DNA of 51,014 bases from a virus. Numbering within the stretch: the first letter of the stretch is position 1; every line of letters starts with the position of its first letter. The stretch spans positions 1-51,014 of the IMG/VR virus record IMGVR_UViG_3300020202_000013. One strand, given 5' to 3'. Shown one piece after another: positions 1-51,014 of the stretch. The notes under the pieces are model-generated. The model saw nothing but the letters and a program-made list of their open reading frames with translations, had not been told where the DNA came from and searched no databases. The position numbers and the translations under genes are program-made.

Positions 1-127
1 ACGCTCCCGCTGTCCACCGGCTCTACCCCTGCGCTTGCCGTCACCTCAGGGACCGGACCGGTCGACAATCCGGGCGCCGAGTTCGTCATTTTCGAAATCC
101 GCAAGCTGACGGCCGACGAGGAGGGGG
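1..127. repeat. 127-bp terminal direct repeat, left copy
   Basis: The first 127 bases are identical to 50888-51014. The repeat is in the middle of a coding frame that continues uninterrupted across the join, and 127 is a common assembler k-mer length. The simplest reading is an assembly overlap showing that the contig is circular or circularly permuted. A biological terminal repeat is unlikely because it would cut an essential tail gene. Confidence 0.95.
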
Positions 128-1296
128 AGGTCACGGCCGGCGAGTGGTCGAGCGCCCAGACCGTTCCTGCGGATTCGGATCTGACCAAGCGGATCGAATT
201 CACCAACGTCGCTCCGAGCAGCCAATACGAGGCAGCCGTCTCCTACCAGGTGCGCGGCGTGATCGGCGAGCGGCGGATCCTCGGCCCGGTCATCACCAAG
301 AAGCCGATCGCCGGCGGGGTGGTGCCCAAGGGTATCGACTGGTCCGCTCCGCCCGCAACGAACCCGATCGCGAACGTGCCGGATGCGCTGGCGGTGGATG
401 AGAACGGCCATCTGAATGCTGGCAAGGTTGCCTATTCCGGCGCCACTGTCGCCGCATGGCTGGCGCAGCATGCCGCCGCCATCGCGGCACTCCAAAGCGG
501 TCTAGGCGGCCTGGACAATGCGGTCGACGACCTGAAGGACATCATCGGCGAGCACGAAGGGGAAGGACTGCGCTCGCGGATCGTCAACATCGAGAACATC
601 ACCGACGGCCAGGCCACCAGCATCTACGTGCTGCAGACCAGCTTCACGGACCTCGAAACCGACCTCACCGCGATTGTCGGCGAGATGCAGCAGACGACGG
701 CGACGGAATTCTCCGCAATCGGAAGCCGGCTCACATTGGTGGAGAGCGAGATCACCACGGCCCGGGGCGGCTATGGCTCGCTGTCCGCCAAAATCGGCAA
801 CTTCAGCCAGACGATCGCCGATCTCATCGCCAGCAAGGCGGAAGCGACGGTCGTCACGAACATCTCCGCCGAGCTTTCGAATGCGCGGGGCGGTCAGCCC
901 AGCCTTTCGGCCAAGCTCCAGAGCATGGAACAGGCGACTGTCGACGGCCTCGCAGGCAAGGCAAGCGCGCTCAGCGTCACGAACCTCGAAGCTACTGTCG
1001 GCAACGTCACGGGCCGGGTCACCACGGTCGAGCAGGTCACCGCCGACATTTCGGGCAAGGTCAACTCGAGCATCTCACTGCTCGCAGACGCCGGCGGCAA
1101 GATCGCAGGCATGCGGATCAACGCCTCTAACGTGACGGTCAGCACCGTCGACGTGATCGCCGATGTCTTCCGGTTCGTGGCGCCCGGCTCCGCGCTCACG
1201 CCGTTTGCGGTCTCCGGCACCGAAATGCGGCTCCGCGTGCCGCTCGCGATGTATGACGCCAGCAACAACCTCCGCATCCTCATGAGCCCGGGCTGA
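1..1296 (+). CDS. Tail tip / host-specificity protein (J-like), C-terminal part
   Basis: This frame is open from base 1 to the stop at 1294-1296. It is the continuation of the gene starting at 49271; joined across the 127-bp overlap the protein is about 970 residues. The C-terminal half (after about base 430) is rich in repeated helical segments with Ala, Thr, Val, Ser and regular heptad-like spacing, typical of the fibrous ends of lambda J-like tail tip proteins. The last 80 or so residues look beta-rich. Its role would be receptor recognition at the tail tip. Two small tail genes follow directly. Only the terminal part is in this piece, so the apparent partial gene is caused by where the circle was opened. 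Confidence 0.85.
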   Translation, partial: TLPLSTGSTPALAVTSGTGPVDNPGAEFVIFEIRKLTADEEGEVTAGEWSSAQTVPADSDLTKRIEFTNVAPSSQYEAAVSYQVRGVIGERRILGPVITKKPIAGGVVPKGIDWSAPPATNPIANVPDALAVDENGHLNAGKVAYSGATVAAWLAQHAAAIAALQSGLGGLDNAVDDLKDIIGEHEGEGLRSRIVNIENITDGQATSIYVLQTSFTDLETDLTAIVGEMQQTTATEFSAIGSRLTLVESEITTARGGYGSLSAKIGNFSQTIADLIASKAEATVVTNISAELSNARGGQPSLSAKLQSMEQATVDGLAGKASALSVTNLEATVGNVTGRVTTVEQVTADISGKVNSSISLLADAGGKIAGMRINASNVTVSTVDVIADVFRFVAPGSALTPFAVSGTEMRLRVPLAMYDASNNLRILMSPG

Positions 1297-1302
1297 GGCG
1301 CT

Positions 1303-1584
1303 ATGGCAGGTTTAAAAGTCTGGGACGGCGCGGGAAACGTAGTCCTCGACATCAGCGACAGGCTTAGCCGGGCGCTTGGCAGCTTCTCGGTAGGTTCGAA
1401 CGCCGCGCCCTCTTCCGGATCGTTCAGCGTCCCAGGCCTGACCACCGGCACGTTCTGGTACATCGACGGGGCACAGACGGTCGTCCTTGGAGAGAGCGTC
1501 CGGTGCTCCGTTAGCGGCTCCACCCTGTCGTGGTCGGCAACAGTGCTCTCGGTCCCACACACCATCCATTATGGGGTCTATTGA
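1303..1584 (+). CDS. Small tail-module protein
   Basis: A 93-residue protein starting six bases after the tail-tip stop, so probably in the same transcript. The N-terminus (MAGLKVWDGAGNVVLDISDRL) is followed by a Gly/Ser-rich, beta-type sequence ending HTIHYGVY. No signal peptide or membrane segment is seen. The start resembles the start of the next gene, so both may be related tail fibre or tip accessory proteins. Similar small proteins follow the tail-tip gene in other siphoviruses (the DUF6453 type is a possible match from memory). Function is unassigned. Confidence 0.7.
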   Translation: MAGLKVWDGAGNVVLDISDRLSRALGSFSVGSNAAPSSGSFSVPGLTTGTFWYIDGAQTVVLGESVRCSVSGSTLSWSATVLSVPHTIHYGVY

Positions 1585-2288
1585 TGACGGCGGGCCTGCA
1601 GATCTTCGGCGCCCACGGCATCGTCCAGATCGACAGCGACTATTCCAGCCTGATGCTGCGGAACAAGCTGACGTTTGACTTCAACAACCCCAGCGCGATC
1701 ATCGGGGGCATCTACGTCTACGACATCGCCGTGGTCGCCACGATCCCGATTATCGCCCTCAGCCCTCGCATCCCAGGCCTTGGGGTGACCGTCAGGAGCT
1801 ACTCCACTTTCGGAGGAACCACGAATATCTCGATCTGGGCGTCGCCCACCCCTGGCATGATCTTCGACGCCTATGTCTTCGACATCAACGTGGACGCGCT
1901 CCCTCCGGGCTCATTCCAGGTGTACAGGGCTGACGGGACCGTCGCCTTCTCCTCCGCTGCCAAGTCCCTCAAGATTGTGCAGCAGGCCACGCTCGGCTCG
2001 GACGTTTTCAACGAACTCCACGAGAACGGATCGGTCAACTTTGGGACCTTTCCAGGGCGGCGGATGGCCTACATCAACACCAGGAGCTGGCTCTTCCAAG
2101 GCCAGGCCGTCGGACCAATTGGTCCAGGGGAGTCTGAGCCGATCAACGTCCAGCAGGACTTCTTCTTCAATGACAGCGATGGTTCGAAGGTCGTCCTGCT
2201 GACGTACCAGACCTCAGGCGCCACAAACCCCCAGGCCGGCCTAGAGCAGGAGGGGGCGGGCCTTCTAGTCGATGTCACGGATTACTGA
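1584..2288 (+). CDS. Tail-module protein related to its upstream neighbour
   Basis: A 234-residue protein. I chose ATG 1584 because it overlaps the previous stop (TGATG), rather than an ATG 18 codons earlier that would overlap it by 55 bases. The N-terminus (MTAGLQIFGAHGIVQIDSDY) follows the same pattern as the preceding gene: Gly-Leu, a basic or polar residue, an aliphatic, an aromatic, then hydrophobic-x-Asp. The rest is beta-rich with many Gly, Pro and Asn residues and no membrane segment. Position after the tail-tip gene suggests a tail fibre or tip accessory role, possibly in host range. The specific function is unknown. Confidence 0.7.
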   Translation: MTAGLQIFGAHGIVQIDSDYSSLMLRNKLTFDFNNPSAIIGGIYVYDIAVVATIPIIALSPRIPGLGVTVRSYSTFGGTTNISIWASPTPGMIFDAYVFDINVDALPPGSFQVYRADGTVAFSSAAKSLKIVQQATLGSDVFNELHENGSVNFGTFPGRRMAYINTRSWLFQGQAVGPIGPGESEPINVQQDFFFNDSDGSKVVLLTYQTSGATNPQAGLEQEGAGLLVDVTDY

Positions 2289-2292
2289 ACCC

Positions 2293-2325
2293 GCCGTAAA
2301 GCCTGCGAGATCAGATCAGTAGATT
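2293..2325 (+). promoter_or_regulatory. Late promoter-like element upstream of the lysis module
   Basis: GCCGTAA at 2293-2299, then 20 bases, then TAGATT at 2320-2325. It fits the family seen at 26307, 30187, 31161, 31781, 40573 and 42429. It lies in the 134-bp gap (2289-2422) between the tail and lysis genes, where a separate lysis promoter would be expected. Confidence 0.6.
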
Positions 2326-2422
2326 GGCCGCTGCCAGCATTGATCGGAAGCGTGCCCCGGTGAGCAGAAGCACAAACGAGAGGTCCGCAGCTCCGGTCGC
2401 GTCCAGGGCCGAGTTATCGTGA

Positions 2423-2773
2423 ATGCTCATCCTCCGCCTCCTCCCATTGTTGCTCCTCTTCGGAGCGGCCCCAGCGAAGATGCAGGCCTCCGATCTGGCG
2501 CAGGTGGCTCCGGTCATCGCGTCCGCATCGGACTTCAAGGCTCTTCTGATCGCCATGTTGGCGCTCCAGGTCCTGCTCGTAGTCCCGCTGATCTCGCTGC
2601 TCGGCTATCTGACCGTCCGGTTCCTGAACGCCTCCACGACCACGGCGTCGGCCATGTCGGCGCAAGCGGCCACGCTGGCGCGGATGGAGAGCGTGCAGGC
2701 ATCGTCGCTCGCCCGGCTGGACGATACCTTGCGAGAAGGGCTCCTCGATCTCGAACGGAAGCTCGATCGATGA
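2423..2773 (+). CDS. Membrane protein with N-terminal signal-like segment
   Basis: A 116-residue protein with a hydrophobic start (MLILRLLPLLLLFGAAPA), a second hydrophobic stretch around residues 43-66 (ALLIAMLALQVLLVVPLISLL) and a C-terminal helical region of about 45 residues rich in Ala, Ser, Arg and Leu that may form a coiled coil. It is the first gene after the promoter-like element and overlaps the next gene by four bases (ATGA). Its place at the head of the lysis cassette suggests a holin-like or accessory membrane role, but no holin family is recognised. Confidence 0.65.
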   Translation: MLILRLLPLLLLFGAAPAKMQASDLAQVAPVIASASDFKALLIAMLALQVLLVVPLISLLGYLTVRFLNASTTTASAMSAQAATLARMESVQASSLARLDDTLREGLLDLERKLDR

Positions 2774-2967
2774 AGGTTCGCGAAGAAGCGCGATCGTGGG
2801 GCGCGGCCCTGCGTCTTGGGTTCTCGACGATCGTGCACCTGCCCTCGACCTTCAAGAAGCTGCTGCGCCAGCTGGACAGGCAGGAAGCCACTGCCCGCAT
2901 CATCATTGAGCAGGAGCCGGCAAGATCTGTGGATGAGGCGCTGAAGCAGATGGTGGGGGTCGAGTGA
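2770..2967 (+). CDS. Small basic helical protein in lysis cassette
   Basis: A 65-residue protein whose ATG overlaps the previous stop (ATGA). It has no membrane segment. It is helical and charged, beginning MKVREEARSWGAALRLGF and ending in the acidic helix VDEALKQMVGVE. A longer in-frame upstream extension from 2419 runs through the previous gene in another frame and has shadow-type composition, so I reject it. Function is unknown; coupling places it with the flanking membrane proteins. Confidence 0.6.
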   Translation: MKVREEARSWGAALRLGFSTIVHLPSTFKKLLRQLDRQEATARIIIEQEPARSVDEALKQMVGVE

Positions 2968-3374
2968 TGCGTGAGTTCGTGTTTTTCTTTCTCTACGGAA
3001 TGCTGGCGCTCACAGGCATGTTCCTCCTTCCATTCTGGTCGAAGCTGATGCGCCGCAGAGTATCCTCGCTGCCGGCCAACGCTCTCAGAATGGATCGCTA
3101 TTTCTGGCTGACCGTCGCCTTCACCTTGGTGGCGATCGGCTCAATCGAAATGTTCGGCGCCCGCGCCATTGGGAACGCCACCAACGGGCTCTCGTCGCAC
3201 CTCTACGGCGTCGAAGGCTTCTTCATCGGCAAGGGCGCGGCAACCATCCTCCTGGGCATGGCCGTCATGGTCTGGCTCGCCGATCTGGAGCGCCGGAAAC
3301 CACGCTGGCTTTGGGGGATGGGGGCTGTTGCCCTGGCTTGGACTGCAGTCTGCCTCTGGCTTGTGAACCGGTGA
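2967..3374 (+). CDS. Multi-pass membrane protein, possible holin-related
   Basis: A 135-residue protein with about four hydrophobic helices: residues 3-23, roughly 45-63, around 80-105 and 112-133. ATG 2967 overlaps the previous stop (TGATG); a GTG one codon earlier is also possible. It is directly upstream of the lysozyme gene. Size, topology and position are compatible with a holin or antiholin, although a second candidate follows the lysozyme. The assignment is from context only. Confidence 0.65.
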   Translation: MREFVFFFLYGMLALTGMFLLPFWSKLMRRRVSSLPANALRMDRYFWLTVAFTLVAIGSIEMFGARAIGNATNGLSSHLYGVEGFFIGKGAATILLGMAVMVWLADLERRKPRWLWGMGAVALAWTAVCLWLVNR

Positions 3375-3384
3375 GGAGTCCCGA

Positions 3385-4122
3385 ATGAGCCTGCACCCTT
3401 GGGCCGAGATCCAAAGCATCCTGCGTCGCCGCGGCTACGGGCTGGGGAGCACGGGGCCCCTGAAGGACGGGGTGGATGGGAACCCCGGTGCGCTCACCGG
3501 CGCCGCGGTGCTGGCCGAGCTGCTCAAGATGGAGCGGCATCAGCCCGCGCCATGCGTGGCGGCGAACGAGATCACGCCCAGGGTCGCGCTCGAGCTGGTC
3601 AGCCACGAGGCGATCGTCCTGGAGGCCTATGTCGACAGCGTCGGCGTCTGGACCTGGGGGGTAGGGGTCACCGACGCCTCCGGGCACCTGGTCGAGCGGT
3701 ATAAGGATAATCCGCAGTCGATCGCCCGCTGCCTGGAGATTTACATCTGGCTCCTGCGGACCCGATACCTGCCCGACGTCTTGAAGGCCTTCAATGACGT
3801 GCTTCTGTCGGAGGCTCAGCTCGCGGGGGCCTTGTCATTCCATTACAACACGGGCGCGATCGGCCGCGCTAGCTGGGTGAAGCAGTGGAAGGCCGGGCGC
3901 ATAGACGAGGCCCGCGCCAGCTTGATGGAATGGCGGAAGCCTCCTGAGATCGTCGGACGCCGCACCAAGGAGCGGGACCTGTTCTTCGACGGGAGATGGT
4001 CGCAGGACGGCAAGGCGCTCGTCATCCCGGTCTCGAAGCCGTCATACCGGCCGAGCTTCAGAGGAGCCAAGCGGGTCGACATCAGCGCTGAGCTGATGAT
4101 CGCGCTGGCGGCCGCGGAATGA
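3385..4122 (+). CDS. Endolysin, GH24 lysozyme (muramidase)
   Basis: A 245-residue peptidoglycan hydrolase. Residues about 70-97 contain the T4-lysozyme-type active site: Glu75 in SHEA, Asp84 and Thr90, with the same 9- and 6-residue spacing as T4 Glu11-Asp20-Thr26, followed by WGVGVT. The first 60 residues, before the catalytic domain, may be a small wall-binding domain. No signal peptide is visible, so release should need a holin. It starts ten bases after the preceding membrane gene and overlaps the next one by four bases. It would cleave the glycan backbone at the end of the lytic cycle. Confidence 0.88.
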   Translation: MSLHPWAEIQSILRRRGYGLGSTGPLKDGVDGNPGALTGAAVLAELLKMERHQPAPCVAANEITPRVALELVSHEAIVLEAYVDSVGVWTWGVGVTDASGHLVERYKDNPQSIARCLEIYIWLLRTRYLPDVLKAFNDVLLSEAQLAGALSFHYNTGAIGRASWVKQWKAGRIDEARASLMEWRKPPEIVGRRTKERDLFFDGRWSQDGKALVIPVSKPSYRPSFRGAKRVDISAELMIALAAAE

Positions 4123-4502
4123 CCGTCCTCGAGTTCCTTGATCGCATGGGTGAGCGCCGCGCGCGTAGCCAGCGCCGGCCGCGCGATATCCGCCAATTCA
4201 TCGGCTTCGCGTTCCTGCTCGGCTATTATGTGATGGTCTGGCAGTTCGCGAGCCGCACGGTCCCGACCGAGAACCTCGATCTCATCCGCGACGCCATGCT
4301 TACCCTCGGGCCGCCTGTCGGGCTGATCGTCGGCGCCATGTTCCGTTCCGACCTGAGAGACGAACAGCAGGCCGCGAACACCGGGCAGGCATTCCGCGCG
4401 ATCGAGGCTGCGGCGCAGGCAGGGACCGGTGCGCCACCGCAACCGGACGTGACACTTCAGCCTGGGGAGACTGCAAAGGCTGCTGAGAGCCCGCGCGAGT
4501 GA
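4119..4502 (+). CDS. Putative holin (two-helix membrane protein)
   Basis: A 127-residue protein whose ATG overlaps the lysozyme stop. It has a basic N-terminus (about residues 10-24), a hydrophobic helix at about 26-45 (FIGFAFLLGYYVMVWQF), a second at about 59-75 (AMLTLGPPVGLIVGAMF) and a long hydrophilic C-terminal tail. This arrangement and the location directly after the endolysin suit a holin or holin-like protein. No family is recognised by sequence. Confidence 0.65.
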   Translation: MTVLEFLDRMGERRARSQRRPRDIRQFIGFAFLLGYYVMVWQFASRTVPTENLDLIRDAMLTLGPPVGLIVGAMFRSDLRDEQQAANTGQAFRAIEAAAQAGTGAPPQPDVTLQPGETAKAAESPRE

Positions 4503-4507
4503 AGCGC

Positions 4508-4597
4508 ATGGCCATCTTCGTCTGGTGCGCCACCCTGCTCCTGGCCGGCCTCCTCGTCGCTTTGGCTATCTACATCGACAGGAGAAGCGAATGCTGA
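4508..4597 (+). CDS. 29-residue single-pass membrane peptide
   Basis: ATG 4508 opens a 29-codon frame ending at 4597: a hydrophobic core (MAIFVWCATLLLAGLLVALA) then YIDRRSEC. It follows the putative holin by five bases and overlaps the start of the spanin gene by seven. The purely hydrophobic composition and tight packing suggest a real lysis micropeptide, but short frames like this can occur by chance. Confidence 0.5.
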   Translation: MAIFVWCATLLLAGLLVALAIYIDRRSEC

Positions 4598-5025
4598 CCG
4601 GCCTCATCGCAAGCCTGGCGCTTCGCACCGGACTCCCGCAGCGCGCCATTGTCGCAATCGGGATCCTGTTACTGGTCGGCGCTGCGATTCTCGCCTGGAA
4701 CCTGTGGCTGGCCGATCATGATGGGGAGGTGATCGCTGGCCACGAGCAGGCTGTGGAGGTCAAGGTCGAGCGCGAGGGCAGGGCTGCCGACCAGAAATTG
4801 GAGGAGCGCAAGGGCGCGGCGCTCGCCGAACAATCGAAGCAACGACAGGAGTTCGACAATGCGACTGCGCATCTCCCAAAGCGCCGCCTTACTGATCGCC
4901 AGCGCATCGATGCTTGCGACCAGCTGCGGCGACAAGGAACCGATCCGGCTATCCTCGCCCGCGCCAAGTGCGTTCAAACAGGAGGAGCGGCCGAAGCTGG
5001 ACCCCCACGTGGTGATCAACGATGA
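4591..5025 (+). CDS. Rz-like inner-membrane spanin
   Basis: A 144-residue protein. It has one N-terminal membrane helix (about residues 18-38, AIVAIGILLLVGAAILAWNLW), then a long charged helical periplasmic region with many Glu, Lys, Arg and Gln residues. That is the standard i-spanin layout. ATG 4591 overlaps the micropeptide stop and precedes the hydrophobic segment; an upstream in-frame start at 4525 would only add sequence shadowed by the micropeptide. A second spanin gene is nested in the +1 frame from 4859, the arrangement known for lambda Rz/Rz1. The pair would fuse inner and outer membranes in the last step of lysis. Confidence 0.8.
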   Translation: MLTGLIASLALRTGLPQRAIVAIGILLLVGAAILAWNLWLADHDGEVIAGHEQAVEVKVEREGRAADQKLEERKGAALAEQSKQRQEFDNATAHLPKRRLTDRQRIDACDQLRRQGTDPAILARAKCVQTGGAAEAGPPRGDQR

Positions 5026-5170
5026 CGAAGAAGGCTATCGCCGGCACCAGCGTGACAAAGACGATTGGGGGCAGCGGGGCTGGGACGCGCTGAACCGCGT
5101 CTGCCTTTGGTTCGAAGATCAGGGGGTGAAGGAGCTGCCTTGCAGACCGCTACCCTTTCTCCGCAAGTGA
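4859..5170 (+). CDS. Rz1-like outer-membrane lipoprotein spanin
   Basis: A 103-residue lipoprotein starting inside the Rz-like gene in the +1 frame and ending 145 bases after it. The N-terminus is a lipoprotein signal peptide with a lipobox ending LATSC (Cys near residue 23), followed by a Ser/Pro-containing stretch and a charged tail. Nesting within the i-spanin gene plus a lipobox is the hallmark of an o-spanin. It is longer than lambda Rz1 (60 residues), which is within the family's range. Its last 52 bases overlap the convergent gene ending at 5119. Confidence 0.78.
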   Translation: MRLRISQSAALLIASASMLATSCGDKEPIRLSSPAPSAFKQEERPKLDPHVVINDDEEGYRRHQRDKDDWGQRGWDALNRVCLWFEDQGVKELPCRPLPFLRK

Positions 5171-6075
5171 GCCCGCTGTTCGGGCGTAGCAATGGAATGG
5201 GAGAGATCGACCGCCTCGTCATCGTGGAGGGGCAAGAGTGTGACCGGCTCGAAGCTGGGCCAGAAATGCGCCATTTGGTGTTTCCGCGCTTTAGCCACTG
5301 CTCGATCAAAGGCGTCTTGCACGGTCGAAGCGTGTTCCGGATTACGAGATAGTCCCTCCGTTCGAATAACATGGAAGATCACTCTCCCGAAGGCGATCGT
5401 ATTGAATGCGATGCCGTGGGTTTGAGTATCGTCGAGGTTTAGCACTGCATTCGCCCTAAACGCGCGAGCGTTGAAGGCGATATGCTCCGCGGCAGCTTGA
5501 AAGGCGACTCCGTCATAGAAGCGGTAGAAAACGAGCATATTTTCCGGCATCACCCCGTGCTTTCGAAAAGCTCTCCGAGTTTGCTCTGACGCGGTCCGGC
5601 TGTTGTCATCTCGAAATTCAAAGGTCATCAGATGCAATGCAAGCCAGCGCGCGAATGCCTCTCTCTCCTCGCTCGTGGTGACGTCCAAGGCGCTACGAAC
5701 AATTTTATCGAAGGCCGGTCGCGCGGCTTCCTGAATGTTGTTGCTCCACACGTTATTGCAGGGTTCGCAGAGCACCTTCAGCGTTTCTCCCTGCTCCGGC
5801 CCTTTTCGCTTTTGAAGCTGCGCCGCGGGTATTTGGAGCTCTGGCATAGGGCCAGTCCGGATCGTGTGGAGCATTCCTGCCGTTGCCCCAAAGGTCCGGT
5901 GCAGCCATTCTCTCATGTATTTGGGTAACAGGTGTTCCCTGCTCGTCGGCCTGTCGCCACAGAAGACGCACGCCGGAAGGCCTTGGCGATAGTGGAGCCG
6001 ATACGGCGCGCCAGTCCCGCCCGGCTCGTATGGGGCTCCTTCAGCCGATCCAAAGTGGATGCGTTCTCCATTCAT
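5119..6075 (-). CDS. HNH-like zinc-binding protein (accessory)
   Basis: A 318-residue protein on the opposite strand to the lysis genes. The N-terminal third holds CVFCGD (Cys36, Cys39), then EHLLPK (Glu47, His48, Pro51), then CEPCNNVW (Cys103, Cys106, Asn107-Asn108). This CxxC / EH-x-x-P / CxxCN pattern is that of HNH nuclease-type domains built on a zinc ribbon. The remaining 200 residues are mixed alpha/beta with no recognised motif. It is probably an independently expressed cargo gene, perhaps a nuclease used in phage-phage competition. The nuclease call is from motif spacing only. Confidence 0.7.
   Translation of the reverse strand: MNGERIHFGSAEGAPYEPGGTGAPYRLHYRQGLPACVFCGDRPTSREHLLPKYMREWLHRTFGATAGMLHTIRTGPMPELQIPAAQLQKRKGPEQGETLKVLCEPCNNVWSNNIQEAARPAFDKIVRSALDVTTSEEREAFARWLALHLMTFEFRDDNSRTASEQTRRAFRKHGVMPENMLVFYRFYDGVAFQAAAEHIAFNARAFRANAVLNLDDTQTHGIAFNTIAFGRVIFHVIRTEGLSRNPEHASTVQDAFDRAVAKARKHQMAHFWPSFEPVTLLPLHDDEAVDLSHSIATPEQRAHLRRKGSGLQGSSFTP
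5171..5185. terminator. Short hairpin between lysis module and convergent gene
   Basis: GCCCG, loop CTGTT, CGGGC directly after the o-spanin stop. There is no T-run on either strand. It sits where rightward lysis transcripts should end, but it also lies inside the 3' part of the opposite-strand gene. Weak terminator candidate. Confidence 0.3.
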
Positions 6076-6131
6076 TTTCGTGTTCCGCTAAAATCGAAGT
6101 CGCCGATTGCTACAGGCGCGGCCCAGCCCCA

Positions 6132-6332
6132 CTACCGATCTATCACCGGCACCATGACCATCTCGCGAATGTCGACGAGCTGTACGTCCTGCAGGTCCTC
6201 TCGCATCTGGCAAAGCATGTCCTTCGCCTGCTCCGCATCGTCCGTCGAGAAGGTCCAGAAGTTCCCTTCATCATCGCGGCCGGTCACATGATACTTTCGC
6301 GCGGTGAAGCTTTGTTCCATATTCGTTCCCAT
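6132..6332 (-). CDS. Small hypothetical protein
   Basis: A 66-residue protein (MGTNMEQSFTARKYHVTGRD...). ATG at 6332 is preceded by GGGAGG at about ten bases, a good ribosome site; the longer start at 6434 would overlap the opposite gene. The sequence is acidic and soluble, with an alternating beta-type start and a helical middle (DDAEQAKDMLCQMRED). It lies upstream of the HNH-like gene in the same direction and could share a transcript. Function is unknown. Confidence 0.6.
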   Translation of the reverse strand: MGTNMEQSFTARKYHVTGRDDEGNFWTFSTDDAEQAKDMLCQMREDLQDVQLVDIREMVMVPVIDR

Positions 6333-6570
6333 GACTCGCGTTCCTCCCGCCGACCTTGAAACCGCAATCCTCGTTTGGCTCCGCAGATGCCCGAAGTCGA
6401 TATGGAAGGGCTTCGAGGAGTATGAAACGCTCAAAGCCGAGAAGCGGCACGACCCGACCAGCGCGCCTGACCCGAAGAAGGCGCTGGCGGCTTACATGGT
6501 CGCCTGTTTCCTCCGGGCGGATTGGGCCGTCGAGATGCCGGAGCGCGGCAATATGTTCGGGGATCGCTGA
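6331..6570 (+). CDS. Small hypothetical protein, divergent from neighbour
   Basis: A 79-residue protein starting MTRVPPADLETAILVWLRRC. The composition is protein-like (Trp, Tyr, Lys and Glu well placed), with a first helix and a C-terminal helix (KKALAAYMVACFLRADWAVE). Its ATG overlaps the ATG of the divergent gene at 6332, and no clear Shine-Dalgarno precedes it, which lowers confidence. If both are real they share a start region on opposite strands. Confidence 0.4.
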   Translation: MTRVPPADLETAILVWLRRCPKSIWKGFEEYETLKAEKRHDPTSAPDPKKALAAYMVACFLRADWAVEMPERGNMFGDR

Positions 6571-7055
6571 TCTCCAGGATCCGCCGGCCTGAAAGTGCAC
6601 GAGCGCTTTTTCCGCTTTCCCCGGTTCTCCTGCGACCGGTGCTTGACCATATCCGCGTCGCCCGAACCACCCCCGGCAAGCGCCCATACGCTCACGGCCT
6701 TCTGCAGCTCTGCCGTCATCTCGCCCTACTCCGATGCACAAATTCATGAAGAATTCGTAACCGGGAAGAGTTAAAGCGGGTTTAAATCCAACGACTGTCT
6801 GGCCGCAGGTTGAACAGGTCATAACCCATTGGTCTGGAGATGTTATCTACATTCTAGGGGCAGTTCTCAGCGGTCATTTATCACGTGCTTGCATAGCTGA
6901 TTATCGCGATCGTACCTGTCCCAACGAAGTGCGAATCCTCCTCGCACCATCACGCAACTCAGGTCGATGCCTGCGTGGGTCGAGCACTAAACAGTTATCC
7001 TCTCATCGCGGATTTGCGAGATTTGGAGCAGCTTGGAAGGCTAGTGAGTGCCTTC
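6571..7055. other. Region without a confident gene
   Basis: About 485 bases. On the minus strand, frames from 6822 (beginning MTCSTCGQTVVGFKPAL, a CxxC start) and 6719 (MTAELQKAVSVWALAGG) look partly protein-like. They overlap each other and the plus-strand gene at 6331, lack clear ribosome sites, and may be remnants of one small zinc-ribbon gene. The stretch 6840-7000 is noticeably more AT-rich than its surroundings and could carry promoters. I see no RNA gene. Confidence 0.4.
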
Positions 7056-7076
7056 GGGAGGGGCTTTCCCCCTCCC
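7056..7076. terminator. GC-rich hairpin downstream of the micropeptide gene
   Basis: GGGAGGGG (7056-7063) and CCCCTCCC (7069-7076) form an 8-bp stem with a 5-base loop. It follows the stop of the leftward gene at 7085 by eight bases, so it could terminate that transcript. No T-run is present. Confidence 0.45.
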
Positions 7077-7084
7077 TCCGGCTG

Positions 7085-7177
7085 TCATAGTAGGACGAGG
7101 ATGAGCAGCACGATCGCAGAAACGATCTTAGCTACATCGATCTTCACATCCACCTTCACAGCGGCACGGGTTCTCAT
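7085..7177 (-). CDS. 30-residue single-pass membrane peptide
   Basis: A 30-codon frame. It has a positively charged start (MRTRAAVKVDVKIDVAK) followed by a hydrophobic C-terminal helix (IVSAIVLLILVLL). The design of a short amphipathic charged head and C-terminal membrane anchor is common for small proteins in alphaproteobacterial mobile DNA. A stable hairpin lies just after its stop. It lies downstream of the gene at 7228-7668 on the same strand. Function is unknown. Confidence 0.5.
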   Translation of the reverse strand: MRTRAAVKVDVKIDVAKIVSAIVLLILVLL

Positions 7178-7227
7178 TGGATCCCCGGACCCCGAGGAAT
7201 CTCAGGTCTGAACTGAGAGTATTGTGC

Positions 7228-7668
7228 TCACTCCTCTGCTATTTGATAGTTCGGAGTGAACAGCTCATCATGGGCTGGAGCAGCCTCAGGAGGCAGTAAC
7301 TTCTGTTCTGCATCAAAGGCGCCGACTAGCCGGCCGATTTCGACCGTAATCTGGAAATCGGGCTTTCCATCGAGCCAACCATCATCACAGACAACCCTCC
7401 ACCTTGTACGAGTAACTTCTTCAAACGCGCGCCAAGTAGAAGGCCCAGCATAGCCTGGAGCGCCGGACCAATGTGGGAGGATCTGGAGCTCCCATGGTTT
7501 AGATCGCGGCATCATCGTGAACAGTGGATACTCGTTGATCAGTTCTCGAATCATTGCTCCGTCGGCATAGATGCTCGCATGCTGGTAGAATGCCGGGCGT
7601 CCAATCCGCGCGGTCTTTATGAAAACATGTCTCTTCGCTGGCACGTCGGTGATTATGAAGTTCTGCAT
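7228..7668 (-). CDS. Hypothetical protein (accessory)
   Basis: A 146-residue protein starting MQNFIITDVPAKRHVFIKTA. I chose the ATG at 7668 because GAGGGGA lies about eight bases upstream; an in-frame start at 7734 adds 22 residues of poor composition. It is a mixed alpha/beta soluble protein with several Trp and Pro residues in the middle (SKPWELQILPHW) and an acidic C-terminus. It lies between the attP region and the accessory block, the usual place for lysogenic cargo. No family is recognised. Confidence 0.55.
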   Translation of the reverse strand: MQNFIITDVPAKRHVFIKTARIGRPAFYQHASIYADGAMIRELINEYPLFTMMPRSKPWELQILPHWSGAPGYAGPSTWRAFEEVTRTRWRVVCDDGWLDGKPDFQITVEIGRLVGAFDAEQKLLPPEAAPAHDELFTPNYQIAEE

Positions 7669-7734
7669 ATTGGCGTCCCCTCGTCCGGGCGCGACTCGCC
7701 CGATGATGATTATAATCCCGCACCGTGCCGCCAT

Positions 7735-8119
7735 GCCGTTCGGCTCCGAAATGGACCATTTTGAATAAGAGTCGGCGAGTAGCGCCGCAGCAACATCGTT
7801 CCATGTCCCCCAATCGGTCTAATGCATGGCGCCTGGACCAGACCGTGACCGAGGTCGGCAATGCCCGATACCGAAGACAGGGGCTGAAGGTTCAAGATGA
7901 ACCTATACCCCCGAATCCATGCCATTGGATGGGATCAGGTGCGCCTCGAAACCCTTTGAAAACCAGCGAAAACCAGCGAATGCGGCGAGGTGCCTCGTCT
8001 TCGGGAGGCAGGGGCCGGAGGTTCGAATCCTCTCTCCCCGACCACATTTTCTGCCGTTTTCTGATTGAGCTGCACAGTGGTCGAAGGTTCGTTTGAACCT
8101 CGCCATCTCGCTCCGAGGT
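7735..8119. other. attP region with repeated AGGTTC sites
   Basis: Non-coding stretch next to int. It contains a tandem direct repeat of AACCAGCGAA (7961-7970 and 7971-7980) and inverted repeats AGGTTC-N5-GAACCT (7888-7904) and AGGTTC-N4-GAACCT (8085-8100). It also has a single AGGTTC at 8116-8121 and the tRNA-like core at 8000-8044, which holds another AGGTTC (8019-8024). The layout suits integrase arm and core sites. Coding frames here are tRNA-antisense artefacts. Confidence 0.6.
8000..8044 (+). other. attP core: 3' half of a tRNA-Pro(CGG) gene
   Basis: The sequence reads as the anticodon loop TTCGGGA (8000-8006, anticodon CGG at 8002-8004), anticodon 3' stem GGCAG, variable GGGCC and T-arm GGAGG/TTCGAAT/CCTCT. 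It then has acceptor strand CTCCCCG, discriminator A and CCA at 8042-8044. This matches the 3' half of bacterial tRNA-Pro(CGG). The bases before 8000 do not pair with GGCAG, so identity to the host gene begins near the anticodon loop. Integration would restore the 3' end of the host tRNA. The integrase gene ends 75 bases away. Confidence 0.8.
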
Positions 8120-9094
8120 TCACCATGCTCCGGCATTGGCTGCCTTTCTGAGGTAAGTCGGGCTGTACCGGGCATAATGCTTCTGGGTCGTGCGATCGTC
8201 ATCATGGCCCATAAGCTGAGCGATTTCAGGCATCGGCACCCCATCTTCGGCGCGCCAGACGGCGCCGGTATGGCGGAGCGTGTAGGGTGTCGCGTGGACA
8301 CCGCTCCTTTTGCTCGCGGCTTGGAACGCTTTCTTGATGTTCGCGAGACCTTTCCCCCCACGCTCGATCACGTTTTCCGACTGCCGGTTCTCGTAAGCCT
8401 CCTTCAGCGGCTGCATGAGATAATCAGCGATGGGCACGACAGGCCGCCGCTTCGCCGTCTGCGCGCGATCCGGAGGGTTGAGGTTGATGAGGCCGCGATC
8501 AAAGTCCACGCGGGACCATGTGATTTCAAGGATCGCAGTTGGCCGGGCGCAGGTGGCGATCGCGATGATCATGTAGAGATGCGCATGTGGCGCCTTCACC
8601 TCAGCGAGGAAGCGCCGAAACTCGGCTCGGGATAGATGCCGCTCCTGGCGCTCGGGAGCAGCCGGCCTCCAGATTTCCGGCGCCTCAGCGATGAACTTCT
8701 TCTCCTTCGCCCACCGGAGAGCCACCGAAAGCATTCCCAGCTCATAGCGCACGGTCGCTGCCGCCTTCTTCCGCGTGGCCGCGTAGCCTTGCGCCATCTC
8801 CTCGTCGATGAGGCGCGGCGCTACGTCCGCCCAGAACGACTTCATCGCCTTCCAGGCGTCCCGCTGCCGGCTCGTCGTCGCAATGCCTGCCCGTTCGCGA
8901 TCGTCGAGATAGGCTTCCATCACGCGGCCCACGGTCCAGGGAGAACGGTCGCCGAGTCTCCACCGCTGCCTCGCCTCTGCCTCCGCCCCGATACGATCGG
9001 GCGCGGTAAGGATGTTGCGACGTCGCTTTCCTCCCTCGTCCTTCCAGACGATGGCAAATCCGTCGCGGAATCGTTGGACGCTATATTCGGGCAT
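8120..9094 (-). CDS. int: Tyrosine-type site-specific integrase
   Basis: A 324-residue tyrosine recombinase. The N-terminal half contains an arm/core-binding SAM-like domain (about 50-140). The catalytic domain shows Arg184 (CARPTAILEITW), Lys215 (AKRRPVVPI), Arg274 in YTLRHT, His297 in LMGH and the nucleophile Tyr307 in KHYARY. The box II His three residues before Arg274 is Tyr271, a tolerated variant. It is last in the long leftward operon and adjoins the tRNA-Pro-like attP. Its 5' end overlaps the xis-like gene by 175 bases. It would integrate and, with Xis, excise the phage. Confidence 0.93.
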   Translation of the reverse strand: MPEYSVQRFRDGFAIVWKDEGGKRRRNILTAPDRIGAEAEARQRWRLGDRSPWTVGRVMEAYLDDRERAGIATTSRQRDAWKAMKSFWADVAPRLIDEEMAQGYAATRKKAAATVRYELGMLSVALRWAKEKKFIAEAPEIWRPAAPERQERHLSRAEFRRFLAEVKAPHAHLYMIIAIATCARPTAILEITWSRVDFDRGLINLNPPDRAQTAKRRPVVPIADYLMQPLKEAYENRQSENVIERGGKGLANIKKAFQAASKRSGVHATPYTLRHTGAVWRAEDGVPMPEIAQLMGHDDDRTTQKHYARYSPTYLRKAANAGAW

Positions 9095-9249
9095 TCAATC
9101 CTCTCGACCTCTGAAGCTGGGATGCGGATGAGCGCGCCGAGTCGGACGTGCGCAAGCTCGCCGCGTCGGATCATGTTCCTGATCAGGCCTTCCGAGCAAC
9201 CCCAGCGATCCGCAAGAGACGTGACGGAATAGGGCCTTTCAGCCTTCAC
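8920..9249 (-). CDS. xis: Excisionase-like helix-turn-helix protein
   Basis: A 109-residue protein starting at GTG 9249 with AAGGAG seven bases upstream. Residues 7-52 (YSVTSLADRWGCSEGLIRNM to RIPASEVERIE) form a winged-helix, MerR/excisionase-type DNA-binding domain (the HTH_17 pattern). The C-terminal half is low-complexity, basic and Ser-rich, and overlaps the integrase start in another frame by 175 bases. Adjacent position and size fit a recombination directionality factor. A general HTH regulator is the alternative. Confidence 0.75.
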   Translation of the reverse strand: MKAERPYSVTSLADRWGCSEGLIRNMIRRGELAHVRLGALIRIPASEVERIECPNIASNDSATDLPSSGRTREESDVATSLPRPIVSGRRQRRGSGGDSATVLPGPWAA

Positions 9250-9430
9250 AGCCTTCTCCTTTCATATACCGCCGCACCACATCACCCCCATCCCATTGCC
9301 CGCTCAGGATCCCGCGGCGTGGCGATGAGCCGCGCATGTATTCCCGAGCCGCCAGCAGGCGCGCGCGGCGGAGGGAGGGCTCCAGGTCCCGCAGATTGGG
9401 CCGGGGGGCTTCTTTGCTGTGGAAGCCCAT
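9239..9430 (-). CDS. Small hypothetical protein upstream of xis
   Basis: A 63-residue, strongly basic protein (many Arg) starting MGFHSKEAPRPNLRDLEP and ending RRYMKGEGCEG. Its ATG overlaps the previous stop by one base and its end overlaps the xis start by 11 bases, as expected for a coupled operon gene. No domain is recognised. Confidence 0.55.
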   Translation of the reverse strand: MGFHSKEAPRPNLRDLEPSLRRARLLAAREYMRGSSPRRGILSGQWDGGDVVRRYMKGEGCEG

Positions 9431-9966
9431 CAGGCGGCCTCCTCCCAGCCGAACAGGCGGTTGATGGCTTGCTCGTCGATGTATCCTCCCGTTGCCTTCG
9501 CGCGCGCATTGGCAACGAGCGTGTCCCAGAAGCGCCAGAACTGCCGGCGAAGCTCAGGCGTCCACCCGTGACGCTTCGCCTGCCGAAAGAACGCATGGTA
9601 GGCGCGCCGCCTCAGTGATCGGGGCGGGACGAAGCGCCTCCAGTGCTCGCCACATAGCCATTGGTCGGACGCAAGGTGCCCATCAGCCGAAGTCGTGCGA
9701 GCGCAACCCTCAATCGCGCAGGGGTTTCGATCGTGATGCTTTGCGCAACGCGTCTGCCCGTTCCCCCACGTCGTCAGGCTAGCCGCTTCGGAAGGGACGT
9801 GAGCCGCGCCGCAGCACTGACACGAATCCACCCGCTCAAGTTTGTGGCTCCCGGCCGGCCGCCACGTCTGCCGATCTCGCCAGTCTTCGCATCTCGCCTT
9901 CGTGCCGTAGCTCGCGGCGATAGGCGCGTCGGGATGTGATAGCTTCCACAGGTCGCGAGTAATCAC
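9430..9966 (-). CDS. Cysteine/histidine-rich zinc-binding protein
   Basis: A 178-residue protein. The middle (about residues 48-105) holds three Cys/His clusters: CQCC, then RCAKHHDRNPCAIEGC, then WLCGEHW, which could bind two zinc ions. The C-terminal third is helical and rich in Arg and aromatics (YHAFFRQAKRHGW). It may be a DNA- or RNA-binding protein. It lies in the leftward early operon with one-base and four-base overlaps to its neighbours. Function is unknown. Confidence 0.65.
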   Translation of the reverse strand: MITRDLWKLSHPDAPIAASYGTKARCEDWRDRQTWRPAGSHKLERVDSCQCCGAAHVPSEAASLTTWGNGQTRCAKHHDRNPCAIEGCARTTSADGHLASDQWLCGEHWRRFVPPRSLRRRAYHAFFRQAKRHGWTPELRRQFWRFWDTLVANARAKATGGYIDEQAINRLFGWEEAA

Positions 9967-10430
9967 CGACCACTCTCCGGCCCCGTCAGGAACAGCGTCG
10001 GCTGCTTCCCGCTCGTATAAGCGTCCGCGATCGCCGGCTGCGCCATCTCGCCGACCGTTCGACCATCAGGCATCACCACGTTCGCGAGGAACGCTTCCTC
10101 GAAACTTTCCACGCCGCTTTCGACGCTCTCCAGCTTGGCCTTGATCACGAGGAGGAGGGCTCGGGCGCGCTGGCGACATGCCTGGGCGGCTCTGTTGTTC
10201 CGCTGATCGCGGCTGAGCATAGCGCCTCGCCCATCCTTCGTCGGCATCTCCTCCAGGGATGGCATACCGACGGAGAACCGCAGCAAACGGTCGTGAAGGA
10301 AGAACTGGATCTGAAGGTACTCCGGCTCTTCGATCTGGGCGATCCGGTTGGCACCAGCCTTTTTGATCAGCGCTACGATCTCCCCAACCGACTTCTCGAC
10401 CGCGACTTCGGTGTTTTCGGCGTAGGCCAT
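9963..10430 (-). CDS. Conserved phage hypothetical protein
   Basis: A 155-residue protein beginning MAYAENTEVAVEKSVGEIVA. It has an N-terminal alpha/beta part with a QIQFFLHDRLLRFSV strand pair, and a helical part beginning about residue 75 (RDQRNNRAAQACRQRARALLL). I recall this kind of protein, starting YAENT, as widespread in alphaproteobacterial phages and mobile elements without known function. It overlaps both neighbours by 1-4 bases. Early expression from the leftward operon is inferred. Confidence 0.7.
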   Translation of the reverse strand: MAYAENTEVAVEKSVGEIVALIKKAGANRIAQIEEPEYLQIQFFLHDRLLRFSVGMPSLEEMPTKDGRGAMLSRDQRNNRAAQACRQRARALLLVIKAKLESVESGVESFEEAFLANVVMPDGRTVGEMAQPAIADAYTSGKQPTLFLTGPESGR

Positions 10431-10966
10431 CAGGCCGCCAGCCTATCGATATTCCCGCGCTCGACGCGGAAGGTGAGGACGAGGACGTCAGGGTTGGCGT
10501 CCCAGCTGTCGGCGCCATGCAAGCTGCTCCAGAGCGCCTGATAGGATGGCACCGCTTCGCTCCGGCTGTGGAAGCAGCCACATTCATTCTCGGAGGTTCC
10601 ATCGACCCGGCCGGTGCCGCAGATGTAGCACGCTGTGCCCTCTGCGATGGCATCGGCTTCGCTGATCTCCTGAAGCGGCTCGACCCGCACTGCCTCCACG
10701 ACCAGCGTCAGTCGGCTCGCCCAGCGCGGCATGTGGATTGAAGGTCTCCACCCGAGACCTCGCGGATCGCCTGGATGATCTGCCATATAGGCGGCACCAG
10801 TCGCAGTGCCGGAGGCGCACCAGCTTTCCCGCACGTACAGCCGATCACCCGGCTCACACCTCCGCAGCGGCGACGTGGCTAACCTCCGCGTCTGTGTCTT
10901 GTGACCGTCGAGCAGCGCCCGAACCATGGGCCCGGAGAAGATTATAGGCCGGTCAGCCACGAGCAT
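10430..10966 (-). CDS. ASCH-domain-like phage protein
   Basis: About 178 residues. The segment PIIFSGPMVRALLDGHKTQTRR near the N-terminus, followed by GDRLYVRESW, is the phage ASCH-like pattern; related proteins bind RNA or act on modified nucleosides. The rest contains a Cys cluster (CYICG...CGC) that may bind zinc. Start is ambiguous: ATG 10966 has GAGG only three bases upstream, while GTG 10960 has the same GAGG at nine bases. Its precise role in phage growth is unknown. Confidence 0.7.
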   Translation of the reverse strand: MLVADRPIIFSGPMVRALLDGHKTQTRRLATSPLRRCEPGDRLYVRESWCASGTATGAAYMADHPGDPRGLGWRPSIHMPRWASRLTLVVEAVRVEPLQEISEADAIAEGTACYICGTGRVDGTSENECGCFHSRSEAVPSYQALWSSLHGADSWDANPDVLVLTFRVERGNIDRLAA

Positions 10967-11144
10967 CCCCCTCAAAAATCATCACCGCCGGCTGATGCTC
11001 GATCTCCTGGAGCGCCCACTCGACAGCCTCGCCGACTGACTGAGCCTGATTGCGGAGGCCGGAGACGCCGCGCGACCAGCTGCCGTCGGGCCAGAAGTGC
11101 AGGCGGGGGCGTGCGTCGCAGCGGCCGAGGAGAGGCTTAGTCAT
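10953..11144 (-). CDS. Small hypothetical protein
   Basis: A 63-residue protein starting MTKPLLGRCDARPRLHFWPD. It has a beta-type first half and a helix (SVGEAVEWALQEIEH) followed by a strand. It overlaps the upstream gene by eight bases and the downstream gene by 14, in keeping with this compact operon. No family is recognised. Confidence 0.6.
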   Translation of the reverse strand: MTKPLLGRCDARPRLHFWPDGSWSRGVSGLRNQAQSVGEAVEWALQEIEHQPAVMIFEGDARG

Positions 11145-11460
11145 GGCGCACCACGATCATGTTCTGCTGGAGATGCTTGGGCAGCTTGCCCAGGATTTCG
11201 TCCATCGTCGGCTTTTCGCGCAGACCTTGATACTCTTCCCAAAGCAGCTGCGGCTTGGCGAACTCGTGCGTGTAGACCGGTCGACCCAGAAGAGCAGTTA
11301 TCCCCTCGTGGAAAACCGAGAACTCCATGCACAGGCGATCTTGCCGAAGCTGGAAGAGGCCGCGCTCGGCTGGTGACAGGCTTTCCCAGCGCCCCTCCTT
11401 CGCGAACTGCACCGCCTCCTCCTGGGTGAGCTGATATTCAGCCAGATAATCTTTACCCAC
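11137..11460 (-). CDS. Hypothetical acidic helical protein
   Basis: A 107-residue protein starting at GTG 11460, which overlaps the stop of the small gene upstream. It is mostly helical and acidic (LTQEEAVQFAKEGRWESLSP, then a central RLCMEFSVFHEGI). No cysteines suggest metal binding, and there is no membrane segment. It belongs to the leftward early operon between ASCH-like and recombination genes. Function is unknown. Confidence 0.6.
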   Translation of the reverse strand: MGKDYLAEYQLTQEEAVQFAKEGRWESLSPAERGLFQLRQDRLCMEFSVFHEGITALLGRPVYTHEFAKPQLLWEEYQGLREKPTMDEILGKLPKHLQQNMIVVRHD

Positions 11461-11596
11461 GCCGCACCTCCACCAACTTCCCGCCGACGAACTCGTATTC
11501 GCCGGGCTTCTTCTCGGTGCGCACCACTTTCTGGGGCGAAGTGACGTCGGGATTGCGGGTGCGGCGGACGAACGCCTCTGAGGGCTCCGGATGCAT
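11453..11596 (-). CDS. 47-residue hypothetical protein
   Basis: ATG 11596 overlaps the previous stop (TGATG) and the frame runs 47 codons to 11453. The sequence starts MHPEPSEAFVRRTRNPD and ends GEYEFVGGKLVEVRRG: basic, short and compact. Coupling at both ends (TGATG, then GTG of the next gene inside its last codons) supports expression. Function is unknown. Confidence 0.5.
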   Translation of the reverse strand: MHPEPSEAFVRRTRNPDVTSPQKVVRTEKKPGEYEFVGGKLVEVRRG

Positions 11597-12243
11597 CAGG
11601 CGTCTTCCGTCTGGCGAAGCTCGTCACCGAACGGATCATCGTCCGCAGGAGCCTGCGTGAATGGCCGGAGCGCCAGAGCGCGCTCGTGGAGGTCAGGGTG
11701 CTCCTTGGCGAGCTTGGCCACCGCGTTGTCGGCCCTGCGGTGGATCTCGGCCAGCTCGTCCGTGGTGGTCGCCGCCTTCAGTGCGGTTTCGTAATTGTTG
11801 AGCCATGCCTCCGCCTTAGCGCGGCCGTTCGATGCAGATGGCTGTTTCTGCTCAACCTGCAAAGGCTTCACCGTGTACGGCTTCCGGCTGCCCTTGGTGG
11901 CGGTGAGCGCGATCGTCATCGCATTATCGAGGTGGCTCATGTGGCTGATCCGGATACCGCCAACTTCGAGCCCGCCCCATTTGACGGTCGGGTCGCGATA
12001 GAGGGTCAGGGAACGGCCGATGTAGTTTCGCGCGTCCGGTCCCCAGGCCGCCACCAGCAGTCGCGACATCGACTTGCACGGCCGGAACGCCTTGTCGCTT
12101 TCCTCGAAGAATATCGAGACCGGCTGCTCTTGCCCGCCGCGAATTTGCACGTCGCGGATGGTGATCGTCATGTTGCGGCCGATCAGGTCGTCCGCGTTGA
12201 TCTGATCGGATTTCGGCACGATCACCGCGCTCATGTCGTTCAT
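11596..12243 (-). CDS. Exonuclease-associated phage protein, possible ssDNA-binding role
   Basis: A 215-residue protein. The first 130 residues form a beta-rich domain (MTITIRDVQIRGG, then PVSIFFEE, RPCKSMSRLLVAAWG, IGRSLTLYRDPTVKWGG and GIRISHMS). A helical linker and an acidic C-terminal tail (DDDPFGDELRQTEDA) follow. An acidic tail after a small beta domain is reminiscent of single-strand DNA-binding proteins. It is coupled (ATGA) directly downstream of the YqaJ-type exonuclease, where phages often keep an annealing or ssDNA-binding partner. I recognise the sequence type from alphaproteobacterial prophages but not an assigned function. Confidence 0.65.
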   Translation of the reverse strand: MNDMSAVIVPKSDQINADDLIGRNMTITIRDVQIRGGQEQPVSIFFEESDKAFRPCKSMSRLLVAAWGPDARNYIGRSLTLYRDPTVKWGGLEVGGIRISHMSHLDNAMTIALTATKGSRKPYTVKPLQVEQKQPSASNGRAKAEAWLNNYETALKAATTTDELAEIHRRADNAVAKLAKEHPDLHERALALRPFTQAPADDDPFGDELRQTEDA

Positions 12244-13043
12244 ACAAACATCTCCTGCTCAATTTTGCGTTCGGTTGGGACGAGGCGCGCGCCCGAAGCG
12301 AGCAGCTCTCGATATTCGACAAGCTTCTGGGAAATCCGGGCCTCGAAGGATGCGGCGGCCTCTTCGATGGCTTCCTGAACTTCGGGAATCGGGTAGACCC
12401 GCACCGTCATCATCGGCAGGCCGCCGCTGTAGCTGATGAAGTCGGTCCACTGGCGATCGTCCGCCACCATCAGGCCGGTCTGAACCTGGATCATGAATTC
12501 GGCCGGGATGCTCTGCGCCTCGACGCAATCGAGGATCGTCTGCACCTGATACTTGGCCCGCCGGCTCTTGCACTCGATCAGCCCATCAGAGCCGACCAAC
12601 CCGTCCGGTGAATAGCCGAGCGTGAAGCCGAACTTGCTGTTGGTGATGAAGCCAACCTTCTCCACCGCTCCATAATTCTCGACGTAGATCCGCCGCGCCT
12701 CCCACTCATCATCGAGGCCGCGAAGCATGTCGTCGCTGATGAAGTGCGGCTCGACATACCCGGTGATCCGCTGAGCAAGCAGCTCGTAGAGGTGGGCGCG
12801 CTCCTTGTCGTTCGACGCCGCTTTGAGTGTCGTCGGCGTTATGATCAGCTTCATCTCGCTTGCGGTGAGGAGGCCCTGCCGAGCTGCCAGCCATTCGTCT
12901 GAGCCCTGGATCAGGTCCGGATAGATGCGCTTCGTGCCGTCGATGATGACCGCCTGGGGCTCGCCCGTTGCGGTCCCGCCGATAATTTCGCCGACCGTCT
13001 CCACCTCAAGGCCCTGCCGGCGAAGCTGTGCTGCCGTGGCCAT
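12240..13043 (-). CDS. YqaJ-type (lambda-exonuclease-like) recombination nuclease
   Basis: A 267-residue PD-(D/E)XK nuclease. Features of the YqaJ/lambda Exo family are SDEWLAARQGLLTASE at residues 48-63, GYSPDGLV with Asp147, and IECK with Glu157 and Lys159, which supply the metal-binding and catalytic residues. The N-terminal 45 residues are an extra segment, and the C-terminal 60 form a helix. It is expected to resect double-stranded DNA ends during phage recombination, with the next gene as possible partner. It overlaps its neighbours by one and four bases. Confidence 0.87.
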   Translation of the reverse strand: MATAAQLRRQGLEVETVGEIIGGTATGEPQAVIIDGTKRIYPDLIQGSDEWLAARQGLLTASEMKLIITPTTLKAASNDKERAHLYELLAQRITGYVEPHFISDDMLRGLDDEWEARRIYVENYGAVEKVGFITNSKFGFTLGYSPDGLVGSDGLIECKSRRAKYQVQTILDCVEAQSIPAEFMIQVQTGLMVADDRQWTDFISYSGGLPMMTVRVYPIPEVQEAIEEAAASFEARISQKLVEYRELLASGARLVPTERKIEQEMFV

Positions 13044-13294
13044 CAGAACGCCCCCCGCCGTGCCAAGTCGTGGGGCCTGCTCATCCAGCCGGAGATCACG
13101 GTGACGACATTGCCTTCGCAGCTGAGGACAGCCCGCGCCTTCTTCCCGAAGCGAACGGTCGTGCAGCCGAAATCCACCGCGGCCCTGAAAGCCTTCTCGT
13201 GGCTCCGCAGCTCGGCGAACGCCTCTTCCGTTGAGAGGCTGGGATCGATCCTCTGGCAGTAGCGCTCGGCGGCGTGCCTGGTGATGTGGATCAT
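13043..13294 (-). CDS. Small hypothetical protein
   Basis: An 83-residue protein starting MIHITRHAAERYCQRIDPSL, with alternating hydrophobic strands at the C-terminus (TVRFGKKARAVLSCEGNVVTVISGW). The TRHAAERYCQR start followed by beta strands resembles small beta-barrel phage proteins with an RH-x-x-ER pattern, some toxin-like; this is only a resemblance. It overlaps the exonuclease start by one base. Confidence 0.6.
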   Translation of the reverse strand: MIHITRHAAERYCQRIDPSLSTEEAFAELRSHEKAFRAAVDFGCTTVRFGKKARAVLSCEGNVVTVISGWMSRPHDLARRGAF

Positions 13295-13452
13295 CAGAGA
13301 ATTCCCACCAGCTGAAGCACGAAGACGATGACCACGAACCAGAGCCCGAGCGCGGCGCCGGCGACCAGGGCCAGGCGGTCCCGAGGGCTCGGCTTGTGGT
13401 CCTCAGGCTGAGCGGCGCGCTGCCGAGCGCGAAAGGGGACGATGACGCCCAT
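13294..13452 (-). CDS. 52-residue single-pass membrane protein
   Basis: ATG 13452 opens a frame to TGA 13294. It has a basic head (MGVIVPFRARQRAAQPED), then a hydrophobic helix at about residues 27-51 (LALVAGAALGLWFVVIVFVL). Both ends overlap the neighbouring genes by one base (TGATG), which supports translation. It probably inserts in the inner membrane; function is unknown. Confidence 0.6.
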   Translation of the reverse strand: MGVIVPFRARQRAAQPEDHKPSPRDRLALVAGAALGLWFVVIVFVLQLVGIL

Positions 13453-13610
13453 CACAGACTCTCCTCCGGCTTTTCGATTTTGAACCGCCTGAGCAGCGCG
13501 TCCGCGATCCGCTCGTCACAGTTCCGCAGGTCGCTCGGGTCAGCGATGCCGATACGGTTGACGTAGATGATGTTCACCAGCTGCTGGCGGACGGGGACGG
13601 GCTCTGCCAT
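13452..13610 (-). CDS. 52-residue hypothetical protein
   Basis: ATG 13610 to TGA 13452. The sequence MAEPVPVRQQLVNIIYVNRI is followed by a charged helical part with a single Cys. It overlaps both neighbours by one base (TGATG on each side). No domain is recognised, but the uniform coupling indicates a genuine operon member. Confidence 0.55.
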   Translation of the reverse strand: MAEPVPVRQQLVNIIYVNRIGIADPSDLRNCDERIADALLRRFKIEKPEESL

Positions 13611-13882
13611 CACAGCCTCCCGCAGATCTGGTGAATGTCGATGCCGCCCGTCGTTGCTTCGAGGCGGCTCTTGATCTCACCGAGCAGCCGTTCCTGCCGA
13701 GCCCGAGCCTCCTGAAGGTTCGCGAGAATCGTGCCGTAAGCAGCGGACGCGATGGGAGATGCGTCGAGCCGCGTCATCAGGTCCGCCGTGTCCCGGTCCG
13801 CCTGCTGGAGGGCTGCCCAGAGGTCGGGGAAGGAGGCGGTGAAGACGTTGACGAAGGGGCGGGTGAGGGTGATCGCGTTCAT
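13610..13882 (-). CDS. Hypothetical helical protein
   Basis: A 90-residue protein. I chose ATG 13882 (MNAITLTRPFVNVFTASFPD) because it overlaps the stop of the small gene upstream (ATGA). A longer in-frame start at 14107 would bury two other coupled genes and give Arg/His-rich shadow composition. The protein is almost wholly helical (AALQQADRDTADLMTRL, then NLQEARARQERLLGEI). Function is unknown. Confidence 0.6.
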   Translation of the reverse strand: MNAITLTRPFVNVFTASFPDLWAALQQADRDTADLMTRLDASPIASAAYGTILANLQEARARQERLLGEIKSRLEATTGGIDIHQICGRL

Positions 13883-14028
13883 GAGCGCCGATCCTTCCAC
13901 GCAACTTGGATTTCGAGGGTGAAGCCGAGCCAGGAAACAACAAGCGCCTTCCCGGTGAATCCTTCGTCGTCGGATGCTGTGGGATCGCAGGTGGAAACGT
14001 GCACGATGCAGAAGCGGGGCCTCATCAT
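13879..14028 (-). CDS. 49-residue hypothetical protein
   Basis: ATG 14028 overlaps the previous stop (ATGA) and the frame ends at TGA 13879, overlapping the next ATG (ATGA). The sequence starts MMRPRFCIVHVSTCDPTASD and continues with beta-type GKALVVSWLGFTLEIQVAWK. The mix of Trp, Phe, Val and Ile is protein-like. Short length limits certainty; function is unknown. Confidence 0.55.
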   Translation of the reverse strand: MMRPRFCIVHVSTCDPTASDDEGFTGKALVVSWLGFTLEIQVAWKDRRS

Positions 14029-14459
14029 GCCGCCACCTGCTCGACCGCTTCCCGCTCCCGAGCCCGCCGAACCATCCGCTCCAACCGGGTCTCGTCCCCA
14101 GCCCCAAGCACCTCAGCCGAAAGCGGTCGCGCGTACCGGATCGGATGGCTGACGAAGCCCATCGAGGCCTGTGCGAACTCGGCGATGACGGGGAGGGCGC
14201 GAAGCTGGTCGATCGCCTCGGCGACGCTGACGCTGTTCGCCTCGAAGGAGGAGCCGTCGCCGGTTGCGTCCCGGACTGCGAGCGCCGCTTCCAGATGCTG
14301 CTTGCGGATCCGCTTCAGCCGCTGGACCCGCTTGCCGATGTAGCGGGTGTCGGTCTCTTCGAAGGCATAGCGGAAGGTCCGCTCAGCAGGCGGGTTCGAC
14401 GCGCAGTCCAGAAGGATGGCGGCATATTCGGGGTCTTGGGTCCAGAGGGTGGTTGGCAC
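14025..14459 (-). CDS. First gene of the leftward early operon, hypothetical
   Basis: A 144-residue protein starting at GTG 14459, with GGGAG upstream. It is helical, acidic at the N-terminus and Arg-rich at the C-terminus (RLERMVRRAREREAVEQ). As the promoter-proximal gene next to operator-like sites it should be expressed first after induction or infection. The ribosome site lies within an inverted repeat (14465-14486). No family is recognised. Confidence 0.65.
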   Translation of the reverse strand: MPTTLWTQDPEYAAILLDCASNPPAERTFRYAFEETDTRYIGKRVQRLKRIRKQHLEAALAVRDATGDGSSFEANSVSVAEAIDQLRALPVIAEFAQASMGFVSHPIRYARPLSAEVLGAGDETRLERMVRRAREREAVEQVAA

Positions 14460-14464
14460 TTGGG

Positions 14465-14486
14465 CTCTCCCGTTTCGATGGGAGAG
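14465..14486 (-). promoter_or_regulatory. Hairpin that would enclose the first ribosome site of the leftward operon
   Basis: CTCTCCC (14465-14471) and GGGAGAG (14480-14486) are complementary with an 8-base loop. In the leftward transcript the second arm is the Shine-Dalgarno region of the gene starting at 14459. Folding would hide it, so translation of the first operon gene might be structure-controlled. Confidence 0.4.
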
Positions 14487-14488
14487 AC

Positions 14489-14530
14489 ATAGCGCTATGA
14501 AACGTAGCGCGTCAACACAAATTGTAGCGT
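14489..14530 (-). promoter_or_regulatory. Left operator/promoter region, TAGCG-type repeats
   Basis: It contains the palindrome ATAGCGCTAT (14489-14498), GTAGCGC (14504-14510) and GTAGCG (14524-14529). The same core occurs between ci and cro. The sites lie just upstream of the leftward early operon, so the CI-like repressor or Cro probably binds here. The exact -10 and -35 are not clear to me. Confidence 0.6.
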
Positions 14531-14540
14531 CATGTTGAAA

Positions 14541-14930
14541 TCAATCATCCGGCGGGATGTAATCAGGCCAGAAGTCCGGCTCTTCCGTAGGTGGCTTCGG
14601 AGGTGAGGGCAGGGTCAGAACCTCGCCGTCGAAGGCAGCCCGAATGACCGCGCCATAGGCGGCCTTGTGTTGGAAGACGGCTTTGATTTCCCGGCCGTCC
14701 GCGATCATCCCGCCAATCCAGCCGCAGCGCTCCGCAGTCAGGTAGCCGATCTGCACGCCTCGCATGCTCAGCACGGCGACGGCTCTGGGGTCAGCGGGGT
14801 TCTTAGGCTCTGGAATAAGCTGCACCGGCTCACCCGGCTTGCAGATTTCGATCTCGAAGCGTCGGCCAGGTCCGCGCTTATTTTCATAATCTGCCCCGAC
14901 CACGGCGAGGCTTAACTGGCTCATGCCCAC
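14541..14930 (-). CDS. HIRAN-domain protein
   Basis: A 129-residue protein. Residues 5-75 follow the HIRAN pattern: a strand LSLAVVGADYENK, then an RFEIEICKPGEPVQLIPEPKNPAD region, then AVAVLSMRGVQIGYLTAERC. HIRAN domains recognise DNA ends or stalled forks in helicases; stand-alone forms occur in phages. The C-terminus is Pro- and Asp-rich. The start could be GTG 14930 or ATG 14924. It is the third gene of the repressor operon, so it should be made in lysogens. Confidence 0.75.
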   Translation of the reverse strand: MGMSQLSLAVVGADYENKRGPGRRFEIEICKPGEPVQLIPEPKNPADPRAVAVLSMRGVQIGYLTAERCGWIGGMIADGREIKAVFQHKAAYGAVIRAAFDGEVLTLPSPPKPPTEEPDFWPDYIPPDD

Positions 14931-14939
14931 CGCGGCACC

Positions 14940-15257
14940 TCAGCGGACCTCGCGCCCCCAGAAGTCCAGCTTTGGCGGCGGCGGCACGTCGGAGTGGCAG
15001 AAGCGGCATTTCAGCGCTTCCGATTGGATCACTTCAGCGCAAACCGGGCACTTGCGCATTGCCCCTGACTGGAGGCCGGCCCGCTTCGAGCGCGTGTCCT
15101 GCTTATCCTTGTCGGGTGAGGCCACCGCTGATCCCAGCAGGCCGAGCGGCCCCAGCAAGACGCCAATAATGAAGAACCCGGCACCGCTCCTGCCCTTGCT
15201 TCGCGCCACCATTGCCGACGCCAAGCCGCAGATCAGCCATATGATTACGAGGGTCAG
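14940..15257 (-). CDS. Zinc-ribbon membrane protein in the repressor operon
   Basis: About 105 residues. The frame extends upstream of all ATG codons into a hydrophobic segment (LTLVIIWLICGLASAMV) that reads as a membrane helix. A second helix (AGFFIIGVLLGPLGLLGSAVA) and a zinc ribbon follow (CPVCAEVIQSEALKCRFC). The best start is CTG 15257: it overlaps the repressor stop (CTGA) and has GGGAGG five bases upstream. Alternatives are TTG 15224 and ATG 15212, both losing the first helix. Expression with the repressor and a membrane location suggest superinfection exclusion or host alteration; that is inference. Confidence 0.65.
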   Translation of the reverse strand: MTLVIIWLICGLASAMVARSKGRSGAGFFIIGVLLGPLGLLGSAVASPDKDKQDTRSKRAGLQSGAMRKCPVCAEVIQSEALKCRFCHSDVPPPPKLDFWGREVR

Positions 15258-15979
15258 ATGCGCCTCCCGATCCAGATGACGCGACCGATCACAGCCACTT
15301 CACCGTCGCCCACTTCGTCTGGCCGGACCAGCTGATTATCCGGCATGAGGAGCCACGAGCCTCGAGGCGTGACGCGGATTCGGCGGATCATCCCGAGGTC
15401 CCCGTAAGCGACTGCCCAGATGCGATCCTGGTCATCAATGCGCCGGTGGGCAGTGTCAACGAGGACGATGTCTCCGTCCATGATCGTCGGCTGCATCGAG
15501 TCTCCGCTGCCGCGCGTGACCTTCAGCCGCTCAATCGGGCCTTGGTGGAGGCCCCGGAGCCAGTCGGTCCGGAAGGGGACAATCCCCATCACCTCGGCAT
15601 GCCCTTGGAGGAACGAGGCACCCATTCCCAACGGGAGGTCGATCTCCTCGATAAGCGCGAGGCCGTGCTCGCTTGCGATGTCCGCCAAGGAGGTGGGTGG
15701 CGCCTTGTCGGTTGAGGGTTGCCTTACCGCGTCTCGCGGCAGCTCACCGTCAGGCAGGGCGCCACCCTTTAACAGCCAATCGGTCGGCACGCCCAGTATC
15801 CTCGCGAAGTCTGGAGCCCGCTTCGCGAAGCCGTTCTGATTGCCCTCATAGGCCCGGTATGTCGTGGGATGGATCTTGGCGGCTCGGGCGAAGCTCGCTG
15901 CATCATGGTAGCCCGCCCGCTCGCGCGCCCACTCCAGTCGGCCGCCCGGTGTGTCGAGATCCTGCTCACCTTCCATCAT
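15254..15979 (-). CDS. cI: CI-like phage repressor (HTH plus S24/LexA-type domain)
   Basis: A 241-residue protein from ATG 15979. Residues 13-70 form an XRE-type helix-turn-helix (LEWARERAGYHDAASFARAA...YRAYEGNQ) ending in PTDWLLKG. The C-terminal domain has GSGDSMQPTIMDGDIVLVD with Ser161, the S24 nucleophile position. The expected catalytic Lys is replaced: the strand reads GMIRRIR (Arg199-Arg200). No Ala-Gly or Cys-Gly cleavage site is obvious. It may therefore be non-self-cleaving. No Shine-Dalgarno precedes the start; the message may be leaderless, as known for lambda cI. It would maintain lysogeny through the flanking operators. Confidence 0.85.
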   Translation of the reverse strand: MMEGEQDLDTPGGRLEWARERAGYHDAASFARAAKIHPTTYRAYEGNQNGFAKRAPDFARILGVPTDWLLKGGALPDGELPRDAVRQPSTDKAPPTSLADIASEHGLALIEEIDLPLGMGASFLQGHAEVMGIVPFRTDWLRGLHQGPIERLKVTRGSGDSMQPTIMDGDIVLVDTAHRRIDDQDRIWAVAYGDLGMIRRIRVTPRGSWLLMPDNQLVRPDEVGDGEVAVIGRVIWIGRRI

Positions 15980-15998
15980 GGCGAGCGTGTTGCACAAC

Positions 15999-16044
15999 GT
16001 AGCGCTACAAATCATGTTGCGCTCTGGCGCTACGAATGATAGCG
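15999..16044. promoter_or_regulatory. Right operator region between ci and cro
   Basis: It holds a perfect palindrome GTAGCGCTAC (15999-16008) and an inverted repeat CGCTA-N7-TAGCG (16028-16032 and 16040-16044). It lies in the 72-base gap between the divergent repressor and cro starts. The core matches that in the left operator region at 14489-14530. Divergent promoters must be here. Confidence 0.7.
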
Positions 16045-16051
16045 AGTGCTC

Positions 16052-16297
16052 ATGCACAGCTTCACGGATCACGCGTCGCTTCTCGCCGTCCTCGGTGGCG
16101 GGGCTGAAGTCGCCTCAGGGATCAATGCGCTTCCGGTCACGGTCCGCGCCTGGTCAGCGCGAAATCGGATACCGCCGGAGTATTGGCCTGACATCATCAG
16201 ACTGAGCGAAACCAAGGGGCATCCCGTCACGGCCGAATGGCTGATGCACTCGACGCCTGCCCGGAAGCGCGAAGAGCAGCAGGCGGAGGCAGCCTGA
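16052..16297 (+). CDS. cro: Cro-like regulator
   Basis: An 81-residue protein from ATG 16052 (MHSFTDHASLLAVLGGGAEV); a GTG two codons earlier is possible. Residues 8-45 form a small helix-turn-helix (SLLAVLGGGAEVASGINALPVTVRAW) followed by RNRIPPEYWPDIIRLSE, the typical Cro/YdaS-type ending. It is divergent from the repressor and first on the rightward side, as in lambdoid switches. It should repress ci or reduce early expression during lytic growth. Confidence 0.8.
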   Translation: MHSFTDHASLLAVLGGGAEVASGINALPVTVRAWSARNRIPPEYWPDIIRLSETKGHPVTAEWLMHSTPARKREEQQAEAA

Positions 16298-16300
16298 TGT

Positions 16301-16561
16301 TCAGCGGTCGTCCTCGCGATCCGGCGGCGGAAATAGCGCAACCATCTGGTCGAACACCCGCAACGCCGAAAGCCGCTCCGGCACCCCAATCGCAGCCTCG
16401 GACATCGGGCGGAGCAGCTCATGGATAGCTTTGCGCGTGTGGCTCGGGATTTCCCCGTTCGTGACCTTGAGCAGCTCCACGATGATGCGCGACTGAGTTT
16501 CGAGCGCCGTCGTGAGGAACCGGTGCACCGCAAGGGCTTCGGCGGCGGTTGGGGTCTCCAT
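16301..16561 (-). CDS. Hypothetical helical protein, antisense within the right early region
   Basis: An 86-residue protein. ATG 16561 has AAGGGA about six bases upstream; a longer frame to 16657 has poor composition. It is all-helical (AAEALAVHRFLTTALETQSR, then HTRKAIHELLRPMSEAA) with an acidic end. It lies on the minus strand between cro and the next rightward gene, so it is antisense to any read-through from the cro promoter. Function is unknown; a regulatory role is possible but unsupported. Confidence 0.55.
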   Translation of the reverse strand: METPTAAEALAVHRFLTTALETQSRIIVELLKVTNGEIPSHTRKAIHELLRPMSEAAIGVPERLSALRVFDQMVALFPPPDREDDR

Positions 16562-16615
16562 TGCGTTTCCCTTCGTGCTAATCTCGACAATCGCACGATA
16601 GCCGGATGGGGAGGG

Positions 16616-16720
16616 GTGTCCAACTCCTCCCCTGAAGGCGTCTGCGGCGACTGCCACCGCACAGCTGACGAAATCCCGTCATGCCCTGATCGTTACTGCC
16701 CATTCCGGCAGGCCGCCTGA
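16616..16720 (+). CDS. 34-residue putative zinc-ribbon peptide
   Basis: A GTG at 16616 opens a frame ending at 16720: MSNSSPEGVCGDCHRTADEI, then PSCPDRYCPFRQAA. It has two CxxC-like pairs (CGDC and CPDRYC) suited to one zinc ion. Its stop overlaps the next ATG (TGATG). The start is uncertain because GGGGAGG is almost adjacent to the GTG. Chance is possible at this size, but the cysteine spacing argues for a real gene. Confidence 0.4.
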   Translation: MSNSSPEGVCGDCHRTADEIPSCPDRYCPFRQAA

Positions 16721-16869
16721 TGATCCCCGGCTTTCTCCTGCTGCTGTTCGTCAGCGGTGCCCTCTGCGCCTGCTCCCGCATCTCGCAGGCGAGCCAAAGC
16801 CGCGCGCGCAAGGGTGCCGATCGGAACGGGGCGTCTGATCCTCTTCATCGTTCGGAGAATGCACAGTGA
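16720..16869 (+). CDS. 49-residue small lipoprotein or membrane-anchored peptide
   Basis: ATG 16720 overlaps the previous stop and TGA 16867-16869 overlaps the next GTG (GTGA). The N-terminus is hydrophobic (MIPGFLLLLFVSGALCACS), with a possible lipobox around GALC or LCAC, and the remainder is basic and soluble. It may be exported or simply membrane-anchored. Double coupling supports translation. Function is unknown. Confidence 0.5.
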   Translation: MIPGFLLLLFVSGALCACSRISQASQSRARKGADRNGASDPLHRSENAQ

Positions 16870-17333
16870 TCGTCAAACAGTCGGTACAAGATAGTCAAAT
16901 CGTCTCGCACGATAGTGTCACGGAAGTGGTCCGGCGGCAGCTGCACACGGCGATCGTGGTGCGGCGCAGGTTCACGGCCGAGCAGCTTGCCAATGATAGT
17001 GGCGTCAGTGTCTCCGCGATCCGCTCGTACATGCGGAACGATGGGCCGAAGGAGCCTTGCCTATCCACGGCACTCAGCCTCGCGGTGGTTCTGGGGCAGC
17101 CGGCGGTATCCGCTATCATGGCGCTCATCGGCTACACGGCCGCTCCCCAGGACGAGCCTGACCAGATCCAGCCGATGCAGATCGTGGCCGGCTGCCTTAC
17201 GCAATTGGGAGTGATCGGCCGGGCTGCGGCGGACAATCGCATCGACCATGTCGAGGAGCCGGATACGATGGCAGCGGCGGATCTCCTCATCGCGACGGTG
17301 CTGCCGCTGTCGAGCGCGGGGAAGGCCGCTTGA
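16866..17333 (+). CDS. Helix-turn-helix regulatory protein
   Basis: A 155-residue protein starting at GTG 16866, coupled to the preceding gene. Residues 30-85 contain a helix-turn-helix (RRRFTAEQLANDSGVSVSAI, then RSYMRNDG...LSTALSLAVVLGQPAVSAIMALIGY). The C-terminal part is helical and may mediate oligomerisation. Position early in the rightward operon, after cro, is that of CII-like or other delayed-early regulators. It is one of two candidates for the activator of the repeated late promoter-like elements; this is speculation from context. Confidence 0.65.
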   Translation: MIVKQSVQDSQIVSHDSVTEVVRRQLHTAIVVRRRFTAEQLANDSGVSVSAIRSYMRNDGPKEPCLSTALSLAVVLGQPAVSAIMALIGYTAAPQDEPDQIQPMQIVAGCLTQLGVIGRAAADNRIDHVEEPDTMAAADLLIATVLPLSSAGKAA

Positions 17334-18478
17334 GCGTCGATATCATCGTCGGTGACGCATTGACCGAGCTGCGCAAGCTGCCGTCGGAGAGCGTCGACTG
17401 CTGCGTCACGAGCCCGCCTTATTGGGGACTGCGGGATTACGACGTCGACGGTCAGATGGGTCTGGAACCCACGCTCGGCGAGCACCTGGACGCGATGGTT
17501 GAGCTATTCCGCGAGGTTCGGCGCGTCCTGAAATCTCACGGCACGCTCTGGCTGAATTACGGCGACTGCTATGCGGCCCAGCCGAACGGCAAGGCAGCCG
17601 CAGCTTACAAGGCGGAGGGCAGCGACGATCGCACCTTCCGCGACAAGCCGTTTTCGACCGTCGGGCCGATCTACCAGCGCGACGATTCCGCTCGGCAGCA
17701 AAGCCGCCGCGGGCGGAGTGGCAATCTTGGTAATGGAGGGATCAACGGCGTCGCCATTCCCAGCGGGCGCATCGTCGCTGGCGGATTTCTGAAGCCCAAA
17801 GACCTCTGCATGGTCCCTAACCGCCTTGCGATCGCGCTTCAGGATGACGGCTGGTTCGTTAGGTCCGAGATCATTTGGCACAAGCCCAACCCGATGCCTG
17901 AGAGCGTCTACGACCGGCCCACCTCGGCGCACGAGAAGGTCTGGCTGCTCACCAAGAGCGAGGAATATTTCTACAATCACGCGGCGATCCGGGAGCCGTG
18001 CAGCTCCGGCCCAAGCGACGTCCGGAAAATGCGCGAGGGGCTACCCCGCCTCGGCGGCAAGCACAAAGGCGCCAACGACCCAAGACTGAAAGCGAGTTCC
18101 CTCAGCAACATTGGCCGTAAACGATCCGTGGGAGATGGCGAGACCCGCAACGCTCGAAACGTTTGGACGATCGCACCCAAGCCGTTCCGCGAGGCGCACT
18201 TCGCGACCTTCCCGCCCGAGCTCGCGGCCCGATGCATCAAAGCTGGCGTGCCGGAGACCGTCTGTGGTGCGTGCGGGGCCCCGAGCGGCTGCGGCGGCAT
18301 CTGCAGTTTGTTCCCGCGCGTCCCCGGCCGCATCTTGGACCCATTCGGCGGCGCCGGCACCGTCGGGCTCGTGGCGGAATCGCTCGGCCTCGACGCCACG
18401 CTGATCGAGTTGAACCCCGGCTACGCAGCAATGGCGCGTCGGCGGATCGGCCTCACGGAAGAGGCTGAAGCAGCATGA
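17330..18478 (+). CDS. DNA methyltransferase (N6-adenine or N4-cytosine, beta class)
   Basis: A 382-residue enzyme starting at TTG 17330, overlapping the previous stop (TTGA). Motif IV, TSPPYWG, is at residues 27-33. Motif I, LDPFGGAGTVGL, is near residue 335, giving the beta-class order IV, target recognition, I. A Cys cluster (CGACGAPSGCGGIC) lies just before motif I. No restriction endonuclease is adjacent, so it is an orphan. It probably protects phage DNA from host restriction or affects regulation. The target site cannot be read from sequence. Confidence 0.88.
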   Translation: MSVDIIVGDALTELRKLPSESVDCCVTSPPYWGLRDYDVDGQMGLEPTLGEHLDAMVELFREVRRVLKSHGTLWLNYGDCYAAQPNGKAAAAYKAEGSDDRTFRDKPFSTVGPIYQRDDSARQQSRRGRSGNLGNGGINGVAIPSGRIVAGGFLKPKDLCMVPNRLAIALQDDGWFVRSEIIWHKPNPMPESVYDRPTSAHEKVWLLTKSEEYFYNHAAIREPCSSGPSDVRKMREGLPRLGGKHKGANDPRLKASSLSNIGRKRSVGDGETRNARNVWTIAPKPFREAHFATFPPELAARCIKAGVPETVCGACGAPSGCGGICSLFPRVPGRILDPFGGAGTVGLVAESLGLDATLIELNPGYAAMARRRIGLTEEAEAA

Positions 18479-19035
18479 GCCGCCAACTCGCCCTCTACCT
18501 CCACGCCCGAGCCGCCGGCGCCACGATGATGACCGCAGCCGCTGAGGCCGGGATCGCTGTCGCTGAAGCGCGCCTTATCGAGAACGACATCGCCCGCGGG
18601 ATCATCACGCTTCCTGCGCCCAAACCAATCACCCCCGAAGGAGAAGCCCCTATGCCCCGTGGAAAGAAGGCCGAAGCGCCGCAGGTCGAGGAGATCAAAG
18701 CGCCCGATTTCGAGCGTGCCGTTCGGATCTTCCGGCAGGACATCAAACCCGCCGTCGAGAGCGCTGGTGAGGCCGCCCAGGAAGCGTCAACCGGCTACAA
18801 GGAAATCAAGAACGAGTGCCACGTCAACACGCGCGCGGCCAAGTTCGTCTTCAAGCTGGCGAGCGAGAGCGAGGAAAAGCGGAACGACATCCTCCGCTCA
18901 CTCCGCGGCCTCCTCGGGGCCATGCAGATCGGGATCACCGACGACCTCGTCTCACTTGCCGAGAGCGAGACGCCTGACGCGCCGATCGTTCCGACCGCGG
19001 CCGCAGAACCACTCGAACTTCACACCGTCCAGTAA
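18475..19035 (+). CDS. Conserved phage hypothetical protein, helical
   Basis: A 186-residue protein, ATGA-coupled to the methyltransferase. A helical N-terminal part (residues 1-40) is followed by a linker (PKPITPEGEAPMPRGKKAEA) and a coiled-coil-like domain at about 75-160 (FERAVRIFRQDIKPAVESAG...NTRAAKFVFKLASESEEKRN). The second domain resembles, loosely, the DUF2312/GapR type of alphaproteobacterial DNA-binding helix pairs. An internal ATG at 18652 with GGAGAAG upstream could yield the second domain alone. Function is unassigned. Confidence 0.65.
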   Translation: MSRQLALYLHARAAGATMMTAAAEAGIAVAEARLIENDIARGIITLPAPKPITPEGEAPMPRGKKAEAPQVEEIKAPDFERAVRIFRQDIKPAVESAGEAAQEASTGYKEIKNECHVNTRAAKFVFKLASESEEKRNDILRSLRGLLGAMQIGITDDLVSLAESETPDAPIVPTAAAEPLELHTVQ

Positions 19036-19586
19036 TGACGTTCGTGGCGCTGGATTTATCGAAGGTGTCGGCCGGGTGGGCCCTCTGGAACGAGGGCATG
19101 GATCTTCCGGCGTGCGGCACTTGGGAACTCGGCTCGTCGATTACATCGGCGGGTCGGGCCTTCCTGCGCCTCCACCAGCGCTTGAACGACATCCATATCG
19201 TCACGCCAATCTCGAACCTCACCTATGAGAAGCCACTGGATCCGGCGACGCTCGGACGACAGACCAGCTTCGATATTCCCTTCGTTCTGATGGGGCTTGC
19301 CGCCCACGTCGAAAGCTATTGCGAGGCCAAGGCAATCCGCAAGGTGGCGTCGGTTCACCAAGCGACGTGGCGACGACATTTCCTGGGTAGGCTGAAGCGC
19401 GGCACCCGAAGCACGACGCTGAAGGACTATGCGGTCACGGCCTGCAAGCAGCTGGGGATCAGCCCCGGCAAGCACGACGCGGCCGAAGCCTGCGGGATCC
19501 TCGATTACTCGCTGCACCTGGCCGGGATCACCCCGCCTTGGCGGATGCAGCATGTGCTTACCGGGCAACTGGGGAGGGCGGCGTGA
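19035..19586 (+). CDS. RuvC-like Holliday junction resolvase
   Basis: A 183-residue RNase H-fold protein. VALDLSKVSAGWALW at the N-terminus gives the first acidic residue, Asp7. YEKPL supplies Glu65, and HDAAEACGILDY supplies Asp148, Glu151 and Asp157. This series of D, E and D-x-x-(E/D) is the RuvC-type active site used to cut branched DNA before packaging. TGATG overlap with the previous gene and GTGA overlap with the next place it in the replication operon. Confidence 0.8.
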   Translation: MTFVALDLSKVSAGWALWNEGMDLPACGTWELGSSITSAGRAFLRLHQRLNDIHIVTPISNLTYEKPLDPATLGRQTSFDIPFVLMGLAAHVESYCEAKAIRKVASVHQATWRRHFLGRLKRGTRSTTLKDYAVTACKQLGISPGKHDAAEACGILDYSLHLAGITPPWRMQHVLTGQLGRAA

Positions 19587-20224
19587 TTGCCTATGCGGCG
19601 CGTACCGGCACCCGGCGAAACCTGGATGCGCTTCGAGGTGCCGACTGGCGGCTTATGGTCTCGGCAAGGGGTGTGCTGCGGACGGAGGGATTTCCCTATG
19701 CACTCGACAATGGGGCCTGGACCGCGTTTCAGCGCGGCGAGCCCTTCGACGTGCCCGCGTTCGAACGAGCCGTGAAGATGCTCGGTTCGGGAGCTGACTG
19801 GATCGTCGTTCCCGATATCGTAATGGGCAGCCTTGCCTCGCTCGCTTTCTCCCGGCGCTGGCTGAAGAACCTGAGGCGGCGCGTCGCCCTTCGGGACCAA
19901 ACGTTTTTAATTGCCGTCCAGAACGGGATGGAGCCCAAGCACCTGAGACGGCTTCTCGGTCGCAAGGTCGGCATCTTCGTCGGCGGCGACACCGAATGGA
20001 AGCTCGCTACCATGAAGCAGTGGGCGGATCTGGCGCATAGCCGGGGTGCAATCTGCCATGTCGGGCGCGTGAACACGGCCGTTCGCATACATGCTTGCGA
20101 GGCGGCTGGCGTCGACAGTTTCGACGGGTCATCAGCCTCCCGCTTTTCGGTGACGCTTCGCCCGTTAGAGCTTGCCCGTCAGCAGACGGACCTTGAGGGC
20201 TATTTGGCGAGGCTGGCCGCATGA
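19583..20224 (+). CDS. TGT/DpdA-like protein (possible DNA base exchange enzyme)
   Basis: A 213-residue protein starting at GTG 19583 (GTGA overlap). The succession of motifs recalls tRNA-guanine transglycosylase barrels: ALDNGAW at 40-46 (Asp42), WIVVPDIV at 73-80 (Asp78), GIFVGGDTEWK at 130-140, and HVGRVNTAVRIHACEAAGVD then SFDGSSASRF at 159-188. The last block parallels the TGT segment GVD-x-FDC-x-x-x-TR that carries the catalytic Asp. Phage DpdA proteins of this fold exchange guanine in DNA for 7-deazaguanines to evade restriction. No queuosine or preQ0 synthesis genes are in the window, so the precursor would come from the host. Based on motifs only. Confidence 0.6.
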   Translation: MIAYAARTGTRRNLDALRGADWRLMVSARGVLRTEGFPYALDNGAWTAFQRGEPFDVPAFERAVKMLGSGADWIVVPDIVMGSLASLAFSRRWLKNLRRRVALRDQTFLIAVQNGMEPKHLRRLLGRKVGIFVGGDTEWKLATMKQWADLAHSRGAICHVGRVNTAVRIHACEAAGVDSFDGSSASRFSVTLRPLELARQQTDLEGYLARLAA

Positions 20225-21021
20225 CAGTCGCCATCGCCGCCACCCGCCACAGCTCGATCAATCGCGCGATCATGCTCGACTGGATCAAGGTCTGCATCGA
20301 CGAGGGCAAGCCGCTCCCGACCGACGAGGAAATCGCGGCCCGGTTCCAGTTCCTCGGGATCGAGCAGTCCCGCACGCTGCTGGCCGACCTCGCCGACCAG
20401 GGCTTGATCCGGATCCGGCATGGCAGCGACGGCCGCGAGATCAGCCTGGGCGAGGCGCCCGCTTCCAAGGCTTCTGCTGCGCGTCCGATCCCGAGCGTGG
20501 TCAAGCCGAGCCGCAGGCCGAAGACGGTCGACGAATGCGCGGCGAAGATCGTCAGCATCCTGCGGCCGAAGCGAGCTGGCCAGCCCAAGAACCCGGTGGC
20601 GCACGAAGCGAGGCCCGCGCAGCCGGAGATCGCGGGGGAGCTAGAGGCCCCAGTGTCGCTGACCGTCTCGCCCGTTCCGCTCGCTCAGCCAGGTCCGCAG
20701 CCGGCAAAGGCCAAGCGACAGACAAGAGACCAGCGCCGCAATTCAACGCGGATGCAGCTAAATATCCGCCCATCTGATCGAGCCATCGACCACCTGCGCG
20801 GGATGCAGCTGCCGGGCGAAGTACTTTCCGCCACCCTCGCTCGCCTCCTCGAGCAAGTTGCATCTGGTCAGCAGGTCGCGGACGCTCGCAAGCCTCTCGT
20901 TTCCGGCAAGGTCCTGAAGGCTGCCAATCAGGCACGGAAGGACCTTCATGTTTTCGCTGGTGAGCTGATCGAGCTTGGCTTCGAGCGCTGGATCAAGCGC
21001 CAGGGGAGGGCGTCCCGATGA
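20221..21021 (+). CDS. Winged-helix DNA-binding protein
   Basis: A 266-residue protein, ATGA-coupled. Residues 10-80 are a winged helix (INRAIMLDWIKVCIDEGKPL, then TDEEIAARFQF...SRTLLADLADQGLIRIR). A long Pro/Ala/Lys-rich linker (about 80-180) leads to a basic helical C-terminal domain (STRMQLNIRPSDRAIDHLRG) and a closing helix. Architecture suggests a replication initiator or transcription regulator acting just upstream of DnaB. It is the second candidate activator for the late promoter-like elements. Confidence 0.65.
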   Translation: MTVAIAATRHSSINRAIMLDWIKVCIDEGKPLPTDEEIAARFQFLGIEQSRTLLADLADQGLIRIRHGSDGREISLGEAPASKASAARPIPSVVKPSRRPKTVDECAAKIVSILRPKRAGQPKNPVAHEARPAQPEIAGELEAPVSLTVSPVPLAQPGPQPAKAKRQTRDQRRNSTRMQLNIRPSDRAIDHLRGMQLPGEVLSATLARLLEQVASGQQVADARKPLVSGKVLKAANQARKDLHVFAGELIELGFERWIKRQGRASR

Positions 21022-21224
21022 GCGCCGAGGTTATCTCCCTCCGGCCATCGCAAGCCGATCTGGAAGCGGCCTGGGCGGCCTATGACGCTGCGAGGATGCA
21101 GCTGGAGCGCCTGTACGCCTTCCCGGTCAGCAGCACCGACAATGAGCGCTTCAACGCTGCCATCCAGGCGGTGCGGGCCCACCAGGCCTTCTATCGGCTC
21201 GCGAAGCGCATGGAGGGCATGTGA
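21018..21224 (+). CDS. Small helical hypothetical protein
   Basis: A 68-residue, entirely helical protein (MSAEVISLRPSQADLEAAWA, then AYDAARMQLERLYAF). It overlaps the previous gene by four bases and the helicase start by four (GTGA). It may be a small partner of the replication proteins. No family is recognised. Confidence 0.6.
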   Translation: MSAEVISLRPSQADLEAAWAAYDAARMQLERLYAFPVSSTDNERFNAAIQAVRAHQAFYRLAKRMEGM

Positions 21225-22663
21225 ACCAGTACGCCCACGTCCAGCGCGACCCGTACCCGCCATCGCTGATCAACATCGAAACTGAGGCCGCGCTCCTCGG
21301 TGCCCTGATGATCAATAACGGCTTTGTGGATCAGGTCGCGGAGCGCATCACCCCGGAGGACTTCGCATCCGGGCTGCATCAGCGCCTTTATGCGACCATC
21401 CTCAGCGAGGTGTCGGCCGGACGGGCGGCCACGCCCCCATTGCTGCGCAACCACTTCCTCTCGGATCCTGATCTGGAGGCATTCGGCGGGCCCGGGTACC
21501 TGTTCGAACTGACCGGCGAAAAGGCCGGCGTCATCGGCATCTGGGACTTCGCCAAGCAGGTGGTCGACCTGGCCAAGCGCCGGCGGCTGCTCGATGAAAT
21601 GACATCGCTCTCAGCCGACGTCGCGACGCTCACGGACAACCCCGTCGAGCAGCTCGTCGATCGGATCGATAATGCCCTGGCCGGCGCCCTGCAGCGCGAG
21701 CAGACGACCAAGAGCTACACCATCGCCCAGGCCTTCGACCGCACATGGGAGGCGATCGAGGCAGAAGCCGCAGGGGAGGGGCCTCAGGGCATCCGCATTG
21801 ATGGCCTGGACGACTTCAACCAGCTGACCGGAGACCTTCGCCGCGGAGAGCTGATGTATCTCGGCGGACGCCCCTCGATGGGGAAGACCGCACTGGCCGT
21901 TGATATCGCGCTAGGCGCCGCACGCGCCGGCAACGGCACCTTGTTCGTCAGCCTGGAGATGCGGACCGCTGAGGTCGTCACCCGGGCGATGAGCAGCCTG
22001 ATCTTCGAATATGGCAATTCGCCTAGCTATGAGAACGTCCGGCGGGGGAAGCTCAATGCCTTTGACCGGGAACGGCTGAAGTCGGCTCGCCAGGCGGTGG
22101 ACACCTGGCCTCTAATCGTCACGGATCCTGCGACGCTCAGCATAGGCCGCCTCGCCATGATGATCCGGCGATACCAGCGGCAAATGGTCGCGAAGGGGCA
22201 GACGCTCGACCTCGTCGTCATTGATTATCTCGGCCTCATTCGAGGCACCGACAAGCGCGCCAAGCGATACGAGGAGGTCGGGGAAATATCCCGGATCCTG
22301 AAGCAGGTCGCCAAGGAGTGCGACGTCGCCTTGATCGTCCTCGCCCAGCTCAATCGTGAATGCGAGAAGCGTGAGGATAAGCGGCCCCAGCTCAGCGACC
22401 TTCGGGATGCTGGTGACGTCGAGCAGGACGCGGACGTCGTGATGTTCGTCTTCCGCGAGGAATATTACCTTGAGCGCTCGGAGCCAGAGGTCGACGATAA
22501 GAAGCGGGCCGGCTGGGAAACATCAATGGCCGCCGCGCGCGACCGTGTTGAGCTGATCACCGCCAAGGTCCGAAACGGGCGAGTGGGCAAGCGCCTCTGC
22601 TACTTTTTCGGCAGCCATCAAGCCGTCCGCGGCTCGAATTACATGAGGGACCTGGGACGGTGA
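21221..22663 (+). CDS. dnaB: Replicative DNA helicase, DnaB type
   Basis: A 480-residue protein starting at GTG 21221. The N-terminal domain (about 15-110, INIETEAALLGALMINNG) is the DnaB primase-interacting fold. The RecA-like core has Walker A GGRPSMGKT at 215-223, Walker B LVVIDYLGL and the QLNRECEKREDKRPQLSDLR region with DAGDVEQDADVVMFVFRE, all diagnostic of DnaB. It unwinds DNA at the phage fork. The winged-helix gene upstream and the DUF-type replication protein downstream are likely the initiator and loader. Confidence 0.95.
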   Translation: MNQYAHVQRDPYPPSLINIETEAALLGALMINNGFVDQVAERITPEDFASGLHQRLYATILSEVSAGRAATPPLLRNHFLSDPDLEAFGGPGYLFELTGEKAGVIGIWDFAKQVVDLAKRRRLLDEMTSLSADVATLTDNPVEQLVDRIDNALAGALQREQTTKSYTIAQAFDRTWEAIEAEAAGEGPQGIRIDGLDDFNQLTGDLRRGELMYLGGRPSMGKTALAVDIALGAARAGNGTLFVSLEMRTAEVVTRAMSSLIFEYGNSPSYENVRRGKLNAFDRERLKSARQAVDTWPLIVTDPATLSIGRLAMMIRRYQRQMVAKGQTLDLVVIDYLGLIRGTDKRAKRYEEVGEISRILKQVAKECDVALIVLAQLNRECEKREDKRPQLSDLRDAGDVEQDADVVMFVFREEYYLERSEPEVDDKKRAGWETSMAAARDRVELITAKVRNGRVGKRLCYFFGSHQAVRGSNYMRDLGR

Positions 22664-23496
22664 GTAAGCGCCCTGCTTTTCAATTTTACCCCTCCGACTG
22701 GAGGAATGACCCGGCCCTTCGGCTTTGCTCGGTTGGCGCCCGCGGACTGTGGATCGACATGCTCTGCCTGATGCACGAGGGGCAGCCCTACGGCCATCTG
22801 ACGGTCCAGGGGCGGCCGATCACTGCGGACTCGCTCGCCCGCCTCGTTGGCGAAAGCGCTGCAGCCGTAAAGCGGTGGATGAAGGAGCTTGCCGATAACG
22901 ACGTCTATTCGGTCAGCGATGACGGCCTGATCTTCAGCCGGCGGATGGTGCGCGATGAGGATCTTCGGGAACGACGTGCCGCCGGTGGTCAAGCTGGCGG
23001 CGAGCACGGCAAGAAGGGCGGTTCTCACGGTGCCAAAGGGGGTAGGCCGAAGAAGGAAAAAACCCCCGATGATGCAAGCGAAAGGGGCGTTGAAAAACCC
23101 CCCTTAAAACCCCCCCCTTCTTCTTCTACTTCTACTTCTTCTTCATCTTCAATACCCCCTAATCCCCCACAGCAATATCGATCGCCACCGCTGTCGCCGG
23201 AGGTCGAAAAGCTGATGGAAGCGGGCGGGTTCGTGTCACCGCCAAGCCTCGACCTGGTCGCCAAGTGGAAAGCTGCGGGAGCGGACTTCGAGAGGGATAT
23301 CCTACCCGTCATCCGGGCAGAAGCTCGCAACCTTCGAGAGCGAACCGGCCAAGCGCCAAGGACGCTGAGCGTATTCGACAAGGCGATGATGGGGAAGCTT
23401 GCCGAGGATGCCTCCGAGGTTCAGCGATTGGCGAAGATCGAGCGGCGCCTGCGTCGAATGGACGAGCAGCAGCTTAGCGAGGAGCGCCACCATTGA
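22660..23496 (+). CDS. Phage replication protein (helicase loader/initiator-like)
   Basis: A 278-residue protein starting at GTG 22660. The N-terminal 100 residues (FQFYPSDWRNDPALRLCSVG, then ARGLWIDMLCLMHE) are the winged-helix fold of phage replisome organisers of the DUF1376 type. A low-complexity Lys/Pro/Ser linker at about 115-170 is encoded by C-, T- and CTT-rich DNA (23097-23165). The C-terminal 100 residues are helical and charged. Adjacent DnaB supports a helicase-loading role. The homopolymer runs in the linker could be sites of slippage. Confidence 0.75.
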   Translation: MSKRPAFQFYPSDWRNDPALRLCSVGARGLWIDMLCLMHEGQPYGHLTVQGRPITADSLARLVGESAAAVKRWMKELADNDVYSVSDDGLIFSRRMVRDEDLRERRAAGGQAGGEHGKKGGSHGAKGGRPKKEKTPDDASERGVEKPPLKPPPSSSTSTSSSSSIPPNPPQQYRSPPLSPEVEKLMEAGGFVSPPSLDLVAKWKAAGADFERDILPVIRAEARNLRERTGQAPRTLSVFDKAMMGKLAEDASEVQRLAKIERRLRRMDEQQLSEERHH

Positions 23497-23524
23497 GCCG
23501 GCGTCGTGATCTGGTCTCGGCGTC

Positions 23525-23962
23525 ATGGCCGTGAACCGGCCCTTCATCCGGCCCTGCCCCGACGACTTCGTGGAGATCTACCTCCAGATCGGATGGGACG
23601 GGATCGAGGACCATTACCGGGCCCACAAGCTGACGATCAAGCGATGGGTCCAGGAGAACGGGGGCGATGAACTGAAGGCCCGGCGCAAGGAGGCCGTGAA
23701 GGCTCTGAGGCTGGCCAGGAGCCACGTCCGAGGTCGGGCGCCCGCTCCGGTGACTGACGGGATCACTGTTGATGAAACGCTCGTCGCAGCCGCGGCGCAA
23801 CACCTGAGGCAGCCAAGCTCGGGAGGATGGACCGTATCACCGACCGGGCAAGGGGATTGGCGTGTCGGCACCATGCGGAAGACGCCGGCGGAGCTGGTCG
23901 AGATGGCTGAGCGGAAGGGGTTCAACCGCCTCGCCGTTACGGTCGGACTGTGTAGGGGGTAG
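23525..23962 (+). CDS. Hypothetical protein before the terminase genes
   Basis: A 145-residue protein. The first 45 residues (RPCPDDFVEIYLQIGWDGIE, then DHYRAHKLTIKRWVQENGG) look like a helix-turn-helix. A basic middle and a C-terminal segment (TVSPTGQGDWRVGTMRKTPA) follow. It comes 29 bases after the replication gene and ten before the small terminase. Similar small proteins precede terminase in other alphaproteobacterial phages; a DNA-binding role is likely, but the target is unknown. Confidence 0.65.
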   Translation: MAVNRPFIRPCPDDFVEIYLQIGWDGIEDHYRAHKLTIKRWVQENGGDELKARRKEAVKALRLARSHVRGRAPAPVTDGITVDETLVAAAAQHLRQPSSGGWTVSPTGQGDWRVGTMRKTPAELVEMAERKGFNRLAVTVGLCRG

Positions 23963-23971
23963 GAGGATCGC

Positions 23972-24415
23972 ATGCCCGGACCTCTGAAAAACGCGCGCCA
24001 AGAGCGGTTTGCGCAGGAACTTGCGAAGGGCAGGTCGCAGGTCGATGCCTACCAGGCTGCCGGATACAAGCCGGATCGCGGGGCAGCGACGAGGCTGTCA
24101 GCAAATGTCAGCGTCGCGGCTCGGGTCGAAGAGTTGAAGGGGAGGGCCGCTGACAAGGCCGCCATCACCGTCGCCGACATCGCCCGCCAGCTCGACGACG
24201 ACCGGGCATTCGCCAAGGCGTGCAACTCTCCGGCTGCCATGGTCTCGGCCACGCTCGGCAAGGCGAAGGTCCTGGGCCTAATCAAGGAACGCCACGAGCA
24301 CACCGGCAAGGACGGGGCACCGATCGAGTATCGGAACCTGCCGGAGGAGGAGATCGACGCTCGTCTCGCAGCGTTGGCGGCGAAGAATGCTGAACCTCGC
24401 AAACTGGCCAATTGA
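23972..24415 (+). CDS. terS: Terminase small subunit
   Basis: A 147-residue protein with GGAGG eight bases upstream. The N-terminus (NARQERFAQELAKGRSQVDA, then YQAAGYKPDRGAATRLSAN) is the classic TerS helix-turn-helix (x-RFA-x-EL-x-KG-x-S-x-x-DAY-x-x-AGY). The C-terminal half is helical and would mediate oligomerisation. It overlaps the large subunit gene by 29 bases. It recognises the phage packaging site. Confidence 0.88.
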   Translation: MPGPLKNARQERFAQELAKGRSQVDAYQAAGYKPDRGAATRLSANVSVAARVEELKGRAADKAAITVADIARQLDDDRAFAKACNSPAAMVSATLGKAKVLGLIKERHEHTGKDGAPIEYRNLPEEEIDARLAALAAKNAEPRKLAN

Positions 24416-25919
24416 GGACAAGCGAGAGGCGCTTGCACTCCTCGAAGCGAAGGCTGCCCATGAGGAGCGCCGTCGCAGGGAAGCGGAACAGCAGCGCCTC
24501 CGCGAGACTGAGGGGCAGATCCGCGAGCGATGCCGGACCCTCTCCGGCTTCATCCGCGAAGCTTGGCACGTCCTCGAACCTTCGAACCCGTACATCCATG
24601 GCTGGCACGTCGACGCGATCGCCGAGCACCTGGAGGCAATCACCCACGGGCAGATCAACCGGCTGCTGATCAACGTCCCGCCCGGCACCATGAAATCGCT
24701 GCTGACGGGCGTTCTCTGGCCGGCTTGGGAGTGGGGACCGATGGGGAGGCCTGCCACCCGCATCATCGGCTCGAGCTATTCCGAGGATTACGCCAAGCGC
24801 GACAATCGGCGGATGCGCGACCTGGTGACGTCGGACTGGTATCGGGCTCTGTGGGGCGACACGGTGCAGCTGGTCCGCGCTGGCGAGATGGCGTTCAGCA
24901 ATACCGCGACGGGCTTCAGGCAGGGCATCCCGTTCTCGCGCCTCACCGGCGGCCGTGGTGATCGGGTGATTATCGACGACCCACACAGCGTCGACGGCGC
25001 CGAGAGCGAGGCTGAGCGCGGCAGCACCATCCGGACCTTTCGCGAATCCGTGCCCACCCGCCTCAATAACCCGAGCAAATCGGCGATCGTCGTCATCATG
25101 CAGCGGCTGCACGAGCAGGACGTCTCCGGGACCATCCTCGCGCTGAACCTCGGCTATGAGCACCTGATGCTGCCGATGGAGTTCGAGCCGGAGCGGGCCT
25201 GCCACACCAGCATCGGGTTCACGGATCCGCGCACCTACGATGGCGAGCTGCTGTTCCCGGAGCGCTTTCCCCGTGAGGTGGTGGAGCGCGACAAGGTCCC
25301 GATGGGCTCCTATGCGGTGGCAGGGCAGTTCCAGCAGCGCCCAACCCCTCGATCAGGCGGCATGTTCCAGCGTGGTGACTTCCAGATCGTGGATGCGGTG
25401 CCGGCCAAGGTGCAGCGTCGGGTGCGAGCCTGGGACTTCGCAGCGTCGAAGCCGAAGCCGGGGAAGCAGCCGGACTGGACCGTGGGGCTGCGGATGAGCT
25501 GGGCCGATGGTGTTTTTTACGTGGAGAGCGTGACGCGGGGCAGATGGGGCCCGGCCGACGTCGAACGGACGCTGAAGAACGTCGCCTCGCAGGACGGGCC
25601 GAGCGTCACCATCCGCATGCCGCAGGATCCCGGCGCTGCGGGCAAGGCCGACGCCGAGACCAAGGTGAAGCTGCTGCAGGGCTATGGGACGGTCGTGAAG
25701 CCGATCAGCGGCGACAAGGCGACCCGGGCGCGGCCGGCATCAGCGCAGGCGGAGGCGGGGAACGTGAAGCTGGTGCGCGGGGAGTGGAACGAGGCCTTCC
25801 TGGATGAGGTCTGCTCGTTCCCGAACAGCATGTTCGATGACCAGGTGGATGCGTTTGCCGATGCGCTTAACGAGCTGGCGCTGGGGTCGAGCTATAATAT
25901 TTTGAACGCGCTGACGTGA
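24387..25919 (+). CDS. terL: Terminase large subunit (ATPase and nuclease)
   Basis: A 510-residue packaging motor. After a charged N-terminal helix (12-50), the ATPase has a variant Walker A, NVPPGTMKS at 96-104, and Walker B VIIDD at 194-198. The nuclease domain starts with AWDFAAS (Asp350), and MFDDQVDAFADAL near the C-terminus supplies further acidic residues. It cleaves concatemers and translocates DNA through the portal. The start overlaps terS. Whether packaging is headful or cos cannot be read here. Confidence 0.93.
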   Translation: MLNLANWPIEDKREALALLEAKAAHEERRRREAEQQRLRETEGQIRERCRTLSGFIREAWHVLEPSNPYIHGWHVDAIAEHLEAITHGQINRLLINVPPGTMKSLLTGVLWPAWEWGPMGRPATRIIGSSYSEDYAKRDNRRMRDLVTSDWYRALWGDTVQLVRAGEMAFSNTATGFRQGIPFSRLTGGRGDRVIIDDPHSVDGAESEAERGSTIRTFRESVPTRLNNPSKSAIVVIMQRLHEQDVSGTILALNLGYEHLMLPMEFEPERACHTSIGFTDPRTYDGELLFPERFPREVVERDKVPMGSYAVAGQFQQRPTPRSGGMFQRGDFQIVDAVPAKVQRRVRAWDFAASKPKPGKQPDWTVGLRMSWADGVFYVESVTRGRWGPADVERTLKNVASQDGPSVTIRMPQDPGAAGKADAETKVKLLQGYGTVVKPISGDKATRARPASAQAEAGNVKLVRGEWNEAFLDEVCSFPNSMFDDQVDAFADALNELALGSSYNILNALT

Positions 25920-25927
25920 GGTGGAGC

Positions 25928-26152
25928 ATGCAAAGTTGGACCGCAGAACAGGTGGATCGCGCCCGAGCAAGGCTCCTCCACGACATCTCTAATGAGGCCC
26001 TTGAAAGAGGCAGGCGGGAAAGCGCGCACATGGCGGCGTGGGGCAATCCAAAGCGGTGTCAGACCCGCCCGAGCCAAGTCGGCTTAATGGGCGAGTGCCT
26101 GTTCTGTGGTGCCATCAATGGTGAAGCTTGTCGGGCAGGAGCTGACGCATGA
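25928..26152 (+). CDS. Small Cys-containing hypothetical protein
   Basis: A 74-residue protein. ATG 25928 has GAGG about six bases upstream; GTG 25916 overlapping the terminase stop is an alternative. A helical first half (WTAEQVDRARARLLHDISNE) is followed by a C-terminal CLFCGAINGEACRAGADA segment that may form half a zinc site. The stop overlaps the next ATG (ATGA). Located between terminase and portal; function is unknown. Confidence 0.6.
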   Translation: MQSWTAEQVDRARARLLHDISNEALERGRRESAHMAAWGNPKRCQTRPSQVGLMGECLFCGAINGEACRAGADA

Positions 26153-26313
26153 GTCAGAGGGTGACGCCTATCCCGGCGATCTATGCCGATGATCCGGACG
26201 AGACTGCAGGCCGAGCGCTTTACCGGGCGCAAGCCGACAGACTGGCTCGGGAGCAACTCGCTTACGAACGACGGACGGTCTCGCTGAAGAAGAGGGGCCA
26301 GACCGCGCCGTAA
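26149..26313 (+). CDS. 54-residue hypothetical protein
   Basis: ATG 26149 is coupled to the previous gene; stop TAA at 26311-26313. The sequence MSQRVTPIPAIYADDPDETA is followed by a basic helix (RALYRAQADRLAREQLAYER). Its stop codon forms the end of the promoter-like GCCGTAA box. It is a compact charged peptide, possibly a small packaging accessory. Confidence 0.55.
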   Translation: MSQRVTPIPAIYADDPDETAGRALYRAQADRLAREQLAYERRTVSLKKRGQTAP

Positions 26314-26339
26314 CCGCTGACCGCCGCTCCCGGTAATTT
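26307..26339 (+). promoter_or_regulatory. Late promoter-like element before the portal gene
   Basis: GCCGTAA (26307-26313), 20 bases, TAATTT (26334-26339). The portal ATG is at 26348, eight bases after the -10-like box, with CCGGCCCC and no Shine-Dalgarno between. If transcription starts 6-8 bases after the box the portal message is leaderless. Confidence 0.65.
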
Positions 26340-26347
26340 CCGGCCCC

Positions 26348-28756
26348 ATGGGCCTGATCACCACCCTCCGCGACGGCTTCGCCAACATCATGACCGGCAC
26401 CGGAACGTCTGTCGATAAGCGCGCATATGGCGGGTTTGTCCACGCCCCGATGTCGCCGCAGCAGATCGAGGCGGCCTACCGCGGTTCATGGCTGATGCGG
26501 AAAGCCATCAAGCGCCCAGCAAAGGACATGACCCGCGAGTGGCGCGATTGGCAGGCCGAAAAGCGCGAAATCACGTTCCTTGAAGCGGCGGAGCGGAAGC
26601 TCGGCCTGAGGGACAAGATCAGGCGGGCGCTCATCCTAGGGCGGCTTGGAGGCGGCGCGATCATCATCGGAGCCCCTCAGGGCAACCCGCTCCTCCCGCT
26701 CAACCTGAAGGCGATTGGCGAAGGTGGCCTGCGCTACCTTCACGTCGTCTCCCGCTGGCAGCTGACTCTTGGGCCAATGATCACCGACCCGGAGAACGAT
26801 CTGTGCGGACAACCGGAATACTTCGAATTGCACGGCTCTGGCGCCAGGGAGAAAATTCACCCCTCACGCGTGTTGGCATTTCGCGGCGAGCAAGTTCCAG
26901 AGATGGGCGTCGGCCGCTTCGATGACACGTTCTGGGGCGATAGTCTCGTGCAGGTCATTCACAGCGCCGTGCTGAACGCTGAGGCTGCCCAGAGCAATAT
27001 CTCAAGCCTGATCGACGAAGCGAAGATCGACGTCGTGAAGGTCAAAGACCTGATGGCGAACGCGGGCAGCAAAGAATACGAAACGGCTTTCATGCGTCGG
27101 ATCGAGCTCGCCCAGGCCGGGAAGAGCGTGCACCGCGCCCTGATCCTCGATTCCGAGGAGGATTGGCAGCAGAAGCAAATCACCTGGAATGGCATTCCGG
27201 ACGTGCTTCGGACCTACCTCGCGATCGTCGCGGGTGCTGCAGATATCCCGGCCACGATTCTGCTCGGCAAATCGCCGGACGGCATGAACGCCACGGGAGA
27301 TGCCGACTTCCGCGCCTACTACGATCAGATTCGATCGGACCAGGATAATGACCTGCGTCCCCTGATCGAGCGGCTAGACGAAGTCCTCATCAGATCGACA
27401 TTCGGCAGACCTCTCGCGGATGTGGGCTTCACCTTCGCGCCCCTGTGGCAGCTGGACGAGAAGGAGGCCGGGGAGGTTGAGAACAAGTTCGCGGACACGG
27501 TCACCAAGCTCGTCAACAGCGGCACCGTGCCCGTGGATGCGCTCTCAAAGGCCGTCCAGAACCGCATGGTCGAAAGTGGGCAGTGGCCAGGCCTGGATGG
27601 GGCGCTCGATGAGTCTGACGGCGAGCTGCCGGGCCAAGAGGAAGACGAGGCCGATCCCTCCGATCTTCAGGCTGCGAACGAGAACAACGTGGTCCAGCTG
27701 CGCCGCCGTGGGTCAATCACTGCCGACCAGGCAACCGCGCTCCTCACGGACGCCAAGCCACGCACCCTCTACGTCCAGCGCAAGCTCCTGAACGGGGCCG
27801 AATTCATCCGCTGGGCGAAGGGGGAGGGGTTCGAGACCACCACGCCCGCCGACGAGTTGCACGTCACCATCTGCTTCAGCCGCACGCCGGTCGATTGGAT
27901 GAAGATGGGCAGCGAGTGGAGCAGCAGCGAGGATGGCAAGCTGACCGTCCCTGCTGGCGGTGCGCGCCTGGTAGAGAAGCTGGGCGACAAGGGCGCGGTC
28001 GTGCTGCTGTTCGCCTCCTCCTCGCTCGCCTGGCGGCACGAGGACATGAAACGGAACGGGGCAAGCTTCGACTTTGACGAATATCAGCCGCACGTCACGA
28101 TTACCTATCAGGCACCGGCAGACCTCGATCTCTCCAAGGTCGAGCCCTTCCGCGGCAAGCTCGTGTTCGGGCCGGAGATCTTCTCCGAGGTGGAAGAGGA
28201 TTGGGAAAAGAGCCTCGTCGAAGACGGAGGTGGGCCGAACGCCGATCTCCCTTTCGCTGATGCGAAGCGGCGCCGTGGTGGGGGCGCAGGAAGCCGGCCT
28301 GGCTTCAACCAAGCGCAGCCTCGCGGTCGGGACGGGCGATGGGTCGAGACCGGCGCTGGTAAGACGAACATCCGAAGCCACGTTGCCAAGGCGCTGAAGG
28401 ACAAGACGTTCAAGCAGGACCATGAGTTCGGCCGCGTGACCGGCAACGCACCCCCGCACGTCATCGGCAGCCGGAGGGTGGCGAATGCTCAAGAGATCAG
28501 GAAGAACCACGGGCGGCATGGCGATCCGGTAACGGAGGCTGCTCGCGGACAGGCCCCGGTCACTGCTCGCGACTATGGCAGGATCCCGGAGATCACCGCG
28601 AAAGGCACCTATCGGGAGATCGGAACCAAGGGTGCCCGAAAGCCGGTTCGTGTCGAGTACCGGGTCCGCATCGGCAAGCACGAGTATGTCTACACGGAGA
28701 CGGTCGGGGCAGCGCGGCAAAGGGTCGCGCTCATCTCGCTGTACAAGAAGCTGTGA
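26348..28756 (+). CDS. Portal protein fused to Acb1-like 2H phosphoesterase and PBECR-like nuclease domains
   Basis: An 802-residue protein with three parts. Residues 1-420 are a DUF1073-type portal. After an acidic linker (421-450), residues 470-620 carry two H-x-T motifs, LHVTI (His505, Thr507) and PHVTI (His582, Thr584), the active site of 2H phosphoesterases. The spacing and surroundings match the anti-CBASS Acb1 group, which cleaves cyclic oligonucleotide signals. A basic linker (638-660) leads to residues about 670-802, containing DYGRIPEIT, VRVEYRVRIGKHEYVYTE and a RVALISLYKKL end. That matches the PBECR (barnase/EndoU/colicin/RelE-like) domains appended to phage head proteins. The portal forms the DNA gate; the extra domains may act after entry or during infection. 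Confidence 0.8.
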   Translation: MGLITTLRDGFANIMTGTGTSVDKRAYGGFVHAPMSPQQIEAAYRGSWLMRKAIKRPAKDMTREWRDWQAEKREITFLEAAERKLGLRDKIRRALILGRLGGGAIIIGAPQGNPLLPLNLKAIGEGGLRYLHVVSRWQLTLGPMITDPENDLCGQPEYFELHGSGAREKIHPSRVLAFRGEQVPEMGVGRFDDTFWGDSLVQVIHSAVLNAEAAQSNISSLIDEAKIDVVKVKDLMANAGSKEYETAFMRRIELAQAGKSVHRALILDSEEDWQQKQITWNGIPDVLRTYLAIVAGAADIPATILLGKSPDGMNATGDADFRAYYDQIRSDQDNDLRPLIERLDEVLIRSTFGRPLADVGFTFAPLWQLDEKEAGEVENKFADTVTKLVNSGTVPVDALSKAVQNRMVESGQWPGLDGALDESDGELPGQEEDEADPSDLQAANENNVVQLRRRGSITADQATALLTDAKPRTLYVQRKLLNGAEFIRWAKGEGFETTTPADELHVTICFSRTPVDWMKMGSEWSSSEDGKLTVPAGGARLVEKLGDKGAVVLLFASSSLAWRHEDMKRNGASFDFDEYQPHVTITYQAPADLDLSKVEPFRGKLVFGPEIFSEVEEDWEKSLVEDGGGPNADLPFADAKRRRGGGAGSRPGFNQAQPRGRDGRWVETGAGKTNIRSHVAKALKDKTFKQDHEFGRVTGNAPPHVIGSRRVANAQEIRKNHGRHGDPVTEAARGQAPVTARDYGRIPEITAKGTYREIGTKGARKPVRVEYRVRIGKHEYVYTETVGAARQRVALISLYKKL

Positions 28757-28760
28757 AGGT

Positions 28761-28822
28761 GGGCCCGCGGGGTCAGATGCCGAAGCCCCTGACCGGTGAC
28801 ACGTCCGAAACACGGCGGGCCC
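28761..28822. other. Nested inverted repeats between portal and head gene
   Basis: GGGCCCGC (28761-28768) pairs with GCGGGCCC (28815-28822). Inside, GGTCAG (28771-28776) pairs with CTGACC (28789-28794). This fills most of the 100-base gap after the portal. It could be a terminator, a processing site or a protein-binding site. No T-run is seen. Confidence 0.45.
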
Positions 28823-28856
28823 AGGACCTTGATAGTCGCAAGCAGCTGAATTTTCA

Positions 28857-29654
28857 ATGACCGAGATTGACCTTCCGAAGCTGGTCCGGGCACGCGGCAT
28901 CCGGCGCACCATCACAATCCGCCCGATCATGCCGCCGCGCACGCTCGCCAAGGAGCTGCTGAACGCGCTCTACGCCCCGAGCATCAGAATGTGGGCAGCC
29001 GGGCTTGACCGGATCCTCGCCGCATACGAGCAGACGCTTTCGCAGCTGACCACGGACTCGCCGGCCGACATCGATCGGGAGATTGGCGCGTCGGCATCCG
29101 CCTTTGATCGCCTGCTCCTCGTTCTGACGCCGGCGCTGCGGAATTGGGGCGTGCGGGTCGAGCGCTGGCATCGCGGCCGATGGATTGCGAACGTGCTCTC
29201 GGCAACCTCGATCGACCTCGGCACCATGCTGACGATCGGGGACGTCGAGGAGACCGTGGACGTGGTGATCCGCCGCAACGTGTCGCTGGTCAGGGACGTG
29301 TCGGAGCAGGCAAGGGGCCGCATTGCCGATGCCGTGTTCCGAGGCGTGCAGCAGCGTACGCCAGTACGGGAGGTGGCGAAGGAGCTGCGCGAGGCGGTCG
29401 AGATGGGGCGCCAGCGGTCAATCCGCATCGCGGCGGATCAGGCGACGAAGCTCACCACCGCCCTCGACACCGAGCGCATGAAGCAGGCGGGCATCGAGAA
29501 GTGGGAATGGAAGCATTCGGGGAAGCTCCATCCCAGGCAGCAGCATCTGGCGCGGGATGGGAAGGTCTACACCTTCGACGATCCGCCCGCTGATATGCCT
29601 GGGGATCTGCCGTTCTGTGGGTGCCGGAAGCTCGCGGTGATCGAGTTGGATTAG
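28857..29654 (+). CDS. Head morphogenesis protein (Mu gpF / SPP1 gp7-like)
   Basis: A 265-residue minor head protein. The C-terminal third has the family pattern RSIRIAADQATKLTTALDTE, then RMKQAGIEKWEWKHSGKLHP, RQQHLARDGKVYTF and PFCGCRKLAV. The N-terminal two-thirds is helical. The gene immediately follows the portal, its usual place, and such proteins bind the portal inside the procapsid and may be ejected. The stop overlaps that of the convergent gene by four bases. Confidence 0.85.
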   Translation: MTEIDLPKLVRARGIRRTITIRPIMPPRTLAKELLNALYAPSIRMWAAGLDRILAAYEQTLSQLTTDSPADIDREIGASASAFDRLLLVLTPALRNWGVRVERWHRGRWIANVLSATSIDLGTMLTIGDVEETVDVVIRRNVSLVRDVSEQARGRIADAVFRGVQQRTPVREVAKELREAVEMGRQRSIRIAADQATKLTTALDTERMKQAGIEKWEWKHSGKLHPRQQHLARDGKVYTFDDPPADMPGDLPFCGCRKLAVIELD

Positions 29655-30133
29655 CGGCGCCGAGGCTGAGGAAGCGAATCCAGCCTGGGTCGATGCCCAT
29701 CGGTGACGATTTCAAAATCACAGCGTTTGCATTGCAGCATTGTCATCCGCCCAGCGGAAATAAGTTCGGTCTGTAGAACCGACTTCCTTCGGTCATCAAA
29801 GCAGTTTGGGCAGAGCCACACCCTCGGATCTTCGAACTCGGTCCGCTGAAACGCGTACGTGCCTTGAGCCACCTCCTTGAGCGCGTACTTGGCGGCCTCC
29901 TCCTCCCACGCTTTCATTGTCGCCAGTGTGTTTCGCAGGCTCTCAATCTCGGCCTGGAGCTTCGCCTCGGATTCCGCTGCTTCGACGGCTTGGAGGCGGG
30001 CACTCAACAACTGGTCCAGCATGTCGCTGATCGCCTGCTTCACATCGGTCGTGGTCTGAAGCGCCTGGACGCCTTTGGCGATATCGAAGGCGGCTTTGAT
30101 GCTGCCGATCGCAGCTGCAGTTTCTGTGAGCAT
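29651..30133 (-). CDS. Coiled-coil plus zinc-ribbon protein (antisense cargo)
   Basis: A 160-residue protein from ATG 30133 (MLTETAAAIGSIKAAFDIAK), with GAGG 12 bases upstream. The first 110 residues are helical with a strong coiled coil (LLSARLQAVEAAESEAKLQA, then EIESLRNTLATMK). The C-terminal part is a zinc ribbon: WLCPNCFDDRR, then TMLQCKRCDFEI (two CxxC pairs). It lies on the minus strand between head genes. I have seen this type in scattered bacterial genomes without assigned function. Independent expression in the lysogen is inferred from orientation. Confidence 0.7.
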   Translation of the reverse strand: MLTETAAAIGSIKAAFDIAKGVQALQTTTDVKQAISDMLDQLLSARLQAVEAAESEAKLQAEIESLRNTLATMKAWEEEAAKYALKEVAQGTYAFQRTEFEDPRVWLCPNCFDDRRKSVLQTELISAGRMTMLQCKRCDFEIVTDGHRPRLDSLPQPRRR

Positions 30134-30186
30134 TCTGCCGTCTACCTCAGTGCGAGCGCCGCCGCCACCTAGTAGCGCCAGCAGCC

Positions 30187-30219
30187 GCCGTAACGTCGAC
30201 CCGCCGCAATCGCCAAATT
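30187..30219 (+). promoter_or_regulatory. Late promoter-like element after the antisense cargo gene
   Basis: GCCGTAA (30187-30193), 20 bases, CAAATT (30214-30219). The ATG at 30228 is eight bases downstream after GCGGCCCC, as at the portal. It restarts rightward transcription after the leftward gene. Confidence 0.65.
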
Positions 30220-30227
30220 GCGGCCCC

Positions 30228-30350
30228 ATGGCGTCGGCGATCTACAATTCGACAATCGCAGAAGAGGCGCGGGCCTATTCTGGGAACCTCGGCTTCGCGA
30301 ATGGCGTGCTCCGGCCGGCGGTCACCCAGCACACCGGAGCTTATGCATGA
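30228..30350 (+). CDS. 40-residue hypothetical protein, predicted leaderless
   Basis: ATG 30228 to TGA 30350: MASAIYNSTIAEEARAYSGN, then LGFANGVLRPAVTQHTGAYA. It is soluble, with several aromatic and polar residues. It overlaps the next gene by four bases (ATGA). No ribosome site is seen; the start is just after a promoter-like -10 box. Function is unknown, perhaps a leader gene coupling translation of the next one. Confidence 0.5.
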   Translation: MASAIYNSTIAEEARAYSGNLGFANGVLRPAVTQHTGAYA

Positions 30351-31147
30351 TCCTCACAGCGCTCGCCATTGTCGCGGCCACACCATCGACGATCCATTCC
30401 GCTCTGTGGGAAGCCAAGCCTGGCGACACCATCAAGCTCACTGCGGGCGATTATGGTACGGTGACGATCAAGGACCGGAACTGGCCCAAGCGGATCACGC
30501 TCAACGCTTCCGGTGCCAAGCTAAGGCTGGTCATCCAGAACTCCAGCGGAATCTACGTCAATGGAGGCACTTTCGGGCCCAACATGGACGGCGCGGGTTA
30601 TGCGGCCCAGGTGCAACTCTCGAAGGATGTAACCTTCTACAAGTCGGCGTTTGTGAATAGCAAACGCGGGCTGGTGATCGATCGCTCGCAACGCGTGAAG
30701 GTCAGCTATGCCCGTTTCTCGGAGATGACGATCGATGGCGTCAACATCGCTCTCTCCCAGCAGGTGACCGTTTTGAACATCGTCTGCGAGAAGTTCGACA
30801 CTGGCGAGGCACACCCGGACTGCGTCCAGGGCTGGTCCAGGCCCGGCGGCATCACGTCCGATGTGCTGGTGGAAAAGGTGACTTTGAACGGGCCGAAGGT
30901 GCAGGGGATTTTCTTCGGCAATCATGTCCGCAACGGCGTCAATGACGGCGGCTACGACCGCATCGTCATCCGGAACAACTCAATCACCGGGTCCTATCCG
31001 CAGGGCATCGGCCTCTACGAGTGCCGCAACTGCGAGGTGACGGGAAATCGAGTGTCGACGCTACCCGGATCCAAGCATCGGGTGAGCATCAACATCGTTG
31101 GCGGGTCGGTGAAGGCCGAGAACAACAGCGTGGGGCCGAAGCCGTAG
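30347..31147 (+). CDS. Right-handed beta-helix protein with signal-like N-terminus
   Basis: A 266-residue protein, ATGA-coupled. The N-terminus (MILTALAIVAATPSTIHSAL) is hydrophobic and may be a signal peptide. The rest shows repeated short strands and Asn/Gly turns (GIYVNGGTF, GLVIDRSQRVKVSYARF, RIVIRNNSITGSYPQGIGLY) of a pectate-lyase-type parallel beta-helix. Such folds occur in phage tailspikes and polysaccharide depolymerases. Its place among head genes is unusual. It could be a head decoration, a glycan-binding protein or, given the signal, an exported lysogenic conversion factor. Confidence 0.7.
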   Translation: MILTALAIVAATPSTIHSALWEAKPGDTIKLTAGDYGTVTIKDRNWPKRITLNASGAKLRLVIQNSSGIYVNGGTFGPNMDGAGYAAQVQLSKDVTFYKSAFVNSKRGLVIDRSQRVKVSYARFSEMTIDGVNIALSQQVTVLNIVCEKFDTGEAHPDCVQGWSRPGGITSDVLVEKVTLNGPKVQGIFFGNHVRNGVNDGGYDRIVIRNNSITGSYPQGIGLYECRNCEVTGNRVSTLPGSKHRVSINIVGGSVKAENNSVGPKP

Positions 31148-31160
31148 CGCGATTCGTGCC

Positions 31161-31193
31161 GCCGTAAATCGCACGTGGGGCCGCCGCTACATT
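31161..31193 (+). promoter_or_regulatory. Late promoter-like element before the head protease
   Basis: GCCGTAA (31161-31167), 20 bases, TACATT (31188-31193). ATG 31201 follows after seven bases (GCCGGCC) without a Shine-Dalgarno, the third copy with leaderless geometry. Confidence 0.65.
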
Positions 31194-31200
31194 GCCGGCC

Positions 31201-32391
31201 ATGTTCATGGCAGATCAGCTCACGCTCGACACTCCGCGCCGCACCAAGGAAGGTTACGTCGCGGTCCGGGCCAAAGCAGCTCGAGCAGGCGTGTACGACT
31301 ATCTTGGCGCCGAGGTCGATCCGGAGGGCAAGCGCTTCCGGGCCACCGACACCGTCAAGGTCTACCGCTCGGAAGACGAGGTATTCGATCCGGCCTCTCT
31401 CCACAGCTTCCTGATGAAGCCGATCACGGACAATCATCCCAGCCAATCGGTCACGGCCTCCAATTGGAAGGATCTGGCCGGCGGCGTCATCGCCAAGGCC
31501 ATCCGAGACGGGGATCACGTCGCGTTCGATCTCGTGCTCATGGACGAGAAGACGATCGCCGCGGTTGATTCCGGCAAGCGCGAGCTTTCGAACGGATATG
31601 CCTGCGAGCTTGAGTTCGGCGATGGCGTGGCTCCTGACGGCACCCCCTACCAGGCTGAGCAGCGCAACATCCGCGGCAATCACGTCGCGATCGTGGACCG
31701 GGCCCGCGGCGGCTCCAAATGCCGGATCGGGGACCAGATCGCTGTCTGCGACGCGATCTCAGTCGAGGACTTCCTCGACCGCCGTAAACCGAACGAGAAC
31801 CCACACCTATTTTCGCCCCAAGTTCAATCGAGGGACTCCAAGATGCCTCACGTGCTCATCATCGACGGCCTGCAGGTGCCGAATGTCTCTGACGAGGCCA
31901 AGGCCGCGATCGAGAAGCTGCAGGGGCAGCTGAAGGACAGCACCGGTACCGCCGAGCGTCTTCAGGGTGATTTGCAGACCGCTACCGGCTCAATTGCCGC
32001 CAAGGACGGTGAGATTGCGGTCCTCAAGCAGCAGCTCGCGGACGCAACGGACCCGGTGAAGCGGCAGCAGGAAGCCGCCGCCCGCGCCTCTCTCATCGGG
32101 GACGCCAAGCGCATCCATCCCACCGTGCAGATCGGTGACGCGATGACCGACGCCCAAATCCGCAAGGCCGTTGTCGACGCCAAGGTGCCGAACCACACGC
32201 TCGGCGACGACGAAAAGGCCATTGGCGGCGCATTCAGCATGTTGGTCGCCACGACGCCAACCCAAACGAACGACAGCCTCCGCACGGTCATCGCATCCGG
32301 CGTGACGAACGTCGCTGACGCAGCTGCGGTCGAATCCGCCGCGCTCAACAAGGCGAACGACTTCAACTCCTGGCGGAACCAGGCCGCTTAA
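31201..32391 (+). CDS. Prohead protease (DUF2213) fused to scaffold region
   Basis: A 396-residue protein. Residues 1-180 match the DUF2213 phage protease: YLGAEVDPEGKRFRATDTVK, then FLMKPITDNHPSQSV, ELSNGYACELEFGDG and RNIRGNHVAIVDRARGG. A Pro/Asn linker leads to a C-terminal coiled coil from about residue 215. The layout is that of protease-scaffold polyproteins, in which the protease matures the head and the C-terminal part guides capsid assembly. Starts at ATG 31201 or 31207 are possible. An internal in-frame start at 31843 probably makes the scaffold alone. Confidence 0.82.
   Translation: MFMADQLTLDTPRRTKEGYVAVRAKAARAGVYDYLGAEVDPEGKRFRATDTVKVYRSEDEVFDPASLHSFLMKPITDNHPSQSVTASNWKDLAGGVIAKAIRDGDHVAFDLVLMDEKTIAAVDSGKRELSNGYACELEFGDGVAPDGTPYQAEQRNIRGNHVAIVDRARGGSKCRIGDQIAVCDAISVEDFLDRRKPNENPHLFSPQVQSRDSKMPHVLIIDGLQVPNVSDEAKAAIEKLQGQLKDSTGTAERLQGDLQTATGSIAAKDGEIAVLKQQLADATDPVKRQQEAAARASLIGDAKRIHPTVQIGDAMTDAQIRKAVVDAKVPNHTLGDDEKAIGGAFSMLVATTPTQTNDSLRTVIASGVTNVADAAAVESAALNKANDFNSWRNQAA
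31781..31813 (+). promoter_or_regulatory. Internal late promoter-like element before the nested scaffold
   Basis: GCCGTAA (31781-31787), 20 bases, TATTTT (31808-31813), all within the protease coding frame and 30 bases before the internal ATG at 31843. The agreement with the other elements despite coding constraint suggests it is functional. Confidence 0.55.
31843..32391 (+). CDS. Nested scaffolding protein (in-frame internal start)
   Basis: ATG 31843 lies in frame inside the protease gene, with GAGGG about eight bases upstream. The 182-residue product begins MPHVLIIDGLQVPNVSDEAK and contains a coiled coil (LQGQLKDSTGTAERLQGDLQ, then GEIAVLKQQL) and an Asn/Thr/Ala-rich C-terminal part. In-frame nesting of scaffold in protease is known for lambda C/Nu3. 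The combination of a ribosome site, a protein-like start and a promoter-like element makes separate expression likely. Confidence 0.68.
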   Translation: MPHVLIIDGLQVPNVSDEAKAAIEKLQGQLKDSTGTAERLQGDLQTATGSIAAKDGEIAVLKQQLADATDPVKRQQEAAARASLIGDAKRIHPTVQIGDAMTDAQIRKAVVDAKVPNHTLGDDEKAIGGAFSMLVATTPTQTNDSLRTVIASGVTNVADAAAVESAALNKANDFNSWRNQAA

Positions 32392-32411
32392 GCGCCGAAG
32401 GGGAACCTCAA

Positions 32412-32861
32412 ATGCCTGTGCAGACCAGCTACACCCAGTTCCAGCCCGCCGGTTATCCCGGAATGCACGCCGACATGCGTGAGTGGGACGGCCAGACCAA
32501 GACGGCCACGGCCGCCATTGCCTTTGGCGCTCCCGTTCAGCGGGTAGGCGACGACGGCTGCGCCCCGCTCACCAACGGCGAGTATATTGGCATCGCCAAG
32601 GCCATGCACCTCGTGTCCGGCAACGGTGACAGCTATGTCGCTGGCGATAACGTACCCGTGGTGGATGAAGGCGCTTGGTACGGCCTCTCTGACGGGGCGA
32701 TTGCTTCCGGTGCCGCCCTCAACTGGAACAGCACCTCCGGGCGCTGGACGACCGCTGCAGTCGCTGGAGCGATCTACGCGGTGCCGCAGGCTGAGGCCGA
32801 GACCGGCGCTTCCGGCGCTGGCGTCATCTTCAAGGTGCGGCTCCGCCGCATCCCGTCCTAA
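32412..32861 (+). CDS. Head decoration / capsid cement protein (DUF2190-like)
   Basis: A 149-residue, Gly/Ala-rich beta protein (AFGAPVQRVGDDGCAPLTNG, then YIGIAKAM and a RWTTAAVAGAIYAVP end). Size and position between the protease-scaffold and major capsid genes match phage capsid stabilising proteins such as DUF2190 or gp24-like cement. It would bind the outer face of the expanded head. Confidence 0.75.
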   Translation: MPVQTSYTQFQPAGYPGMHADMREWDGQTKTATAAIAFGAPVQRVGDDGCAPLTNGEYIGIAKAMHLVSGNGDSYVAGDNVPVVDEGAWYGLSDGAIASGAALNWNSTSGRWTTAAVAGAIYAVPQAEAETGASGAGVIFKVRLRRIPS

Positions 32862-32875
32862 AGGGGGCCTGACCC

Positions 32876-33841
32876 ATGTATCTGCAGATGAATGACGCTC
32901 AGCAGGCCGCTTTCGGCTTCGTCGTCAACCAGGCCTTCACGATCAACACCCGGATCTACGAGACCGCGTTCCCCGATCTCGACTTCGGACGCCTCGTCTT
33001 CGTCGACACCTCGGCGCCCGAGTATACTCCCGGCATCATCACGTTCATCTCCAGCACCGTCGGCAAGGCGGCCTGGTTCACGACCGGGGCAAAGGACGTC
33101 GCGAAGGCAGATGTCACGCGGGACCGGTCCGACGTTCGCGTCCACATGGCCGCCGTCGGCTATGGCTACGACACCGAGGAGATCGGCCAAGCGCAGCTCA
33201 TGGGCATGAACCTCGACGCAGGCAAGGCGCTCGCCGCTCGCCGCGCCTACACCGAGTTCATGTGGAACATCACCCTCACCGGTGACACCACCAAGGGTCT
33301 GAAGGGGCTCGCCAATCAGACGGGTGTCACCGCCGGACTCGCCCCCGCAGACGGGACGGGAAGCGTTACCACCTGGTTCAACGGCAGCGGTGTGCTGACC
33401 AAGACCCCGGCGCAAATTGTGCGGGACGTAAACTCGGTTCTGACCGGGATCTTCACCGGTTCGCTCACCGTCGAGATGGCGGACACGCTGCTGCTGCCGT
33501 ACGCCACGGTCTCGTACCTCGGCTCGACCCCGATGAGTGACACGAACCAGGAGACGGTTCTGGCGTTCATTCTTCGGACCAACATCTACACCCAGATGAC
33601 CGGTCGGCCGCTCACAATCCGCGGCGTGCTCGGCCTCGATACGCAAGGTGCCGGCGGAACCCGTCGCATGGTCGCTTATGCCAACCGCGAGGACGTCGTG
33701 AAGCTGCATCTCCCGATGCCGCACCGCTTCTTCCCGGTCTATCAGGACGGCCCGTTCAACTTCGAGGTTCCCGGCGCTTTCCGCACCGGCGGCGTCGAAG
33801 CTCTCCGACCTGGTGCCTTCCGCTACCTGGATGGGATCTGA
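32876..33841 (+). CDS. Major capsid protein (DUF2184-type)
   Basis: A 321-residue protein with GGGGG upstream of ATG 32876. The N-terminal part (FDLDFGRLVFVDTS-type strand pair, then YGYDTEEIGQAQLMGMNLDA) and the C-terminal MPHRFFPVYQDGPFNFEVPG, then GAFRTGGVEALRPGAFRYLDG, are the pattern of DUF2184 major capsid proteins, an HK97-fold lineage. Location after the protease, scaffold and cement genes confirms the role. It is the main building block of the head. Confidence 0.87.
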   Translation: MYLQMNDAQQAAFGFVVNQAFTINTRIYETAFPDLDFGRLVFVDTSAPEYTPGIITFISSTVGKAAWFTTGAKDVAKADVTRDRSDVRVHMAAVGYGYDTEEIGQAQLMGMNLDAGKALAARRAYTEFMWNITLTGDTTKGLKGLANQTGVTAGLAPADGTGSVTTWFNGSGVLTKTPAQIVRDVNSVLTGIFTGSLTVEMADTLLLPYATVSYLGSTPMSDTNQETVLAFILRTNIYTQMTGRPLTIRGVLGLDTQGAGGTRRMVAYANREDVVKLHLPMPHRFFPVYQDGPFNFEVPGAFRTGGVEALRPGAFRYLDGI

Positions 33842-33844
33842 TCC

Positions 33845-34153
33845 ATGCCCAAGCACAGCTTCAAGAACATGAGCGACGGTCCCCGGGTGCTCAACTCGAA
33901 CCCACCTCAGATCCTTCAGCCCGGCGGCGAGACGGACGGCCCGGTTGACATCAGCGATGCCGAGCTGAAGTCGATGCGGTCTGCCGGCTATTTCGAGATC
34001 GACGGAAGCTCGGACAGTGACGAGCTCGTCTCGCTCTCCGGGAAGAACAAGGATCAGCTGCTTCAGATCGCCAAGGACGAGGGCGCCGACGTCCCCGAGG
34101 GCGCTACCAACGCCCAGATCGTCGAGGCGATCGAAAAGAAGCGGGCCAGCTAG
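33845..34153 (+). CDS. Small head protein with C-terminal HeH/SAP-like motif
   Basis: A 102-residue protein starting four bases after the capsid gene. The first 60 residues are Pro/Gly-rich with a beta segment. The C-terminal 40 (LSGKNKDQLLQIAKDEGADV, then ATNAQIVEAIEKK) are a helix-extended-loop-helix resembling Rho-N, LEM or SAP folds, which bind nucleic acid. Such proteins occur after major capsid genes and may be head-tail linker or decoration proteins. Confidence 0.7.
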   Translation: MPKHSFKNMSDGPRVLNSNPPQILQPGGETDGPVDISDAELKSMRSAGYFEIDGSSDSDELVSLSGKNKDQLLQIAKDEGADVPEGATNAQIVEAIEKKRAS

Positions 34154-34273
34154 GATTGTGAGGCCCCGGCGGGTCTCGTTTCCCACTACGGCCGCTGAGT
34201 TCCGAGCGAGTTCTGCGACCCTACGCCGCTCGTGCTTGGCCGGGCGGCGATTTTCTATGGAAAGGATAAACTG
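34154..34273. other. Gap in the head region, no gene seen
   Basis: A 120-base stretch without a coding frame of interest. It contains short GC-rich repeats (CTACGGCCGCTG and CTACGCCGCTCG) but no GCCGTAA box. A ribosome site (GGAAAGGA) near the end belongs to the gene at 34274. Confidence 0.5.
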
Positions 34274-34681
34274 ATGGCTCTGCAGTATTCTGTGGCAATC
34301 AGGAACGCCCGCTTGGATGTCGTCGAGACGACGGTGGGTACCAGCCCGATTCTGAGGATCCGCAGCGGCGCTCCTCCCGCGAGCACGGCTGCCGCTGACA
34401 CTGGCACCGTCTTGGCGACCATCAACCTACCAGCCGACTGGATGTTGGCGGCAGCGAACGGCACCAAGGACAAGTCCGGCACCTGGTCCGATACTTCTGC
34501 GGACGCCGCGGGGACCGCCGGTCACTTCCGCATCTATCGTTCCGACGGCACGACCTGCGACATCCAGGGGACCATTACGGCGACCGGCGGCGGCGGCGAC
34601 ATGACGGTGGACAATACCGTCCTCGCAGCAGGGCAGGAGTTCACCGTCACGGCCTTCGGCCTTACTGCCGGGAACGCTTAG
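34274..34681 (+). CDS. Virion structural protein, beta-rich
   Basis: A 135-residue protein from ATG 34274, with GGAAAGGA upstream. The sequence (MALQYSVAIRNARLDVVETT, then GTSPILRIRSGAPP) and Gly/Thr-rich strands are typical of small phage structural proteins found beside capsid genes or adhesins. Its end is six bases before the next gene. Exact role is unknown, possibly an anchor for the following beta-helix protein. Confidence 0.65.
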   Translation: MALQYSVAIRNARLDVVETTVGTSPILRIRSGAPPASTAAADTGTVLATINLPADWMLAAANGTKDKSGTWSDTSADAAGTAGHFRIYRSDGTTCDIQGTITATGGGGDMTVDNTVLAAGQEFTVTAFGLTAGNA

Positions 34682-34686
34682 TCCCC

Positions 34687-36117
34687 GTGCCGCTCGACTT
34701 CCGTCACGCAAAGGTTGCGACCACTCCGGACAACCCCGCGGCCGAGATCGGCTCGGGGGAGTGGAATGCGCAACATGTGCTGACTGGCACCGCAAACCGA
34801 CTGCTCGGCTTCGACGGCGGCGGCGCGCTGGCGGAGGTTGATCCAGCAACAGTCGGCGGTGGTGGCGAAGGCTACGTTCCCTCCGGCCTTAACCCGAACG
34901 ATGCTGCTGACAACACGGCGGCTGTCATGGCCGCGGCGGCGCCTGGCCGCAGGCTCTACCTTCCACCCGCAGCCGCCGCCTACCGCTTCACCGATCCGGC
35001 AGGGTTGTCCCTCCCGGCCCTTTGCACCCTGAGCGGCAGTCGCCGGGCGCCGACGATCAACACTCCTGCGGGCGACGCAGGCACCACCATGCTGAACTTC
35101 GTGCCCTCCTCAGGAACTGCCGCAACCTTCATCAAGAACGCTGCCAGCGCGAATGGCTGCGGAGTCGAGGACATAGGGGTCAAGACCAACCGCGCTACTG
35201 ATGTCGCGATCGGCATTAACGGCAGCTACGGCAACTTCGTGCGCCGCGTCAGCTTCTACGGCACGATGCTGATGCCGGTGTTTATGGACAACACCTACGT
35301 CTGCTACATTGATGACATCGTTACTGTCGGCGCAGCCGTGCACAGATATTGCACCTTCATCGGCCCCAACACCAATCAAATGGTTATAAGCCGGCCGCAC
35401 TTCTCCAACCTGCCGCCGAATGCCGCGATCGCGCAGGCTGGAATCGGCATTGCGGGTGGCAGCGGCCATACCATCCTCGCACCCTGTTTGCAGGGACACA
35501 CCTTCGGCATTATTCTCAAGACACCTCAGGGCGTTGATGTCATCAACCCGCGTTCTGAGAACGTGCTCTGCAACATCCGCACTGGGAGCGCAGGCTTCGT
35601 CTCGAACGGAATAAGCCTGCGGCGCGGCACCTACAGCAGGGCTTACACCGACCATCCTCAGTACAGCTCGCGCGGCCCGCTGATCTATGCCGAGGGAGCC
35701 AAAGACCTCGACATCGATCACCCCACATTCCTGAACGTGCGCAGGAATGCGAACGGGACGATTGCGGACGCAGACTGTTTTCCCATCGTGGTCGGCAACA
35801 ACATGCACACCTTCATGCTGCGCGGCGGTTCCTGGGTCGGCTCGCGGGCGCGCGACGAGATTTTCCGTGGCGTTGCAGCGGCTAGCCCTGGCTATCAGAT
35901 CGATGCCTTCTGGGATCACAACGACACCCGCTCTTTTGAGACGATCCGGAAGACACCCGGCAACTACGGCATGATCGGGTACGGCACACAGTTGACCGCC
36001 GCTGGCGCGATCAATCAGGTTTTTTGGCAGCCGGATCACCTTGAAGCTTCGGGCCTCAACAAACCTGTCAGCTCGCTCCTGAACAGCGCCTTTTTCGATC
36101 CCGTCCTGCCCGCCTAA
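34687..36117 (+). CDS. Beta-helix protein (tailspike or glycan-binding type)
   Basis: A 476-residue protein starting at GTG 34687. The N-terminal 80 residues (HAKVATTPDNPAAEIGSGEW, then NAQHVLTGTANRLLGFDGGG) look like a virion-attachment domain. Residues 80-470 have regular strand-turn repeats and Asn/Gly-rich turns of a parallel beta-helix (DIGVKTNRATDVAIGINGSY, then RGTYSRAYTDHPQY). Such proteins degrade or bind surface polysaccharide. It is placed between head and connector genes rather than with the tail, so a head-fibre role is possible. Confidence 0.7.
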   Translation: MPLDFRHAKVATTPDNPAAEIGSGEWNAQHVLTGTANRLLGFDGGGALAEVDPATVGGGGEGYVPSGLNPNDAADNTAAVMAAAAPGRRLYLPPAAAAYRFTDPAGLSLPALCTLSGSRRAPTINTPAGDAGTTMLNFVPSSGTAATFIKNAASANGCGVEDIGVKTNRATDVAIGINGSYGNFVRRVSFYGTMLMPVFMDNTYVCYIDDIVTVGAAVHRYCTFIGPNTNQMVISRPHFSNLPPNAAIAQAGIGIAGGSGHTILAPCLQGHTFGIILKTPQGVDVINPRSENVLCNIRTGSAGFVSNGISLRRGTYSRAYTDHPQYSSRGPLIYAEGAKDLDIDHPTFLNVRRNANGTIADADCFPIVVGNNMHTFMLRGGSWVGSRARDEIFRGVAAASPGYQIDAFWDHNDTRSFETIRKTPGNYGMIGYGTQLTAAGAINQVFWQPDHLEASGLNKPVSSLLNSAFFDPVLPA

Positions 36118-36126
36118 GGAAGCACT

Positions 36127-37428
36127 ATGGCTGATCGGTATGTCTGGCACGGCGGTACCGTTGGGGGCTCTGGTGTAGACTGGGCCAATGCACATACGAG
36201 CTTTAGTGACGCCACCGTGGCGGGCGCCGCGGGGGATACCTACTTCGTAGCTCACGACCATTCGGAAACGACGGCCGGCGCTATAGTCCTAACGTTTAAA
36301 GGTAGCGCGGCACTTCCGGATAGGGTGGTATGTGTCAATCGACTAGGTTCGGTGCCCCCCGTGGCTGCGGACGTTACGACCGGCGCGGTGGTCGCAACTA
36401 GCGGGACGTCGAACCTAAATATTGCCGGCAACGTCAGCATCACGGGCGTAACCTTTAACGCGGGCACGGGTACGGGTGCCGTAGTCGTCACGATTGCAGG
36501 CACCGGCTCCAACGTTCTCGCCTTTGAAAATTGTACGTTGCAGATGGTCGCAACCGGCGCCGGCCGTATGAGCTTTGGCACCGGCTCCACGACCTTAGTT
36601 CGCCTCAAAGGCTGTTCGGTGACATTTTCGGCAACTGGTCAGACGCTTCGAGTAGGCGGCGGTGACGTCATCATGGAGGGTGGGAGCATAGCGCCAACGG
36701 GAGCCGTTCCGGCAATTCTATTTGATGCGAATAGCGGCGGCTCCGCGCGGCTAATGGGCGTCGATCTTAGCACTCTTGGTTCGGGTAAAACTTTAAGTGC
36801 GGCAAACACTTCTAAAATTAGCTTTGAGGGATGCCGACTCGGTGCGGGTGTTACGGTAGCGGCGGCGCCTACCAATTCTCGCGGCGGGCATATGGTGCAG
36901 GGGAGCGATTCCGGCGCAGCGCAGCACCGCAACGAAAAGTATCTCTACCAAGGGACCCTGACCACAGAAACGGTTATCTTCCGGACCGGTGGGGCCTCCG
37001 ACGGCACAACGCCGTTTTCTTGGCGTATCGCGCCAACGGCAAATAACGAGGTCGACTATCCGTTCGAGACTTTCGAGGGCGCGATCTGGAATGAGCAGAT
37101 CGGCTCCGCTCGCACTCTTACGGTGCACACCGTTACTGACAATATCACGCTTACGAACGCAGAGTGCTGGCTTGAGGCTGATTTTCTAGGCACCGCTGGA
37201 TCTACCCGTACGACCCATGTTTCCGATGGACTTGCCACTCCGCGGAGCGCAGCGGCGAACCAACCGGCTAGCGCGGAAGTGTGGACGACGACCGGTCTTG
37301 CGGCGCCCGTGCGGCAGCGGCTCGACGTGACATTCACCCCGCAAGTGAAGGGACTGGTTCGGTGGCGGGTTTGCTATGCTCGCACCGCAGGCATCGTTTA
37401 TGTCGATCCGCAAGCTGATCTAACCTAA
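36127..37428 (+). CDS. Beta-helix structural protein with atypical codon use
   Basis: A 433-residue protein starting MADRYVWHGGTVGGSGVDWA. It is rich in Gly, Thr, Ala and Val in repeated strand patterns (VSITGVTFNAGTGTGAVVVT, then NCTLQMVATGAGRMSFG), a probable beta-helix. Its third codon positions contain more A and T than those of neighbouring genes (for example frequent CTA, TTA, GGT and AAT). This suggests it was acquired from another source. Likely a surface or fibre protein; receptor unknown. Confidence 0.68.
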   Translation: MADRYVWHGGTVGGSGVDWANAHTSFSDATVAGAAGDTYFVAHDHSETTAGAIVLTFKGSAALPDRVVCVNRLGSVPPVAADVTTGAVVATSGTSNLNIAGNVSITGVTFNAGTGTGAVVVTIAGTGSNVLAFENCTLQMVATGAGRMSFGTGSTTLVRLKGCSVTFSATGQTLRVGGGDVIMEGGSIAPTGAVPAILFDANSGGSARLMGVDLSTLGSGKTLSAANTSKISFEGCRLGAGVTVAAAPTNSRGGHMVQGSDSGAAQHRNEKYLYQGTLTTETVIFRTGGASDGTTPFSWRIAPTANNEVDYPFETFEGAIWNEQIGSARTLTVHTVTDNITLTNAECWLEADFLGTAGSTRTTHVSDGLATPRSAAANQPASAEVWTTTGLAAPVRQRLDVTFTPQVKGLVRWRVCYARTAGIVYVDPQADLT

Positions 37429-37429
37429 C

Positions 37430-38539
37430 ATGAGCCGGCAATTCCTTACTGCCGGCGGCCTAGTCAGCGCGTCGGCTGATAGGGAATATGTTTTCGGCGG
37501 CGTCCTGGTCGACGAAACCGAAACCGGCTCGGCGCCTGCGGTCGTTAGCGGTGCGGTATCCGCTATCGAGGCGGCCGATACCTCCACAGCGTCGGCGCGC
37601 GTTCGTGCACGGGGCGCGACGTCGACAGTCGAGGCCGCGGACGTTTCGACTGCAACGGCGAGGGCGAGAGCGCGAAGCTCGGCCGGCATCCTGGAGGCCG
37701 CCGACACCTCAACGGCGACGGCGAGGGCTCGGGCTCAAGCCATCTCGGCAGCGATCGAGCAGCCTGACGTTTCCATCGCGACGGCGACAGGCGCGCCGGG
37801 GGTAACGCGGGTCTTCGATCCGACGGCCTTCGACCCAGCGGTCTTCGACACTGGTCCACCCCCCGCAGTAACCGCGAATTTCTCGCTGTCGGAGGCGCCG
37901 GACCTCTCGATCGCAGCCGCACGCGCTCTAGCACGGGCCGCCTTCGCCGTCGTCGAGCAGGGCGACGTCTCGATCTCGACGGCACGTGCTCTGGCAAGGG
38001 CGACCTCGAGCGCGAGCGAGCAGGGTGATGTCTCCTTGGGCACGGGCCGGGTTCGCGTACGCGCGACGACCTCGATCCTTGAGCAGGGCGACATTTCAGT
38101 CGCAACCGGCAGGACTGTTTTCGGCACGGTCGCGCTCATAATCGAGCAGCCGGACACAGCAACGGCGACGGCCCGCGCTCGTGCTCGCGCGGCGACAAGC
38201 GTTGCTGAGGCCGGGGACACGGCGGCGGCTATCGGCCGGCTTCGCGTTCGGGCGACGACGACGATCGCCGAGCAGGGGGATACGGCGACAGCTCGGGCTG
38301 CATCGGGAAACGAGGGTCGCGCGCTCATTCTAGAGCAGGACGACACCTCAACTTCAGCGGGGCGAGCACGCATCCGAGCGTTGTTTTCGCGCAGCGACGG
38401 GGACGACATTCTCATAGCAACGGCACGGATCTGGCTTCCCGCCGTAACCCGGCCCGACGAGGAGGTGATAATCAGCCTCACTGGTTCGAACGAGGTCATT
38501 CTGGTGCTGAGCGGCTCCGACACTGTCGTGATATTCTGA
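37430..38539 (+). CDS. Repeat protein with about 13 copies of a 20-22 residue unit
   Basis: A 369-residue protein starting one base after the previous stop. From about residue 40 it is built of repeats like EQGDVSISTARALARATSS: an acidic-hydrophobic start (EA-x-D or EQ-x-D), Thr/Ser, then TARARARA-type basic residues. About 13 units are seen, with a short break near residues 125-145 (FDPTAFDPAVFD). The C-terminus is a hydrophobic strand region (EVIISLTGSNEVILVLSGSD). Arg-rich repeats are known in surface-exposed phage head or fibre proteins. Function is unknown; possibly capsid surface or cell-surface binding. Confidence 0.7.
   Translation: MSRQFLTAGGLVSASADREYVFGGVLVDETETGSAPAVVSGAVSAIEAADTSTASARVRARGATSTVEAADVSTATARARARSSAGILEAADTSTATARARAQAISAAIEQPDVSIATATGAPGVTRVFDPTAFDPAVFDTGPPPAVTANFSLSEAPDLSIAAARALARAAFAVVEQGDVSISTARALARATSSASEQGDVSLGTGRVRVRATTSILEQGDISVATGRTVFGTVALIIEQPDTATATARARARAATSVAEAGDTAAAIGRLRVRATTTIAEQGDTATARAASGNEGRALILEQDDTSTSAGRARIRALFSRSDGDDILIATARIWLPAVTRPDEEVIISLTGSNEVILVLSGSDTVVIF
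37545..38440 (+). repeat. Tandem diverged coding repeat of roughly 60-66 bp
   Basis: DNA encoding the repeat protein contains about 13 tandem units with shared words such as GAGCAGGGCGAC and GCGACGGCGAGGGC. Units have diverged but keep length and frame, pointing to growth by duplication. Confidence 0.65.
38441..38472 (+). promoter_or_regulatory. Weak late promoter-like element inside the repeat gene
   Basis: GCCGTAA (38441-38447), 19 bases, GATAAT (38467-38472), 76 bases before the GTG at 38549. Spacing is one base shorter than in the other copies and the site is within coding sequence. A plausible but uncertain member of the family, driving the connector genes. Confidence 0.35.
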
Positions 38540-38548
38540 GGCACCCCC

Positions 38549-38941
38549 GTGGCGATCCCCCCGGCAGCCCATCGTATCACCCGCGTGATGGATCCGACAG
38601 ATCGGCAGCTGCGTCGTATCACGATCAGCGGACCCGGAACGAGGCTTCCCAGCGGCGCGACTGCCATCCTCAAGAACAACGAAGAGATGGTCGACCCGGA
38701 GTTGGTTGTGCTCGCCGAAGCGGCCGCTTACGGCCTTAGGATCGTCGTGGATCCGGAATACGCCCCAGAATTCGGCGAGGATTTTGTTGAGTTTTGGCTT
38801 GAGATCGCCCCGGAACGCCGCGCCGACTCAGCGTTTCAAGGCGCGGGCGTCGAGCTGCCAATGGAGCTTACGTTCACGACGAACGCCGTTCCGCCACCCC
38901 GCTACCAGCAGACGATCACCCAGAGGGTCGCGCACCAATGA
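38549..38941 (+). CDS. Hypothetical structural protein
   Basis: A 130-residue protein starting at GTG 38549 (MAIPPAAHRITRVMDPTDRQ). Mixed alpha/beta, with strands RITISGPGTRL and LRIVVDPEY and an acidic stretch (GEDFVEFWLEIAPERR). It precedes head-tail connector genes and overlaps the next gene by four bases, so it is probably part of the head completion module. No family is recognised. Confidence 0.6.
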   Translation: MAIPPAAHRITRVMDPTDRQLRRITISGPGTRLPSGATAILKNNEEMVDPELVVLAEAAAYGLRIVVDPEYAPEFGEDFVEFWLEIAPERRADSAFQGAGVELPMELTFTTNAVPPPRYQQTITQRVAHQ

Positions 38942-39192
38942 AGCTGACCATCAACAACGGCAAAAGCGTGGATGTTCGGCTCTCCGACTTCTCCGGACGA
39001 GCAGGGTTCGTCGACAAAGGCGAGACCGCCGAGCTTGCGTACAAGCCGGTCAAGCCGATCGGCGGCCCCGGGGTTGGCGCTACCATCGAGGTGGACGGCC
39101 GGAAGTGGACCGTCACCGCTGTCGCGACCAGCGTCCATGCGGCCGGCCTTCGGGTGCTGACGCTGAAGTCTATCCAGGAGAGCCAATCATGA
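38938..39192 (+). CDS. Small beta-barrel-like hypothetical protein
   Basis: An 84-residue protein (MKLTINNGKSVDVRLSDFSG, then ATIEVDGRKWTVTAVATSVH), almost entirely alternating strands. ATGA overlaps at both ends. It may be a head-tail joining or head completion protein. Unknown function. Confidence 0.6.
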   Translation: MKLTINNGKSVDVRLSDFSGRAGFVDKGETAELAYKPVKPIGGPGVGATIEVDGRKWTVTAVATSVHAAGLRVLTLKSIQESQS

Positions 39193-39401
39193 AGAGCAGG
39201 GTCGCAAAGGTTTTCGTCCAGCAGAAGCACGTCCTGACGCGGGACGAGAGGGGCGCGCCTACGGCTTACAACGTTGGCCTGCAGGCCGCCGAGGATGGCG
39301 ACTTATTGAAAAAGGGGGCCATGTTCATGCTCCCCCTGTCCGACATCACCGGACTCGACGACAGCAAGGTCTACGAGATCGAGATTAGGCTGGCGAAATA
39401 G
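39189..39401 (+). CDS. Small hypothetical protein
   Basis: A 70-residue protein from ATG 39189 (MKSRVAKVFVQQKHVLTRDE), with an SDITGLDDSKVYEIEIRLAK C-terminus. I rejected the longer in-frame extension from 38706 because its Arg/Ser-rich composition is a shadow of the previous genes. Coupled to its neighbour by ATGA. Unknown role in the connector module. Confidence 0.6.
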   Translation: MKSRVAKVFVQQKHVLTRDERGAPTAYNVGLQAAEDGDLLKKGAMFMLPLSDITGLDDSKVYEIEIRLAK

Positions 39402-39403
39402 TC

Positions 39404-39823
39404 ATGGCCACCGCGACTGAGCTTAAGACGATCTTCCCGGTGTTTGCAGCAGTGGAGGACGCCACGGCCGAATACTGGCTGACCCGGGCCGCGCGCGTGG
39501 TCGATGCTGAGTGGCCCGAGGATGATCGCGATCACGCCCAGATGATCCTCACGGCGCACCTCCTGACGCTGCAGGGCCTCGGGACGGGCGCGGAGGCCCA
39601 AGCAGCGGCTGCGGGCGCGTCGGGCTTCAAGACCATGCGCTCAGGCGCGCTGACGCTGGAGCGGTTCGGGGAGAGCGGGGAGGGCGGCTATGACGCCACC
39701 AGCTACGGGAAGCAGTTCAAGGCCCTGCTGAGGCTGATCAAGGGCGGGCCGCGGGTCACCGGCACCGGCTATGTTGACGGGCTCTCCGGCGGCTATCGCG
39801 ACCGGCCAATTCCCGGATGGTAG
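39404..39823 (+). CDS. Head-tail connector (DUF4054-like)
   Basis: A 139-residue helical protein (FPVFAAVEDATAEYWLTRAA, then AQMILTAHLLTLQGLG) with a C-terminal extended segment (TSYGKQFKALLRLIKGGPRV). The start and the aromatic/helical pattern match DUF4054 adaptor proteins, relatives of HK97 gp6, which bind below the portal. It precedes other connector genes and overlaps the next by seven bases. Confidence 0.75.
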   Translation: MATATELKTIFPVFAAVEDATAEYWLTRAARVVDAEWPEDDRDHAQMILTAHLLTLQGLGTGAEAQAAAAGASGFKTMRSGALTLERFGESGEGGYDATSYGKQFKALLRLIKGGPRVTGTGYVDGLSGGYRDRPIPGW

Positions 39824-40164
39824 ACCTCTCTGGCGTCTTCGGCGCTGCCTTTGCCGGCGTTTATGACGATGCGGTGTTGCATCGGCCTGGGAAGATCCAG
39901 GATACCGCCGGCACCATCACACGAGGCCAGCCTTCGGAACATCCCTGCAAGGCGCAGGTCGATGCCGCGACCCAGGCGATGCGCGGCGCGGATGGGTTCG
40001 TGGAGACCGATGTCCGGATCCTGGTGCTGGCTTCCACGGTGGGGGTCGCGCCCAGCACGGACGACGAGATCGTAACCGGCGGGAGGCGCTGGAAGATCGC
40101 CAGCGTCTCGCAGGATCCGGCGCGCACCCATTGGGAGATGCGCGGGCGGCGGACGAATGGCTAA
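39817..40164 (+). CDS. Head-tail joining protein
   Basis: A 115-residue, beta-rich protein starting inside the previous gene's last codons. Key parts are a strand YDDAVLHRPGKI, a central VRILVLASTVGVAPSTDDEI and the end RRWKIASVSQDPARTHWEMR. The pattern resembles lambda FII-like or phage head-closure barrels. Position between the DUF4054-like gene and the gp10-like gene fits a head completion or stopper protein. Confidence 0.65.
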   Translation: MVDLSGVFGAAFAGVYDDAVLHRPGKIQDTAGTITRGQPSEHPCKAQVDAATQAMRGADGFVETDVRILVLASTVGVAPSTDDEIVTGGRRWKIASVSQDPARTHWEMRGRRTNG

Positions 40165-40579
40165 GATCACGGGCGCCAAAGAGCATGCGGCTCGGCTGCG
40201 TAGAATGGGCGGCCCGGAGATGGTGCGCCAGGTGGGATCGGCGCTCTTTGCCGGCGGCCAATCCATTCAGGTCGAGGCTCAGCTCAGCATCACCCGTGGG
40301 GCAGTTTCCGGAAAGAACCATGTCCCTTCCGCGCCCGGCGAGCCTCCTAACGCCGACACGCACTTCCTCGCGAACAATATCGAGACCACGCTGACGGGCC
40401 CGCTGACGGTAGAGGTGAGCAGCAACGCCCCTTACTCGGCGGACCTCGAGCTTGGCACGTCCAAGATGATCGAGCGCCCCTTCATGCGCCCCGCCACCCA
40501 GAAGAAGCGGCCTGGGGTCGTTCAAGGGGTCCGCGCCGCGGTGAAGAAGGTGGCCGGGGGCGGCAACGTCGTGCCGTAA
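40157..40579 (+). CDS. Tail completion protein (HK97 gp10-like)
   Basis: A 140-residue protein. The N-terminal helix region (KEHAARLRRMGGPEMVRQVG) is followed by HVPSAPGEPPNADTHFLANN and VEVSSNAPYSADLELGTSKM, then ERPFMRPA. This Pro/Gly region followed by YSADLELGT and RPFMRPA is characteristic of HK97-gp10/minor tail proteins. Its stop codon is part of the next promoter-like box. Confidence 0.82.
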   Translation: MAKITGAKEHAARLRRMGGPEMVRQVGSALFAGGQSIQVEAQLSITRGAVSGKNHVPSAPGEPPNADTHFLANNIETTLTGPLTVEVSSNAPYSADLELGTSKMIERPFMRPATQKKRPGVVQGVRAAVKKVAGGGNVVP

Positions 40580-40605
40580 AGGCGCCGCTGCTGATGCGGT
40601 AGAAC
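40573..40605 (+). promoter_or_regulatory. Late promoter-like element before the tail completion genes
   Basis: GCCGTAA (40573-40579, including the previous stop), 20 bases, TAGAAC (40600-40605). The next ATG is at 40632 with AAGGAG upstream. The -10-like part is a weaker match than in other copies. Confidence 0.5.
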
Positions 40606-40631
40606 GGCGCTGAGAAGCAAGGAGCGCCGCA

Positions 40632-41003
40632 ATGGCTCAATGGGTTCAGTTCACCCGCGACTATGATCACCGCTGGCCCTCGCGCGCCGTGACCGCCTTC
40701 AAGAAGGACCAGAAGGTATATGTGAAGGACGAAGTCGCGGACCGCGCATTCTCCCGAGGAGCGGCCAAGGCGACCGACAAGCCCGCCGATAGCGATCCGG
40801 ATCACGTCACCACGCGCGACCCGATGGAAAGCGAAGGCAGAACCGCGTATGCTCGCGCCGATGAGCCGCCGGCCACGCCTTCCGACACCGGACCAGCTGA
40901 CAGCGTGGCTCAACGAGACGATGCTGACGATGTGGGGGCCATCGTTCGAGTTTCGGGGGATGATGCCGCCGGCAAATCAAAACGAGCCCGGGATCGTAGC
41001 TAG
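40632..41003 (+). CDS. Hypothetical protein in the connector module
   Basis: A 123-residue protein with AAGGAG upstream of ATG 40632. The first 65 residues (MAQWVQFTRDYDHRWPSRAV, then TAFKKDQKVYVKDEVADRAF) are protein-like; the rest is low-complexity, acidic and Ala/Asp-rich. Its stop overlaps the next start (TAGTG). The second half is overlapped in another frame by a more structured-looking sequence, so one of the two readings may dominate there. Confidence 0.6.
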   Translation: MAQWVQFTRDYDHRWPSRAVTAFKKDQKVYVKDEVADRAFSRGAAKATDKPADSDPDHVTTRDPMESEGRTAYARADEPPATPSDTGPADSVAQRDDADDVGAIVRVSGDDAAGKSKRARDRS

Positions 41004-41061
41004 TGGCGAGGGACAGCTCGCTGCCGCTCCGGGTGGCGATACTGACTTACCTGAGGGCTGA
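40849..41061 (+). CDS. Possible overlapping small gene in a second frame
   Basis: A 70-residue frame lying across the 3' half of the previous gene and the start of the next. Its core (PDQLTAWLNETMLTMWGPSF, then EFRGMMPPANQNEPGI) has a balanced, well-folded composition with Trp, Phe and Met, unlike the low-complexity sequence of the other frame. Weak ribosome site. Either a real overlapping gene, or the remnant of one now over-printed. Confidence 0.4.
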   Translation: MLAPMSRRPRLPTPDQLTAWLNETMLTMWGPSFEFRGMMPPANQNEPGIVASGEGQLAAAPGGDTDLPEG

Positions 41062-41422
41062 CGGGGCGCGGACTGGTCCTGCTCCCTCTGAGCGGGTGTA
41101 CGGCCTGGCTACGCCTCCGGACCCCATCAAGCCCTTCACCCGCTACGGCACTCCCACCGTGCTTCCCGACCGCGCCTCCTGCGTCGATGGCAGCCGGATC
41201 TTGGTGACGCTCCACGCCTTCTCCGACGCCGACAGCGAGGACGAAGCTTCCGAGATCGCAGCAGCTATGGCGAGCGCGCTGGACGGTGCCACGCTGACCC
41301 TCGCAGCGGATTACGAAGCCAAGGCGCGGATTGCCTGGACTGGCGGCCAGATCCTGCCCGATCCGGAGGAAGCAAGCTCCTGGCATGCTGTCGTGAACTT
41401 CGAGGCGACGGTCACGAGCTAG
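41003..41422 (+). CDS. Tail terminator/completion protein (DUF3168-like)
   Basis: A 139-residue protein starting at GTG 41003, coupled to the previous stop (TAGTG). LPLRVAILTYLRADGART and the Pro-rich central region lead to a strand RILVTLHAFSDADSEDEASE and a helix, ending HAVVNFEATVTS. This order of elements matches the DUF3168 / lambda gpU-like tail terminator. It should cap the tail tube and join it to the head. Its 3' end overlaps the convergent cargo gene by 11 bases. Confidence 0.75.
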   Translation: MARDSSLPLRVAILTYLRADGARTGPAPSERVYGLATPPDPIKPFTRYGTPTVLPDRASCVDGSRILVTLHAFSDADSEDEASEIAAAMASALDGATLTLAADYEAKARIAWTGGQILPDPEEASSWHAVVNFEATVTS

Positions 41423-42344
41423 GTGGCGCGACGGCCTGCCCTATGGTTGCGCCGATCCGGTGCCTCAACTTGTTCCTCAGATCCTCCGGGTCGTCCCATA
41501 CGATATGATTGAACTGCCGCGTATCAAAATGCACGCGCTCGAGGTCTGACGACCTGACACACCAAATCACGGGTATGCCCAGTCCCAAGGCGAAACCGGC
41601 TTCGAAGTAGACGCCTCCACGAGCGCCGGTATCGCCGCAGCTGAAGTCGGCAACGACGAACCTAGCGCGTCGTATCTCGCTGATGATCTCATCATCGATC
41701 TTGTTGTTGTGTTCTCGATCATCGATGCGAACAGCCGTATATCCGTTTTCTTCGATCGCCGGACGGATACCGTCGGTGTACGCTGGCGACATCTCGCTCG
41801 AAAACCACATCGCGACAAAGCCGCTGGTGGACTCTGCATTCGGACGTTCCAGGTCTTCCACGTAGAAGAAAGCACGAAGGTTGACGGAAACTCGAGTGCC
41901 ACTCGTACTGAATTCCAGGTCCAGAAGCTTCTCCTGGGCGGCGTGATGAAGCAGTGTTCGCAGCTCCGCGACGCTTGAGACACCGGTTAATCGCATGAGC
42001 CCGTGTGGCTCTTCGGCTTCGGATATGAACAAGCGCGAATGGTGAGAGGAGGCAGACCGTACGAGAGTGCGAAGCAGCCGATCGAATTTCTGCTTCATCG
42101 GGACTGGTGGCTGCCGCAATATCTGTTTGATATTCCACGTCATCAACTCGACAGGATCTTCCCCAGCGTTGTCGAGGATATAGCGAGTGAGCGCGGTCCG
42201 GTGTTTGGTGAGTAGATCGGGCATGGCCGACAGCAAGCTTCCGCTTACAAAATAGCGCTCATTGCCTCCGAGCCGGGCCTCGAGACCGTCCCGGCTTGAG
42301 GGCACAATGACGTCATCGGGCCAAAGTAGCTTCTTTGCTGGCAT
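41412..42344 (-). CDS. Antisense cargo gene with nucleoside deoxyribosyltransferase/TIR-like C-terminal domain
   Basis: A 310-residue protein. The N-terminal 170 residues are mainly helical and contain a possible regulatory or sensing part. Residues 175-285 read GFVAMWFSSEMSPAYTDGIR, then a second helix, IDDEIISEIRRARFVVADFS, GGVYFEAGFALGLGIPVIWC and ends QFNHIVWDD. Strand-helix order with FVAM, VADFS (Asp233) and YFEAG (Glu248) is that of nucleoside 2-deoxyribosyltransferase or TIR-like enzymes used by bacterial defence proteins. It sits on the opposite strand between tail genes. Role in immunity is inferred. Confidence 0.68.
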   Translation of the reverse strand: MPAKKLLWPDDVIVPSSRDGLEARLGGNERYFVSGSLLSAMPDLLTKHRTALTRYILDNAGEDPVELMTWNIKQILRQPPVPMKQKFDRLLRTLVRSASSHHSRLFISEAEEPHGLMRLTGVSSVAELRTLLHHAAQEKLLDLEFSTSGTRVSVNLRAFFYVEDLERPNAESTSGFVAMWFSSEMSPAYTDGIRPAIEENGYTAVRIDDREHNNKIDDEIISEIRRARFVVADFSCGDTGARGGVYFEAGFALGLGIPVIWCVRSSDLERVHFDTRQFNHIVWDDPEDLRNKLRHRIGATIGQAVAPPSS

Positions 42345-42428
42345 TTTCCCTCACTTAGTCCTGAAAGAGATGATCGCCCAAGCTGCGAGGCGAGGCACCT
42401 TGCCTGCGCCCGTATCAAGGTCTCAGCC

Positions 42429-42461
42429 GCCGTAAACCCGTCTGCACCACTTCCATATGCT
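42429..42461 (+). promoter_or_regulatory. Late promoter-like element before the tail tube gene
   Basis: GCCGTAA (42429-42435), 20 bases, TATGCT (42456-42461). The tail tube ATG at 42491 has GGAG upstream. It restarts rightward transcription after the antisense cargo gene. Confidence 0.6.
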
Positions 42462-42490
42462 CCGACCGAACCAATCTGGAGCGAAGTTCG

Positions 42491-42946
42491 ATGGCTCTTC
42501 CTGCGATCATGCGCGGCTCGTACATCAACATCATGATCGGCGATGGCGCGTCGACGGAGGTGTTCTCCATCGTCTGCGGCCTGACCACCCGGACCTTCAC
42601 CGAGCAGATCAACACCTCCGACAGCTTTATTGCCGACTGCGCCGATCCCGAGGACGTGCCGATCCGTCGCCTGATCCCGACGGGGCGCCAGTGGAGCCTT
42701 TCCGGAGAGGGAAGGTATAACCGCGCTCAGGCTGCGCTTCTTCGGGGCGCCATGGGCGTGACCAGAAACTACCGGTTCGATGTCGCTGAGCCTGCGGACG
42801 ATGAGGTCGACGCCGGCTACTATGCCGGCCCGTTCATCCTGGTGAACCGACAGATCGGCGGCACAGCTGGCGAAAGCGGCGAGTTCTCTTCCTCATCGCT
42901 GCAATTTGAGAGCGACGGCGAAGTTGTCTGGGTGCCTGCGGCCTGA
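42491..42946 (+). CDS. Major tail tube protein
   Basis: A 151-residue protein with beta-barrel type sequence (YINIMIGDGASTEVFSIVCG, then LTTRTFTEQINTSDSFIADC, RQWSLSGEGRYNRAQAALL) ending in strands. Size, position before the tail chaperone frameshift pair and strand-rich pattern match siphovirus tail tube proteins. It polymerises into the tail shaft. Confidence 0.8.
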   Translation: MALPAIMRGSYINIMIGDGASTEVFSIVCGLTTRTFTEQINTSDSFIADCADPEDVPIRRLIPTGRQWSLSGEGRYNRAQAALLRGAMGVTRNYRFDVAEPADDEVDAGYYAGPFILVNRQIGGTAGESGEFSSSSLQFESDGEVVWVPAA

Positions 42947-42959
42947 TCGGAGGTGACGG

Positions 42960-43439
42960 GTGCAGACGTGGGTAGCGCTTCCCTTCGCTGACGGTGTCTA
43001 CGAGTTTCGCCTTGGCCTAGCTCAGATCGACGAGCTTCAGAATAAGACCGGCATCGGGATCGGCGGGCTCTACGCCCGCGTGATTAAGGGCCGATATCTC
43101 CTCGACGGGGCCAGTTTCGGACATCCCGAGCAGGGCGACTATCGCCGGACCGACATCATGGAGCCCATCCGGCAGGCACTGATTGGCGGTGGCAAGGGTG
43201 TCGTTGACGGTGAAGAGGTCAAAGTTTCAGCCCATCGCGTCAATCAACTCCTGGAGGCGTATTGCTTCCCGAACCGTCCCTTGAAGGACGATTGGGCGCT
43301 GACAACCGAGATCCTAATGGCCACGATCGAGGGCTATGATCCGCCGAAGCCGGACCCCGTTCAGGTTAAAAAAAAAGAGCCGGTGAAAAGGCGGAAGGCT
43401 GGCTCGACTACGCCGGAGCCCTCACCGACCTCGCCATGA
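42960..43439 (+). CDS. Tail assembly chaperone G (zero frame, GTA-gp10-like)
   Basis: A 159-residue protein starting at GTG 42960 with an excellent GGAGGTGA five bases upstream. It is helical with an FRLGLAQIDELQNKTGIGI start and an alkaline C-terminus (VQVKKKEPVKRRKAGSTTPE). The pattern resembles the GTA-gp10 group of tail chaperones found before tape measure genes. A nine-A run at 43368-43376 allows a -1 frameshift into the following frame to make the longer GT form. Confidence 0.78.
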   Translation: MQTWVALPFADGVYEFRLGLAQIDELQNKTGIGIGGLYARVIKGRYLLDGASFGHPEQGDYRRTDIMEPIRQALIGGGKGVVDGEEVKVSAHRVNQLLEAYCFPNRPLKDDWALTTEILMATIEGYDPPKPDPVQVKKKEPVKRRKAGSTTPEPSPTSP

Positions 43440-43627
43440 TGGGTGTCGGCGCCGACGAGGCGCGGCGGATGTCCTATTGGGAATATCAGGCCCGGCTTTG
43501 GAACTGGAACGAGCGCCACAAGAGCGATGATGGCGAGGGCGATCCCGTCGAGGCGCCGGACATCGATTACATGCTCCACCGCCAGCAGATGCTCGAAGCG
43601 CGCGGCATCGCGAAAATGGTGCACTGA
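42960..43627 (+). CDS. Tail assembly chaperone GT, -1 frameshift product
   Basis: The zero frame to 43376 (139 codons) joined by -1 slippage to the frame reading RAGEKAEGWLDYAGALTDLA, then MMGVGADEARRMSYWEYQAR, to the stop at 43627, giving about 222 residues. The -1 frame has no stop between the slip site and an ATG at 43436, and the sequence before that ATG (WLDYAGALTDLA) is already protein-like. This shows that the T domain is read from the slip and not only from the ATG. In lambda this G/GT ratio is needed for tail length control and assembly on the tape measure. Confidence 0.8.
43370..43376 (+). promoter_or_regulatory. Slippery heptamer for -1 frameshifting (A AAA AAA G)
   Basis: Nine consecutive A bases (43368-43376) follow GTT, with codons AAA AAA AAA GAG in the zero frame. 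Slippage on A-AAA-AAA moves reading to the -1 frame. An inverted repeat GGCTC/GAGCC (43401-43405 and 43416-43420) lies about 24 bases downstream, further than usual for a stimulator. Confidence 0.78.
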
Positions 43628-46251
43628 TGGCCACCGAAGTCGATCGCATTGTCACCGTGCTCGAAGCTCAGGTCGCCGACCACGACCGGAAGATGCAGAA
43701 CTCGGCGCGGGTCGTCGACGTCAGCATGGGGCAGATTGCCACCTCGACGGGGCGGGCCGAGCAAGCTGTAAGCGCGGCATCGGGTACCATTGCTCGAGAT
43801 ATGGCGCGAGCCGGCAACGCAAGCCGGAACGTTGGCCGCCAAATCGCCGACGTTGGTGCGCAGCTCGCTGGCGGCCAGAGCTTCTTCATGATCCTGGCGC
43901 AGCAAGCGCCGCAGTTCGCCGACGCTATGGCCGACAGCCAAGGCAGGGTTGCCGCCTTTGCGCGCTTCCTGTCCGGGCCGTGGGGTGCCGCCATTCTCGC
44001 CGGTGCCTCGGTTCTAGGCGTCCTGATCAGCAAGCAGATGGAGGCCAGCGAAAGCGCCGAGGACCTCTCCGACAAGATGCGGAAGAAGGCACGCGAGAGC
44101 GAGCGAACCCGCCAGGCCGAGGTTCTCTTTGCCAAGACGATCGAGGGCGTCACCGAGGCACTGCATAAGAATCGGGAAGCGCTCGACCAGCTCTCGGACG
44201 CGGACAAAACGGCCGCACGTCGGGCGCTGGAGTCTGCTCTCGGCCAAGTGGCGCGCCTCGCGGGGATCCGGGCCGAGACCGAAGAGCTGATTAAGAATGC
44301 GCGGGCACGTGTCGAGCGTAACCGAACCATGCTCAGCAGTTTGGCTTCCCCTCAAGCACGCGACTTCGCCGCCCAGGACATTGCGGCCGCGCAGTCCCGC
44401 CTCGACGACCTTCAGGGCAGCCTCGCGAAAACCGACAAGCAGATCGCTGAGGCCAGACGTCAGATTGCCGAGGCTTTGTCGCAGCGCGTCGTCGAGCGCA
44501 CGGACATGAACCAGGTCGAGCGGATCCGCACGCGATACGAAGGTCTGATCAACTCCGCCCGGCAGCGTGCCGTTGCGGAGGGCACCGTTTCGACGGAGCT
44601 GGCGAAGCAGGTGAGGCTCCTGAGCACCCGCCGTGACGCTGAAATCAAGCGTGCCCAAGAGGCCGCACGCCCGCCTCGCACATCAGATCGCCGTACCAAG
44701 CAGCAGGCGTACCAGGACTTCACCGGGGCTCTGCGGGAACGGGGCGTCGCCATCACCTCGGGTTACCGGACCCAAAGCCAGCAGGACGCCCTACGGCGGC
44801 GTCTGGGCAGCGATGCGGCACGCTTCAGCCTGCACACCAGCCATAGGGCCGTGGACGTCCCGCTAAGCGTGAGTGACGAGGCTATTCGCGCCGCTGCCGC
44901 CGAAGCGGGCCTCAAAGGGCTGACGATCAAGCGCAAGCCGAACGCCAAAGGCGGCCCGCACGCTCATGTCTCCTGGAGCGGGTACGGCGATCGCGGCGAC
45001 GATGCCGCCGTGATGGCCGGTGCCCAGCGTGATGCTCGCGAGGAGGAGCAGGAGCGCCAGCGCCGCCTTCGCGACGAAGCGGCCTTTCAAGACGAGCTTG
45101 CGCAGCTGAATGGGGAGCTTCTCCAGTCCCGCCGCGCAACGCTCACTGCCGCCGACGAGCAGGTCACCTATGAGATCCAGGGTATCAATGCAGCGCGCGA
45201 CCGGCAGAACGCCTCCTATGCGGCAGCTGTAGCGCAGGATCGTCTCACGGCAGCCCAGGCCGAGCAGCTGACGGCCGCCAACGACCAAGTGGCGCGCGAG
45301 AAGGTGCGGGCGGTCCTCCTGCGAAGCTGGCAGCGCCTCGACGAGGAACGCTATCGAATCGCCATGGCTGATCTCAATGATCAGCAGGCAATGGAGCAGG
45401 CGCGAGGTCGGCTCGCCCGTACAGTCGAGGAGCGGCGCGAGTCAGAGCTTCGACTGCTAGACCTCCAGCAGCAGGAGGAGCGGCTTGCGATGCGCCGGCT
45501 TCAGGCTGCGGAGGGGCTCACCAACGCGGAGCGAGTGCGGCTTCAGCGATCAGAAGCGGCGATGACCGAGCGCCATGGGCTCGAACGCCAATCCGTTGTC
45601 CAGCAGAACCTGAGCCCGTTGGAGAACTTCCTCGACGACATTCCGCGGACGGCTGCCGAAATCAATGAGGCCCTGGAAAGCATTGCCGTCGACGGGCTGC
45701 GGTCGCTGACAGACGGCCTCACCGATGCCGCCACCAAGTTCCTGAAGCTCGGTGGGATCGCTGGCAACGTCGTGAACCAGATTATCGCGGATCTCATGCG
45801 CCTCGCGATCTCCCAGAACATCACCAAGCCCCTGATCGACCTGCTGGGAGGACTATTCAGCGGCGCCAAGTTCGACGCGGCAGGCTTCAGCGCAATCGAG
45901 GGCGCAAACAAGTCGTTCCTCTCCGGCCTCGGCGGCCGGGCATCGGGTGGCCACGTCTCCCCTGGCCAAATGTACCGCGTCAACGAAGGGGCCGGTCGCG
46001 GCCGCGTCGAGGGCTTCATTCCCGCCGGGGCAGGCAAGATCGTTCCCTTGGGCCAAATGGAGCGCGCCCTCGGCGGCGGGACTACAGTCGTTCAGCCGGT
46101 GCACTTCGATCTCCGCGGCGCGCTGATGACAGAGGACATCCTGGCTCAAATGAACGCGCTGGCTGACCAGGCGGCGCAACGGGGAGCCGTCGGCGGCCTC
46201 GCACTGAGCGCCCGCCAGAGCCGCCGGTCCGCCTCGAGAAGGCTCCGCTAA
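43627..46251 (+). CDS. Tail tape measure protein with an M15 peptidase-like insertion
   Basis: An 874-residue protein. Residues 1-350 are helical and coiled-coil, with a hydrophobic stretch at about 115-135. Residues 370-450 form an M15 (D-Ala-D-Ala carboxypeptidase/VanY-like) domain: AITSGYRT, then SLHTSHRAVD (His403, Asp410) and GPHAHVSW (His445, His447), the expected zinc ligands. Further helical repeats follow to about 770, and the C-terminus is Gly-rich with GGHVSPGQMYRVNEG and FIPAGAGKIVPL, typical of tape measure ends. It sets tail length and, through the peptidase, could cut the cell wall crosslink during DNA entry. Confidence 0.85.
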   Translation: MATEVDRIVTVLEAQVADHDRKMQNSARVVDVSMGQIATSTGRAEQAVSAASGTIARDMARAGNASRNVGRQIADVGAQLAGGQSFFMILAQQAPQFADAMADSQGRVAAFARFLSGPWGAAILAGASVLGVLISKQMEASESAEDLSDKMRKKARESERTRQAEVLFAKTIEGVTEALHKNREALDQLSDADKTAARRALESALGQVARLAGIRAETEELIKNARARVERNRTMLSSLASPQARDFAAQDIAAAQSRLDDLQGSLAKTDKQIAEARRQIAEALSQRVVERTDMNQVERIRTRYEGLINSARQRAVAEGTVSTELAKQVRLLSTRRDAEIKRAQEAARPPRTSDRRTKQQAYQDFTGALRERGVAITSGYRTQSQQDALRRRLGSDAARFSLHTSHRAVDVPLSVSDEAIRAAAAEAGLKGLTIKRKPNAKGGPHAHVSWSGYGDRGDDAAVMAGAQRDAREEEQERQRRLRDEAAFQDELAQLNGELLQSRRATLTAADEQVTYEIQGINAARDRQNASYAAAVAQDRLTAAQAEQLTAANDQVAREKVRAVLLRSWQRLDEERYRIAMADLNDQQAMEQARGRLARTVEERRESELRLLDLQQQEERLAMRRLQAAEGLTNAERVRLQRSEAAMTERHGLERQSVVQQNLSPLENFLDDIPRTAAEINEALESIAVDGLRSLTDGLTDAATKFLKLGGIAGNVVNQIIADLMRLAISQNITKPLIDLLGGLFSGAKFDAAGFSAIEGANKSFLSGLGGRASGGHVSPGQMYRVNEGAGRGRVEGFIPAGAGKIVPLGQMERALGGGTTVVQPVHFDLRGALMTEDILAQMNALADQAAQRGAVGGLALSARQSRRSASRRLR

Positions 46252-46838
46252 TGGCCGTAAACCTCCCCGACCACGGATACCTGTCCGTATCCCCTGCGCT
46301 GCTCGACTTCGGCGGCACCCTGTCGCCCATCCTGGGCGGGCCCGATCAGCGCATCGTTCGCCTCGGCAGCCGATTCCAGATCACAATCACCACCGAGCCG
46401 ATGCTGAGCCGGGAGGAGGGTCGCGTCTTCCGGCAGCGCCTGATGCGGGCCAAGAGCGAAGGCGCGATCACTAGGTGGCCGCTCGACTTTGCGCCGGGCG
46501 ATCCCGGCAGCCCTGTCATCAATGGCTCCGTCACCGGCGGCTCGACGATCTCCATCAGAGGCCTGACCCCCGGCTACACGATCCGTGAGGGACAGTTCTT
46601 CTCGATCATCCGGGGCGCGCGCCGGTACATGCATTCGTCTAACTCAGGCGTCACCGCAGGCGGGGCCACGGCAACGCTCACCATTACCCCCATGCTCCGG
46701 GTGCCGCTCCTCGATGGCGACACGGTCGAACTTGCCGAGCCTATGATCCAGGGCCTGATCGACGGTGACGCTCTCGGCTGGGAGCGGGCAGCGCATGGCA
46801 AGTTCCCCTTCACCTATACGATCCGAGAAATGGAATGA
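46251..46838 (+). CDS. Minor tail protein
   Basis: A 195-residue, beta-rich protein. Its ATG overlaps the tape measure stop (TAATG). Sequences RIVRLGSRFQITITTEPMLS and GSTISIRGLTPGYTIREGQF, and the C-terminal HGKFPFTYTIREME, are typical of siphovirus distal tail or minor tail barrels. Located just after the tape measure, it is probably the distal tail protein. ATGA-coupled to the next gene. Confidence 0.72.
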   Translation: MAVNLPDHGYLSVSPALLDFGGTLSPILGGPDQRIVRLGSRFQITITTEPMLSREEGRVFRQRLMRAKSEGAITRWPLDFAPGDPGSPVINGSVTGGSTISIRGLTPGYTIREGQFFSIIRGARRYMHSSNSGVTAGGATATLTITPMLRVPLLDGDTVELAEPMIQGLIDGDALGWERAAHGKFPFTYTIREME

Positions 46839-47491
46839 GCGCATTCACCCCAGCGATGGAGACGGCCCTCAGCGCCGACTTCCCCCTTGTCTGCGGCCTC
46901 CTCAAGATCGAGCTGCCCGAACACACGATCAGGCTTTGCGATGGCGCCGGCGTGGTGACCTTCGGCGGCGACACCTATGTCGGGCGGGATCCGGTGTTCG
47001 GAACGCTTGCCGAGGTGGAGCCAATTGGCGACGGTGTGGGCGACGAGGCGCCGGGCCTGAGCTTTACGCTGCACCCCCCGCGCGACACGGCCGCTGCGAC
47101 CCTGGCTGGCGCGGCAATGCAGGGCTCTCCGGTCAACCTCTGGCTGGCTGCCGTCAATCGAGCGACCGGTGCCGTCATCCCCGACCCGCTTCCGATCTTC
47201 TCCGGTGAGCTGGATCAGCCCGTCATTACCGTCGACAAGGGCAGCCGCGAACTCGAATACGAGTGCGTCTCCGGCTTCGAGCGGCTGTTCGACAATGACG
47301 AAGGCATCAGGCTCTCCGACAGCTGGCACCGCTCGATCTGGCCTGGGGAGCAGGGGCTGGCGAACGTCTCCGGCATTATCAAAAAGGTTTACTGGGGCGT
47401 TTCCTCACCGCCCGCATCCGTGACCTACCCGTTCAACGGCTTTTTCGGGAACGTCTTCGGCGACTTCGTCAATGGGCTGGCCGACCGATGA
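46835..47491 (+). CDS. Tail tip protein (DUF2163-like)
   Basis: A 218-residue protein. The N-terminal half (DFPLVCGLLKIELPEHTIRL, then FGGDTYVGRDPVFGTLAEVE) and FTLHPPRD are similar to DUF2163-type tail proteins that form part of the tip or baseplate hub. The C-terminus contains YECVSGFERLFDNDEGIRLSD and a hydrophobic FNGFFGNVFGDFVNG end. Such proteins sit at the base of siphovirus tails. ATGA overlap with the next gene. Confidence 0.72.
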   Translation: MSAFTPAMETALSADFPLVCGLLKIELPEHTIRLCDGAGVVTFGGDTYVGRDPVFGTLAEVEPIGDGVGDEAPGLSFTLHPPRDTAAATLAGAAMQGSPVNLWLAAVNRATGAVIPDPLPIFSGELDQPVITVDKGSRELEYECVSGFERLFDNDEGIRLSDSWHRSIWPGEQGLANVSGIIKKVYWGVSSPPASVTYPFNGFFGNVFGDFVNGLADR

Positions 47492-47910
47492 ACCCGATCG
47501 ATAAGCGGGTGAAAGCGGCGCAGACCACCCTCGACAGGTTCAAGGATCAGCCGTTCAAATTCGGCAAGAACGACTGCGGCCGGATGGTCGCGTTTCATCT
47601 CCGGGCCATCGGAAAGCCGATCAAGACTGCGAAGGCGGGCACCTATCACAGCCTCTTGGGAGCAACGAAGGCGCTGAAGCGGCTTGGGTTCGATAACCTC
47701 GTCGACCTCATGGACGCCCACTTCGAGCGGATACCGCCGGCTGCATCTCTGCCCGGTGATATCATCGCCATGCCGGGTCTGGAGGGGCCTGGGGCACTTA
47801 CCGTTGTGCTCGGGGAAGGGCGGGTGGTTGGATATCACGAGGAGATGCCGGGCGCCGTGGTGATGCAGCCAGTGGAGATGATGGCGGCTTGGCGGGTGCC
47901 GGTGGCGTGA
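47488..47910 (+). CDS. NlpC/P60-like tail assembly protein
   Basis: A 140-residue protein. FGKNDCGRMVAFHLRAIGK places a conserved Cys at residue 30, as in the NlpC/P60 or DUF6950 proteins that follow tail tip genes in GTA-like and lambda-like phages (the gpK position). SLPGDIIAMPGLEGPGALTV, then VVGYHEEMPG matches the second half of this group. It may be a peptidoglycan endopeptidase of the tail tip. The canonical His is not certain. Confidence 0.7.
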   Translation: MNPIDKRVKAAQTTLDRFKDQPFKFGKNDCGRMVAFHLRAIGKPIKTAKAGTYHSLLGATKALKRLGFDNLVDLMDAHFERIPPAASLPGDIIAMPGLEGPGALTVVLGEGRVVGYHEEMPGAVVMQPVEMMAAWRVPVA

Positions 47911-47916
47911 CGATCG

Positions 47917-48477
47917 TCAGCGCCCGGTGCGATCCCGGGCGCGTCGCTGCTGGCGCGTGAGGTTCCGGTCACTCGCCGGTGGCTCGGGCGGCTTCTCCTC
48001 CGCCTCCGCTGATGAGTCGGTTTTCTCAATGATCTTGCCGGTGACGAACACCGACACAACGCCCACGATGGTGGCGGCGCCGAGCCACGCAGCGGCTTCC
48101 GTGTCCTTCTGATAGGCTAGGTAAGCCACCACGATCAGGAGCAAAACGAGCGCTGCAATTGCCAGCCACTGCCCACGCCCACGAAGGGAGAATTCCTTCG
48201 TCACGATGTCTTCGCTCACGCGATGACGGTGGGCTTGCTCTCGCTCCGCCATCTCGAAGCATCGATTAGCGGCCCCGGGCAGTATCCGCTCCAGATACTC
48301 GAGCTCCTCCGCCGACGGGATTGGGCCTGAGTGGTACTTGCTGACGATCCTCGTCAGCACCAACTTTGCTTCTTCTGTGGTGTTCGGACGGAGGAAGGGC
48401 CTCAGTTCCTGAAGCGCCTCTTCCGCCTCGGGAACCTGAATTTCGCGCCTACCGCCAGTGTCGTCAGGCTGATTCAA
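47917..48477 (-). CDS. DUF2335-type membrane protein (antisense cargo)
   Basis: A 186-residue protein starting at TTG 48477. The segment YHSGPIPSAEELEYLERILP, then GAANRCFEMAEREQAHRHRV, is the DUF2335 signature. Two membrane helices follow at about 105-125 (LAIAALVLLLIVVAYLAY) and 130-150 (WLGAATIVGVVSVFVTG), then a basic C-terminal tail. DUF2335 proteins occur widely in prophages and mobile elements; function is unknown, a membrane or superinfection role is plausible. The minus-strand orientation among tail genes suggests expression in the lysogen. Confidence 0.8.
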   Translation of the reverse strand: MNQPDDTGGRREIQVPEAEEALQELRPFLRPNTTEEAKLVLTRIVSKYHSGPIPSAEELEYLERILPGAANRCFEMAEREQAHRHRVSEDIVTKEFSLRGRGQWLAIAALVLLLIVVAYLAYQKDTEAAAWLGAATIVGVVSVFVTGKIIEKTDSSAEAEEKPPEPPASDRNLTRQQRRARDRTGR

Positions 48478-48613
48478 GTTCCCGCTTCACACGCTCCACG
48501 GCGTTCGACAGATCGAGGCGAACGGCCCGCCAATCATCAGCAAGGGAGCCTTGAGCGGCCTTGCGGGCCAAGATCAGGCGCTGGTCGATGTTAATTGTCG
48601 CAACGCCCGACAT
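48464..48613 (-). CDS. 49-residue helical protein upstream of the DUF2335 gene
   Basis: ATG 48613 has GAGG about six bases upstream; the 49-residue product is one long charged helix (MSGVATINIDQRLILARKAA, then DLSNAVERVKRELESA). Its end overlaps the start of the DUF2335 gene by 14 bases. The longer frame to 48724 is rejected because of poor composition. Probably co-expressed with its neighbour. Confidence 0.55.
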   Translation of the reverse strand: MSGVATINIDQRLILARKAAQGSLADDWRAVRLDLSNAVERVKRELESA

Positions 48614-48870
48614 CGTCGACCTCATAGATTTTCGCCGGCCCGTGGCGATCCGTGAGTGAAATGTCATGTTGTGCCTGTCGCCCTCAGTCGTTGGATATCT
48701 GCCTGTCAGGATCGCCGGTGTCAACGCGGCACCGCGCTCCTCGTTGCAGCAGTGTCGCGCCGATATAAGACATTAAAAGGTTAACGGAAGGTGGCCGAAA
48801 GATTAACGCGGGTCGGGCCTCGCGGCCTTCGCGCTTCTCCTCGACAGTCGGGTAGCGCTTCGGAGCCACG
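48614..48870. other. AT-richer intergenic stretch with promoter-like sequence
   Basis: About 257 bases between small leftward genes. On the minus strand TATATC (complement of 48762-48767) follows a TTCCGTT-like -35 (complement of 48783-48789) at about 15 bases, so a leftward promoter is plausible. A weak minus-strand frame (48684-48869, GTG start) is probably not a gene. Confidence 0.4.
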
Positions 48871-49224
48871 CTAGAGGCAATTCCTTAATTCGCTTCCGGT
48901 CGGCCCCCTCGCCTCAGGTTCGCGCACGTGGGCCACGACTCTCCGCTGGTTCCCCTGGTCGCTGATGTCGATAACTGCGACGACCCATTCCATACTGTTG
49001 AAGTTGAAGATCAGCGTGAGGGTGTACCCGCCTGGCCGCGGGGCGGAGCGCACCCGGGCCGTGCCGCTTTGCCAATGCTCATTGAAGCACTGGGTGAGTT
49101 CGGCGACTGATTTGCTCGACATTTGATCGAACAGGGGCGGCCCCGCAGTCACGCTCTTCGTGGTGGTGCAGCTGGCCAATAACGCTGCCGCCGTAATCGC
49201 CAGAAACCGAGTTGCGTATCCCAT
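48871..49224 (-). CDS. Small lipoprotein (antisense cargo)
   Basis: A 117-residue protein from ATG 49224 (MGYATRFLAITAAALLASCT). The signal peptide ends with a lipobox LLASC (Cys near residue 19), so the mature protein is lipid-anchored, probably in the outer membrane or periplasm. The remainder contains an ELTQCFNEHW segment and beta strands (GYTLTLIFNFNSMEWVVAVI). Prophage lipoproteins are often exclusion factors. A longer upstream frame to 49557 lies over the tail gene and is rejected. Confidence 0.7.
   Translation of the reverse strand: MGYATRFLAITAAALLASCTTTKSVTAGPPLFDQMSSKSVAELTQCFNEHWQSGTARVRSAPRPGGYTLTLIFNFNSMEWVVAVIDISDQGNQRRVVAHVREPEARGPTGSELRNCL
49190..49222 (+). promoter_or_regulatory. 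Weak late promoter-like element before the tail-tip gene
   Basis: GCCGTAA (49190-49196), 20 bases, TATCCC (49217-49222). The tail-tip ATG follows at 49271. It is partly inside the 5' end of the leftward lipoprotein gene. The -10-like part is poor, but position after an antisense block is what the family predicts. Confidence 0.4.
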
Positions 49225-49270
49225 GAGCTGCTTCTGCCGCTGCCTGACGGTGCATGTCAAAGGTCCGCCG

Positions 49271-51014
49271 ATGAAAGTCCTGAAGGTTGCCGCGATCGTC
49301 GTTGGAGCGGTGGCCCTTATTGCGACTGGAGTCGGCGCGCTTGCGGGTGCTGGCCTCATCGGAACAACTGTAGCTGGCGTCACCACCGTTGCCGGAATTG
49401 CAGCCGGGACCTGGGCTACCATCGGAACGATCGCCACGCTTGCTTCGACCGCATTATCCTTAGGCGCGGCTCTCACAGCCAAGAAGCCAGACGGTCCCGC
49501 ATACGGCGGCCAGCCCCAGAACTTCAAACTTGATCCGCAAGCGCCAGTCCCTTGCATTCTCGGGCGTGGCCCGGCTGGCGGCTTTATCGTTCACCGCACC
49601 GAGCACGGCGCCACGAAGGACAAGGTCTCGAACCCGTTCCAGACCTTCGCCATCGTCTGGTCGCTGGGAATGGTCGACGGGATCGAGTCCATTCAAGTCG
49701 ATCGCACTCCCGTCGCATTCGTTAACGGCGCGGCGCAGGGCAATTATGCCGGCTATATGTGGCTGGACACGCAGCTTGGCGCTTCTCCCGAAGCTGATGC
49801 ACTGTCTACAGGCGAGGCGGTACCGGGCTGGGGAGCCTCTCACAAGCTTTCGGGGCTTTGCGCTGGCCTCTGGCGTCTCCGGTTCGACAAGGAAGGGAAG
49901 AAATATCCGGCCGGCGAGCCCCTGCTTCAGGCGATAATTCGGGGCGTAAAGGTCTACGATCCGCGGCTCGACAGCACCTATCCTGGCGGGTCGGGGCCGT
50001 GCCGAGCGCTTCAGGAAGAGACCTACGTTTATTCCGAGAACCCCTGGCTCCACGCCCTGACCTACGCCCTCGGCCGCTGGCAGAACGGCAAGCGGGTGTT
50101 CGGCGTCGGCATGCCGATTAATGCCATCGACGTGGCAGCCTTCGTCGAAGCGGCGAACATCGCAGACGTGAACCAATGGAAGATCGGCGGCACCATCACG
50201 TCGGCTGATCAAAAGTGGAACGCGCTGAAACTCATCGCCCAGGCCGGGGGCGGCGAGCCAATCCGGCAGCGGTCCAAGCTCTCGTGCATGATCTCCACCC
50301 CGCGCGTGTCGCTTGCGACGATCACCGAGAAGGACCTGGTCGGACGGGGCAGCGTCACCGGGACCCAGCGCCGCCGGGACAGGATCAACGGCATCGTCCC
50401 GCGCATTCCTTCGGAGGCGCATGGCTGGGAAGTGACCCCGCTCGATGTGGTCCGCGTCGCTGACTATGTGACCGTCGACGGCGGCGAGCGCACCCGCGAA
50501 ATGGATTTCCCCCTGGTCCCCTATAAGGATCAGGCGGCCGAGCTGGCGATGTACGACATCGTCAACGCCCGCGAGTTTGGGCCCATCACTCTGCCGCTGA
50601 AGCCGAAGTTCATGGGGTATCGACCGGGCGACTGCCTCACGCTCAACATCCCGGAAATGGGGCTCGACAATCAGCCGGCCATCATCGTTGGCCGCAGTCT
50701 TGATCCTTCCACCGGCATGGTGACGCTCGAATTCAAATCCGAGACCCCTGGCAAGCACGCCTTCGCGCTTGGCAAGACCGGCGTTGCCCCTCCGACGCCC
50801 TCGCTGAAGCCCGCAGACCTTTCGCAGGTTGCCCCACCGGACCCGAATATCTGGGCGCTCGAAAGCATCTACCTGACGTCGCCGAGCACGCTCCCGCTGT
50901 CCACCGGCTCTACCCCTGCGCTTGCCGTCACCTCAGGGACCGGACCGGTCGACAATCCGGGCGCCGAGTTCGTCATTTTCGAAATCCGCAAGCTGACGGC
51001 CGACGAGGAGGGGG
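49271..51014 (+). CDS. Tail tip / host-specificity protein (J-like), N-terminal part
   Basis: ATG 49271 has AAAGG about eight bases upstream. The frame stays open to the end of the window and continues at base 1 (same frame) to 1296. The N-terminal 70 residues are hydrophobic and Gly/Ala-rich (VVGAVALIATGVGALAGAGL), as in many tail-tip proteins with internal hydrophobic segments. Then comes FKLDPQAPVPCILGRGPAGG and a long mixed region with conserved-looking strands (YKDQAAELAMYDIVNAREFG). This is the large central fibre protein at the tail tip, expected to bind the receptor. About 970 residues in all. Confidence 0.85.
   Translation, partial: MKVLKVAAIVVGAVALIATGVGALAGAGLIGTTVAGVTTVAGIAAGTWATIGTIATLASTALSLGAALTAKKPDGPAYGGQPQNFKLDPQAPVPCILGRGPAGGFIVHRTEHGATKDKVSNPFQTFAIVWSLGMVDGIESIQVDRTPVAFVNGAAQGNYAGYMWLDTQLGASPEADALSTGEAVPGWGASHKLSGLCAGLWRLRFDKEGKKYPAGEPLLQAIIRGVKVYDPRLDSTYPGGSGPCRALQEETYVYSENPWLHALTYALGRWQNGKRVFGVGMPINAIDVAAFVEAANIADVNQWKIGGTITSADQKWNALKLIAQAGGGEPIRQRSKLSCMISTPRVSLATITEKDLVGRGSVTGTQRRRDRINGIVPRIPSEAHGWEVTPLDVVRVADYVTVDGGERTREMDFPLVPYKDQAAELAMYDIVNAREFGPITLPLKPKFMGYRPGDCLTLNIPEMGLDNQPAIIVGRSLDPSTGMVTLEFKSETPGKHAFALGKTGVAPPTPSLKPADLSQVAPPDPNIWALESIYLTSPSTLPLSTGSTPALAVTSGTGPVDNPGAEFVIFEIRKLTADEEG
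50888..51014. repeat. 127-bp terminal direct repeat, right copy
   Basis: Exact copy of bases 1-127. Base 51014 corresponds to base 127, so the non-redundant genome is 50,887 bp. The codon beginning at 50888 is in the same frame as the codon beginning at base 1. Confidence 0.95.

What the first reader, a model, noticed from the sequence alone, without database searches (positions are those of the whole stretch)
26348..28756. Portal protein carrying both an Acb1-like anti-CBASS domain and a PBECR-like nuclease
The 802-residue protein has an N-terminal portal, then two H-x-T motifs (His505/Thr507 and His582/Thr584) in an Acb1-type 2H phosphoesterase context. A C-terminal domain follows with the DYGRIPEIT...YTETVGAARQRV...LYKKL pattern of PBECR nucleases. 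Acb1 enzymes degrade cyclic nucleotides used by CBASS immunity, and PBECR domains are known as effector modules on phage structural proteins. A portal is present in 12 copies at the DNA vertex, so fused effectors could be carried in the virion or be active late in infection. The combined three-part layout is the strongest candidate for an unusual system in this window.
Basis: partly seen in the sequence, partly recalled or inferred. Interest (0 to 1): 0.85.

Follow-up and report, generated by a model that had tools for sequence, protein, structure and literature searches.

The report
Phage portal carrying two enzyme cargoes
A phage's DNA-gate (portal) protein has two extra enzyme-like domains on its tail, one resembling an enzyme that destroys bacterial alarm molecules and one resembling an RNA-cutting nuclease; each add-on is already known on portals and they are swapped freely between phages, but having both on one portal is rare.

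Summary
Window 26348-28756 (+) encodes an intact 802-aa protein: portal (Pfam Phage_portal_3, residues 38-387, E 1e-96), Acb1 2H phosphoesterase (PF23474, 472-621, E 2e-40; H505/T507 and H582/T584 align with T4 Acb1's catalytic tetrad), and a C-terminal PBECR3-like nuclease (708-800). The PBECR call is below Pfam's cut-off for this protein alone but is confirmed through relatives (59.9 bits against a motif-free profile; best of 5,000 shuffles 13.9), active-site residues and predicted fold. Portal-2H and portal-PBECR fusions were reported in 2017 and portal-Acb1 is common, so this is a rare combination of known modules. Of 138 portals surveyed, 55 carry Acb1 alone, 4 PBECR alone, 2 both, about what independent assortment predicts; one more three-part protein (L252) was found outside that set. 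Cargo changes repeatedly on the portal tree; the window's Acb1 is 84% identical to one on a portal only 41% identical. Best reading: the portal C-terminus is an effector docking site. Anti-CBASS activity, RNase activity and virion delivery are untested; two T4 Acb1 base-contact residues are not conserved. Unexpected: a header peptide, [FY][DN]xxQPR[DG]xxG[RK]W, precedes PBECR and recurs in many phage head and effector proteins.

The parts
26348..28756 (+). Three-part portal gene, 802 aa: portal - Acb1 - PBECR3-like
   Evidence: Open frame; Pfam domains
26459..27508 (+). Portal domain, Phage_portal_3/DUF1073 (residues 38-387)
   Evidence: Pfam E 1.1e-96; TIGR01555 249 bits; Pam3 portal 8hds E 3e-124 over residues 9-623
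27761..28210 (+). Acb1-like 2H phosphoesterase domain (residues 472-621)
   Evidence: Pfam PF23474 E 1.6e-40; FBB1 Acb1 7t26 E 2e-10 by sequence, TM 0.76 by structure
27860..27868 (+). First H-x-T motif, H505-V-T507 (T4 Acb1 H44/T46)
   Evidence: Alignment; H in 60/60 and T in 59/60 portal Acb1 domains
28091..28099 (+). Second H-x-T motif, H582-V-T584 (T4 Acb1 H113/T115)
   Evidence: Alignment; H in 59/60 and T or S in 59/60
28211..28351 (+). Low-confidence, probably flexible linker between Acb1 and the nuclease (about residues 622-668)
   Evidence: pLDDT below 50 over most of 627-763 in the full-length model, whose alignment is thin for the C-terminal domain; residues 637-653 also below 50 in the isolated tail model
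28304..28342 (+). Header motif FNQAQPRGRDGRW (residues 653-665)
   Evidence: Present before PBECR in the PBECR-bearing portal proteins examined and in no Acb1-only or plain portal held; widespread in viral head/effector proteins
28469..28747 (+). PBECR3-like nuclease domain (residues 708-800); predicted active-site His724 (or His721) and Ser797
   Evidence: Pfam 23.1 bits, below cut-off 30; 59.9 bits to relatives' profile without the motif; His and Ser/Thr columns conserved; model: helix 714-724, last four strands 754-758, 767-775, 778-787, 792-801
24387..25919 (+). Large terminase (context)
   Evidence: Pfam Terminase_6C E 8e-12
28857..29654 (+). Minimal MuF head protein without effector tail (context)
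   Evidence: Pfam Phage_Mu_F E 1e-14, 265 aa
31192..32391 (+). DUF2213 head maturation protease (candidate processing enzyme)
   Evidence: Pfam DUF2213 E 3e-55; phrog_530 E 1e-82

Best explanation
The C-terminal tail of the DUF1073-family portal is a swappable effector docking site, and this phage has filled it with two known modules in series. Shown: an intact fusion; an Acb1-type 2H fold with a complete H-x-T/H-x-T tetrad; a PBECR3-like fold with the family's His and Ser; low-confidence linkers between the domains; repeated change of cargo among related portals. Inferred: (1) the tail hangs from the portal crown on the inside of the head; (2) the Acb1 domain hydrolyses small cyclic oligonucleotides made by CBASS-type defences by the metal-free two-step 2H mechanism; (3) the PBECR domain is a metal-independent endoRNase; (4) both act on the host, from the late pool of portal subunits during assembly and probably also from about 12 copies carried in the virion, the tail possibly being freed by the co-encoded head maturation protease. 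Steps 1-2 are the more likely; step 4 is the least certain.
For: Domains and catalytic residues. Structure: portal and Acb1 match Pam3 portal and FBB1 Acb1; the tail matches viral nuclease and polyvalent proteins. Tetrad intact in 58 of 60 portal Acb1 domains, T/S allowed, which argues for catalysis. Modularity: 36 cargo-label changes on the tree of 138 portals, at least 24 forced by well-supported branches for Acb1; window Acb1 84% identical to L007's, portals 41%. The same PBECR module sits on MuF proteins (L181, L182; L309), as a separate ORF beside the portal in Rhizobium phage RHph_N28_2, and on portals without Acb1. E217's portal carries an InPase domain at the same end, and its cryo-EM model covers only residues 97-528 of 765 (PMC10329688). 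The Pam3 portal is 621 aa but 442 residues are in the model. Both fit a tail that is flexible or removed in the particle. L020 (and its near-copy L022) carries a prohead protease domain between portal and Acb1.
Against: No activity or virion data. T4 Acb1 W74 is E543 here (E, D or Q in all 60 portal domains) and E141 aligns with S613, though E614 is adjacent, so CBASS nucleotides may not be the substrate. The PBECR match is below Pfam's cut-off, and no solved BECR structure matched significantly (best E 0.07). Portal subunits are not known to be ejected whole. Some 'no cargo' labels in the tree may be contig ends or unrecognised tails.
Confidence: 0.55

Rival explanations
1. The effectors act only in the producing cell. 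The tail is simply co-expressed with the portal late in infection, when CBASS-type alarms are raised, and virion carriage is incidental.
For: The gene lies in the late head operon. Acb1 in T4 works from inside the infected cell (PMC9117128). Tail residues are absent from the E217 and Pam3 portal models.
Against: The same modules sit on MuF proteins, described as head components whose fused enzymatic domains are likely delivered into the host (PMC5512222); a late RNase free in the producing cell could harm phage production.
Confidence: 0.3
2. The two enzymes act in sequence on RNA: PBECR cuts RNA leaving 2',3'-cyclic phosphates and the 2H domain opens those ends, blocking host RNA repair.
For: 2H enzymes process such ends and metal-independent RNases make them (PMC5512222); Acb1 itself works through a cyclic phosphate intermediate (PMC9117128); base-contact residues W74 and E141 are changed here.
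Against: Co-occurrence is not enriched: 57 of 138 portals carry Acb1 and 6 carry PBECR, which predicts about 2.5 with both; 2 were seen (counts). Most portal Acb1 domains stand alone.
Confidence: 0.1
3. The tail is a structural or assembly extension with relict enzymatic folds and no catalysis.
For: Phage Mu MuF carries an inactive PBECR domain (PMC5512222).
Against: Catalytic tetrad intact in 58 of 60 domains and PBECR His and Ser/Thr kept in all relatives aligned; closely related portals lack the tail altogether, so it is not needed for assembly.
Confidence: 0.12
4. The fusion is an assembly or sequencing artefact.
For: The window is a single virus record.
Against: The same order occurs in other contigs, L026 and L252/L306, and portal-PBECR and portal-Acb1 proteins occur in bacterial genomes.
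Confidence: 0.01

Closest known systems
Pam3 portal protein (PDB 8hds) and the portal-Acb1 group (phrog_146)
   Same: Portal followed by an Acb1 domain in one chain, aligned over residues 9-623
   Different: No PBECR domain; second motif is H-x-S in Pam3
PBECR-portal and 2H-portal fusions of Iyer et al. 2017 (PMC5512222)
   Same: Each of the two cargo types fused to a portal; proposed as effectors carried with the virion
   Different: The passages read describe the two fusions separately; whether that paper's figure shows both on one portal could not be seen
T4 and FBB1 Acb1 (PMC9117128; PDB 7t26, 7t27)
   Same: 2H fold, H-x-T/H-x-T tetrad, Y12, F107 and W147 equivalents
   Different: T4 Acb1 is a separate small protein; W74 is E543 here and E141 aligns with S613
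E217 (Pbunavirus) portal gp19
   Same: Same portal family with an enzyme domain at the C-terminus, absent from the cryo-EM model
   Different: The cargo is an inorganic-pyrophosphatase-like domain
MuF-PBECR head proteins (L181, L182, L309)
   Same: Same kind of PBECR module on a MuF-type head protein
   Different: Carrier is MuF, not the portal

Membership tests
Phage_portal_3 / DUF1073 portal | Full-length profile match above the curated cut-off | tested here: met
   324 bits against 33.8
Acb1 (PF23474) | Profile match above the curated cut-off | tested here: met
   138.6 bits against 27
Acb1 (PF23474) | H-x-T/H-x-T catalytic tetrad | tested here: met
   H505, T507, H582, T584
Acb1 (PF23474) | 2H fold of the solved Acb1 | tested here: met
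   Model matches 7t26, E 6e-8, TM 0.76 by target length
Acb1 (PF23474) | Base-contact residues of T4/FBB1 Acb1 (Y12, W74, F107, E141, W147) | tested here: inconclusive
   Y475, F576 and W619 kept; W74 is E543; E141 aligns with S613 next to E614
Acb1 (PF23474) | Cleaves CBASS cyclic di/trinucleotides and protects the phage | not testable with these tools
   Needs enzyme and plaque assays
PBECR3 (PF18812) | Profile match above the curated cut-off | tested here: not met
   23.1 bits against 30 for this protein; relatives reach 51.9 (L102), 33.0 (L002), 30.2 (L055). Filed here as PBECR3-like
PBECR3 (PF18812) | Homology to accepted members | tested here: met
   59.9 bits to a motif-free profile of seven relatives, three of which pass the Pfam cut-off
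PBECR3 (PF18812) | His in N-terminal helix and Ser/Thr in C-terminal strand | tested here: met
   His724 (or His721) in helix 714-724; Ser797 in strand 792-801
[quoted passage not shown]
   Model order helix then four strands, mean pLDDT 76; matches viral nuclease/polyvalent models
PBECR3 (PF18812) | Endoribonuclease activity | not testable with these tools
   Needs an assay

The most novel reading that the evidence does not exclude
The 13-residue header [FY][DN]xxQPR[DG]xxG[RKQ]W that stands before the PBECR domain is a general tag of phage head-carried effectors: a packaging or protease-processing signal shared by portals, MuF proteins, prohead proteases and toxins of many tailed phages, so that effector modules bearing it can be moved between carriers.
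Probability: 0.35. Interest if true: 0.75.

Novelty: new variant of a known kind. Interest (0 to 1): 0.5.

Why it matters
If the tail enzymes are active, phages use an essential structural protein, present in 12 copies at the DNA gate, as a carrier for anti-defence enzymes, and swap the cargo while keeping the portal. That gives a direct, testable system for whether structural-protein fusions deliver enzymes into new hosts. The header peptide would give a way to find phage effectors by sequence and to ask how cargo gets into heads.

Tried and rejected
Single-sequence scan of viral contigs with the C-terminal domain found no relatives; it was replaced by profiles and by the portal survey. Fold search of the PBECR model against the PDB gave nothing significant. 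Coupled function of the two enzymes was considered and not favoured because co-occurrence is not enriched. Assembly artefact was rejected. PADLOC gave no defence match for the portal. A literature search for six spellings of the header motif found nothing, and none was found for portal-Acb1 fusions as such; the library is partial. Profile scores of about 15-30 bits of unrelated motif-bearing proteins to the PBECR alignment mostly reflect the motif and were not counted as PBECR. A sliding-identity script failed and was not needed.

Full report
WHAT IS THERE. The ORF at window 26348-28756 (+) is intact and encodes 802 aa. Pfam places Phage_portal_3 at 38-387 (E 1.1e-96), Acb1 PF23474 at 472-621 (E 1.6e-40) and PBECR3 PF18812 at 708-800 (E 7.4e-5, 23.1 bits, below the 30-bit cut-off). 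NCBIfam TIGR01555 and phrog_146 agree on the portal, and phrog_146 itself spans portal plus Acb1. The gene lies between a large terminase and a minimal MuF protein, followed by a DUF2213 head maturation protease and the major capsid protein. The record is a 51-kb virus sequence with an integrase (phrog_1), so the phage is probably temperate.

ACB1 DOMAIN. H505/T507 and H582/T584 align with H44/T46 and H113/T115 of T4 Acb1, the catalytic tetrad of PMC9117128. Y475, F576 and W619 match Y12, F107 and W147; W74 is E543 and E141 aligns with S613 beside E614. Among 60 portal-linked domains the tetrad is complete (T or S allowed) in 58. One exception is a truncated sequence and the other has T46 replaced by A. 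Position 74 is E, D or Q in all 60. The predicted structure matches FBB1 Acb1 (TM 0.76 by target length). So the domain is an Acb1-family 2H enzyme that looks catalytic, in a sub-group whose substrate pocket differs from T4 Acb1 at one stacking position. Whether it cleaves CBASS nucleotides is untested.

NUCLEASE-LIKE DOMAIN. The Pfam match is below its cut-off for this protein, but relatives bridge it: L102 scores 51.9 bits, RHph_N28_2 33.0 and L055 30.2. A profile from seven relatives with the shared linker motif removed scores the window 59.9 bits against 13.9 for the best of 5,000 shuffles. [quoted passage not shown] Here His724 (or His721, the alignment leaves both possible) closes helix 714-724 and Ser797 lies in the last strand. 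The isolated-domain model has mean pLDDT 76 and matches viral models named 'Nuclease' and polyvalent ADP-ribosyltransferase, TMq about 0.6; nothing in the PDB matched significantly. In the full-length model this domain is poorly predicted, as expected with few tail sequences in the alignment.

MODULARITY. Portal relatives were collected from virus contigs, phage records and bacterial genomes. Of 138 distinct portals, 77 had no recognised cargo, 55 Acb1, 4 PBECR and 2 both (window, L026). A further three-part protein, L252, is 5'-truncated and was found by the motif search; a near-copy lies in another contig, L306. On the portal tree the labels need 36 changes, and well-supported branches alone force at least 24 for Acb1. 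Some 'none' labels may be contig ends. The window's closest portal, L136 (55%), has no recognised cargo, while its closest Acb1 (L007, 84%) sits on a portal only 41% identical. Sister portals RHph_TM3_3_3 (Acb1) and RHph_N28_2 (no Acb1, PBECR as the next overlapping ORF) differ in cargo. The PBECR domain of the window does not find those of L026 or L252 by BLAST at E 1e-3, so the three-part layout probably arose at least twice. Independent assortment predicts about 2.5 double carriers among 138; 2 were seen. There is no sign that the two enzymes are selected to act together.

WHAT OTHER CARGOES SAY. E217's portal (same family) carries an inorganic-pyrophosphatase-like domain at residues 635-753, and its cryo-EM model covers residues 97-528 of 765. 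The Pam3 portal chain is 621 aa by sequence but 442 residues in the structure, so its Acb1 domain is apparently not modelled; I could not read that paper. L020 and its near-copy L022 have a prohead protease domain between portal and Acb1. L206 joins portal, Acb1 and MuF in 1,505 aa. The PBECR module also sits on MuF proteins.

HOW IT PROBABLY WORKS. Shown here: fusion, folds, catalytic residues, low-confidence linkers and cargo turnover. Inferred: the tail lies on the head side of the portal; Acb1 removes cyclic-nucleotide alarms; PBECR cuts RNA; both serve the phage late in infection and perhaps at entry, possibly after release by the head protease. I put the effector-docking reading at 0.55 and production-cell-only action at 0.3.

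THE HEADER MOTIF. Residues 653-665, FNQAQPRGRDGRW, stand between Acb1 and PBECR. The motif is present in the PBECR-bearing portal proteins aligned and in none of the Acb1-only or plain portals held. L055 and L056 were found through a pattern containing it, so only the others count as unselected; even so, window, L026, L038, L059, L102, L169 and L002 are 7 of 7. MuF-linked copies do not all have it (L181, L182 and L309 lack a recognisable one). All 80 loci listed encode it in frame, and positions the pattern leaves free are conserved: Pro at +2 in 79 of 94 and Thr/Ser after the Trp in 67 of 94, followed by a Gly-rich stretch. The 72 proteins scanned include ADP-ribosyltransferases (13 members for the commonest family), MuF, four portal families, prohead proteases, zeta toxins and Acb1. 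In L203 one copy precedes each of two ART domains. No literature mention was found for six spellings, but the library is partial. This is the most novel lead, and its function (packaging, processing or mere linker) is open.

VERDICT. Each fusion type was described before (PMC5512222). The double cargo is rare but not surprising given free module exchange. New variant of a known kind; interest 0.5.

Noticed in passing
window 28304-28342; loci L185-L264: Header motif [FY][DN]xxQPR[DG]xxG[RKQ]W shared by phage portals, MuF proteins, prohead proteases and many effector domains; often several copies per protein or in adjacent genes.
   Followed up: partly
window 41412-42344 (-): 310-aa gene on the opposite strand inside the tail region, matching a TIR effector model (PADLOC E 2.5e-11) and weakly nucleoside deoxyribosyltransferase; possible prophage-borne defence gene.
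   Followed up: partly
L020:509-2890, L022:3-2228: Portal with a prohead serine protease domain between portal and Acb1: a possible built-in release device.
   Followed up: partly
L206:8551-13065 (-): 1,505-aa protein joining portal, Acb1 and MuF with the header motif near the end.
   Followed up: partly
L304:9124-11418 (phage E217 gp19): Portal of a structurally solved phage carries an InPase domain at the same end; the cryo-EM model stops before it.
   Followed up: partly
L002:5367-5885: In Rhizobium phage RHph_N28_2 the PBECR ORF overlaps the portal 3' end in another frame; the database annotation starts it later. Recent split or frameshift.
   Followed up: no
L180, about position 1549: A MuF-PBECR protein in a bacterial genome has an in-frame TAG inside the header motif; probably a decayed prophage.
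   Followed up: no
window 30218-31147 (+): Right-handed beta-helix protein encoded between MuF and the head protease (Pfam Beta_helix), an odd place for such a gene.
   Followed up: no
L116:622-3894: 1,091-aa portal-Acb1 protein with about 430 further residues matching no Pfam family.
   Followed up: no
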